In this document: positions 1 through 37,569 of the stretch, piece after piece | Layout: every line of letters starts with the position of its first letter | Numbering within the stretch: the first letter of the stretch is position 1 | Source: a virus | IMG/VR virus record: IMGVR_UViG_3300027985_000067 | Location: 1-37,569 of that record | Direction: 5' to 3' (one strand) | DNA length: 37,569 nucleotides | The notes under the pieces: model-generated | Database searches by the model: none | What the model was told of the DNA's origin: nothing | What the model saw: the letters and a program-made list of their open reading frames with translations, nothing else | Program-made: the position numbers and the translations under genes

Positions 1-212
1 ATGTTAAACGTATACACGCTTCTCCACAATCTTTAGGTACAAAGCGTGTATACGAAATCATTGATTCTGTGTTGTCATCTCTCGAACGTAAACGTCTGAA
101 TAACTCTGCCGTAGTTACTCGTGCAGGAAGTGTCGATACAAGCGATATCGTAGATAAGAAAACTGGCGAAATTTCATTTGCGCTAGTAACCGTACCTTTC
201 GTAGTTACATAA
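1..212 (+). CDS. C-terminal part of probable tail terminator (tail completion) protein, 5' truncated by window
   Basis: An open frame enters from the left edge (first full codon at position 3) and stops at TAA 210-212, giving about 69 residues. The fragment ends in alternating hydrophobic residues (FALVTVPFVVT), like a final beta strand. I recognise no motif. The call rests on position: in long-tailed siphophages the gene just upstream of the tail tube usually encodes the tail terminator that caps the tube before head joining. The tail tube gene starts 21 nt downstream with its own ribosome site, so both are probably in one operon. A different neck or tail-completion protein is possible. Confidence 0.5.
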   Translation, partial: VKRIHASPQSLGTKRVYEIIDSVLSSLERKRLNNSAVVTRAGSVDTSDIVDKKTGEISFALVTVPFVVT

Positions 213-233
213 ACAATATTTAGAGGATACACA

Positions 234-1175
234 ATGAGTGAATCAAATCGCGTAGTGCTTCGGTATATTCCTGAAGTAGTTTACGACACAACTCCTACTA
301 ACGGCACATGGAATACTGTACGTTACACTTCTGAAACTCTTTCAGCAACTCCTACTACAACTACTAGCTCAGAAATTCGTACAGACCGTATGACTAGCGA
401 TATGCCTAAAGTTGGTATGACTGTTGGTGGAGATATTAGCTTTGAATTCTCGGCAGCGAGCTTTGATGATTTTATTGAATCAGCTATGTGCTCAACTTGG
501 GAAGCAGATACTCCTTCAGTAGGTAGTCGCCAGATTAAGATTGGTCTGGATGATTCTTCCTATTCTATCGAGAAAGAGTTTGGTGACATTGCTAAGTTTG
601 CTACCTTCTCTGGTATGCGCGTAGGTGCTATGTCACTGAGTATGGCGTATGGTGAAATTCTAACAGGCTCATTCACCTTCGCTGGGGCTGGTGCTGACAC
701 TCCCGCAAGTTCTCTTGTCGGAACAGGTTCAACAAATGATGCTCCTACAACTGAAGTGATGAATGCTTCATCTGATGTAGGCACTGTTAAGATTGACGGC
801 GTAACCACAGACATTTGTATCAACAGTCTTGAGATTACTCTTGACAATGCTCTGCGTGAGATTACCTGCATTGGTAAAGACTCACCTAAAGACCAGAAGA
901 AAGGTACCGCATCTGTAACCGGAACTATTGAAATGTATCTATCTGCTGATTCTTTTGCACTATATCAGAAGGCTCTTACTAATAGTTCAATCAGTCTTGA
1001 ATACACCGTATCAGATGGCACTAGCAGTTATACGTTTCTAATCCCCAATGCAAAACTGTCTGGGGACGCCCCGCAAAGTGGTGGTCTAGATCAAGACATC
1101 ATGTTCTCAGCAGAGTTCACAGCTCTGTATGACGAAACAGAAAATTCATCCCTAGTAATTACTGCTACACCATAA
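234..1175 (+). CDS. Major tail tube protein
   Basis: This 313-residue protein starts at ATG 234 behind an AGAGGA ribosome site. It is rich in Ser, Thr and Gly with alternating beta-strand-like segments and no membrane helix, as expected for the protein whose rings stack into the siphophage tail tube. The C-terminal third (about residues 180-310) reads as a second beta-rich part. Placement between a terminator-like gene and the frameshifted chaperone pair is the standard position for the tube gene. A hairpin after the stop may partly terminate transcription and favour high tube expression. The function is inferred from order and composition rather than from a catalytic motif. Confidence 0.75.
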   Translation: MSESNRVVLRYIPEVVYDTTPTNGTWNTVRYTSETLSATPTTTTSSEIRTDRMTSDMPKVGMTVGGDISFEFSAASFDDFIESAMCSTWEADTPSVGSRQIKIGLDDSSYSIEKEFGDIAKFATFSGMRVGAMSLSMAYGEILTGSFTFAGAGADTPASSLVGTGSTNDAPTTEVMNASSDVGTVKIDGVTTDICINSLEITLDNALREITCIGKDSPKDQKKGTASVTGTIEMYLSADSFALYQKALTNSSISLEYTVSDGTSSYTFLIPNAKLSGDAPQSGGLDQDIMFSAEFTALYDETENSSLVITATP

Positions 1176-1181
1176 AAAGTT

Positions 1182-1226
1182 TGACCGCCTTCAATTTTGT
1201 TCGTGGGTTGTCGGTGGTCATTTTAA
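1182..1226 (+). terminator. Possible weak intrinsic terminator after the tail tube gene
   Basis: TGACCGCC (1182-1189) can pair with GGTGGTCA (1213-1220), eight pairs with one G-T wobble, followed by TTTTAATCTT. The 23-nt loop is large, so termination would be partial at best. A read-through attenuator here would lower expression of the chaperones relative to the tube protein. Confidence 0.35.
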
Positions 1227-1261
1227 TCTTAACACGAACTACACGAACGGAGATTTAAAAT

Positions 1262-1666
1262 ATGTTTATTGCAAATGCTTTTGATGAAAACAAAAAAGTA
1301 AATGGGGAGTGGGTTGATTTCGGCGGTGCTCGATTCAAGATTGCATCTCAGCGTTCTGAGAAGTATATTGGTGCAATCAATCGTCTGATGAAGCCCTACT
1401 CAAAACAGATTAAGAACAACACACTCACCCCAGAACAGAATGAATCGCTGCTTTGTGCGGCAATGGCTGAGGGATTGCTCCTTGACTGGGAAGGTGTTGG
1501 TCGTATTGACGAGTCTACTGGTAAGGTGGTTGAACTAACTTACAGTGTGGATAATGCCAAGACCGTCCTCAAAGAGAACTATGAGCTACGTGAGTTTGTT
1601 GCAGAATACTCTGAACAGCTTGACAACTTTAAGCGTGAAGCCATCGAAGAGACTGTAAAAAAGTAA
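1262..1666 (+). CDS. Tail assembly chaperone, upstream product (gpG-like)
   Basis: This 134-residue soluble protein follows the tail tube gene and precedes the tape measure gene, the place of lambda gpG-type chaperones that load tape measure protein during tail assembly. Residues run from an N-terminal stretch with a FANAFDE-like start to an acidic, helical C terminus. The last codons before TAA are GTA AAA AAG, forming the slippery heptamer A AAA AAG at 1657-1663. A fraction of ribosomes should slip back one base there and continue into the next frame. A purine-rich GAAGAGA lies a few bases upstream and may act as a stimulatory Shine-Dalgarno-like element. Confidence 0.8.
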   Translation: MFIANAFDENKKVNGEWVDFGGARFKIASQRSEKYIGAINRLMKPYSKQIKNNTLTPEQNESLLCAAMAEGLLLDWEGVGRIDESTGKVVELTYSVDNAKTVLKENYELREFVAEYSEQLDNFKREAIEETVKK

Positions 1667-2016
1667 CGGATGTTCTGAAATGGAATCTTAAATGGGGGTC
1701 TTCTTTAGGATTATTAGAAGCAAAATATGAGAAGACTGGTGAGATGCCACAAGCCCTCGCTGAGAAGCCAGACCTAGATCTAGTATCATCTTGGTATATT
1801 GAGACATTCTTCCTGCTTAGCAATTCTAGGCGGATTGTTCAAGAGTCAGTAGGTAGTATCCCACTCTCTGAAATAACCAACTATGCTTTAACAATCGGTA
1901 CGATAGAAGATGATCTGCATACCTTCTGTTATATAATCTGCGAGTTGGATAATGTGTATTTAGATCACATACATTCAAAGCAGAAAAGTAAAACCAGAGG
2001 GGCTTCTCGTAAATGA
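1663..2016 (+). CDS. Tail assembly chaperone, -1 frameshift extension (T part of gpGT-like fusion)
   Basis: This frame is open from the slippery site at 1657-1663 to TGA 2014-2016 and adds 117 residues to the 134 of the upstream protein, giving a predicted fusion of about 251 residues. An internal ATG at 1744 has no convincing ribosome site, so translation is best explained by -1 frameshifting. In lambda-like phages the G part binds tape measure protein and the T part recruits tail tube protein. Here the extension is hydrophilic and ends in a basic tail. The layout (tube, G, GT overlap, tape measure) matches the family exactly, but the frameshift itself is inferred from the sequence. Confidence 0.78.
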   Translation, partial: VTDVLKWNLKWGSSLGLLEAKYEKTGEMPQALAEKPDLDLVSSWYIETFFLLSNSRRIVQESVGSIPLSEITNYALTIGTIEDDLHTFCYIICELDNVYLDHIHSKQKSKTRGASRK

Positions 2017-2036
2017 GATGTCCCTCTTTTTTATTT
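1996..2036 (+). terminator. Intrinsic terminator or attenuator before the tape measure gene
   Basis: AGAGGG (1996-2001) pairs with CCCTCT (2022-2027). An inner TCTC (2005-2008) pairs with GAGA (2015-2018), and a run TTTTTATTT follows. The hairpin spans the end of the chaperone extension, and its T run lies just before the tape measure ribosome site. Since the tape measure gene must be transcribed, this is likely a partial terminator that reduces expression of downstream, low-copy tail-tip proteins. Confidence 0.5.
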
Positions 2037-2050
2037 AGGGACTACCTCAC

Positions 2051-5000
2051 ATGAGTGAAAAAAGATTATCGTTTATAATTGATACAGCTAAAGCTAAGAC
2101 TGGTGCAGAGAAGATCAAGCAATCTCTTAAAAGTATCCAATCGGTAGCAGATAAATTGCAGAGAACTCTCACCAGTCTTGATATTGTGGGAATGTCTGGC
2201 GGTTCGGGTGGAAGTACAAGAGGTGTTGATGCCACAGCACGGGCTATGAAAAATGCCGCCAACTCTGCTGAGTTTTGGGAACAGCGTCTAAAGGATTTAG
2301 ATAGCGCACAATATAAGCACTTGGTTCAAACGAGGGAAACAGCTCGGCAGGTAGAAGCCTATCAGAAATCATTAGTACAGGCACTCACACCTGCACAGAA
2401 GCTTTCTAAAGCTGAGAATGAACTGAGCAAACAATATCAGTCTAGTAAAGTTCAAGCCGCACTTTATGAGAAGGGTTTAGCTCAGAAGAATGTAAAACAA
2501 CGTGAATCTGTTTCTCTACAAAAACAACTGGCACAATCTCAAGCACGTCTTGCCCAAACCTACACCAAAGAATATGCTGACCTGATTCGTAACAACGCTG
2601 CCATTCAGAAACGTAGACGTGAAATCCTTGGTCTAGATGACGCTCAGAAGAAAATTAGTCTAAGTGCGGATAGGCTACGCAGTGCTGTATTAGCAATAGG
2701 TGGTGCATTTGGTGCATATTCCTTTGGGTACATTGCTGCCGAAGCTGTACGGATTGCAGATGCTTACACGGGTGTTCAGAACAGGCTTGCTGTTGTAACG
2801 GGCGGTACAGTTGATTTGACACAAGCCACAAGGGAACTCCTGAATGTGTCTATTGAGTCACGTACTGCACTAGACACCACAATGGATGTGTATGCGAAGA
2901 TGATTCGTGTTACAAAGGATATGTCTTTCCAGAACAAGGATCTGTTACGTATCACTGAATCCGTATCTAAAGCTGTTGCTATGTCCGGTGCATCTGCCCA
3001 AGGTGCTGAAGGTGCGTTACTACAGTTCTCACAAGCATTGTCTGGTGACTTCCAAGCATCAGCACAAGAACTTAACTCTATTATTGAACAGACACCAGCC
3101 GTTGCCCAGTTGATGGCAGATGCTTTGAACAAGGTTGATCCAAGTATCAACGCTACATTGGGCAACTTGAAGCGTTTAGCGACAGAAGGACGATTTAGTA
3201 CAGAGATGCTTCTCGAAGGTATCTTGTTGATGTCTGATGGTATTGATGAGCAGTTCGGACGAGCTACACGCACTGTCAGTCAGAGCCTACAAGCACTACG
3301 CGACTCAGTAATGGTTACATTTGGTGAGATAGACAGGGCGTTTGGTGGTAGTGGTAGTCTTGCAGAGGGTATCACAGATGTGGCAGAGTCGCTTGGAGGA
3401 TTTAAAGAGGAGATTGCCGGTGCGGGTGCGGCTGTTGCAGCATTCATTGGTGTCGTCGGTGCATTCGGCTTGGCCGCACTTACCGTGTCACTCGGCACTG
3501 TTGGTGCAGCAATGATTGCGCTGGGTGCAGTTGTTGCAACATTCACTTATGGATTGACAAAACAGGAGGTTAAGCAACGGCTCCTTATTGAGAGAACACG
3601 CCAACTTCAAGCAGAGCAGCGTAATCTAAAGATGTCATATGAAGCACTGCTCCCAGAGATGCGTGCTTTTAATACTGAACAAGCTGAAGCTAAATACGAG
3701 GAAATATCTAGCAAAATTTCTCCTTTAAGGGCAAAGCTTCACAATCTTGGGTTAGAACATGATCGTCTGTTGAAATTGCAAACTATGTACGAAGGGGAGA
3801 TCATACCTTCTGGTGGGCTAAAACGCACCCAAGCGAAATTGAAGCAAGTGTCTGCACAAATGCAAGCATTGAAGGGTATTATTTTACAGCACACAGAAGC
3901 AAGGAATTTCCTACGAGACACGATCATATACAACATTGACCTAGAAGGTAAATATGAGTCCAGTCTAAAGAGCGTTAATCTAAAGACAGGTGAATTGATT
4001 TCGACACTCTATAAGGAGCAAGAGGCTAGAAAGCTCACCAATGCCCAGCTAGTGCAACAGAGATTCTTAATGGATGCCTACGCTTTAGCTGCTAAGGAAG
4101 GGATAAATCTAGGGGAGGAGCAGTATATACAACTTATCGAGCAAGCTAAGTTACTTGGACAGTGGGTTACTAAGTTGGATGCTACATCATCATCAACCCG
4201 CGACTGGAAATCCGACCTAGACTCTCTGCGCAAATCTCTTGATCCTACTTACGCTGCATTGCGCGATAAACAAGATGCAATGGAGATTATTAATAAGGAA
4301 GTGTCTAAGAGTGACCCTCTCTATAGAAAACTTGCGGATGCGATTGAACAACGATATACGAAAGCTGTACAGGATGCAACAAGTGCCAGTAAGGAATTTG
4401 CCACTCCGATGCAGACCATTCGCAACGAATTACTTGGAACACAATCTGCTTATGATACATATAACCAGATGGTTACCAAGATTATCAATGCACAAGGTGA
4501 TCAGGTAGAGAAGACTAGGTTGGTTCAACTTGCTTATGCTAACTTACAAGACACCCTATCAAACCAAATGGGTATTGCAGAGCCGCCGGAAGTGAGCGGC
4601 ATGATTCAAAAAGACCCGATTGAGGGGGAGCGGAATACCCTAGACAATTGGTATAAGGAGCAAGTGAAGCAAGACGAACTCCGTCTTGAATTACACGAGG
4701 GTTATTTGTCTAGGAAGTCCGAACTGGACGCAATGTATATGGAGAGGACCAATGCACTCAACAATGCGATGGTCGGTAGCCAGTTATCGACCTACTCGAC
4801 CCTGTATGGGGAAATGGGTGCCCTTGTTGGGGCTTTTGCTGGCGAACAATCGCTTGCCTATAAGGCACTGTTTGCCATGCAAAAAGGGTATGCTGTAGCA
4901 AGTGTTATTATGAGTAATGCGGAGGCGTTGTCTAAGGCGTGGGCGTCTGCACCTTTCCCGTTCAACCTACCAGCAGTTGCGATCACAGCAGCCAAGACGG

Positions 5001-5323
5001 GTGTATTAACATCAATCGTTCAGAACGTAGCCATGCCGATGGCAATGGCACACGATGGTATCGACTCCATTCCACAAACCGGAACATGGTTGCTTGAGAA
5101 GGGTGAGCGTGTTACCACAGCCAACACTTCAGCAAAACTAGACCGGACACTTTCTCGAATCGAAGCGGGTATGGGCGGAGAAGGTGTGCAAACCACATCT
5201 GGTAAAGTCTCTGTCAACCAGACAATAAATGTAACAGGAAATGTTGATAATAGAACTGCTAATCAGATTGCTTCAGCAACTGCACGTAAGCAGAGATTAT
5301 CCGAAGCGAGGTTTGGACGATAA
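2051..5323 (+). CDS. Tape measure protein
   Basis: This 1090-residue protein fixes tail length and is later ejected, helping DNA cross the cell envelope. The N-terminal 210 residues are heptad-rich coiled coil. Residues about 205-400 look like the conserved tape-measure N-terminal domain, including the segment QALSGDFQASAQELNSI. A Gly/Ala-rich hydrophobic stretch lies at about 456-502 and a second hydrophobic part at about 938-998. The C terminus is basic. At roughly 0.15 nm per residue the tail would be near 160 nm, a length typical of siphophages. The start at ATG 2051 has AGGGA upstream. The stop overlaps the next start (TAATG). Confidence 0.93.
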   Translation: MSEKRLSFIIDTAKAKTGAEKIKQSLKSIQSVADKLQRTLTSLDIVGMSGGSGGSTRGVDATARAMKNAANSAEFWEQRLKDLDSAQYKHLVQTRETARQVEAYQKSLVQALTPAQKLSKAENELSKQYQSSKVQAALYEKGLAQKNVKQRESVSLQKQLAQSQARLAQTYTKEYADLIRNNAAIQKRRREILGLDDAQKKISLSADRLRSAVLAIGGAFGAYSFGYIAAEAVRIADAYTGVQNRLAVVTGGTVDLTQATRELLNVSIESRTALDTTMDVYAKMIRVTKDMSFQNKDLLRITESVSKAVAMSGASAQGAEGALLQFSQALSGDFQASAQELNSIIEQTPAVAQLMADALNKVDPSINATLGNLKRLATEGRFSTEMLLEGILLMSDGIDEQFGRATRTVSQSLQALRDSVMVTFGEIDRAFGGSGSLAEGITDVAESLGGFKEEIAGAGAAVAAFIGVVGAFGLAALTVSLGTVGAAMIALGAVVATFTYGLTKQEVKQRLLIERTRQLQAEQRNLKMSYEALLPEMRAFNTEQAEAKYEEISSKISPLRAKLHNLGLEHDRLLKLQTMYEGEIIPSGGLKRTQAKLKQVSAQMQALKGIILQHTEARNFLRDTIIYNIDLEGKYESSLKSVNLKTGELISTLYKEQEARKLTNAQLVQQRFLMDAYALAAKEGINLGEEQYIQLIEQAKLLGQWVTKLDATSSSTRDWKSDLDSLRKSLDPTYAALRDKQDAMEIINKEVSKSDPLYRKLADAIEQRYTKAVQDATSASKEFATPMQTIRNELLGTQSAYDTYNQMVTKIINAQGDQVEKTRLVQLAYANLQDTLSNQMGIAEPPEVSGMIQKDPIEGERNTLDNWYKEQVKQDELRLELHEGYLSRKSELDAMYMERTNALNNAMVGSQLSTYSTLYGEMGALVGAFAGEQSLAYKALFAMQKGYAVASVIMSNAEALSKAWASAPFPFNLPAVAITAAKTGVLTSIVQNVAMPMAMAHDGIDSIPQTGTWLLEKGERVTTANTSAKLDRTLSRIEAGMGGEGVQTTSGKVSVNQTINVTGNVDNRTANQIASATARKQRLSEARFGR

Positions 5324-5916
5324 TGTTTATTGAAGAACGAATACTGGACAAAGTGAGTTATGGCTCTCAATTCGGACGAGAGTTTAATACAAGGATTGTT
5401 ACATTAAAATCTGGGCGGGAACGTCGTAATGCAGATTGGGCAGCGCCCCTTGGTCAGTATTCTGTTCTTTATGAACTACTCGAACCAGAAGATCATAAAG
5501 TAGTAATCGATGCTCATATGTCGTGTATGGGCGCTGCTGTTGGGTTTCGATTCAAAGACTGGTCTGACTATGAAGCTACAGATGAATTTATTGGTGTAGG
5601 TACTGGATCTGAACAAGAGTTACAACTAACCAAGAAGTATCTGTTTGGACCTCTTGAACATATTCGTACCATCACTAAACCTGTAGACGGGTATATCACA
5701 GTCTATGAGAATGGAGTCTCAATTCCTTACATACTTGATCCTGAGACAGGCATCGTAACATTTACTGCCACAAATGGTTCTAGTATCACTTGGTCAGGAG
5801 AGTTTGACGTACCTGTTAGATTCTCTTCTGACAGACTTGACGTAGAACCTATCTACAGTACATCTGGTGGGTTTCTATTATCTGCTGATGTTGATTTGGT
5901 GGAGATACGTATATGA
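5323..5916 (+). CDS. DUF2460-family distal tail protein (gene transfer agent gp12-like)
   Basis: This 197-residue protein opens with FIEERILDKVSYGSQ followed by a basic patch (GRERRNADW), a hallmark arrangement of the DUF2460/TIGR02217 family. The family is known from the Rhodobacter gene transfer agent and related phages, where it forms the distal tail ring joining tube and hub. It is the first of four genes in gp12-gp15-like order. Translation is coupled: the start overlaps the tape measure stop, and its own stop overlaps the next start (ATGA at 5913). Confidence 0.8.
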   Translation: MFIEERILDKVSYGSQFGREFNTRIVTLKSGRERRNADWAAPLGQYSVLYELLEPEDHKVVIDAHMSCMGAAVGFRFKDWSDYEATDEFIGVGTGSEQELQLTKKYLFGPLEHIRTITKPVDGYITVYENGVSIPYILDPETGIVTFTATNGSSITWSGEFDVPVRFSSDRLDVEPIYSTSGGFLLSADVDLVEIRI

Positions 5917-6776
5917 GGTATGTTCCACCAGCTCTTCAAGCACACCTTGACGGAGACGTTACAACAACTTGTCGGTTACTACGTATTGATTTACAGGATG
6001 GTCGTACTTTAGGTATGGCATCTTTAGACAAGGATGTATTCTATAATGGGGTGTTATACCGATCTGTGACAGGTATAGACAACAGTGTTATAGCAACTGA
6101 TGCTGGACTCTCTGTAGATAATGCTGAATCGTTCAGCCTTGTTGCTGACGATGAGATCGAAGGAATTACTGTCCGATCCGCTGTTGCTGGGGATTTAGAT
6201 GATGCTACATGGTCACTATATCTTGTCAACTATCGTGACTTAACAATGGGACATGTACTTCTCGACTCGGGAGATACTGGACGAGTTACTGTCGAGAATG
6301 AAATGTCAGTAACTGTTGAGCTAGTAAGTTTTGCCATGAGACTTCGGCAAACAATAGGGACTCTTGATAGCCGTACTTGCCGAGCTACCTTTGGCAATCC
6401 TCTGGAAGGGCAATATGGTTGCGGGTATGATGCGGAGTCTCTTTGGATAAATGCTACTGTTACCATTGTTGATGCGGAAGAACCTAATCGATTCTTTGAT
6501 TCGACTGCTACCGGAATTACTCCAATACCTGTTCCCGGACGTATTCAATGGATCACTGGTAACAACTCTACGCGGAATCGTCTGTACCAGATTGAGACTT
6601 ATACTGACGGTACAATAGCACTTCTTGAGGATACTCCTTATCCGATTGAAGTAGGAGATGAATTTCGAATCAGACAAGATTGTGACAAAGTTCATACAAC
6701 ATGTAAGAGTCGCTATAACAATCTTTTGAACTTTAAAGGTGAGCCGTATATTCCGGTAGGGGATGGTGTTGAATGA
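5913..6776 (+). CDS. DUF2163 / BR0599-like tail hub protein (gene transfer agent gp13-like)
   Basis: This 287-residue protein has an N-terminal DUF2163-like region (residues about 1-150) and a C-terminal BR0599-like region. It should form the hub below the distal ring. Four cysteines at residues 156, 170, 257 and 264 sit in the pattern expected for an iron-sulfur cluster, as known for lambda gpL and hub proteins of this kind. It overlaps both neighbours by 4 nt (ATGA junctions), so it is translated with them. The family assignment is confident; the metal cluster is inferred from cysteine placement. Confidence 0.82.
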   Translation: MRYVPPALQAHLDGDVTTTCRLLRIDLQDGRTLGMASLDKDVFYNGVLYRSVTGIDNSVIATDAGLSVDNAESFSLVADDEIEGITVRSAVAGDLDDATWSLYLVNYRDLTMGHVLLDSGDTGRVTVENEMSVTVELVSFAMRLRQTIGTLDSRTCRATFGNPLEGQYGCGYDAESLWINATVTIVDAEEPNRFFDSTATGITPIPVPGRIQWITGNNSTRNRLYQIETYTDGTIALLEDTPYPIEVGDEFRIRQDCDKVHTTCKSRYNNLLNFKGEPYIPVGDGVE

Positions 6777-7189
6777 CAGAAAAACAACAGAAAATCCTAG
6801 AGAAAGCTCGCTCAATGATAGGCGCTAAATGGCGTCATCGTGGAAGAAAAGAATGGGCTGTAGATTGTATCGGAATCATGGTATTATCTATGCAACACGC
6901 CGGAATAGAAATGCGTGACAGAACAAACTATGGACGAGAGCCGTGGAATGACGGTCTGCAAAAAGAAATGGAAGATCATTTCGGAGAAGCCATCTCCGGA
7001 GAATGGTTGCCGGGTGATGTAGTTATTATGCAATGGCCCAATATGCCAGCACCAAGTCATGTAGCAATTCTTGGAGACTACGTTCATGGCGGACTTTCTT
7101 TAATTCACGCGCATAGTACGTGGAATGTAGCAGAACATCGCCTTGATGATAAATGGAGGAAACTTATTGTCGGGGTATATAGACCATGA
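6773..7189 (+). CDS. NlpC/P60 family cysteine peptidase of the tail tip (gp14-like)
   Basis: This 138-residue protein has the NlpC/P60 catalytic pattern: Cys32 in VDCIG, His96 in SHVAI, and His112/His114 in LIHAHS. These enzymes cut peptide bridges in the host cell wall. As part of the tail tip this one probably opens the peptidoglycan during DNA entry. It lies between the gp13-like and gp15-like genes, overlapping both by 4 nt, which argues for a virion role rather than a lysis endolysin. All expected catalytic residues appear present. Confidence 0.85.
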   Translation: MTEKQQKILEKARSMIGAKWRHRGRKEWAVDCIGIMVLSMQHAGIEMRDRTNYGREPWNDGLQKEMEDHFGEAISGEWLPGDVVIMQWPNMPAPSHVAILGDYVHGGLSLIHAHSTWNVAEHRLDDKWRKLIVGVYRP

Positions 7190-8184
7190 TTTTAGGATTC
7201 CTATTTGGTGGCGGAAAACAAACTACCCGAACCTACTCAAGACTTGGTGAACTATCCAATCAGACTGCTAAAGAAGCATCCCCTCGCCCTATTATATGGG
7301 GGCGTGTAAGACCTATCGCAGGGAATGTCATTCATACATCTCCAGCTATTAAACGCATGGTAGAAGTTGGTAGAACAACTGTTGGTGGTAAAGGTGGTGG
7401 AGGAGGTTCTACTACAATTCAATACGAAGAACGTGTCTACCGAAGTTATGCTATCCGTATTTGTGAAGGACCAATCTCAGATATTGTACGGGTATGGCGC
7501 AATGAAGAACTTGTGTATGATGCTCGGGGTAACGAATGGGGCGATGATAATAACGAAGCATTTACTGAGATAGCTACATTCTATCTCGGAGGATGGGACC
7601 AATTACCAGACCCAACATTAGAGTCTGTATGGGGTGTTGGGGAAGTACCTGCATACAGAGGTACTTGCTATATGGTTGTTACAGAAGATGACCTCACATC
7701 TTTTGGTGGACTTGTTCCAGAATATCGTTTTGAAGTACAACGTAACACAAATCGTGACTACTTAACATCCAAAGAGTATATCCCAGAAGAAGTTACTAGC
7801 CAACCTTATGCTATATACAGTCTTGAAGAGATATCCGCTGGTGGTGGTTCTGTCGACAAAGGCTTTACAATAGGTGATCGTATAGAATCCTTTGAGACAA
7901 AAGGTGGTTCTGTAGATGCTGGTGTATTAGATCAGAAAGGCAGCTACTCAATGAGTAACGAATCCTTTGAGACAAAAGGTGGTTCTGTAGAAGCTGGCGT
8001 ATTAAATCAGACAGTAATATACAGTTCATATTCTATAGGTAACGAATCCTTTGAGACAAAAGGTGGCGATGTTGTTTCAGGGAATCTTGACAAAGTAGTC
8101 GGTTATATAACTTATTCAATAGATCCAGAATCATTTGAGACAAAAGGTGGTTCTGTAGATGCAGGAGTATTAGATAGTGCCTAA
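7186..8184 (+). CDS. Tail hub protein, N-terminal part of a gene transfer agent gp15-like protein, with C-terminal repeats
   Basis: This 332-residue protein matches only the start of the gp15-like hub ('megatron') family: a Gly-rich N terminus (FGGGKQTTRTYSR), the PIIWGRVRPIAGNVI segment, a flexible GGKGGGGG stretch and CEGPISDIVRVW. After about residue 225 it changes into four tandem units beginning ESFETKGG (residues 234, 259, 287 and 315) and stops. The TIM-barrel and tail-3 portions expected in one chain are absent. A tail-3-like region reappears in the protein starting at 9671, so the hub seems split. It may make the upper hub, with the repeats forming a beta-rich surface extension. Confidence 0.7.
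   Translation: MILGFLFGGGKQTTRTYSRLGELSNQTAKEASPRPIIWGRVRPIAGNVIHTSPAIKRMVEVGRTTVGGKGGGGGSTTIQYEERVYRSYAIRICEGPISDIVRVWRNEELVYDARGNEWGDDNNEAFTEIATFYLGGWDQLPDPTLESVWGVGEVPAYRGTCYMVVTEDDLTSFGGLVPEYRFEVQRNTNRDYLTSKEYIPEEVTSQPYAIYSLEEISAGGGSVDKGFTIGDRIESFETKGGSVDAGVLDQKGSYSMSNESFETKGGSVEAGVLNQTVIYSSYSIGNESFETKGGDVVSGNLDKVVGYITYSIDPESFETKGGSVDAGVLDSA
7885..8178 (+). repeat. Four in-frame DNA repeats encoding ESFETKGG units
   Basis: Copies begin at 7885, 7960, 8044 and 8128, spaced 75, 84 and 84 nt apart, all multiples of three. The shared core CTTTGAGACAAAAGGTGG is identical in the first three copies, and the fourth has a single change at its start. Each encodes ESFETKGG followed in three copies by SV(D/E)AGVL. 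Nucleotide identity this high suggests recent duplication or continuing recombination between units. Confidence 0.9.
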
Positions 8185-9088
8185 TATTAAGACAGAACAA
8201 TCAGTCGGAATGGCTGGATATTTTACAATTAAAAAGTTCGATGAGAATGGTGAACAAAATGGGCAATGGGAGTTCAAGAACCTGATTCTTAACCAAGGAT
8301 TAGACAGGATTGCTACCAACGGAGATTATCTCTACTACTGTTATGTTGGAAGTGGGAATGCAACACCTGCTGTCACAGACACCACATTACAAAGTCAAAT
8401 TGCAAGTGTATATGATAGCAGCAATGGTACTTATGGCAACAATGGCGTGTCTCCTTATTACTGGTGGCGCAAAAAGACATATGCTTTTGGACAAGGTGTT
8501 GCTGCTGGAAATATCTCAGAAATTGGTATTGGTTGGGTAGGTAATGCTCTTTTCAGCAGAGCATTAATTTTAGACGAGTTCGGTAATCCAACATCTATCA
8601 CCATCTTGAGTAATGAGTTATTAACTGTAGATTATGAGATACGTGTATACCCAAAATTAACTGATGACATAGGGACGGTAGTTTTTACAGGAAGTAAGGG
8701 TGGAAGTTACGATTGGATTTTTAGGACAGCCTCAGCGAATAGTATCGACTGGGTGTCATCATATATTCCATACGCTTATATTAACTTTACTTCGACTGGT
8801 CATGACGATAGACATGCATCTGGTGATATAGGGAGTGTTACAAGTGTCCCCTCTGGAATAGTTGACACAAACACAATACCAACAATACAGCCATATGTTC
8901 CGGGTTCATATGAATCTGTAGCAACTACATCCTTCAGCATATCTCAAGCAAACTTTGCTGGTGGTGTTAGATCACTATATATTATAAGGGGTTTTGGTAT
9001 GTATCAAATTCAATTTGACCCAGCAATCCCTAAAGAAGATACTGACACACTCTCTATCACTTATACAATCAAGTGGGGACGTATCTAA
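8177..9088 (+). CDS. Putative tail-tip or fibre structural protein inserted within the hub region
   Basis: This 303-residue protein starts at GTG 8177, overlapping the end of the previous gene, with AGGAG upstream. Residues about 1-160 resemble a type of phage tail protein I have seen next to fibres: a fold with FKNLILNQGLDRIA, a GSGNATPAVTDTTL segment and FSRALILDEFGNPTSITI. The rest is Ser/Thr/Tyr-rich and beta-like. No catalytic motif or membrane helix is visible. Its location between the two halves of the hub suggests a tail-tip-attached structural or receptor-contact protein. The exact role is unknown. Confidence 0.55.
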   Translation: MPNIKTEQSVGMAGYFTIKKFDENGEQNGQWEFKNLILNQGLDRIATNGDYLYYCYVGSGNATPAVTDTTLQSQIASVYDSSNGTYGNNGVSPYYWWRKKTYAFGQGVAAGNISEIGIGWVGNALFSRALILDEFGNPTSITILSNELLTVDYEIRVYPKLTDDIGTVVFTGSKGGSYDWIFRTASANSIDWVSSYIPYAYINFTSTGHDDRHASGDIGSVTSVPSGIVDTNTIPTIQPYVPGSYESVATTSFSISQANFAGGVRSLYIIRGFGMYQIQFDPAIPKEDTDTLSITYTIKWGRI

Positions 9089-9669
9089 TGGCACTTCCTC
9101 AAGATGAACTGTCAACCACCACCGTGATAGGAACTTTTACAGGAGCTGCTGCGCAACCAATTACTCGTGTTATCGACTACGAGGATGGACCTATTGCACT
9201 GCAAGATCCTACAGAAGGTTTAAAATATCAAATGTGGAGAGCACGTATCGTCAGTAATCAGGTGCTTATCTCTGCGCCAAATACTACTGAATACGCACTT
9301 GTCTCTGGTTTAGGTCTGACTGATATCAGCATAGCTTTTGACCAGAATGCCAACCTACATTATGTATATAATCAATTAGAAAATACCTATTTCTATTGGT
9401 ATGACACTCTGACTGGGCAAATTGAAGAGTGGGATTTTGGAGAGAAACTAATCACTCCTAAACTCACTCTTGATGATAAACGTCCAACGCAGAATGCTCG
9501 TTCGGATATAATCTTTACGTATGTGAAATCTGATGGTGCTTTGTACTATCGGCAACAACGTGATCATTTCCAGACTGAGCGGCAATTAGATGCTGGACCT
9601 ATTGTTGGGATAGAAAAAGTAGGAATGACCGACGGGCATCGTTTGCAGTGGTTAATTAGTAGAGGATGA
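9088..9669 (+). CDS. Putative tail-tip structural protein of unknown function
   Basis: This 193-residue protein starts at ATG 9088 in a TAATG junction with the upstream stop; GGGGA just upstream supports this start over the earlier in-frame GTG at 9073. It is acidic and beta-rich with aromatic residues (YVYNQLENTYFYWYD), without signal peptide or membrane helix. Position within the tail cassette and tight coupling to both neighbours indicate a virion protein. I do not recognise its domain. It ends one base before the next start. Confidence 0.5.
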   Translation: MALPQDELSTTTVIGTFTGAAAQPITRVIDYEDGPIALQDPTEGLKYQMWRARIVSNQVLISAPNTTEYALVSGLGLTDISIAFDQNANLHYVYNQLENTYFYWYDTLTGQIEEWDFGEKLITPKLTLDDKRPTQNARSDIIFTYVKSDGALYYRQQRDHFQTERQLDAGPIVGIEKVGMTDGHRLQWLISRG

Positions 9670-9670
9670 T

Positions 9671-11836
9671 ATGACAGAACTACCAGACTTCTTTAGTTCA
9701 GCAGGATGGACTGTATCACCAATTAATTCTCTTGTATTTGTAGCTGGATGTATGGAGTCTGGTAGTGTCGATGGGACTGCTACCAAGGACGTATCTATTG
9801 ACAGTGGTTTTAACAGATTTCGTGTAGGCAGTCTTAAATTAGAATTAGACTACAAGGATGTAACTGATTTTGTTGAAGGTTATTCTTCAGGAACATCCTC
9901 GACAAAATATAAGTTTGAATTTGCGTCAGGTGCATGGATACAACTTACACCCGTTATTAAAAGACGATTCTTTCTTAAAAAGAAATACTCAACAGAAGTA
10001 GTCTTTTATGATGGCACATCTGAAGATACACACCAAGTTTCCATAAGTACATCAGATATAAAATCGACAGGCAACGTTATTACAATTTCCGTTACCTCCG
10101 GTTCGCTTAATGTGAGCGTGAACAATTCATCGGACTCCTTTTCGGTAACGGCTTCATTATTTGATGATCTTATAAAAGTTACTGCTATCAATGACCCAGC
10201 AGACTTGGACATCACAGCATGTGCATTATCCTATGAATATACAGAATTCTTTGCTGTAGATGATGTGCAATGGCCTCTTGATGAAGTAATTGCCGAGATA
10301 TGTGCAAGAGCTGGATTACCTGAAAATACAATCAACCTATCTAGCCTACAACAGGATAGGACATATCTTTACGGTACATTTGCTACAGCAGATAATGACG
10401 CCTATACGGCTATCGAAGAGTTACAGACATTATTCCAGTTTGATACTTGCAACTATGATGGTGTACTTAACTTCATAAAACGTGGTGGAAATATTGAAGC
10501 TGAGATTCCTGTTGACGATATTGTTGACGAGAAAAATACCTTAGAGACTATGACTCGAAAAGATACTATCGAGATTCCTCGTGTATTAAATCTTGAATAT
10601 TATGATATTGATGGCGCCTTAACACTTGGGAAACAATCTTCTGATAGAAGTCTTGATATAAGAACAACGGATGAAGAAACTAAAGAGACAACAGTTATGT
10701 TGTCGGCAGATCAGGCAAAACAACTTGTAGTCATTAGTCATAAAGTATTGATTGAAGAACAGAAGGGTGAATATGAATTCTCTCTTCCAGATAGCTATAT
10801 TGGAATTGTCGTAGGAACAGTAATTAAGATCAATGGAAAAAGACTGCGTGTTACAGAAGTTGAACTAGATGATGGTAAACAAAAGTATACAGCAATAGTT
10901 GATAGGGCGTCAGCATTTACTAGTACGGCTTCTGGTGTACCGATTCCTGTACAAGATCCAGCTACCACAAATACTGTCGGACCTTCTGTCTATGAATTCT
11001 TAGATATACCTATCTTGTCAGATTCTGACGACAGATTAATGTTCTATAACGCTGTTAATGGTTATACAAACTGGTCAGGTACTGTTGTCGATTTATCTCT
11101 TGACGGAGGCGCTAACTACATTGATTCAGACTCATCTGTTGCACCAAGTACGATTGGCTATTTAGCAACAGACTTATTAGAAGGCAGTCTATATTATCCA
11201 GATACTGTTAATAAATGTCGAGTGAAATTGATTAAGTCGGAACTATACTTAGAAGAAGCCACTCTTACAGAAATGATGAATCGTAAGAACCTTTGTATAA
11301 TTGGTGATGAGTTAATTAACTTCGGTAATGCTGTGGAGATTGAACCCGGATTATGGGAACTAGATTATTTCTTACGGGGGCGTAAAGGAACCGATGTTGT
11401 CACACATTTGAAGGGGGAGCGGTTTGTACTTCTTAGAATAGCTAATCTAGCTAAAGAAACTGCCGAAACATACCTTCTGAATCGTGATCTAACCTTACGT
11501 GCAACATCTGCTGGATCTAATATCACTTCCTCTATCCAGACACAAACATTCTACGGTAATTCACAACTAGAACGTGCGCCTGCGTATCTGACAGCAACAA
11601 AGTCTGGTACAGATATAATTATTACATGGCAAGGTGTTGGTCGTATTGGTTCTGGCGGAAATGTCAGTCAGTCGCAACATTGGCGAGGATTCCGTGTATA
11701 CATTAATGGAGTTGCACAACCAGACCAACTTACTGAAGGACTCACTATCACTAATACGGGAGGAACTGTGACGATTGAAGTATGTCAGCTTAACCAATTT
11801 ACAGGCGAAGGCCCAAGAGCGAGTATAATTATATGA
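9671..11836 (+). CDS. Tail hub protein, C-terminal (phage-tail_3-like) part of a gp15-like protein
   Basis: This 721-residue protein starts at ATG 9671 behind AGAGGA. Residues about 195-430 look like the phage-tail_3 region of gene transfer agent gp15-like hubs, with DEVIAEICARAGLPE, a DTCNYDGVLNFIKRG segment and IPRVLNLEYYDIDGAL. Residues about 530-600 contain the C-terminal signature (LCIIGDELINFGNAVEIEPG and YFLRGRKGTDV). A fibronectin-like end follows (TATKSGTDIIITWQGVG). Residues 1-190 look like an unrelated beta domain. It probably completes the hub together with the protein starting at 7186. Its stop overlaps the next start. Confidence 0.72.
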   Translation: MTELPDFFSSAGWTVSPINSLVFVAGCMESGSVDGTATKDVSIDSGFNRFRVGSLKLELDYKDVTDFVEGYSSGTSSTKYKFEFASGAWIQLTPVIKRRFFLKKKYSTEVVFYDGTSEDTHQVSISTSDIKSTGNVITISVTSGSLNVSVNNSSDSFSVTASLFDDLIKVTAINDPADLDITACALSYEYTEFFAVDDVQWPLDEVIAEICARAGLPENTINLSSLQQDRTYLYGTFATADNDAYTAIEELQTLFQFDTCNYDGVLNFIKRGGNIEAEIPVDDIVDEKNTLETMTRKDTIEIPRVLNLEYYDIDGALTLGKQSSDRSLDIRTTDEETKETTVMLSADQAKQLVVISHKVLIEEQKGEYEFSLPDSYIGIVVGTVIKINGKRLRVTEVELDDGKQKYTAIVDRASAFTSTASGVPIPVQDPATTNTVGPSVYEFLDIPILSDSDDRLMFYNAVNGYTNWSGTVVDLSLDGGANYIDSDSSVAPSTIGYLATDLLEGSLYYPDTVNKCRVKLIKSELYLEEATLTEMMNRKNLCIIGDELINFGNAVEIEPGLWELDYFLRGRKGTDVVTHLKGERFVLLRIANLAKETAETYLLNRDLTLRATSAGSNITSSIQTQTFYGNSQLERAPAYLTATKSGTDIIITWQGVGRIGSGGNVSQSQHWRGFRVYINGVAQPDQLTEGLTITNTGGTVTIEVCQLNQFTGEGPRASIII

Positions 11837-12576
11837 GTGAAACAATAAACAACAAAATCCCATTCGTACCGGAGAATACCATTGATCCGGCAGCGGGACT
11901 GAACCTATCATTGAATATAGTGGATGCTTTGACACAAGTCATGGTTGTAAGCCTCTTGCAGACAACTCCGCCAGTTGGTGTTGAAGGTGAAAGGCATATC
12001 GTGGGTGTTGGTGCTACTGGGGACTGGTCAGGACAAGACAATAAACTTGCCAGATACCTTGACGGCTTATGGCATTTTTATGACGCATCCTTAGTTGTAT
12101 ACAATGCCCAAGTATGGACATTCGACGGATCTGTTTGGGTATCCGACTCGGGCAGTGTTGCTGTTGCTAATCACGTTGCGGATTCTGACCCACACCCACA
12201 ATACCTAACTGAAGTGGAAGGCGACGTAAACTACGAACCAAAACGTTTCGACAACTTATCTGCAACAACTGACCCGACCGTAACTGACGACAGTAGTGCT
12301 GGTTATGAAGTCTTGTCAAAATGGTTGAACACAACCACTGGCGAAATCTGGCTATGTACAGATAATACTATTGGTGCCGCTAACTGGCAGCTTGGTACTT
12401 TGACTGTAGATCAGCTAGGAAGTGCTGCTCTGGCGAATCTCGGCACAGCTCCGACTGAAGTTCCGACAAACGCCGATCTCGGGCCTGCTGCGTATGTTGA
12501 TACAACTAATTTTGCTACAGCCGCGCAAGGCATCATCGCAGACGACACTAACATACTACTTTGGCAGGGGGTTTAA
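11833..12576 (+). CDS. Tail fibre protein with DUF2793-like N-terminal region
   Basis: This 247-residue protein begins in an ATGA overlap with the hub gene. Residues about 15-110 resemble DUF2793, recognised by PPVGVEGERHIVGVGATGDW and a WHFYDASLVVYNAQVWTFDG segment; such regions are common in small phage tail proteins. A DPHPQYLTE motif at about residue 119, typical of phage fibre proteins, follows, then an Ala-rich tail. It likely links the tail tip to the receptor-binding parts encoded downstream. Base composition is still like the upstream genes; a GC-rich segment starts right after this gene. Confidence 0.65.
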   Translation: MSETINNKIPFVPENTIDPAAGLNLSLNIVDALTQVMVVSLLQTTPPVGVEGERHIVGVGATGDWSGQDNKLARYLDGLWHFYDASLVVYNAQVWTFDGSVWVSDSGSVAVANHVADSDPHPQYLTEVEGDVNYEPKRFDNLSATTDPTVTDDSSAGYEVLSKWLNTTTGEIWLCTDNTIGAANWQLGTLTVDQLGSAALANLGTAPTEVPTNADLGPAAYVDTTNFATAAQGIIADDTNILLWQGV

Positions 12577-12578
12577 TC

Positions 12579-12884
12579 ATGGCTCTTACAACTAAAAACT
12601 GGACGCTGAACAGCTACACCGCGAATACCTGGACCGATATCATCGCAGAACCAGCCACCATCGCCGCGCTGATCATCGCCAACACGGGCGCCGGCGATGC
12701 CGTTGTCGAACTGCGTCTGCAGGATTCCGGAACCACGCTGTCTACCATCCTGCCCACACACACGCTCGCGAGCAGCGAAAGCGCGGTGCTCGATGCGCGC
12801 TCGCTCAATATCACAGGCACACAGACGCTGCAGGCCCGCGCCGATGTCGCGGGTGTCGAATTCACATGTAGCGGGGTGGCGTAA
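12579..12884 (+). CDS. Small GC-rich tail-associated beta protein
   Basis: This 101-residue protein starts at ATG 12579, preceded by GGGGG; an in-frame TTG at 12561 lies inside the previous gene and is less likely. It is beta-rich and Thr/Ala-rich, with no membrane segment. Its DNA is clearly richer in G and C, with many GCC, CGC and CTG codons, than the genes before or after, which suggests acquisition from a different phage pool. Its place between fibre and receptor-binding genes suggests a fibre accessory or a virion-surface protein. I do not recognise a family. Confidence 0.6.
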   Translation: MALTTKNWTLNSYTANTWTDIIAEPATIAALIIANTGAGDAVVELRLQDSGTTLSTILPTHTLASSESAVLDARSLNITGTQTLQARADVAGVEFTCSGVA

Positions 12885-13813
12885 TGAGCTCGATGCTGAA
12901 ACCGCTCATCAAACCGGCAGGCATTGGCGCTGCACGTGCCTGGCTCGCTGATCAGCTGTTCCGGAACGGAGAGGTAGGCGCATGGCTGGAGCCACGGGAT
13001 ATTTCAACGCTGTATCAAGACTCAGCTGGTACTATTCCAGTAACAACTGATGGTGATCCTGTAGGGTTAGTGTTGGATAAATCACAGGGATACGCGCTGG
13101 GGCAGAATTTAGTGACTAATGGTACGTTTGAGAGTGATGTCAGCGGATGGACAGCCCAGCTAGGTGCGTCAACAGCCTGGGAAAATGGGACTTTGAAGTT
13201 GGTGGCTGGTGTGGCAGGTACAACACAGCGAGTTAGTACTCCAATCTCATGTACTGTCGGTAAATTATATAAAGTTACTGCTGCCATTTGGAGAGGTACA
13301 ACTACAGCAAATGTTTTTTTGGTTGGTAGTGCTAACGCAAATCTAGGGTCTGGCGTGCCCAGCACTGGTGTATCTTCCTTAACTCCGGTTACTGTTTCTA
13401 TTAAGGTTTTGGCCACTGACACTACGATGTATGTTGGGCTAAATGACTCGTTATCAAGCGCAATTGGCGCAACATCATTTATTGATAATGTCACTGCTGT
13501 AGAAATATCAGAGAACTACGCTTACCAAACTGTTAGTGCGTATCGTCCAAATTATCGACAAGAATCTGATTTGCGATGGATTTCATTTGATGGAGTAGAT
13601 GATTATATAGACGTGTCGTTACCGTCAATATCATCAGCAACTGTTGCAATTGCAAAATCAACGGGTGCAGATATAACGTACCCAGTAGATTTATCATCTG
13701 GAACGCTAACGATCAACAGCGATTTCTATTGCATCGTAGTATTAGACAGAATGCTAACGGCAAATGAAAATATCGTGCTAACGCAATATTTGAATATGCT
13801 GGCGGGTTTATGA
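12884..13813 (+). CDS. Putative receptor-binding tail protein with carbohydrate-binding-like domain
   Basis: This 309-residue protein starts at ATG 12884 in a TAATG junction. Residues about 30-70 carry a segment seen in tail proteins and prophage genes (DISTLYQDSAGTIPVT, then GLVLDKSQG). Residues about 77-205 look like a CBM4/9-type beta sandwich (NLVTNGTFESDVSGWT to FIDNVTAVEIS). The end resembles a LamG-like rim (WISFDGVDDYIDV). Such proteins often bind host surface sugars. The first 40 or so codons are GC-rich and the rest is AT-rich, so the gene looks like a recombinant with an exchanged C-terminal binding part. Confidence 0.65.
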   Translation: MSSMLKPLIKPAGIGAARAWLADQLFRNGEVGAWLEPRDISTLYQDSAGTIPVTTDGDPVGLVLDKSQGYALGQNLVTNGTFESDVSGWTAQLGASTAWENGTLKLVAGVAGTTQRVSTPISCTVGKLYKVTAAIWRGTTTANVFLVGSANANLGSGVPSTGVSSLTPVTVSIKVLATDTTMYVGLNDSLSSAIGATSFIDNVTAVEISENYAYQTVSAYRPNYRQESDLRWISFDGVDDYIDVSLPSISSATVAIAKSTGADITYPVDLSSGTLTINSDFYCIVVLDRMLTANENIVLTQYLNMLAGL

Positions 13814-14143
13814 TCACTGAATATAATCACAGAGTTACAATAGCGTGCCCTGAATCGCTGATAAACTCCGCGAATAATCTGGCTCTGGTCATTGGGTGAG
13901 TCTGCCGCCGATATTAATACCTTCAGAAACGCCGCATATCAAGACGCTGGTGGTAGCCTATACGGCGTAGTATCGGCGGTGTGCAAGCCATCGGTGATTG
14001 CTGCACAAGGCTATGGCTTGCCTGCCGCATCATCTCACGCAGAAGAATTAGCAGATCGAGTAGTGGCACAGCGCGCGTGGGATAAACTTGGAACGGATAT
14101 ATTACTGTCTGTAGACGAGCTGCCAAAGGATGCACTTGAGTGA
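13810..14143 (+). pseudogene. Tail-associated small protein gene disrupted by a +1 frameshift
   Basis: Translation from ATG 13810 (overlapping the previous stop) gives 29 residues ending LALVIG and then TGA at 13897. The frame one base later continues straight on with ESAADINTFRNAAYQDAGG to TGA 14141-14143. One extra G in the GGG run at 13894-13896 explains the break; removing it restores a protein of about 110 residues. The gene is either inactivated, wrongly read at one base, or read by +1 frameshifting. The restored protein has no motif I can name. Its place after the receptor-binding gene suggests a fibre accessory protein. Confidence 0.6.
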
Positions 14144-14214
14144 TGGGGGATTTATGCGGTACCTACTAACATTGTAACATCATAAAACTACGAATGGTGA
14201 GGCAGAGTAAGTCT

Positions 14215-14430
14215 ATGAAACTCTCCCCAGAACAACTCAACAAATGGCGTATTGTACCAAGACTCCTTGTCCTCTTATATGGCTATATGTGCTGGGACAT
14301 AGCTGTTTGGTTTATGTCACTCCCTGACCCAACATCAGCACAGTCAGCATTTGTTTCAGTTGTCTGGGGAGCATCTGCTGGCTGGTTTGGTTTGTATGTA
14401 AATTCAGGCAATAAATCTGGAGACGAATGA
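14215..14430 (+). CDS. Putative holin (two membrane helices)
   Basis: This 71-residue protein starts at ATG 14215; a purine-rich GAGGCAGAG upstream favours it over ATG 14194. Two hydrophobic helices lie at about residues 12-31 and 42-62, joined by a short PDPTSAQ loop, with charged ends. Holins of this size form lesions in the inner membrane at the lysis time. The i-spanin gene begins inside its stop codon (ATGA), so it opens the lysis cassette. The class assignment is by size, topology and context. Confidence 0.65.
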   Translation: MKLSPEQLNKWRIVPRLLVLLYGYMCWDIAVWFMSLPDPTSAQSAFVSVVWGASAGWFGLYVNSGNKSGDE

Positions 14431-14765
14431 TGCTACAATTAATCCTTAAACGATGGCGTGTATTATTCATACTTGGTCTAATTCTGTCATCATTCTTTGT
14501 TGGATACAAATACAGCTCTTACAAGAATGATTCCGAGCAACTATCCGAACTAATCAATCAACAGAAGATCATGCAAGAATGGTTGTCTCGTGAATCATCT
14601 GTAGCTGAGATTGTTGAACAGAAGCTATCTGAACTAAAAGCTAACGAGCGTGTTCTTGAACGCGAACGTGTACGCATTGTAGAGAAACCTGTCTACAACA
14701 TTCAATGTTTGGATGAAGACGGCCTAAAGCTTCTTAGAAGGTATGCTGGAGGCGTTTCAGAATGA
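14427..14765 (+). CDS. i-spanin (Rz-like inner membrane spanin)
   Basis: This 112-residue protein has one N-terminal membrane helix (residues about 11-27) followed by a charged periplasmic coiled coil (about 32-85) and a short C-terminal end containing Cys94. This is the layout of Rz-type spanins, which work with an outer-membrane lipoprotein to fuse the two membranes in the last step of lysis of Gram-negative hosts. The gene overlaps both neighbours by 4 nt. The lipoprotein partner is encoded directly downstream. Confidence 0.8.
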   Translation: MMLQLILKRWRVLFILGLILSSFFVGYKYSSYKNDSEQLSELINQQKIMQEWLSRESSVAEIVEQKLSELKANERVLERERVRIVEKPVYNIQCLDEDGLKLLRRYAGGVSE

Positions 14766-15025
14766 ACCTACCCAAACGTACTGGTATTCTCCGAACTCTC
14801 CTCGTAGCCACCTTCTTGGGCCTTGTAGCGGGGTGTTCTACCCAGACACAGATCAATCCAGAGGTTAGTCAAGAATCTTTGTTAGTTAAGTGTCCAGAAG
14901 TATTGCCATCAGACTATGAGCCAACAGGTGCTGGCTGGGTGCTTATGATGAAAGAATGGTCTGAATTCTATCACGAATGTAGGATCAGACATAACGGTTT
15001 AGTTGACGTATTAAAACATAAATAA
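14762..15025 (+). CDS. o-spanin (Rz1-like outer membrane lipoprotein)
   Basis: This 87-residue protein has a basic N terminus, a hydrophobic stretch and a lipobox LVAGC with the lipidated cysteine at position 25. A mature part of about 62 residues follows. With the adjacent i-spanin it forms a two-component spanin. Here the genes overlap only by 4 nt, unlike lambda where Rz1 is embedded in Rz. The segment after the lipobox has conserved-looking aromatic and cysteine residues (KCPEVLPSDYEPTGAGW). Confidence 0.8.
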   Translation: MNLPKRTGILRTLLVATFLGLVAGCSTQTQINPEVSQESLLVKCPEVLPSDYEPTGAGWVLMMKEWSEFYHECRIRHNGLVDVLKHK

Positions 15026-15034
15026 GGAGGTCTT

Positions 15035-15328
15035 GTGGAAGGAGGGGATGACTTACACAGGCGTGTATCTAAGCTGGAAACACAGCATGATAAGCTGTTG
15101 GATTCTACACAACAACTGGTGATATCAACACGCCTACTAACTGAGAATATTGCCCAAATGTCCAGCATCATTAAAGAGCTAAAGGATCTTGAGCCACGTA
15201 TTCGCACAATGGAAATAGATGTCAATAATAACAAACTGCTTGGTAAAGCTCTTGTTTGGTTAGGCACAACTGTTGGTAGTGCTGCTCTAATCATGTTTGT
15301 AGCATACCTCGCCAATATAGGCTCATAA
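15035..15328 (+). CDS. Membrane-anchored coiled-coil protein, possible XhlA-like holin accessory
   Basis: This 97-residue protein starts at GTG 15035, 4 nt after a strong AAGGAGG. Residues about 8-65 form a heptad-rich coiled coil and one hydrophobic helix spans about 72-93 at the C terminus. This topology (coiled coil, then single tail anchor) resembles XhlA-type proteins, which cooperate with holins in some phages. It follows the spanin genes closely. No sequence signature fixes the family, so the role in lysis timing is inference. Confidence 0.45.
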   Translation: MEGGDDLHRRVSKLETQHDKLLDSTQQLVISTRLLTENIAQMSSIIKELKDLEPRIRTMEIDVNNNKLLGKALVWLGTTVGSAALIMFVAYLANIGS

Positions 15329-15343
15329 GCCAAGGTGGGGGAC

Positions 15344-15718
15344 ATGAATCTATGTGTATTAGAAACAATACATTGGATAACATTATCTTTTTACATCATC
15401 ATATTGGCTAAAGCAATCTATCTAATTCCCTCTGTTAAGAATTGCCAACACAGGGATGGTATTGGCTGGGTTATTTATTGCTACCTGTCCTCGTTGATTG
15501 TTATGGCTTGTGCCTTTTCCTACTTGCAAGTGGATTGGATCATAGCTAACTATGATAGTGTTGTTGAGCCATCTCATGCAATGTTATGGTCCATATATGA
15601 TATAGCGAATGCTTTTGCACATTTCTTTTTCTTGCTTGGATTAGAAGTATGGCTTAAATGGAAGTGTGTGGATACGGAAGGTAAGTTGTGTCCAAGACGT
15701 AGGAAGGATGATCCTTAA
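15344..15718 (+). CDS. Small multi-pass membrane protein in the lysis region
   Basis: This 124-residue protein starts at ATG 15344; AAGGTGGGGG upstream supports it over the in-frame GTG at 15335. Three hydrophobic helices are visible at about residues 7-25, 45-65 and 85-103, followed by a basic, cytoplasmic-looking tail (CPRRRKDDP). It is the last gene before the strong terminator. It could be another holin, an antiholin or a membrane protein affecting superinfection. I do not recognise a family. Confidence 0.5.
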   Translation: MNLCVLETIHWITLSFYIIILAKAIYLIPSVKNCQHRDGIGWVIYCYLSSLIVMACAFSYLQVDWIIANYDSVVEPSHAMLWSIYDIANAFAHFFFLLGLEVWLKWKCVDTEGKLCPRRRKDDP

Positions 15719-15728
15719 TGGAATGTGT

Positions 15729-15767
15729 AGCCCAGATGGTCTTAACGGACTGTCTGGGCTTTTCTTT
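15729..15767 (+). terminator. Strong intrinsic terminator at the end of the late operon
   Basis: AGCCCAGA (15729-15736) pairs perfectly with TCTGGGCT (15753-15760), with GTC/GAC pairing inside, followed by TTTCTTT. It ends the rightward late unit 10 nt before the stop of the convergent leftward gene. The opposite strand lacks a T run, so it should act mainly on rightward transcription. Confidence 0.85.
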
Positions 15768-15769
15768 GT

Positions 15770-16192
15770 CTACAGAATGGTTAAAGGTTTCATCTTGTCA
15801 TAGCTCCCGAACACAATATCCTGTGGAGTCAACACCCACAAGTATTCATGTTTCAATGCAATCACCTTACTTTCATAATACTTATCTGTCTCTAACACAA
15901 GTTTAAGCATCCACCAATCAGGATGGTCGTAATATAGACTCTTGTCACAATCTGTGTCATATGGATCTAAGTAAGAGTTGCCATCATAAATATATGGCAT
16001 AAACTCTATACCTCGACCTTTGTAGTCAGGAGTGTGTGCAGACCACTCAACATCAACAGAATAATATTTATCCTTAGTGGTGAATCGTATACGGACGATT
16101 CCTGAAGGGTCTTGGTCGTAATGTATAGATGTAATTATGTCACCAATGTCTTTTGGTGAATTGTGTCTAAAATTGTGTATGTGTAGGTTCAC
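15770..16192 (-). CDS. Hypothetical protein, 140 residues
   Basis: Starts at GTG 16192, seven bases after AGGAGG. The protein is soluble and acidic with many Tyr, Asp and Trp residues (about residues 60-125 are especially rich), suggesting a compact beta domain that might bind a protein or nucleotide partner. No motif is recognised. It is the last gene of the leftward unit, overlapping the next upstream gene by 4 nt. Confidence 0.65.
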   Translation of the reverse strand: MNLHIHNFRHNSPKDIGDIITSIHYDQDPSGIVRIRFTTKDKYYSVDVEWSAHTPDYKGRGIEFMPYIYDGNSYLDPYDTDCDKSLYYDHPDWWMLKLVLETDKYYESKVIALKHEYLWVLTPQDIVFGSYDKMKPLTIL

Positions 16193-16386
16193 TCAAAATC
16201 CTCCTTAGCCAAACCTCTTAGTTTACAAATCGCAGACAGGCGTCTTTCGGCAGACTGTTTTTCACGCACAGCTTTACCATACTCATCAAACAGCTTGTTA
16301 TGTTGTAACACCATCCAAACAAAAATCCCCGCAAAGAATATAGCCATAATTAGCAGTGCTATGTCAATTTCACAAATATTTCCCAT
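16189..16386 (-). CDS. Small single-pass membrane protein
   Basis: This 65-residue protein has a short outside-facing N terminus, one helix at about residues 8-29 and a charged, helical cytoplasmic part (KAVREKQSAERRL). AGGA lies 8 nt before the ATG. It overlaps the following gene, so the two are probably co-translated. Function unknown; small early membrane proteins of phages often affect host envelope or superinfection, which is only a possibility here. Confidence 0.55.
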   Translation of the reverse strand: MGNICEIDIALLIMAIFFAGIFVWMVLQHNKLFDEYGKAVREKQSAERRLSAICKLRGLAKEDFE

Positions 16387-16407
16387 TAAGTATAATCCTT
16401 CAGATAA

Positions 16408-16818
16408 TCAAGATTTTAAGATACTTCTGTCCCGTCCCCATTGTTCTGTCTCAATACACTTCTGAAGATTTACATAAGAGTCTGCCCATTTAACTCTGGC
16501 ACACAATTGTATATTAGATAGTGCGGTCGTATAGTCCTCATAAGTTTGACCTGTCTGTTTAGTCAGTTCATAACAATAGTATGCAATGTCGTCACCAAAA
16601 AGATATTTAATTGCTTCGTATGATTCACAAGTATCCTCAATAACATCATGTAAATAACACACAGCAACACCAACAGAGTCGTAACCAAACTTCTTAGTAT
16701 ACGTATGTGCTACTTGGACAAGATGATTTTGATAGTAATCTCCATCACCATACTTCTGTCCAGCATGAGCTTTATTAGCAAATCCTGCTGCTTTCATTAC
16801 AAGGGTATCTGCGTTCAT
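16408..16818 (-). CDS. HD-domain phosphohydrolase, (p)ppGpp hydrolase (SpoT/MESH1)-like
   Basis: This 136-residue protein has the pattern of the hydrolase domain of SpoT and MESH1: AHAGQKY at residues 17-23, metal ligand His32, the HD pair His57-Asp58 in YLHDVIEDT with Glu61-Asp62, and Asp113 in VKWADSYVNL. Those enzymes remove the 3' pyrophosphate from the starvation alarmone ppGpp. No synthetase or regulatory domain is attached. In the phage it may prevent a stringent response during infection; a role on another nucleotide cannot be excluded. It starts at ATG 16818 behind GGAGG and overlaps the upstream gene. Confidence 0.68.
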   Translation of the reverse strand: MNADTLVMKAAGFANKAHAGQKYGDGDYYQNHLVQVAHTYTKKFGYDSVGVAVCYLHDVIEDTCESYEAIKYLFGDDIAYYCYELTKQTGQTYEDYTTALSNIQLCARVKWADSYVNLQKCIETEQWGRDRSILKS

Positions 16819-17012
16819 TTATTTCCAACCTCCTGCTTCAAGATACGTTTCGCAAAATTGATTCTCCGCTGTCTTCCAATCTCTTGTATAACTTGACGAA
16901 GATACTCCACAGGACTCACATCACCATAAGTCTCAATGTCTAAGTATTCTACAAGTTCATTTAGTAGTCGTGTGTCATGTTCTAAGTCTTTAAGTGAGAC
17001 AGATTTGTTCAT
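16815..17012 (-). CDS. Hypothetical small protein, 65 residues
   Basis: ATG 17012 is preceded by GGAGG. The protein is helical and charged throughout, with an acidic N-terminal half and a basic C-terminal half (GRQRRINFAKRILKQ). No motif is recognised. Its stop overlaps the start of the HD hydrolase gene, suggesting coupled translation and perhaps a related role. Confidence 0.6.
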   Translation of the reverse strand: MNKSVSLKDLEHDTRLLNELVEYLDIETYGDVSPVEYLRQVIQEIGRQRRINFAKRILKQEVGNK

Positions 17013-17031
17013 AGTTTGTCCTCCATCTTGT

Positions 17032-17229
17032 TCACAACTTCCAAACAGAAGTATCTAATGAGGTGATCCGTTGATACGTAGAATCCATTTCAACCTCCGC
17101 AAGCAGCCCCGAGTCGTACATAACCAAGAAATGATAAAAACCTCTTTCACCGTGTTTCCTACCAAATGAGGTTGAAGGTTTCCACCGTTCACCTGTAGCT
17201 CGATTTACAGCATAGAATTTCTTAGACAT
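17032..17229 (-). CDS. Hypothetical small protein, 65 residues
   Basis: The start is set at ATG 17229 because AAGGAGGA lies 4-5 nt upstream; a longer reading from 17244 would put this ribosome site inside the coding part. The protein is basic in its first half (RATGERWKPSTSFGRKHG) and acidic later. No family is recognised. A 38-residue gene ends just upstream. Confidence 0.6.
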   Translation of the reverse strand: MSKKFYAVNRATGERWKPSTSFGRKHGERGFYHFLVMYDSGLLAEVEMDSTYQRITSLDTSVWKL

Positions 17230-17240
17230 ATACTCCTCCT

Positions 17241-17357
17241 TCAAACAGTCCTGCCAGAATTATTAACCACAGCACACCAGTCACCAACATATGTGTCAAA
17301 ATAGATCATAACTTGTTTACCACCTTGCCATACCCAATACACACGATTCTTATCCAT
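17241..17357 (-). CDS. Hypothetical very small protein, 38 residues
   Basis: The frame from ATG 17357 to TGA at 17241-17243 has a good ribosome site (GGAGGC) upstream, and its end abuts the ribosome site of the next gene, as expected inside an operon. The product begins MDKNRVYWVWQGGK and is rich in aromatic and hydrophobic residues but has no clear membrane helix. It is the first gene after the 239-nt non-coding gap. Function unknown. Confidence 0.5.
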   Translation of the reverse strand: MDKNRVYWVWQGGKQVMIYFDTYVGDWCAVVNNSGRTV

Positions 17358-17596
17358 ACTTGCCTCCAAATCATTTATTACGATAGGTGTAGTGTGACAC
17401 ATGAAGAAGGCTGTTGCAAGTGGTGTTGGTGAGAAATTTTGATAGGTATGTCTTGGTAGGATGGGAGGAATATAAATACGTATGTATTTCCTCCCCTTTG
17501 GCTAGAATTTTCTACTTTTTATTTCAAGGGAACCCCTTATAACTTGTTGTTTTTTATTGAGAATTTTTGTAAATTGCGCAACCTGTTTGCACACAA
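17358..17596. other. AT-rich non-coding gap with inverted repeats
   Basis: No gene with a start and ribosome site is visible in these 239 nt. GGGAGG and CCTCCC (about 17464-17493) enclose an AT-rich hairpin with AAATAC/GTATTT pairing inside. AAGGG/CCCTT near 17526-17538 forms a second small hairpin. GATAGGT occurs twice (near 17392 and 17441). There is no convincing T run after the large hairpin on either strand and no good sigma70 promoter. It could be a regulatory leader, a transcript-processing site or an origin-like element. Confidence 0.4.
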
Positions 17597-18832
17597 CTAG
17601 ATGTCACCATCTAGCCACTTTTCAAATAATCTACGCATCCTGATAGGAATTATACACAGATAAATCTTATCGCCATTCCTGATAGCACTTCTCCAGACAA
17701 ATTGAACCAGTTCGGATAGTGCGAAATCATCAGGGTTAACAGGGAACCCATAGTCAGTCAGATATGCACTAACTGGGACTATAGGGTGTCTATTAAAAGC
17801 ATGGATAATAACAGTCTTATCTACATATTTGTTTGTTGCTTTTGTTCCAGCGTATAGATAGCAATCCTGTGCAGAGTAACTCTTGATCTTAATCTTAGGT
17901 TTACCCTTATCAGGTAAGACTAAGTGTTTAGGTAGTGTGTATATCACTTGATCTTTCTGGAATTTACGACAGACAGAATAGATTGCACTCTCTACTTTCT
18001 TGAGATCGGCACTGTTTGCAGACTCCTTATACCATTTAGATGTCAGCCTGCTTGTACTCACATTGCCAACTTTTCTTGTGCTTGGTGTATCTATAAACTC
18101 AATTTTATTACTAGCTTCATATTTGACTTGTGCCTCTGTTTTCAGTAGAGGTATTTCAGTGAAGTCTTTTATCGAGACACCTCGCATCTCCATAAATTTG
18201 TTCATAATACTACCCTTGAACATATAAGTCATAACAATGTTTCTCTGAGCAGCTTCTAACAATGCTATAGGAAGATGTACTACAATCATACCCCTGCTAC
18301 GTTTAGCACAATGCAACATCTGTAGGTCACACATCCGTTTCAACTTACCGTATGTGCTTTTATCCTCAAAACTATCTTCATCCCAAGTCCATTCAATACG
18401 CCCAAGCTGATCTTCTCTCACAACAATGTGACCACTCTTTTCAAGAGTTACAATATCCTCTTTCTTGTAGTCATTACCTTGATACTGGTCTATGAAATCA
18501 ATTTCCTCATCAATCACTAACACATACTGTTCTCGATTAATTAAGCGCAAATGCTCCCTCGTCAAGGACGTAAACAGACTGTGTGTAAAAGAGATATTGC
18601 TACCATCTTCCAGTAAGTCTAGTAAGTGGTCTGCTTTTGTCTTGTGGTTGATGGTGCTCGGACTTACAAATTCCAGCTCCTCACATTCAACAGGAATCCT
18701 TTCCTCTACCTCACTAAGCAGTGGTGACACATACAAATATTTATTCTGTGGATTATCTCTCATCCACTTAATAATTCCTGTGGTCTTCCCTGACCCCATT
18801 ATTGAATCCAACACTTCAATTGTTGCTGTCAC
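17597..18832 (-). CDS. P-loop ATPase, helicase superfamily 2-like
   Basis: This 411-residue protein has a Walker A motif (SIMGSGKTTG, about residues 10-19), a Walker B/DExx motif (VLVIDEEIDF, about 104-113), and a late motif QFVWRSAIRNGDKIYL resembling helicase motif VI, where arginines contact ATP. It likely unwinds or translocates on nucleic acid. Middle segments are poorly conserved, so the substrate cannot be stated. It overlaps the stop of the preceding small gene. It ends at the AT-rich gap, so it may close a transcription unit. A packaging or recombination ATPase is an alternative, though no nuclease domain is present. Confidence 0.65.
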   Translation of the reverse strand: MTATIEVLDSIMGSGKTTGIIKWMRDNPQNKYLYVSPLLSEVEERIPVECEELEFVSPSTINHKTKADHLLDLLEDGSNISFTHSLFTSLTREHLRLINREQYVLVIDEEIDFIDQYQGNDYKKEDIVTLEKSGHIVVREDQLGRIEWTWDEDSFEDKSTYGKLKRMCDLQMLHCAKRSRGMIVVHLPIALLEAAQRNIVMTYMFKGSIMNKFMEMRGVSIKDFTEIPLLKTEAQVKYEASNKIEFIDTPSTRKVGNVSTSRLTSKWYKESANSADLKKVESAIYSVCRKFQKDQVIYTLPKHLVLPDKGKPKIKIKSYSAQDCYLYAGTKATNKYVDKTVIIHAFNRHPIVPVSAYLTDYGFPVNPDDFALSELVQFVWRSAIRNGDKIYLCIIPIRMRRLFEKWLDGDI

Positions 18833-18968
18833 ACTTTATCTCCTCAAACTCTTCCCGACTTACAGGCTGAACACCATGAAACATACAATATCGCAAATAC
18901 AATTCATATGTTGGTGTTGGACTCAAGCTGGTGAATTCTTTGATCAAGCCTTTCTGTTCAGGTGTCAT
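18816..18968 (-). CDS. Hypothetical small protein, 50 residues
   Basis: The preferred start is ATG 18968, with TTGAGGA about 11 nt upstream; a TTG at 19010 would lengthen it by 14 residues but has no ribosome site and lies within the upstream small gene. The protein (MTPEQKGLIKEFTSLSP...) is helical and ends acidic. Its stop overlaps the start of the helicase-like gene. Function unknown. Confidence 0.5.
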   Translation of the reverse strand: MTPEQKGLIKEFTSLSPTPTYELYLRYCMFHGVQPVSREEFEEIKCDSNN

Positions 18969-18982
18969 GTTTACATATGTCC

Positions 18983-19126
18983 TCAACAGTAAGTCAACAT
19001 TACACGCCAATCATCCGGCTTGTACTTCTCTTGTCTAAGAATATCACAGACCGTGTTGTGGCCAAGAATCTCTGTAATCTCTAGGATACGAAGTGTGCCT
19101 TGTTCTTTGAAATAGATTTTAGTCAT
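18983..19126 (-). CDS. Hypothetical small protein, 47 residues
   Basis: The frame from ATG 19126 to TGA 18983-18985 fills the space between two other small genes without overlap, as expected for an operon. The product begins MTKIYFKEQGTLRILEIT and reads like an alpha/beta mini-domain; the segment ITEILGHNTVCDILRQ may be a helix. The ribosome site is weak (GTGAG), so translation may be coupled to the gene ending at 19128. No family recognised. Confidence 0.45.
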   Translation of the reverse strand: MTKIYFKEQGTLRILEITEILGHNTVCDILRQEKYKPDDWRVMLTYC

Positions 19127-19127
19127 A

Positions 19128-19337
19128 TCAACTCACATTCATGTCTAAGTCAATACATTCTACAATATACGAAGGGTTGCGTTTACCGAGTTCATGCACA
19201 TTGTAGAGGTTTACATATACAGACAAACTCATCAGGTCGTATCCGTCTTCGTCAATCTTATTTTGTACCAATTCAATAGCTTTAGCAGTATGGTCACGGG
19301 CTTTGTCCAAATCTTCTTGCCAAGGTTGTTTGGTCAT
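19128..19337 (-). CDS. Hypothetical small protein, 69 residues
   Basis: Two in-frame ATGs exist (19343 and 19337). GGAG lies 2 nt before the first and 8 nt before the second, so the second is preferred. The protein is acidic and helical (WQEDLDKARDHTAKAIELVQ) with no recognised motif. Its ribosome site lies in the 3' end of the coiled-coil gene upstream. Confidence 0.55.
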   Translation of the reverse strand: MTKQPWQEDLDKARDHTAKAIELVQNKIDEDGYDLMSLSVYVNLYNVHELGKRNPSYIVECIDLDMNVS

Positions 19338-19339
19338 AG

Positions 19340-19618
19340 TCATTTCTCCAATTCATTCAGTTTATATTCAAGTTGATCACGTTCTTCAACAAGACCTCTG
19401 ACCTGATCTTCCAACTCTTCAACGTGACATCCCAGATCATAAAGTTCCTCTTCGAGCATAATAATCTTGTCACGAGTCTGTTCATCGATTTGTTCTGACA
19501 AGAATTCTATCTCAGATTCCATCCCAGAGCAATACTGTTCAAACATTTCCTTGGCTACATCATCTGTGCAGATATAGCGGAAATAATCTTCTGGTGAAGT
19601 TGTTGCTACGTGTTTCAT
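19340..19618 (-). CDS. Acidic coiled-coil protein, 92 residues
   Basis: From about residue 33 to the end the sequence is heptad-rich and strongly charged (EEELYDLGCHVEELEDQV), predicting a long coiled coil, probably a dimer. The first 30 residues contain two cysteines. ATG 19618 is preceded by GGAGG and overlaps the stop of the HslV-like gene. Function unknown; it could be an adaptor or inhibitor of a host or phage protein. Confidence 0.55.
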   Translation of the reverse strand: MKHVATTSPEDYFRYICTDDVAKEMFEQYCSGMESEIEFLSEQIDEQTRDKIIMLEEELYDLGCHVEELEDQVRGLVEERDQLEYKLNELEK

Positions 19619-20148
19619 TGATTTCCTCCAAAAGTGTATTTATCAAATTCTGAGCTAGTACCTTTATCGCATAGTGCTACAGCATCGAACACTTTATCAG
19701 GGCTTACTCCAGCCATCAGAGCACCATAGGCATAATCTCCACCACTACCTGCCGTCAAGAATCCTTGTGACTTAATGTAAGTGGTGTATTCCCAACAGGT
19801 CTTACTCCACCAAGTCTTTTTGGCAGGTGTGTATTCTGTCACACGAAGTCCGTGTCCTTGCTCAGCGATGACAAAAATAACAGCTTGGCCAACTTCTTTC
19901 GGGTCAGGAACTCTGTCTGGGTATGTACATTCAAATTGTGAGATGAGGTTAGAATCACCGGCCCCGACAATCACAAAAGGTTTGCCACAGTCGAACTCTC
20001 CGTGCTTAATCTTTGAAGTTTTGTCAGATAAACCCTCCCATTGCTGGTTCTTATTATCTGTGAGAAACGTCTTGTTCCATTGTGTCCATGTACTGCGTTT
20101 ATCAGCGTACACAACCTTGTTTGCAAAATCAATTACAATTGTTGTCAT
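19615..20148 (-). CDS. Proteasome-like Ntn hydrolase, HslV-related
   Basis: This 177-residue protein looks like a member of the HslV/proteasome beta group of N-terminal nucleophile hydrolases. Met1 is followed by Thr-Thr, so removal of Met would expose a nucleophilic Thr2 as in HslV. VVYADKRST (12-20) matches the strand with the conserved Asp, GAGD lies at 62-65, and AGSGGDYA at 133-140 matches the HslV GSGG signature. The end (DKVFDAVALCDKGTSSEFD) also fits. No HslU-type ATPase is encoded nearby. It could form a small protease ring or act on peptides; a non-proteolytic Ntn enzyme is possible. Confidence 0.7.
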   Translation of the reverse strand: MTTIVIDFANKVVYADKRSTWTQWNKTFLTDNKNQQWEGLSDKTSKIKHGEFDCGKPFVIVGAGDSNLISQFECTYPDRVPDPKEVGQAVIFVIAEQGHGLRVTEYTPAKKTWWSKTCWEYTTYIKSQGFLTAGSGGDYAYGALMAGVSPDKVFDAVALCDKGTSSEFDKYTFGGNQ

Positions 20149-20483
20149 TCATCATCCCTCCGTTCATAGGTGTCAGCAGCAGTTAGCTTCCAGATATTAT
20201 GCAGGTGTAGTTCAAGCCACTTTATGTCGCTAACACCGCTGATTGTAATATCCATGAATTCATCTTGCTTACGTCCATTGTAGTTAAACTGTGTTGTGGC
20301 TGAATATCTCTCAGGACAGTTGTGTTCAGGCACAGCTTCGTATTTGTATATGTTGATGAAGTATAGCTTGTCACCGAAAGCACTCCTGACACACTTCTGG
20401 AATGCTTTTGAGGCATATTCTGGACAGAATGGTGACTTAGGAAATTCCTTGTAGCCATGTTCTGTCAGGATTTGTTCATTCAT
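20145..20483 (-). CDS. Hypothetical protein, 112 residues
   Basis: ATG 20483 is preceded by AGGAGA. The protein is mixed alpha/beta with a segment FGDKLYFINIYKYEAVPEHN and a long C-terminal helix region around HNIWKLTAADTYERRDDE. It has no catalytic pattern that I can name. It overlaps its downstream neighbour (HslV-like) by 4 nt, so the two may be co-translated and possibly work together. Confidence 0.6.
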   Translation of the reverse strand: MNEQILTEHGYKEFPKSPFCPEYASKAFQKCVRSAFGDKLYFINIYKYEAVPEHNCPERYSATTQFNYNGRKQDEFMDITISGVSDIKWLELHLHNIWKLTAADTYERRDDE

Positions 20484-20673
20484 AATTGTCTCCTAAATCA
20501 ACATCATCTTCTGGTTCCCATGCCCCACACAAACATTCTGAATAACAATGTGTGTAACACAGGCAAGTGTTTGCTTCAGATTCCATCTTGGTCATAAGAT
20601 GTTTGACAGTGTGTTCGTCAAAGTGATCTTCGAGGATTGATTCAATTTCCCATAGTTCTAGTGATGACCTCAT
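20476..20673 (-). CDS. Small cysteine-rich protein, 65 residues
   Basis: ATG 20673 has AAGGAG upstream. After an acidic helical start, a cluster of five cysteines and one histidine lies within residues about 37-50 (CLCYTHCYSECLCG), then an acidic tail. The cluster may bind zinc, but spacing does not match a zinc finger class I know. Phage proteins of this kind often bind host transcription or nuclease targets, which is speculation here. Confidence 0.55.
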   Translation of the reverse strand: MRSSLELWEIESILEDHFDEHTVKHLMTKMESEANTCLCYTHCYSECLCGAWEPEDDVDLGDNYE

Positions 20674-20688
20674 TTTGGGTTACTCCTT

Positions 20689-21270
20689 TCATAAGTAACG
20701 CGTACGAAGTGCTTGTGCCACACGCTCATCTTCTACGTAGTCCGAGTCAGCCAATTGACAAGCTAATTCATGTTTACGTTTCTTCCATGCCAAGTGTGCT
20801 TCGGGAGGGCAGTCGAAGCTACCTAGATATTCTGTCTTCGATGTGAATGGGTTGTTGCACCTTGATGTAAAATATGTGCCAGATTTAGTGACACCGAGAG
20901 GGAATTCTCCTCTAGACTTAGCACTGTCGCATAAGAAAGTATTGACCTTTGGATGCAGGAAAGCACACTTGTCAGGTGCGTATTCCTTACCATCACCAAG
21001 TAAATCTTTGTCAAGATGTTTGTTCACCCAATCCTCCCCCTCCATCCACGATCTGAAATTCGAGAAAAGCAACCAATCCTCACAAACATATGCTCCTTTG
21101 TAAGAGGGGAACTCTAAAAGGCGAGGTGTCCCATAACACCTAGTCAACATTTGATTCCATTTACTGTAAAAAGGGCATATCCAAATCTGTTTCTTTTTAC
21201 TGCCTGTCTTTTCATATTTACTGATAGGGTAGTCCGCATCGTTTGTTGCTACCCCAAACTTCTTCCGCAT
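20689..21270 (-). CDS. HNH-superfamily homing-type endonuclease with AP2-like C-terminal domain
   Basis: This 193-residue protein belongs to the group of free-standing phage endonucleases with FYSKWNQMLTRCYG (about 34-47), a conserved core W..F.NF..WM, and KHLDKDLLGDGKEYAPDKCAFL. These proteins cut DNA and spread their own gene. The C-terminal part (GVTKSGTYFTSRCN to EAHLAWKKRKHELA) is an AP2-like DNA-binding fold. It sits between the deaminase gene and the small cysteine-rich gene without disrupting either. AGAGG lies upstream of the ATG. The active site is inferred from family resemblance. Confidence 0.72.
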   Translation of the reverse strand: MRKKFGVATNDADYPISKYEKTGSKKKQIWICPFYSKWNQMLTRCYGTPRLLEFPSYKGAYVCEDWLLFSNFRSWMEGEDWVNKHLDKDLLGDGKEYAPDKCAFLHPKVNTFLCDSAKSRGEFPLGVTKSGTYFTSRCNNPFTSKTEYLGSFDCPPEAHLAWKKRKHELACQLADSDYVEDERVAQALRTRYL

Positions 21271-21271
21271 A

Positions 21272-21685
21272 TCAATACCTCTCTATACTCTCTTTAGCTA
21301 CACCTTCGTCTGTCGTATACACTATACTCGTTATACCAACATCTTTCAACCCTTTCATGCAAATAGGACACGGCCTCGCCATACGAACATCACCGCCAAG
21401 CCCTCTACGAAACACATATGCAACACACCCTGTCAGATCAATCCCTTTAGACTTCGCCTCTACAATAGCAGCTATTTCCGCATGGAGGAAGATTGCATCA
21501 GGCTTTCCTACAAGAGATGCGTAATGGCTCTGTAGAGGATGTGTTTTGGCTAGAGTGTTGTAGCCAGATGATACTAGCTTACGTCCTTTAGTCAAGACAC
21601 ATCCAATCTTGAATTTGTAATGAACAGCTTGTTGAGACATCTGTTCAGCTTTGTGCAGGAAGCGTTTGTCACGCCTGGTTAGCAT
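21272..21685 (-). CDS. Cytidine/deoxycytidylate deaminase family protein
   Basis: This 137-residue protein has the zinc deaminase signature: HAE with His68 and catalytic Glu70, and PCPIC with Cys106 and Cys109. A short FKIGCVLTKGRKLVSSGYN strand pair precedes it, as usual. The likely reaction is dCMP to dUMP, feeding dTTP synthesis, fitting the nearby ribonucleotide reductase and dUTPase; a base or nucleic acid substrate cannot be excluded. The site GAGG upstream of ATG 21685 could pair with CCTCC next to the start, so translation may be restrained by a small hairpin. Confidence 0.75.
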   Translation of the reverse strand: MLTRRDKRFLHKAEQMSQQAVHYKFKIGCVLTKGRKLVSSGYNTLAKTHPLQSHYASLVGKPDAIFLHAEIAAIVEAKSKGIDLTGCVAYVFRRGLGGDVRMARPCPICMKGLKDVGITSIVYTTDEGVAKESIERY

Positions 21686-21690
21686 GGAGG

Positions 21691-21939
21691 TTAAGCCTCA
21701 ATATCTATATTCAATTCATTAGCAATACGTTCACGCAGATTCTGTTCTCGTTCACGGATAGTGTTGTCGAGAATGTTACAGATCATCTCCAGCTCCATTT
21801 TGGTCAACACCAACCGAGATGTGCCGTTGTTAGCAATAAACACATCACCACAACTGTGCTTGAGATTGCCTACCAGAGTCACTCGGTCTTTTGCTTCTTT
21901 CCAGTTTTTGACAAGACGTTCAGCTTCATATAGCTTCAT
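21691..21939 (-). CDS. Hypothetical protein, 82 residues
   Basis: The start ATG 21939 has GGGAGGA upstream and is the first gene after the promoter at 21968-21996. The product is helical with basic and acidic stretches (ERLVKNWKEAKDRV at the start and a long helix NILDNTIREREQNLRERIAN near the end), with a central beta-like segment containing Cys30. No family recognised. It probably forms an operon with the deaminase and HNH genes downstream. Confidence 0.6.
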   Translation of the reverse strand: MKLYEAERLVKNWKEAKDRVTLVGNLKHSCGDVFIANNGTSRLVLTKMELEMICNILDNTIREREQNLRERIANELNIDIEA

Positions 21940-21967
21940 AGTTGTTCCTCCCGATTGATTTAGACAA

Positions 21968-21996
21968 AGTGTAGTTGATCATAACAGTCTCGTCAA
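21968..21996 (-). promoter_or_regulatory. Sigma70-like promoter
   Basis: On the reverse strand TTGACG (-35) is separated by exactly 17 nt from TACACT (-10). It lies in the 114-nt gap between the glutaredoxin terminator and the 82-residue gene, in the right direction to drive the deaminase-endonuclease-HslV-like series. The -35 matches 5 of 6 consensus bases, the -10 matches 4 of 6. Confidence 0.6.
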
Positions 21997-22010
21997 CATT
22001 TATTTCAGAC

Positions 22011-22047
22011 AAAATAAAGCCCGTACATCACGGGGGACATACGGGCT
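22011..22047 (-). terminator. Intrinsic terminator after the glutaredoxin gene
   Basis: Read leftward, AGCCCGTA (22047-22040) pairs with TACGGGCT (22025-22018), a perfect 8-bp GC-rich stem, followed by TTATTTT on the reverse strand. It closes the nrd-glutaredoxin unit just before the promoter at 21968-21996. Confidence 0.82.
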
Positions 22048-22053
22048 AGACGT

Positions 22054-22287
22054 TTAGACAAGAATTTCCATCAAGTGATCCTGCAACTCATTGAAGCCGC
22101 CTATGTATTTGTCATCAATGTAGATGATAGGTACTGTTCGGAATCCCTGTTCCTTGAATTGTTTGAGCCGATCTTCGTCCAGAGATAGATCGATATAAGT
22201 GTATTCGATGTTGTATTTGGACAAGAGCTGTTTGGCTCGGTCACAGTAGGGGCAAGAGGGTTTGCCGAAGATCATGTATGTGGACAT
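22054..22287 (-). CDS. Glutaredoxin
   Basis: This 77-residue protein has the redox motif CPYC (Cys12, Cys15) near the N terminus, a cis-proline TVPIIYID segment and a GGFNEL segment typical of glutaredoxin. It would supply electrons to the adjacent class I ribonucleotide reductase, which matches the order NrdA, NrdB, glutaredoxin in one direction. Ribosome site AGGAGA precedes ATG 22287. The size is close to T4 NrdC and small bacterial NrdH-like proteins. Confidence 0.9.
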   Translation of the reverse strand: MSTYMIFGKPSCPYCDRAKQLLSKYNIEYTYIDLSLDEDRLKQFKEQGFRTVPIIYIDDKYIGGFNELQDHLMEILV

Positions 22288-22296
22288 ATGGTCTCC

Positions 22297-23388
22297 TTAA
22301 AAGTCAAATTCGTCATCAACACCATCACTATCAACATTACCAATCAGGTAGCTGATATTCTGGATTTCTTGGTTAGCACCTTGGACAAGGTTACGATCAA
22401 CGTATTTGTCCATGAATGGTAGTGGGTTATTGGTCACAACAGGATAGTACCATTCCAGACCCATATAATCAAAGACAGGTTTGGCAATGTAATACACATA
22501 TTCTTGCAAGAGTGCTTCGTTCAGGCCCAACACCTTACGTCCTTCTGAGAACACATACTCAGCCCACTTCAATTCTTGGTTAACAATCGTATCAAAGATG
22601 GCTTGCAGTTCGTCTTTGATCTGTTCATATTCAACCTTGTAACCTTCCTTGTTAAACATTGCATCAAAGACCTTGCGATCACCTTCTGCATGAACCACCT
22701 CGTCAGCACAGATCAAGCTAACAAGCTTACCAATACCTTGATAACGTCCTGTTTCAGCAAGGGCAAATGTGCAGGCGAATGAAGCCATGAAAGAGATTGC
22801 TTCAAGTCCGTACAATACAGCCATATTCTTCAGAAGTTGCTTACGCACTTCGCCAAGATCCTGTACTTCTCCAGCAGAGTATTTCAGACCCATTTGGTAT
22901 GTTTCGTTAAATACTTTGCCAATAATGCCTGTCCGATACTGTACTTGAATATCACGCTTACCTCGCTCCAGAACAGCGTTAGAATCAACGAAACAGTTAC
23001 GGGCAATATGCCCATACGTCCGATAGTGAATACGCTCAAACCAAGCCTGTGTTGACAACCACTCATCAAGTTCTGTGTTAGAGATGAACGGACTGAATGT
23101 CTCCATGATACCTCGTGAGGCTGTACTATCCAGTAACCACTGTGCCAATAGATTCAACACCATGACATCCTTCTCAGATGTAGGAGCTTCAGCTAAATCA
23201 AGGCGGTCTTGAGACAATGTTACTTCAGTTTCTGTCCAGTATTGTGCTCGTTGTGTAAGGTACATTTCTTCGATCTCTGGATACGTCACATTCACCGTAT
23301 CAGCGAATCCAAGATCATTACCCAAAAACAGCGGGTAACGACCAGAGATATTATTGTTGTTACCTACATTAAAAAGATTCTTACTCAT
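22297..23388 (-). CDS. nrdB: Class I ribonucleotide reductase, beta (small) subunit
   Basis: This 363-residue protein has the class I small-subunit residues: Asp87 (LLDS), Glu118 and His121 (FERIHYRTYGHI), the radical tyrosine Tyr125 in the position of E. coli Tyr122, Glu196 (EAISFMASFACTFALAE) and Glu230/His233 (ADEVVHAEG). It holds the di-metal/tyrosyl radical for reduction of ribonucleoside diphosphates. Start ATG 23388 is preferred over the preceding TTG because of the AGGAGG spacing. A C-terminal DDEFDF tail likely docks NrdA. All key residues are present. Confidence 0.93.
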   Translation of the reverse strand: MSKNLFNVGNNNNISGRYPLFLGNDLGFADTVNVTYPEIEEMYLTQRAQYWTETEVTLSQDRLDLAEAPTSEKDVMVLNLLAQWLLDSTASRGIMETFSPFISNTELDEWLSTQAWFERIHYRTYGHIARNCFVDSNAVLERGKRDIQVQYRTGIIGKVFNETYQMGLKYSAGEVQDLGEVRKQLLKNMAVLYGLEAISFMASFACTFALAETGRYQGIGKLVSLICADEVVHAEGDRKVFDAMFNKEGYKVEYEQIKDELQAIFDTIVNQELKWAEYVFSEGRKVLGLNEALLQEYVYYIAKPVFDYMGLEWYYPVVTNNPLPFMDKYVDRNLVQGANQEIQNISYLIGNVDSDGVDDEFDF

Positions 23389-23398
23389 CAATCCTCCT

Positions 23399-23429
23399 AA
23401 ATAAAGAGGGAACCGGTTAAGACTCCCCT
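23399..23429 (-). terminator. Possible attenuator between nrdA and nrdB
   Basis: Read leftward, AGGGGA pairs with TTCCCT (one wobble) and is followed by CTTTATTT. It lies in the 50-nt gap after nrdA and ends right before the nrdB ribosome site. The stem is short, so termination would be weak. Confidence 0.3.
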
Positions 23430-23437
23430 ATTCTACA

Positions 23438-25651
23438 TTAAAGGCTACAGCTTTCGCAAGCAGTTTCTTCAACTTCAGTCACTTTGTCAGAAGTCTTATC
23501 TAACATTCGGTAGTTGTGATAGTACCAAGTCTTCATTCCGAGTTTAGCTGCGAGGAAGATAGCCTTCATCATCGCCGCATCCGATACCGCCCCTTTATTG
23601 TAGTCGTGGTAGAAGTCTGCACTAATGCCCTGACCCGCCCACTTCTGAATGATAGCGTACACCTTCACCATATCTTCCATATCAATGTCCCAAGCGAGTT
23701 GATAGTTTAGCTTGTCCATCTCAGGAGCCCGGAAGTAGACACTACCCTTGCGTGAGTTCTTGTAAATCTCCAGATCACGCACTGGATACACGCCATTTGT
23801 ACTACCTGTTACAAGTGACGAAGATTCTACAGGCATGAAGCTCTCAAGGACAGCAAACCGGACGCCATATTTAGCCACATCTTCTCGCAAGGATTCCCAG
23901 TCATACACACTTGCTTGCGAATGATACTTGTCAACTTCCTTGTTATAGGAATCAACAGGCAACCAACCCTCTTGGTACTTAGTCTTATCCATCCACTCAC
24001 AATGTCCTTTCTCCCTAGCCAACCGCACAGAAGCTTTGTGCAGGAAGTATGAATGACGTTCGGCTAGACGGTGAAGTGCATTACGTCCTTCTTTAGTATC
24101 ATACTTGTAACCATTCTTAGCCATCCAGTGAGCCACGTTAGTCATACCAATACCAATTGAACGATAGGACTTGGCAGACTTCTCCATACTCTCGTAAGGG
24201 TATACAGTGTCGTCAATAGTGTTATCAACGAGCTTACATAGAGTGTATGCCAGTTCTTCATATTCCTCATCAGTGTAATCATCTACAACAATACTGCCCA
24301 AGAAACATAGGGCGATTGTCCCGTCTGAATCCTCTTTGTAAAGTTCTCGTGGGCTTGAGAATGGTTTAGTTGGGAGTAATACCTCTTGGCAAAGATTTGA
24401 GAGTCGAATCGGTTCCTTAAACGGTGTGTGCTTGTTCACATTATCAATGAAAGTAATGTAATTCCGTCCAGTGTCCCTGCGAGCTTCAACAAGCTGTTTG
24501 AGAATATCACGAGCATTAACTAGACGTTTCTTAACGTCAGAGGCCAGTACACGTTCGTATTCTTGCTCAAATGCTTCTTCGTTTGCATCATAGAATAGCT
24601 CCCAAAGTTTGGGTGCATAGTATGGACTGACGCACATCCATTGTTCTTTCTTAGCCGCTTTCTTCAGGAACAACGTATTAACAGCAATTGAGTAGTCAAG
24701 CGTATCAATCCGGTAGTTCTCTGGTGTACGTTGCTGCTTCATCGTCAGTAGTGCATCCACTTCAGGATCAAGCACTGTGTAGGTTACTGTCGCGCTACCT
24801 CCCCTCGTTACCTGAGAGTTAGCTGCTACAGCACTAGCAATATGTTTGTAGTAGTTGTGCTTGCCAGCATGTGTCACCATACCACCCTTAACTGGATCTT
24901 TTGGTGCCCGTGTTGTTAGTTCAATGCCGATACCAGATCGTTGTGCTGTCAGCTTGTAAGCAATATCAATTGCAGCCTGAATGCTATCAACAGTATCACC
25001 ACCACTCATTACAGCACAAGAGGGGGATGACTCTAGTTGGGTACGACTGCCATTTAAGCATGGGGTAGGTAAATTTAACTTAAGCCCGCTAAGAGCGTTG
25101 TAAGCACTAATAACAGCTTCCAGACGACTATTCTCATTACGCATCTGGTTCATAGCAATCCCCATAAAAAGCATCTGAGGAGTCTCTACAATGCCTTGTG
25201 AGAAGTTAATCAGATACTTGTCATACATCTGCTTCAGTGTAGCATATGTATAAGTGAAGTCTTTCGTATGGTCAATAACACTGTCTAGTTCTTCTAGCTC
25301 GTAGTCAGTGTAACCCATATCAACCCACCAACCGTTCTCAACAGCTTCTTCATAGAAGTCTTTGAGGGATGGGATAGAGAATGAACCATATGCCTCTTTG
25401 TAAAGCTGCCCAACCAAGAGGCGAGCAGCCATCTTAGTATGACCTTCGGTGCGTTTAGCCAGACAAGCATTGATGAGCGCGTTGTGCAGATCAACTGTAC
25501 TACAGCGTTCGGTTAGACCACGTACAGCATCAAACACTACAGAAGACCAATCTACACCACATTCCTCACTGGCCCAGTTAGCCCATTTGTTTAGATTGTC
25601 TACGTCAAATTGTGCTACGGAGCCATCTCGTTTAATAATCTCGTTAATCAA
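23438..25651 (-). CDS. nrdA: Class I ribonucleotide reductase, alpha (large) subunit
   Basis: This 737-residue catalytic subunit shows an N-terminal ATP-cone-like start (IIKRDGSVAQFDVDNLNKW), the SPSCAVMSGGD segment with the first redox cysteine, the active-site loop NLCQE, ALCFLGS with the partner cysteine, and a C-terminal CESC pair that receives electrons from glutaredoxin. It makes deoxyribonucleoside diphosphates for phage DNA. The start is TTG 25651, seven nt after AGGAG. The gene is uninterrupted, although an endonuclease gene lies just upstream, a common neighbour of phage nrd genes. Confidence 0.94.
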   Translation of the reverse strand: MINEIIKRDGSVAQFDVDNLNKWANWASEECGVDWSSVVFDAVRGLTERCSTVDLHNALINACLAKRTEGHTKMAARLLVGQLYKEAYGSFSIPSLKDFYEEAVENGWWVDMGYTDYELEELDSVIDHTKDFTYTYATLKQMYDKYLINFSQGIVETPQMLFMGIAMNQMRNENSRLEAVISAYNALSGLKLNLPTPCLNGSRTQLESSPSCAVMSGGDTVDSIQAAIDIAYKLTAQRSGIGIELTTRAPKDPVKGGMVTHAGKHNYYKHIASAVAANSQVTRGGSATVTYTVLDPEVDALLTMKQQRTPENYRIDTLDYSIAVNTLFLKKAAKKEQWMCVSPYYAPKLWELFYDANEEAFEQEYERVLASDVKKRLVNARDILKQLVEARRDTGRNYITFIDNVNKHTPFKEPIRLSNLCQEVLLPTKPFSSPRELYKEDSDGTIALCFLGSIVVDDYTDEEYEELAYTLCKLVDNTIDDTVYPYESMEKSAKSYRSIGIGMTNVAHWMAKNGYKYDTKEGRNALHRLAERHSYFLHKASVRLAREKGHCEWMDKTKYQEGWLPVDSYNKEVDKYHSQASVYDWESLREDVAKYGVRFAVLESFMPVESSSLVTGSTNGVYPVRDLEIYKNSRKGSVYFRAPEMDKLNYQLAWDIDMEDMVKVYAIIQKWAGQGISADFYHDYNKGAVSDAAMMKAIFLAAKLGMKTWYYHNYRMLDKTSDKVTEVEETACESCSL

Positions 25652-25664
25652 ATTTGTTCTCCTT

Positions 25665-26600
25665 TTACCGACAAAATTCGTTTGTTGTATGCTGTTCAGA
25701 GTAACCAGCGCCTTGCAGGTTAAGCAAGTCTATCTGATGTTGTCGGTATTCGCAAGCCAGAAAGAATGCCAGTTCTTCTCCGTAGGTTTTTACCGAGAAT
25801 GCCTTTTTACACACCTTGCTATTTACGCTGTTCCAATGGGCACACCAGTAATCAGTGTATTTAGACTTTGTGGTGTCTTTGTGAACACCTTTAACGCCAC
25901 TTTTGTTGTTGGTTCTCAGTCCGTAATTATTACGCGATTGTTCCTTTTGGGTTGCCCATCTACAGTTGTCTTTACTGTACCCTTTGGAGTTATCAATACG
26001 ATCTAGCGTTATAAACTCACCTTCAATCTCTGGCTTCGGCCCCATGTCGGCATAGAATTGCTTGAAGTCGTTCACCCAAGTATCGCAGACCGTAATTCCC
26101 CTGTCTCCATAATCTTTATAGTCTTTGTTATTTGGGTCACAGCACCGCTCTTTCATCTTACGCCAAGAGCAATATTCAGGCGTGTTTCTCATTCCATGGA
26201 AATCATCTCGGTTTCTTTGAGATTCTTTAGCAGCGCATCCACAAGAAGATGTCTTACCGTAATTGAACCTGCCTATTGTTGTGGTAGTTGTGTTACCACA
26301 TTCGCATTGGAATAGCCACAAATAATCACCATTACTAGACTTCTCTCCAGTGCAACTAAGTGCTGTCAATTTATTCTTCTTAATTCCTGTTATGTCTTTT
26401 TTATTCTTAGACTTTTTTGGACAGCCACCACAAGATGAAGTTTGACCAGTCTTTACATAATTGTAATTCTTAGTGCAAGTGGCTCCACAAGAACATAAGA
26501 AATCAGCTACTTTCTTACCCTCAACTTTTCTGATGTTACCTAAGTAAGTTAGTTTTCCTTTGATCTCGCCTACCTGTAAAGGATTCTTCTCTTTAAACAA
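25665..26600 (-). CDS. Free-standing homing endonuclease with zinc-binding N terminus, HNH-like core and AP2 domain
   Basis: This 311-residue protein has two Cys-rich repeats near the N terminus (CSCGATCTK to SSCGGC, and CECG to SSCGC), then the core typical of phage HNH-superfamily enzymes: EYCSWRKMKERCCDPNN, YKDYGDRGITVCDTW, LDRIDNSKGYSKDNCRW. The C-terminal end SGVKGVHKDTTKSKYTDYWCAHW is an AP2-type DNA-binding fold. It starts at TTG 26600 behind GAGGAG. It lies between phoH and nrdA, a typical insertion spot of homing genes. Its cut site may lie in nrdA of related phages. Confidence 0.82.
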   Translation of the reverse strand: MFKEKNPLQVGEIKGKLTYLGNIRKVEGKKVADFLCSCGATCTKNYNYVKTGQTSSCGGCPKKSKNKKDITGIKKNKLTALSCTGEKSSNGDYLWLFQCECGNTTTTTIGRFNYGKTSSCGCAAKESQRNRDDFHGMRNTPEYCSWRKMKERCCDPNNKDYKDYGDRGITVCDTWVNDFKQFYADMGPKPEIEGEFITLDRIDNSKGYSKDNCRWATQKEQSRNNYGLRTNNKSGVKGVHKDTTKSKYTDYWCAHWNSVNSKVCKKAFSVKTYGEELAFFLACEYRQHQIDLLNLQGAGYSEQHTTNEFCR

Positions 26601-26605
26601 ATGCG

Positions 26606-27382
26606 CTACTCCTCATAAAGTTTGTTAATAAATGCACTACCGTCACTACGTTGGTTGTCGTCACGAGTCATTTTAACATATCCAACGAAAGGCTCAAATT
26701 TAGACCAACGAGCACCTTGGTGTGTCATAGTAGTGCGCTCAATAAAGTCAGCAAAACCATCTTGACGTTTCTTAACAGAGTACCGTTGTCCTGAATCACC
26801 TAGCAAGATATACTTAGTATTTTGACCACACCGTTCAGTCAACAACTTGATTGTGTTAGGACTCATCGTTTGACATTCGTCAACCACAACAATCGCATTG
26901 TCGAACGTAATTCCCAACAGAAAATTAGGCACAGTTAGTCGGATTCGATCCTTTGACATATCATTTTCCAGTTTGTTCTTAGACATGAGTTCATGGAAAA
27001 TTCTCTTAGTCGTATCCATGTGTGCAGAAAGTTTGTCTGATTCAGATCCACTAAGATACCCTATCTGATCATCCCCAACTTCTGTGGGTGTCTTAATGAA
27101 TACCAATTGCTGGTAATTATGTGTCTTCATTTGTGTTAGTGCCCACCATAATGCGGTTGTACTCTTACCGCAACCACTTGGAGCATCCACTACACTAAAC
27201 ACATTCTTGTTAAACGAGTCCACGCAATCATTCTGCAAACCAAGTGGCTTAAACCAGTCTAGGTTCCAATCATTCTCAAACTGTTTCTTACGATCTTCTG
27301 TCAAAAGTTGTGCTCCAATATCCTGTCGGCGTTGTTTACGACTCTTACGATCTTGCTGACGCATACGATTCTGACCGCTCAT
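26606..27382 (-). CDS. phoH: PhoH-family P-loop ATPase
   Basis: The start is set at ATG 27382 because GGAGGG lies 9 nt upstream, giving 258 residues. It has Walker A (APSGCGKST) and Walker B with VVVDECQTM, the conserved PhoH signature ECQ, and a GDSGQR segment. PhoH-like proteins are widespread in phages, with proposed ATPase and RNA-related helicase/nuclease roles; the exact job is unsettled. A very basic N-terminal tail (RKSRKQRRQD) suggests nucleic acid binding. It has its own promoter at 27434-27462. Confidence 0.85.
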   Translation of the reverse strand: MSGQNRMRQQDRKSRKQRRQDIGAQLLTEDRKKQFENDWNLDWFKPLGLQNDCVDSFNKNVFSVVDAPSGCGKSTTALWWALTQMKTHNYQQLVFIKTPTEVGDDQIGYLSGSESDKLSAHMDTTKRIFHELMSKNKLENDMSKDRIRLTVPNFLLGITFDNAIVVVDECQTMSPNTIKLLTERCGQNTKYILLGDSGQRYSVKKRQDGFADFIERTTMTHQGARWSKFEPFVGYVKMTRDDNQRSDGSAFINKLYEE

Positions 27383-27433
27383 TAAATACTTCCCTCCATA
27401 AAATCCAAGCAGACTGTTTAGAACGAATCTTCT

Positions 27434-27462
27434 ATAATAAACAATCTGCCCAGATATATCAA
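27434..27462 (-). promoter_or_regulatory. Sigma70-like promoter for phoH
   Basis: On the reverse strand TTGATA is followed after exactly 17 nt by TATTAT. It lies in the 87-nt gap between the dUTPase stop and the phoH start. The -35 and -10 match 5 of 6 consensus bases each. Confidence 0.6.
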
Positions 27463-27469
27463 CACACAA

Positions 27470-27910
27470 TTACTTACCAGTAGATCCAAACCCACCTTCG
27501 CCACGAACAGTCTCGTCCAAACTATCTACCAGATCAAACTCTACACGTTCATATTTCTTAAAGACAATCTGGGCGATACGTTCGTGATGTTTAATTACCT
27601 GTGGACGAGTACCTGTGTTACATAATAGAACACAAACCTCTCCACGATAATCATCGTCGATAATTCCTCCCAACACAGTTAGCTTGAAATTCTTAGCCAA
27701 ACCACTACGATCACAGATATGTCCATAATATCCTGCCGGAATAGTCATAGCAACACCTGTCCGAATCATTACAGTATCTTGTGGTGCGATAATGATTGGC
27801 AGGTTATCTTTTATGGAAGTATCTGCATACAGATCTGCTCCGGCTGCACCATCTGAACCGTAAGTTGGTAACATAGCTTCTGGGGATAATAGTTTTACAT
27901 TGATTTTCAA
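27470..27910 (-). CDS. dut: dUTP diphosphatase (dUTPase)
   Basis: This 146-residue protein has all five trimeric dUTPase motifs: GSDGAAGADLYA, the DRSGLAK motif, LGGIIDDDYRGEV, an ERIAQIVF motif and the C-terminal RGEGGFGSTG that closes over the substrate. It hydrolyses dUTP to dUMP and pyrophosphate, keeping uracil out of DNA and feeding thymidylate synthesis. The start is TTG 27910, nine nt after AGGAGG. Length is normal for the family. It fits the nearby deaminase and reductase. Confidence 0.95.
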   Translation of the reverse strand: MKINVKLLSPEAMLPTYGSDGAAGADLYADTSIKDNLPIIIAPQDTVMIRTGVAMTIPAGYYGHICDRSGLAKNFKLTVLGGIIDDDYRGEVCVLLCNTGTRPQVIKHHERIAQIVFKKYERVEFDLVDSLDETVRGEGGFGSTGK

Positions 27911-27949
27911 TCTAGTATTCCTCCTAATGAAATTAAACTTTCACAATAC

Positions 27950-27978
27950 ACTATATAATGAAATTATACATTCATTAA
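27950..27978 (-). promoter_or_regulatory. Weak sigma70-like promoter candidate for the dUTPase gene
   Basis: On the reverse strand TTAATG precedes TATAGT by 17 nt, overlapping the end of the upstream exonuclease gene. The -10 is good (5 of 6), the -35 poor (3 of 6). A second TATAAT lies within the spacer. Confidence 0.3.
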
Positions 27979-28911
27979 CGTATTTCTCATCTGCTCTTTT
28001 GTCCGAACATTTTTCCGCATACGTTTATGACTACCACAGTTATCGCAACGATATGTCTCAAACTTAGACAGGTTCGTATAAGCATACTTGCCATATTGTT
28101 TAATCATAGCATCCGATCCACATGTATTGCAACGCATTTTGTCATCGTTGTAGTAGAGTCCTACATTCGGATGTTTGCTGTCCCAACTACGTAATTTCAG
28201 ATAGAGTTCTTCAAGACTCAATACGTCTAATTTATTGTACTCCTCAAGCTCCCGCCAAGCATCAGGATTATCCTTGAGACATTCATCCCAGAGATGGAAG
28301 CCATGAAACTTACCATGTTCACTCTTCTTGTATTTCATGCACAGTTTGTCTGTCAAGAATGCCAGTTTATTAGATGTAAAGCCAAACTGTTTCTTAGCAA
28401 TCTCTAGTGTATCTACAATCTTATATGGACTCGGACAATCATACCCCATTGAAAGGAATCGTGCATTGATCTTCTTCACATCAAAGCCTTTCATATTGTG
28501 CCCTACGACAATATCGCAATCATCTAGTAGTTCCCACAAGGTATCTAGTAAAAGGCTGTCATCCTCCTCTTTGACGTATCCTCGCAGGTCTTGGTAGATT
28601 ACATCGTCTTGACCTAACCATTTAGCACAGAATGATAACAGGAACCAATCTGTCTGGATTTGATTCAGTCCGACGTTCTCTTTGAACAGTCGCCAGACAA
28701 ATGCTCGAACTGGAGCAGTTTCTGTATCTAAGAACAGAATCTTTGGTCCATCTTGTTCCTCCGAAACATCCTCGCTCACACGAGCAAGAATATCATTTAC
28801 GGTACTTTTACAAGACTTGCGACCAAATACAATCTTGGCAATTTCTCGTGATGAGTATCCTAGACTGGATAAGTCTTTAACCTTATTTACGATAGTATCA
28901 TTGTGCTTCAT
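27964..28911 (-). CDS. RNase H-fold 3'-5' exonuclease-like protein with helix-turn-helix and zinc ribbon
   Basis: This 315-residue protein has a possible helix-turn-helix at residues about 17-45 (GYSSREIAKIVFGRK), a DEDD-type nuclease core with FLDTETAPV, DIVVGHNMKGFDVKKINAR and YNKLDVLSLEELY, and a C-terminal zinc ribbon (CNTCG, then CDNCG). The core matches predicted exonucleases related to the PolB proofreading domain and YprB-like nucleases. It likely trims or processes nucleic acids during replication or repair. The ATG has GGAG upstream. The domain combination may give it sequence preference; substrate unknown. Confidence 0.72.
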   Translation of the reverse strand: MKHNDTIVNKVKDLSSLGYSSREIAKIVFGRKSCKSTVNDILARVSEDVSEEQDGPKILFLDTETAPVRAFVWRLFKENVGLNQIQTDWFLLSFCAKWLGQDDVIYQDLRGYVKEEDDSLLLDTLWELLDDCDIVVGHNMKGFDVKKINARFLSMGYDCPSPYKIVDTLEIAKKQFGFTSNKLAFLTDKLCMKYKKSEHGKFHGFHLWDECLKDNPDAWRELEEYNKLDVLSLEELYLKLRSWDSKHPNVGLYYNDDKMRCNTCGSDAMIKQYGKYAYTNLSKFETYRCDNCGSHKRMRKNVRTKEQMRNTLMNV

Positions 28912-29585
28912 ACTTTCTCCTTATATTGCATCTCAAGGATTAACTCAAGGTAGTGGATTGCTTTACGAATATCCTGCGAACCATTCTTGTCTTTATGACG
29001 TGTTGCATATTTAACTACATTTCCTTGAAAATAGTCTAAGTTGTTTGCTTGGATGTATTCAATAGGTTGAATTCCGCACTCTTTATAGTGATTACCTCCG
29101 ATTTGGGTGTCTAAAGCATATTCTGGAGTAGGTTCTACCTTATTAGCTTCCTCCCGCACACACTCCAGTTTGAACCAATGACTTCCTTCTCGCGGGATTG
29201 CCAGATACACTTCTGACTCATCTTCGTCAATACATTCACCAATACATCCATGAAATTCATCGAGCAGATAGTCCACACGAAACCATTTTCCAATGTTCGA
29301 TTCTTGCATAGGTTCTTCCTGTTTGAATGATATATCCTTAGGATCGTACCAAGGTTTGTCTGGGATTGGTATAAAATTCATCAAGGCTTCTATAGCATCA
29401 ACGGCACAGTATCTATCTCCCTCCGTAGCCGTAAGATAGACGCCATCTTCTTCGTCCAATTTCATCCAACTCGTGGAAAAATTATCTTCTATATCAAAAT
29501 GTGTAGCACCATCTGGCATTGGATATTCCCGATCCAATTCTAGCAGAAACTCTTGCTGTTCTCGTGTCAAATCATTCCACTTCAT
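28908..29585 (-). CDS. DUF3310-domain protein
   Basis: The start ATG 29585 follows GAGGAGG by six nt (225 residues); a longer reading would contain that site. The last 65 residues are a DUF3310/SaV-like domain: QIGGNHYKECGIQPIEYIQ, then FQGNVVKYATRHKDKNG and DIRKAIHYLELILEM. Such domains are frequent in phages, sometimes annotated as nucleotide kinase without strong proof. The first 155 residues are acidic and contain WFRVDYLLDEFHGCIGECID, perhaps a small beta domain. The stop overlaps the next start. Confidence 0.75.
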   Translation of the reverse strand: MKWNDLTREQQEFLLELDREYPMPDGATHFDIEDNFSTSWMKLDEEDGVYLTATEGDRYCAVDAIEALMNFIPIPDKPWYDPKDISFKQEEPMQESNIGKWFRVDYLLDEFHGCIGECIDEDESEVYLAIPREGSHWFKLECVREEANKVEPTPEYALDTQIGGNHYKECGIQPIEYIQANNLDYFQGNVVKYATRHKDKNGSQDIRKAIHYLELILEMQYKEKV

Positions 29586-29596
29586 ATCTTTCCTCC

Positions 29597-29776
29597 TCAA
29601 CTGAACACAGATGCCATCTTACCTGTAGAAATCTTCTCTATGACTTCTTCAAAATCAGGCAAGGTTTCGTTGTCTGCAATAATAGCTTCTACCATATTTA
29701 CCAGAGGGTCATCGAGAGGATCTAGCCCGACCTGTAGTAAACATTTCCTGAATGTATATAACTCACTTAAATTCAT
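29597..29776 (-). CDS. Hypothetical small protein, 59 residues
   Basis: The frame from ATG 29776 to TGA at 29597-29599 fills the gap exactly between the DUF3310 gene and the HNH gene. GAGGAGGG lies upstream of the start and the stop overlaps the ribosome site of the next gene (TTGAGGAGG). The product begins MNLSELYTFRKCLLQVGLDP and is acidic and helical. No family recognised. Confidence 0.65.
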   Translation of the reverse strand: MNLSELYTFRKCLLQVGLDPLDDPLVNMVEAIIADNETLPDFEEVIEKISTGKMASVFS

Positions 29777-30306
29777 AGCTTTCCCTCCTCAACAATCTGT
29801 CTGAAACTCTCTCTTCGAGTCTTTGTATTATCACTGCTCAGACCATGTTCGTCAAGCACTTTCTTCTGATCTTGTACAGGCATCTTCATCAATTCTATTA
29901 CACGCCTCTCGATCGCACCTTGGTCAAAGGTGATACCTTGTTTTTCCGCATAACTCTTAGTTGTGTGGCACGACTTACATACAAGAGCTAAGTCGTCTGC
30001 GCTCAAACATGTCATAGCTTCTACAAAGGATTGTATGTCTGAAATCTCTGTCAGTTTGTTCTCTCCTCTAAGGTGGTCTACTTGCAAATCCTTCTGCAAG
30101 AAATCTTGACCACAGAGATAACACTCTCCTCCCCAAACCATGTTACCAGTCTTTGTGTTAAGAACACGTTTACGGTTCTTCTTGATCACTTCATGTTTGA
30201 TAGGGCTTCTGTTCCAACAGGCTCTGCGAATCCCTCCGCGAATCCATGCTAGAAAAGATGCCTTCGTCTTCCATATATGAGGAAACTCTTTCCAAGGCTC
30301 TGTCAT
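29773..30306 (-). CDS. HNH endonuclease
   Basis: Start ATG 30306 (177 residues) is preferred over TTG 30318; GGGG lies upstream. The core is a classical zinc-supported HNH: CYLCGQDFLQKDLQVDHLRG, then LALVCKSCHTTKSYAEKQG, with CxxC pairs holding zinc and the DH pair of the first motif (VDH). The first 60 residues are basic (RGGIRRACWNRSPIKHEVIKKNRKR). It may be a homing enzyme or a nuclease serving DNA metabolism. The 102-nt gap upstream holds no clear gene or promoter. Confidence 0.78.
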   Translation of the reverse strand: MTEPWKEFPHIWKTKASFLAWIRGGIRRACWNRSPIKHEVIKKNRKRVLNTKTGNMVWGGECYLCGQDFLQKDLQVDHLRGENKLTEISDIQSFVEAMTCLSADDLALVCKSCHTTKSYAEKQGITFDQGAIERRVIELMKMPVQDQKKVLDEHGLSSDNTKTRRESFRQIVEEGKL

Positions 30307-30408
30307 TATTTGCCCCAAACAGCGTAGATAGAAATTCGTGTCAGATATCCAGCCACAATCATTTGTGACATAGCTTGTGTGGTTAGGATTGTTGGGATTA
30401 GGTATGGG

Positions 30409-31362
30409 TTAATCATTATCATGTTCCTCCAGATATTTCAATAAAGATTGTAAGTCGGCTTCTTGATCGCCTGTTCGTAGCATAAGTGCAAGCGAAAGGT
30501 TCTCAACAAACAAGTCTTTGTAAGAAGCTTTTGTCACGACATCATTTTTATCAATGTATTCGTGCTCATCCCCATACACCTCCTTGAATGTATTAGCAGC
30601 AATCTTCACAAGAGATGGTGTATCTGCAACGCCCTCAAACAGCTTCTCTACACGCTTGGGGCCAACTCCTTTGCATCCTAGATACCCGTCACAGGGGTCT
30701 CCTATAAGCGACTGTGTAAGCACCCATTTGTTTGCCTCGAACTCACTCTGCCAGTGAATCCTATCCTCTTTCTCGATATAATGCCATCCGGGAGTTGTTA
30801 GACAGTCTTTCTCAAGAGAACACATGATACGTCTGCCATTGCTAGGGCCGTCCTTGCAAGCAAGATAGTCTTTATACAACCATTCGCTAATCTGATCGTC
30901 CGACTCTTTCCCATGTACGATACGTGGCTCGTATTTCTTGATAGCATAATCTTTTACAGCAGCAAAGTGTAAAGGTTTCTCTTGTGTGCGATTACCCTTG
31001 TACGTCCTGACGGAGGCAATATCGTCTCGGAAGTTACCTTGCCCTCCAATAGAGAAAACACCTTGTTCAGCATTGCAACTTTTGATAAATCCTTTGATCA
31101 GATTATCCAACACCATATAGCAGACAGAGACATCTTGCACTTCTTCGTAAGGATCAAGTGCCCATTCGGATGTATCTATCCCCATGAACATCTCCATTTC
31201 TTCCATGTAGTTACGGCATTCCTTCTGCGTAGGTTTGTCTGCTACAACTTGTCCTGAACTGTCTAGGATACGGTAGTGTGTCTTGTTGCCAATAGCTGCT
31301 GCTCTGAATACAGGGATGTCTAGGTCAATAATTGCATATTTGAATTTAGCTGGTGGCTTCAC
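30409..31362 (-). CDS. 5'-3' exonuclease (T7 gp6-like, PIN/FEN fold)
   Basis: The start is GTG 31362, because AGGAGG overlaps the earlier GTG 31368; this gives 317 residues. The N terminus has AIIDLDIPVFRAA with the first metal-binding Asp. A cluster (KESDDQISEWLY) and the helix-hairpin-helix GDPCDGYLGCKGVGPKRVEKLF follow, as in FEN-type exonucleases. Such enzymes remove RNA primers and resect DNA ends in T7-like replication. The gene follows ssb across a terminator-like hairpin. Confidence 0.88.
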   Translation of the reverse strand: MKPPAKFKYAIIDLDIPVFRAAAIGNKTHYRILDSSGQVVADKPTQKECRNYMEEMEMFMGIDTSEWALDPYEEVQDVSVCYMVLDNLIKGFIKSCNAEQGVFSIGGQGNFRDDIASVRTYKGNRTQEKPLHFAAVKDYAIKKYEPRIVHGKESDDQISEWLYKDYLACKDGPSNGRRIMCSLEKDCLTTPGWHYIEKEDRIHWQSEFEANKWVLTQSLIGDPCDGYLGCKGVGPKRVEKLFEGVADTPSLVKIAANTFKEVYGDEHEYIDKNDVVTKASYKDLFVENLSLALMLRTGDQEADLQSLLKYLEEHDND

Positions 31363-31372
31363 TCGCACCTCC

Positions 31373-31412
31373 TATAAAAGAAAACCACGTCCAGACTTCT
31401 CCAAACGTGGTT
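31373..31412 (-). terminator. Intrinsic terminator or attenuator between ssb and the exonuclease gene
   Basis: Read leftward, AACCACGT (31412-31405) pairs with ACGTGGTT (31390-31383), a perfect 8-bp stem with a 14-nt loop, followed by TTCTTTTAT. The T run ends right at the AGGAGG of the exonuclease gene. Confidence 0.75.
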
Positions 31413-31434
31413 ATGTTTAAATCCTAATTAGTTG

Positions 31435-32085
31435 TCAGTAGAGATCACTGTCTGAATCGTCTTCTACATCGAATGGTACGTCTGAATCATCGAAGTCCAT
31501 CCCATCATCAGATTTCTTAGACTCTTTGGCTTGAGGAATCTGATAAGACACCCCTAAGATTTCATCCTCTACAGCACCATTTGTAGCACCTTCGTATGGA
31601 ACAAGCTCTTTCACCTGAACAAGTTCTAGCGTGATATTCAGCTTATCCTCTGCTGATTTACGCCAGCCCCAACACTTCACTGTCACCTTGCTACCATTAC
31701 CAATCAGGTCTTCAAATGGGTTACCGTCTTTGTCAATAATAGTCAGCTTGCGCTTCTTACCCTGTTTAGTCAGCTCTGGTGCTGTGAGCTGAATACCCAC
31801 CAGACCTTCCGTGCCCGGATACTTCTCAGAGTCATACTTCAGCTCATCATCTTCTTTACGATCTACATCCACAGTATTAAACTTTTTATTGATGAACAGG
31901 CCGCCTTTTGCAATAGGAAGTCTAGCCTCCTTAGCATCCTCCGGTGTGATGAATAGAGTCATTGCATACTCTTTCTCATCAGATTTAAATTTCTTACGGG
32001 CTTCTTGGACAGAAGCGTAGTAAGCAATCGCATCAATGAAGTATACGAATTCAAATTTGGTGTCTTTCTTGTGTTTGATGGTCAT
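31435..32085 (-). CDS. Single-stranded DNA-binding protein (T7 gp2.5-like)
   Basis: This 216-residue protein has the gp2.5-type layout: an OB-fold-like core with YAMTLFITPEDAKEARL, LVGIQLTAPELTKQGKKR and VTVKCWGWR, and a long acidic C-terminal tail (about residues 180-216) ending in an aromatic residue, Tyr. In T7 the acidic tail with its terminal aromatic binds polymerase and helicase. It has the strongest promoter in the window (32161-32189) and a terminator right after it, which fits the high copy number needed. Confidence 0.85.
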   Translation of the reverse strand: MTIKHKKDTKFEFVYFIDAIAYYASVQEARKKFKSDEKEYAMTLFITPEDAKEARLPIAKGGLFINKKFNTVDVDRKEDDELKYDSEKYPGTEGLVGIQLTAPELTKQGKKRKLTIIDKDGNPFEDLIGNGSKVTVKCWGWRKSAEDKLNITLELVQVKELVPYEGATNGAVEDEILGVSYQIPQAKESKKSDDGMDFDDSDVPFDVEDDSDSDLY

Positions 32086-32160
32086 CTAGGTATTTCCTCC
32101 TAACAATTTCAATTTAAATGTGGCAACAACTCTTATCTATCAATGTCACCACATGTTTGT

Positions 32161-32189
32161 ACTATAAGTCTTTCAGAATGTTGTGTCAA
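32161..32189 (-). promoter_or_regulatory. Strong sigma70-like promoter for the SSB gene
   Basis: On the reverse strand a perfect TTGACA is followed after 17 nt by TATAGT (5 of 6). ACAAACAT follows the -10 directly (32160-32153). The leader to the SSB start is about 70 nt. Confidence 0.78.
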
Positions 32190-32192
32190 ATA

Positions 32193-32474
32193 CTATTTCG
32201 AGAATTCTTCCACAATCTCAAGCATCTCGCTTTGCTCACGAATCTTGCCAGCTTTCTTCTGCTCGTTATATTCCAGATCATACTTAATGTCAGCTAGACC
32301 TTTGATATAACCACCATCCACTTCATACTTGTCCTGAACATAACTCTTAGCGTCCTTGATGACATCGTTCAGAGAGTTGATCTCAAGAAGTGCATCAACA
32401 ATCTTGTCCACTTCATTCAGGATAGCTTTACGTGATTCAGGATCTTGTGGTAGTTCTTTTGCATATTTGCTCAT
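32193..32474 (-). CDS. Putative T4 DsbA-like double-stranded DNA-binding protein
   Basis: This 93-residue protein resembles T4 DsbA in its middle and end: LNDVIKDAKSYVQDKYEVDG, an Ala/Tyr-containing helix with YNEQKKAG, and a final helix EMLEIVEEFSK. T4 DsbA is a small DNA-binding protein that modulates late transcription. The resemblance is by eye and could be coincidental. GGAGGAAACAAT precedes ATG 32474. It lies directly upstream of the SSB promoter. Confidence 0.45.
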   Translation of the reverse strand: MSKYAKELPQDPESRKAILNEVDKIVDALLEINSLNDVIKDAKSYVQDKYEVDGGYIKGLADIKYDLEYNEQKKAGKIREQSEMLEIVEEFSK

Positions 32475-32495
32475 ATTGTTTCCTCCAAAACAGTC

Positions 32496-32690
32496 TTACT
32501 TAGAATTGCTTGTTGTAATGTTTGACTTGAACAACACACCAGACATCAATACTAGCATCACAGCTTCCCAGAATGTAATGTCACGTACACCAAAGATTGC
32601 GGTCATTGTATTGTCCCAGAATCCCCAGACAATTAGTGGGCCGATTAGTAGGAACAGGATAATCATACCAAATACTCCGAGTAATTGCAT
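32496..32690 (-). CDS. Small membrane protein, two helices, 64 residues
   Basis: ATG 32690 is preferred because AGGAGG lies 7 nt upstream; the first ATG at 32696 is only 1 nt from it. Two hydrophobic segments are visible at about residues 4-24 and 40-54, joined by a DNTMTAIFGVRD loop. The start region overlaps the stop of the 46-residue gene upstream. Function unknown. Confidence 0.6.
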   Translation of the reverse strand: MQLLGVFGMIILFLLIGPLIVWGFWDNTMTAIFGVRDITFWEAVMLVLMSGVLFKSNITTSNSK

Positions 32691-32692
32691 AA

Positions 32693-32833
32693 TCATTCCT
32701 CCTCAACAGCTTTGTTTACGTTTACATTAAGTGCAGTTAATTGCTCCTGTATGCTGGAATCCATTAAAGCACAAATTGCAGCTACAATCATCTCGTCAGA
32801 CCATGTTGAGACATCTGTGTAATCAATATCCAT
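32693..32833 (-). CDS. Hypothetical small protein, 46 residues
   Basis: The frame from ATG 32833 to TGA 32693-32695 has GAGGAGGA upstream of the start, and the last codons (GAG GAG GAA TGA) form the ribosome site for the next gene, a compact phage-style junction. The protein starts MDIDYTDVSTWSDEM and is acidic and helical. Function unknown. Confidence 0.65.
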   Translation of the reverse strand: MDIDYTDVSTWSDEMIVAAICALMDSSIQEQLTALNVNVNKAVEEE

Positions 32834-32835
32834 AA

Positions 32836-33096
32836 TTAATCCTCCTCAGACTTCTTAGTCGTAGGTTTACGGCGTGTACGTTTTGGTTTAGGCTTTTCTT
32901 CTGTATCTTTGATCAGCTCATATACCGTCTCACGGATTTCGTCAAGAGCTTTCTGAGTCTTTTCTGACGGAACCTTCTCGCCATTAAACATTTTCTTGCG
33001 GCGTTCCAGCTCAAGTCGTGCCTTACGTCCTCGTGGAGATTTCTCTTTGGACATCACTTCAAGTTGTGCTTCGGTAAATTCAGTCATGTTTTTCAT
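32836..33096 (-). CDS. Charged protein with basic C-terminal tail, 86 residues
   Basis: The N-terminal part (EFTEAQLEVMSKEKSPRGRKA) is helical and the C-terminal 20 residues are Lys/Arg/Pro-rich (KPKPKRTRRKPTTKK), a typical nucleic acid-binding tail. AGGAG lies upstream of ATG 33096. It may bind DNA or RNA in replication, but no domain is recognised. Confidence 0.6.
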   Translation of the reverse strand: MKNMTEFTEAQLEVMSKEKSPRGRKARLELERRKKMFNGEKVPSEKTQKALDEIRETVYELIKDTEEKPKPKRTRRKPTTKKSEED

Positions 33097-33111
33097 TGAT
33101 GGTCTCCTGTA

Positions 33112-33294
33112 TTAGTTATTCGCTTTAAAATCTTGTAGAAACTTCGATTGGTATATAATCTCATAACATCGTACTTTTGCTACAGGTCTAGGCACTCCAA
33201 GAAGATCAGCAAAAGCTTGGTGAGGGTCATCATATAAGTCTCCTACATAACATTCTGCCCATAACCTTAGCTCTAGTTTAGATGGCTTCAGCAT
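33112..33294 (-). CDS. Hypothetical small protein, 60 residues
   Basis: ATG 33294 has GAGGAG upstream, and the gene lies directly behind the promoter at 33323-33351, so it is an early gene and probably the first of an operon towards the SSB region. The product (MLKPSKLELRLWAECYVGDLY) is helical with two cysteines. No family recognised. Confidence 0.6.
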   Translation of the reverse strand: MLKPSKLELRLWAECYVGDLYDDPHQAFADLLGVPRPVAKVRCYEIIYQSKFLQDFKANN

Positions 33295-33322
33295 ATACTT
33301 ACTCCTCTGTGAATGTTTGTAT

Positions 33323-33351
33323 AATTTAATCTATCTGGATTTGTGTGTCAA
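33323..33351 (-). promoter_or_regulatory. Sigma70-like promoter
   Basis: On the reverse strand TTGACA is followed after 17 nt by TAAATT. ACAAACAT (33320-33313) follows two nt after the -10. It would drive the 60-residue gene and those downstream. Confidence 0.62.
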
Positions 33352-33360
33352 GGGTGTTTT

Positions 33361-33555
33361 TCAAACTGTTTCATAATATTTACGCCACATTGTTTTCACT
33401 TCGATCTCATACCCTTCACGTTTATCCTTACTCAGATAGTTCGCTACGAAGTTTGCTACATCATCTTCTGATGTGAATGTCCGTAGCCAACATGGGGTTG
33501 GATTGTCTGGACTAGCTACAAACAGATCATACACTTTGCTAATATGTGCTGTCAA
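33361..33555 (-). CDS. Hypothetical small protein, 64 residues
   Basis: Starts at TTG 33555, behind GGAGG. It is the first gene after the strong promoter at 33631-33659, with a 75-nt leader. The product is acidic in the middle (TSEDDVANFVANYL) and basic at the end (KTMWRKYYETV). It may be an early host-takeover protein, by position only. No family recognised. Confidence 0.55.
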   Translation of the reverse strand: MTAHISKVYDLFVASPDNPTPCWLRTFTSEDDVANFVANYLSKDKREGYEIEVKTMWRKYYETV

Positions 33556-33630
33556 TGTGTTTCCTCCAAGTTGTTTCCGACAGAGTTTTATGCGGAATGT
33601 TTGTCTAGGTTTGTGCTAGACAGGACGTGC

Positions 33631-33659
33631 ATAATAGTCTGTCGGGAGGGTTGTGTCAA
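33631..33659 (-). promoter_or_regulatory. Strong sigma70-like promoter whose -35 overlaps a stop codon
   Basis: On the reverse strand TTGACA (33659-33654) is followed after 17 nt by TATTAT (33636-33631). The TGA in the -35 is the stop codon of the Mom-like gene. The leader carries near-repeats CTAGCACAAAC and CTAGACAAAC, and ACAAACAT lies at 33604-33597. Confidence 0.72.
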
Positions 33660-34315
33660 GGGTTAAATTTAATATCTAGTGATTCACCATCGTCATACAT
33701 AGTCTTATCTAACTTAGGATAGGACTCCAGCACAGGATAATTCAGTTTCTCCAACATAGATTTTTTAGCATACTTGCTCCCAACCAGATAAAAGTACCTG
33801 TGCTTCTCTTTAGGTGGCACCATCTCAATACCATTCTCTTTGGCCCATTTAACTGGACTTGTTACGCCGTACCTATCTCGGATGGTTGTTGGATGCAACC
33901 GCTCACCATCAACTAGATAGGCTTTGTCGTGTGATTTAGTAGCACCAGTGTATAACCAATTTGTAGCTTGGTAGATTATACCACAGTGCCCCATCTCCGT
34001 ATCGGCATAGCTAACAACAGCACACGGTTTTGGCTCTAACTGTTTCAAAGCATTTCCTACCAAGAATGATGCTGCATTCTTCTCAGAAGTTTGGACTACA
34101 ACTCTGGACAACTCGTAGAGTCTGAAATCACGATCCATGAAAGCATGTTTTTGGATCGGTGGGGACGGCTGTCCAAATACAGCCACACCTTGAATGAAGC
34201 CTTCTTTGTCGATAAGGCCGAAACCTGCCCAAAAGATGCACTTACGTCTTGCGTAATGTTTCTCAAGAATAAACGGTTCACATTGGGCTTTGGTTAGCCT
34301 TTCAACTGTAAACAC
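33656..34315 (-). CDS. Mom-like DNA modification protein (GNAT-fold)
   Basis: This 219-residue protein resembles the Mom family, which adds a methylcarbamoyl group to adenines of phage DNA and protects it from restriction. Recognisable parts are FILEKHYARRKCIFWAGFGL (about 15-34), a VAVFGQPSPP strand, FRLYELSRVVVQTSEKNAAS (about 64-83), and VVSYADTEMGHCGIIYQATN (about 100-119). The start is GTG 34315 behind GAGGAGG. No com-like partner gene is recognised nearby. A related GNAT enzyme with another target is an alternative. The stop codon is part of the next promoter. Confidence 0.68.
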   Translation of the reverse strand: MFTVERLTKAQCEPFILEKHYARRKCIFWAGFGLIDKEGFIQGVAVFGQPSPPIQKHAFMDRDFRLYELSRVVVQTSEKNAASFLVGNALKQLEPKPCAVVSYADTEMGHCGIIYQATNWLYTGATKSHDKAYLVDGERLHPTTIRDRYGVTSPVKWAKENGIEMVPPKEKHRYFYLVGSKYAKKSMLEKLNYPVLESYPKLDKTMYDDGESLDIKFNP

Positions 34316-34508
34316 TCTTCACCTCCTCTACACATAGTCTTATAACATCTTCTGTTGTGGTCACTGTTGGGTGTGTATAAATACAGTCTAGCTTGTTGTA
34401 CCCATCTTTACCCGCAAAATAGATGTATCCATCACCCCTGACAACCTCTACATCCAACTCTGGAAACTGTTTAGATACAGCTTTGTTAACTTGTTTAAAG
34501 TTTGCCAT
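34302..34508 (-). CDS. Hypothetical small protein, 68 residues
   Basis: The start ATG 34508 follows GGGAGG, so the longer reading from 34523 is less likely. The product (MANFKQVNKAVSKQFPELDV) reads as a compact alpha/beta domain with GDGYIYFAGKDGY, resembling small phage proteins of unknown function. The end overlaps the start of the Mom-like gene by 14 nt, so the two may be translated together. Confidence 0.6.
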   Translation of the reverse strand: MANFKQVNKAVSKQFPELDVEVVRGDGYIYFAGKDGYNKLDCIYTHPTVTTTEDVIRLCVEEVKSVYS

Positions 34509-34534
34509 GTGAATACCTCCCATGTTTTAGGTAC

Positions 34535-34563
34535 AGTTTAGTTGTCAGGGGTGCAGGCGTCAA
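34535..34563 (-). promoter_or_regulatory. Sigma70-like promoter for the Mom-like operon
   Basis: On the reverse strand TTGACG is followed after 17 nt by TAAACT (4 of 6). It lies between the HNH gene and the 68-residue gene. Confidence 0.52.
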
Positions 34564-34566
34564 GTG

Positions 34567-35085
34567 TTATTCAAACTCTTTATCAACACGGTCTGTAACA
34601 CTTCGTCTTGATCGTTTGTTTACGATAGACGATACAGTGGTGCGACTGAATCCGTGCAGTCTGCCGACTTCAGCTACGCCCTTGCCTGATTTATAGTCAC
34701 GGTACATCTTCTCGACATCTTCATCTGATCTGAATGTGGTTGAGCCAACTTTCGTCCTGTTGGACATGAAGCCGTTTTCATGTGCATGTCTAATGTTCTC
34801 GCTTGGGGTGATCCACTCAAGGTTTTCAGCCGTATTATTAGACTTGTCACCGTCTCGGTGATTTACTTGTGTGCAATCCTGAGAAGGCTTGTCGCAGAAA
34901 TACTCCGCAACTAGCCTGTGTATATACTTCCTTCGTCCGCACATGCCTACGCTCAGATACCCAGCTCCATTGTCGCACTTATTTCCCTCGGTGAGCAATC
35001 CTGTTACTTTGTTGTAATAGTAGAACTTACCTTGGTCTGTTACTACGAACCGTTTACCCTCGTGTTCAAACTCTATTGCTTTCAT
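34567..35085 (-). CDS. HNH homing endonuclease next to the intron-bearing polymerase gene
   Basis: This 172-residue protein starts at ATG 35085, behind GAGGAG. It has a NUMOD-type start (FVVTDQGKFYYYNKVTG), the HNH core (KYIHRLVAEYFCDKP, QVNHRDGDKSNNTAENLEWIT, SENIRHAHENG) and a C-terminal helix-turn-helix (GKGVAEVGRLHGFSRTTVSSI) for DNA recognition. The gene begins about 12 nt after the polymerase stop, outside the intron. It probably cuts a polymerase gene or nearby locus of related phages, moving itself and perhaps the adjacent intron. Confidence 0.85.
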   Translation of the reverse strand: MKAIEFEHEGKRFVVTDQGKFYYYNKVTGLLTEGNKCDNGAGYLSVGMCGRRKYIHRLVAEYFCDKPSQDCTQVNHRDGDKSNNTAENLEWITPSENIRHAHENGFMSNRTKVGSTTFRSDEDVEKMYRDYKSGKGVAEVGRLHGFSRTTVSSIVNKRSRRSVTDRVDKEFE

Positions 35086-35096
35086 ATAAAAACTCC

Positions 35097-35357
35097 TCAG
35101 TGGCACTCAGCCCAATCTTTCCCGATAATGTAATCAGCGTCTAAGCTAACACGTAGCTTGTAGTATTCACTAGCCTGTTTTGCTGCTTGTTTAGCAAGCT
35201 CTCCTACACGACTGTAGAAGATTGCAGGCTTGCCTTCAAACATTGTATTGTCCCCGATAGGTTTGTCAAGCATATTAACAAACGCTATACGCTCATCTTC
35301 AGTTTCAAATGTCTTAACATCGACAAGGCTTTCGCACACTTCCCACTGCGCTTCGTC
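35097..35357 (-). CDS. Family A DNA polymerase, exon 2 (C-terminal part)
   Basis: After splicing, exon 2 begins with GAC GAA and encodes DEAQWEVCESLVD to the end LDADYIIGKDWAECH, like the last part of T7 DNA polymerase. The first two residues, Asp and Glu, complete the motif C (HDE) begun by the last codon CAT of exon 1; the Asp binds a catalytic metal ion. Read alone from an apparent TTG at 35360 it would give a meaningless 87-residue fragment. The stop TGA is at 35097-35099. Confidence 0.88.
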   Translation of the reverse strand, partial: DEAQWEVCESLVDVKTFETEDERIAFVNMLDKPIGDNTMFEGKPAIFYSRVGELAKQAAKQASEYYKLRVSLDADYIIGKDWAECH

Positions 35358-35620
35358 CAAAGTTCAAACAGGTTCGTTATTCCTGTCCCGCAACACCACT
35401 TGCAGCTTACGGTTTCCCGCAAGATCGGATCATATCACCATCCCAGAAGGATGCTCCCCGTTTCGACAACACTTGTTGCCTACGTCATAAAGACTGATCT
35501 CTGAACCTTCCCTATAGGGCTTGGCTGCTGATTAGCATGGGCAAATAGCCTTTAGCCTTCCAGCAATTAAAGGAGTTATTCGACATACGTTACCGTATGA
35601 AGCCACAACTATTTATGGTA
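35358..35620 (-). ncRNA. Group I self-splicing intron in the DNA polymerase gene
   Basis: This 263-nt insert interrupts motif C. The last exon base is T (CAT) and the last intron base is G, as required for group I splicing. P1 pairs exon TCAT with intron GTGG, putting a U-G wobble at the splice site. P2 is CATACG with a GTAA tetraloop and CGTATG. P4 pairs TTGCTG with CAGCAG within a Q-like AATCAGCAGCCAAG. The R-like GTTCAGAGATCA and S-like TGATC form P7. P9-like hairpins have a GAAA loop and ACAGG/CCTGT. No reading frame lies inside. Without splicing, exon 1 would stop at TAG after HYHK. Confidence 0.9.
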
Positions 35621-37569
35621 ATGAATCTGAATAAAAGCCTTGCCTTCAAAACTACTATCCCAAAAAGGATCGAACAACAATCCTTCTTGTTGCAGGGATT
35701 TCCAATGAATCTCATTGGCTTTCTTAGCGCAAATAACGCCTGTGCTCTGGAACAGCATGTTCAAGATGCTATGTTCTGACCGAATCCACAACTTTCGTCC
35801 GTCAATACCACGGATAAACTTGTTCTTGCCAACAGTCTTCCAGTATCGGGTAACACGATCTTTCAAATCTTTCAAAGGAGATGCGTTCTCCCAGAAAGAA
35901 TCGTACACCTGTTGCGCTCTGTTCATAGGCCAACCAAACATCTTTGAAACCTTGTTCACCTGTGCGCCGTACGTAAGTCCGTACTTGAGACTTTTCTGCT
36001 CATCTCGTGTAATCTGGTTGAGTTTTGCCATGACTGTGTGAACATCGTTCGGCTTCTCGGCAATAAGCATCTTGGCATACTCGTCACCACCATCGAACTG
36101 CTTTGTGTAGTGCCCTTCGACACGAGCCTCCAGACCTGAGAAGTCGTATCCAAGCTGGTAGCGGCCTTCGGAACATCCGAAAAGCGAACGAATCTCTTTA
36201 CCAAACATAGACGTAACCCTAGGGATATTACACACTACGGCATGTTTGTACCTCGATGTCGCAGCTCCGCAAGAGATAGCCGGTGTTCTGATACGTCCAT
36301 TCTCTTGAATCTCTGTCAAAAACCCTTTGCCAGAACCCCCTAGAATACTGTTCCGTCTGTGCCGATATGTCAGCCACTTAACAACCTCCTCAACGAATGA
36401 AACCTTAGAACCAAGTGCGATCAAAGAAGGGCAGAGTTCTTTGTCTTGGTTGATTACATATTTCGGTGAAGTGAGAACCTTCAAAGGTTTTGTCATATCG
36501 TGGTTGACCAGCTTCATATACATTTGAGCCGGTTTGCAACGTAGCTTCTCACAACGAAACTTCTTGAAGTTACTAGATATAGTTTCATCAACGTAACGCT
36601 CAACTCGTTGCATGAATTTATCTCTACTCACTTTCTGTTTCTTTTCATCAATAGTTAAGTCCTTCTCTGCCCACACAGTAGGCTCCCACCCTAGAGATAC
36701 AAGCCACTCCTTAATATCGGCTTGGTTTGCTAGAAGCATAGGCTCTTTGTCTACAAGCGGTTCTGTTGGTAATGGTAGTTTGAAAGTCTTGCCGAACATC
36801 TCAACCGTTCGTTTGTCCGTAAAGACACCCCCATGTTTCTCAACAAACTTCTCCAGATTAGCAGAAACATTACCATCTTTCTTGAACTGAATCTTAGGTG
36901 GCACAAACTTCTTGGCGTTCGTCTTGCTCATCGGTTTCTTTGGAAGAAGTGGCTCAACCTCTTTCTCAATACGTTCCAGCTCCTTGTTTAGAAAAACAAG
37001 ATTCTGTTCTGCCAACTCCTTGTTGAAGTGAAACCCGAAGTGGCTCTGGCGTTCTGTAATGTACGCCGTATAAGCCTCAGTCTCATACGCATCCTGCCAA
37101 TCCCAACTAGCTGCCTCTTGTAGAATAGCCTTGTAAACTTTCTCAGACAGCTCTACGTCTTGAACACAATAGTCAAGCATCTCTTCGGAGAACTGCTCCC
37201 ACACAGAGGGGCCAGCTTTGCCAAAAGTCCCTTTGTAGAAGTTTAGAGTCTTACCCCACTCATCAAGGGAGTGTCCTCTCAGACGATCTGGGTTCAGCAG
37301 TCGGCTCCAAACCAATGTGTCGGTAATCTTTACCTTACGCCCGTTGATGGAGTCTGGCTCAAACTTCAATCCGTAAAACACTTCCAACACAAGCAAGTCA
37401 TAAGAGATAATGTTATGTCCAATTACCTCCGTCACTTTACTGAAGAAGTTTGGAACCTCTCGAAGATTGTCTCCATAAAACTTATACAACTCACCTGTGT
37501 CAATATCCTTGGCTACAAGGCAGTGGATTTTCTGGTCAGGCTTTGGTCGAAGAGGGAAGCTAGAATAAT
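35621..37569 (-). CDS. Family A DNA polymerase, exon 1 (T7 gp5-like), 5' end beyond window
   Basis: The frame continues to the right edge (no start seen there) and is joined to exon 2 at CAT. It carries a 3'-5' exonuclease part (VIGHNIISYDLLVLEVF, DTLVWSRLLNP, MLDYCVQDVELSEKV) and polymerase motifs A (QLGYDFSGLEARVEGHY) and B (RDEQKSLKYGLTYGAQ). The tyrosine of motif B aligns with T7 Tyr526. It copies phage DNA; T7-type enzymes use host thioredoxin, but I cannot place such a loop here. An apparent TTG at 37489 is internal, since homologous residues (KIHCLVAKDIDTGE) are encoded upstream of it. Confidence 0.93.

Follow-up and report, generated by a model that had tools for sequence, protein, structure and literature searches.

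The family A DNA polymerase gene in the stretch of viral DNA analysed here (the window, 37,569 nt; IMG/VR virus record IMGVR_UViG_3300027985_000067, a single metagenomic contig) is very probably split at site 881 by a self-splicing group I intron of the HEG-less form; this assessment takes the intron, its site and its splicing together and leaves aside any role of the HNH endonuclease gene that follows the polymerase. The interruption falls in motif C of the polymerase, at a point which we take to lie between His881 and Asp882 in the numbering of E. coli Pol I. The features of the locus are collected in Table 1. A standard gene call would give two broken polymerase pieces at this position, neither of them functional.

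Table 1. Features of the split polymerase locus, with positions counted along the window.
Feature	Positions	Strand	Details and basis
DNA polymerase (family A) exon 1	35615..37567	(-)	Open at window end; Pfam, PHROG, relatives
Group I intron, 257 nt	35358..35614	(-)	RF00028, limits of homologues, covariation, empty sites
P1	35603..35618	(-)	Exon CCAT 35618-35615 pairs with guide GTGG 35606-35603
P10 partner GTT	35607..35609	(-)	Pairs with exon 2 GAC 35357-35355
P7, guanosine-binding helix	35428..35499	(-)	GATCA 35499-35495 with TGATC 35432-35428
DNA polymerase exon 2, DEAQWEV...WAECH	35097..35357	(-)	Stop 35099-35097; translation, PHROGs, intronless relatives
Freestanding HNH homing endonuclease gene, 172 aa	34567..35085	(-)	Pfam, PHROG, structure match, relatives after polymerase genes

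An earlier note, made from the sequence before any database search, had read the host gene as a DNA polymerase and the insert as a group I intron, and had asked for a covariance search. The first reading is confirmed by exon 1, an open frame of 652 residues, which matches Pfam DNA_pol_A (E 5e-13) and PHROG 17 (E 5e-103) and is 47% identical over its full length to the polymerases of KLEP7 and PAc. Exon 2 encodes 86 aa that match the phage polymerase C-terminus (PHROG 8888/16667/15971), and in intronless relatives this part runs on unbroken from the part equivalent to exon 1. The covariance search likewise returned the expected class, with RF00028 (group I intron) matching 35406-35624 (-) at 66.5 bits, above the gathering score of 50, with an E value of 6.9e-15 over the full-length model; an Rfam scan of the window at E<=1 gave no other match. 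As the locus is represented by one metagenomic contig only, an assembly error or a chance sequence might be considered, but the E value of 7e-15 and the finding of homologues with the same boundaries in isolated phages make the probability of this essentially nil, and the isolated-phage homologues already refute it.

The exact limits of the intron follow from comparison with uninterrupted genes. The final codons of exon 1 are ATT CAG ATT CAT TAC CAT (IQIHYH), after which the intron begins with AAATAG, which holds an in-frame stop, and ends with CTTTG, its final base being the G at 35358 (-); without splicing the frame reads IQIHYHK and stops immediately. The intronless polymerases of PAc (L007) and PAK_P5 (L008) read AYH/DESQ across this junction, that of viral contig L010 reads MMHYH/DECQW, and that of L081, which is 63% identical to the polymerase of the window, reads IHYH/DEAQWQV. 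When the intron is removed exactly, the junction of IQIHYH with DEAQW aligns without gaps to L081, L010 and L007, and the frame is restored. The exons of KLEP7, SPA01 and HM1 stop at this very point with AYH, AYH and DMH, respectively, and in KLEP7, SPA01, phiTE, HM1 and the Vibrio phages the terminal H is followed by an intron starting with AAAT or similar. Based on the intronless relatives and on the splice-site U.G pair, U35615.G35606, to which the Rfam consensus U10.G21 aligns, the intron runs by sequence comparison from 35614 to 35358 (-) and is 257 nt in length, located between the His and Asp codons of motif C, and the spliced peptide is expected to read FIQIHYHDEAQWEV (IQIHYH joined to DEAQW). 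The alignment of intronless relatives also bears out the placement of the insert in the HDE motif, after the His codon of motif C and before those for Asp and Glu, and the 3' end at 35358 (final G, then GAC GAA) is as first described. No minus-strand ORF of at least 60 aa is found in 35358-35614, so no endonuclease gene lies within the intron, which agrees with its earlier description as compact and devoid of an internal gene.

The secondary structure was assessed in an alignment of 20 introns, all from the same insertion site. RNAalifold predicted 51 pairs, 37 of which are changed on both sides, and P7 was absent from this prediction. The structure with P7 and P10 added has 51 named pairs, in which 97.4% of cells pair and 35 pairs change on both sides. 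None of 500 shuffles matched the observed pairing or covariation values, and sliding the partners by 1-3 columns reduced pairing to 35-39%, a control that is somewhat biased in favour of the structure because the structure was partly derived from the same alignment. P7 takes the form GATCA/TGATC in the window, GACTA/TAGTC in most of the others and GGCCA/TGGTC in rv5, with 100% of cells paired, and P10 is GTT/GAC in the window and in L080 and ATT/GAT in the other 18 introns, a single double-sided change that lends further support to the limits given above. On the strength of the covariation across the alignment, the P7 variants and the P10 change, the core helices (P3-P9), P7 included, are all present and compensated as read from the aligned sequences. 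Subgroup IA2 would be marked by P7.1/P7.2 helices between P7 and P3; in the alignment, a hairpin 3' of the P7 5' strand occupies columns 184-200. The intactness and compensation of every core helix, together with an RF00028 score that exceeds the gathering cut-off, make it highly unlikely that this is a degenerate intron that no longer splices, with the polymerase made as two separate chains or inactive. Split phage genes that are functional do exist, as in the Aeh1 NrdA (PMC2988022, PMC7344957), but here exon 2 begins without a start codon and the split falls inside a catalytic motif.

In all 20 introns (20/20) the P1 pairing CCAT/GTGG and the exon sequence TACCAT are unchanged and the pair U35615.G35606 is invariant, and the last base of the window intron is G; the exon-terminal U, omega-G and U.G wobble in P1 previously proposed for this intron thus stand. 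The 5' boundary does not, being placed 6 nt (two codons) too far upstream: the earlier note had set the 5' splice site after IQIH at 35621, and the TACCAT that this assigns to the intron encodes the conserved Tyr-His of motif C. Consequently its intron length (263 nt) and its spliced peptide (IQIHDEAQW, where intronless relatives predict IQIHYHDEAQW) are incorrect as well. A CAT codon does occur at that position too, and a shorter P1 containing a U.G pair can be drawn there. A 263-nt intron is nonetheless extremely improbable, given that the intronless relatives all keep Tyr-His (or Met-His) before Asp-Glu, leaving no room for a two-codon shift, that TACCAT and P1 are invariant, and that the KLEP7, SPA01 and HM1 exons end at the 257-nt junction.

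With these limits, the guanosine cofactor held by P7 would attack after U35615, and the freed exon would then attack after G35358, joining CAT to GAC. The joined message would encode IQIHYHDEAQW, and unspliced RNA would give a dead polymerase ending in HYHK. These steps are inferred from the established group I mechanism; the fold, limits and site are drawn from sequence and covariation.

Taken by itself, the intron is unremarkable for group I, and its site was on record before. Polymerase introns of the T7-like phages phiI and W31 are located at site 881 (PMC3428280); these group IA2 introns share with that of the window the gene, the site and the position in the catalytic motif, a likeness taken from the published site numbering, but they carry an HNH endonuclease within P6a, whereas the window intron is gene-free. 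Homologous introns with the same codon boundary as in the window are found in phiTE, CB7, A5-4 and GEC_vB_MG (Vequintavirinae), KLEP7 and SPA01, and these contain HNH genes of a lineage other than that of the freestanding HNH of the window; searches by blastn recovered the HNH-bearing versions in phiTE, A5-4, GEC_vB_MG and SPA01, and KLEP7 has a same-site intron too. The homologous intron of CB7 is spliced, as RT-PCR with sequencing of the product established (PMC7344957). By blastn, introns bounded as in the window were also identified in Vibrio phages qdvp001, IBT_VpB-34, K470 and 424E50-1 and in rv5 and its relatives; those of the four Vibrio phages and rv5 are HEG-less and are the nearest intron sequences. 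The Vibrio-phage introns are 76-77% identical to that of the window over aligned columns, but the polymerases of these phages are only ~23% identical to that of the window and their downstream endonucleases belong to other families. The parallel with SPO1 drawn in the earlier note holds insofar as SPO1 also has a group I intron in a phage DNA polymerase gene, but it is rejected as a same-site parallel: the introns of SPO1, SP82, Bastille and Pf-WMP3 lie at site 674 in E. coli numbering, as opposed to 881 (PMC3428280), and the precedents for the site seen here come from phiI/W31 and from the rv5/phiTE/CB7 group.

Scanning viral contigs for the intron 5' end and, independently, searching with only exon 1 as the query yielded a series of loci in which this one codon boundary exists in three states: empty, occupied by a gene-free intron of 232-311 nt, or occupied by an endonuclease-bearing intron of 687-919 nt. 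Among polymerases 94-97% identical to that of L042 (262 aligned aa), the intron is present in L033, L051 and L077, as in L042, and absent from L094, L095, L108 and L123. As gauged by sequence identity, the intron has clearly passed from phage to unrelated phage over evolutionary time: the window and qdvp001 share 76% identity in the aligned columns of their introns but only ~23% in their polymerases. Several phages have more than one such element. The polymerase of Vibrio phage 424E50-1 (L012) apparently holds two group I introns close together (2651-2900 and 2998-3212, 93.3 and 65 bits), and that of Vibrio phage VnaP (L023) holds two as well (3403-3623 and 3997-4217), the VnaP record labelling the polymerase pieces "DNA polymerase II", "III" and "IV". 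Strong group I matches are also found in Acinetobacter phage YMC13/03/R2096 (L022) at 3560-3829 and 3945-4167, just upstream of the gene annotated as the terminase large subunit, whose true start may lie further out than the annotation has it.

The intron adds a new member at a known site, and the neighbouring endonuclease slot is the more interesting part of the locus. The earlier note mentions neither this slot nor the occurrence of the insertion site in many other phages. The HNH gene starts with an ATG 11 nt past the polymerase stop, and its Shine-Dalgarno sequence (GAGGAG, 35098-35093) overlaps that stop. The HNH protein matches Pfam HNH_3 (E 1e-9) and PHROG 59 (E 9e-39), and its nearest solved relative is the I-HmuI structure 1u3e (E 1e-8). 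Genes for its relatives immediately follow that of the polymerase in Vibrio phage VH-8, Pseudoalteromonas phage HM1, Psychrobacter phage D'Alembert, Pseudomonas phage PsaM_M1 and Acinetobacter phages Liucustia, D22 and AM24, and lie elsewhere in the genome in 29485, Phab24 and EcoN5; a search of viral contigs for close relatives found none. In a tree of 32 HNHs, the 14 polymerase-adjacent proteins, including that of the window, form one group (86/94), nine of them beside HEG-less introns, and the main intron-borne group (8 rows, 99/100) is separate from it. Simple relocation of an intronic HNH to the outside of the intron is disfavoured because these two sorts of HNH fall in separate groups.

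A homing-type endonuclease (HNH or GIY-YIG) directly followed the polymerase in 10 of 16 loci with gene-free introns and in no more than 8 of the 53 loci without an intron (Fisher p 0.0005, or 4e-5 with one clade of negatives collapsed, both values being rough because the contigs are interrelated). This count took contigs with at least 700 nt downstream and omitted the window and HM1; among the ten calls, L044 and L052 have Pfam scores below the cut-off and L067 is called by PHROGs only. Four Vibrio phages, which stand outside the 10 of 16, also have endonuclease-type genes after the polymerase, and at least six contigs with HEG-less introns have no adjacent endonuclease. The first protein after the intronless polymerases of L089 (1735-2184), L097 (5020-5454) and L128 (5167-5625) resembles the Endonuclease VII type (CxxC...Y), a fold also found in the homing endonuclease F-CphI; in that set, three Endonuclease VII-type members, unnamed, were counted by the Pfam scan.

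In this lineage the intron and the endonuclease have changed hands independently of each other, as they are combined differently in L080 and L082 than in the window. L080 has the closest polymerase (87% aa identity over 262 aligned residues, 77% nt identity over exon 1), yet its intron is of another lineage, 55% identical to that of the window and on the opposite side of a 100/100 branch, and the slot of the window HNH is filled by a GIY-YIG endonuclease with an I-TevI-type DNA-binding domain (5290-5811 (+)). This rules out inheritance of the intron and HNH as a unit from the nearest relative. The L082 intron belongs to the L080 lineage, being 79% like that of L080 and 54% like that of the window, and the HNH of L082, at ~60% identity, is the nearest to that of the window.

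An HEG-less intron and a freestanding endonuclease gene adjoining the same host gene make up the arrangement of collaborative homing, which has been described for T3-like and cyanophage systems (PMC3984707, PMC2988022, PMC10448857). The spread of the intron would depend on recombination begun in trans, most likely by the adjacent HNH, which would cut intronless polymerase genes near the site, with repair copying the intron and its neighbour together. We give an even chance to the proposal that the HNH starts the recombination that carries the intron. The window resembles T3 gene 5.3, cyanophage psbA with F-CphI and ICP1 terL in that a freestanding endonuclease adjoins a gene with a known intron site, and the T3 HNH follows the polymerase as in the window, but the T3 polymerase is intronless, and cleavage at the intron site, a prediction for the window locus, has been reported for the collaborative-homing systems. 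Similarity between T3 gp5.3 and the window HNH is undetectable, and descent of the latter from the former is rejected on that ground.

It is also plausible, if somewhat short of an even chance, that the intron self-splices as an old, immobile passenger and that the HNH is unrelated to it, spreading alone through cuts made at other points within the polymerase gene or close to it. The same HNH lineage follows the intronless polymerases of VH-8, Liucustia, AM24, D22 and D'Alembert (among these five and HM1, the six genomes scanned, only HM1 showed a polymerase intron), and thus does not require an intron. Further, the introns of L033, L042, L051 and L077 have no adjacent endonuclease, and the intron and HNH trees conflict, the window intron being nearest to Vibrio-phage introns and its HNH to that of L082. 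Against an unrelated HNH, loci with HEG-less introns have an adjacent endonuclease several times as often as intronless genes do, the unrelated HNH and GIY-YIG families fill one slot beside such introns, and the intron has moved among phages with polymerases as distant as those of the window and qdvp001. More broadly, and tentatively, motif C of phage family A polymerases may be a modular homing locus, at which gene-free introns, all at one codon boundary, and freestanding endonucleases, all in one slot behind the stop codon, are exchanged independently and unrelated endonuclease families (HNH lineages, GIY-YIG) converge on one target. If so, collaborative homing would be a common and stable way of life for small introns and not a transient step toward intron-borne endonucleases. 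Because the locus forms a natural series, with the boundary empty, holding a gene-free intron or holding an endonuclease-bearing one, and with varied endonucleases in the neighbouring slot, it allows a direct test of whether small introns persist by borrowing the endonuclease of a neighbour.

Further HNH genes are located in the window at 20689-21270 (-), 25665-26600 (-) and 29773-30318 (-) (PHROGs 953, 374 and 1985), which brings the number of homing-type genes in the 37.6 kb to four or more. Two of these three lie on either side of a stretch that encodes PhoH-like, dUTPase, exonuclease and nucleotide kinase proteins, close to the RNR genes. A Mom-like DNA modification protein (PHROG 1384, E 4e-44) is encoded at 33656-34315 (-). 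At 27964-28911 (-) a further gene encodes a "DNA polymerase exonuclease subunit" (PHROG 403, E 8e-115), distinct from the polymerase, which has an exonuclease-like region of its own.
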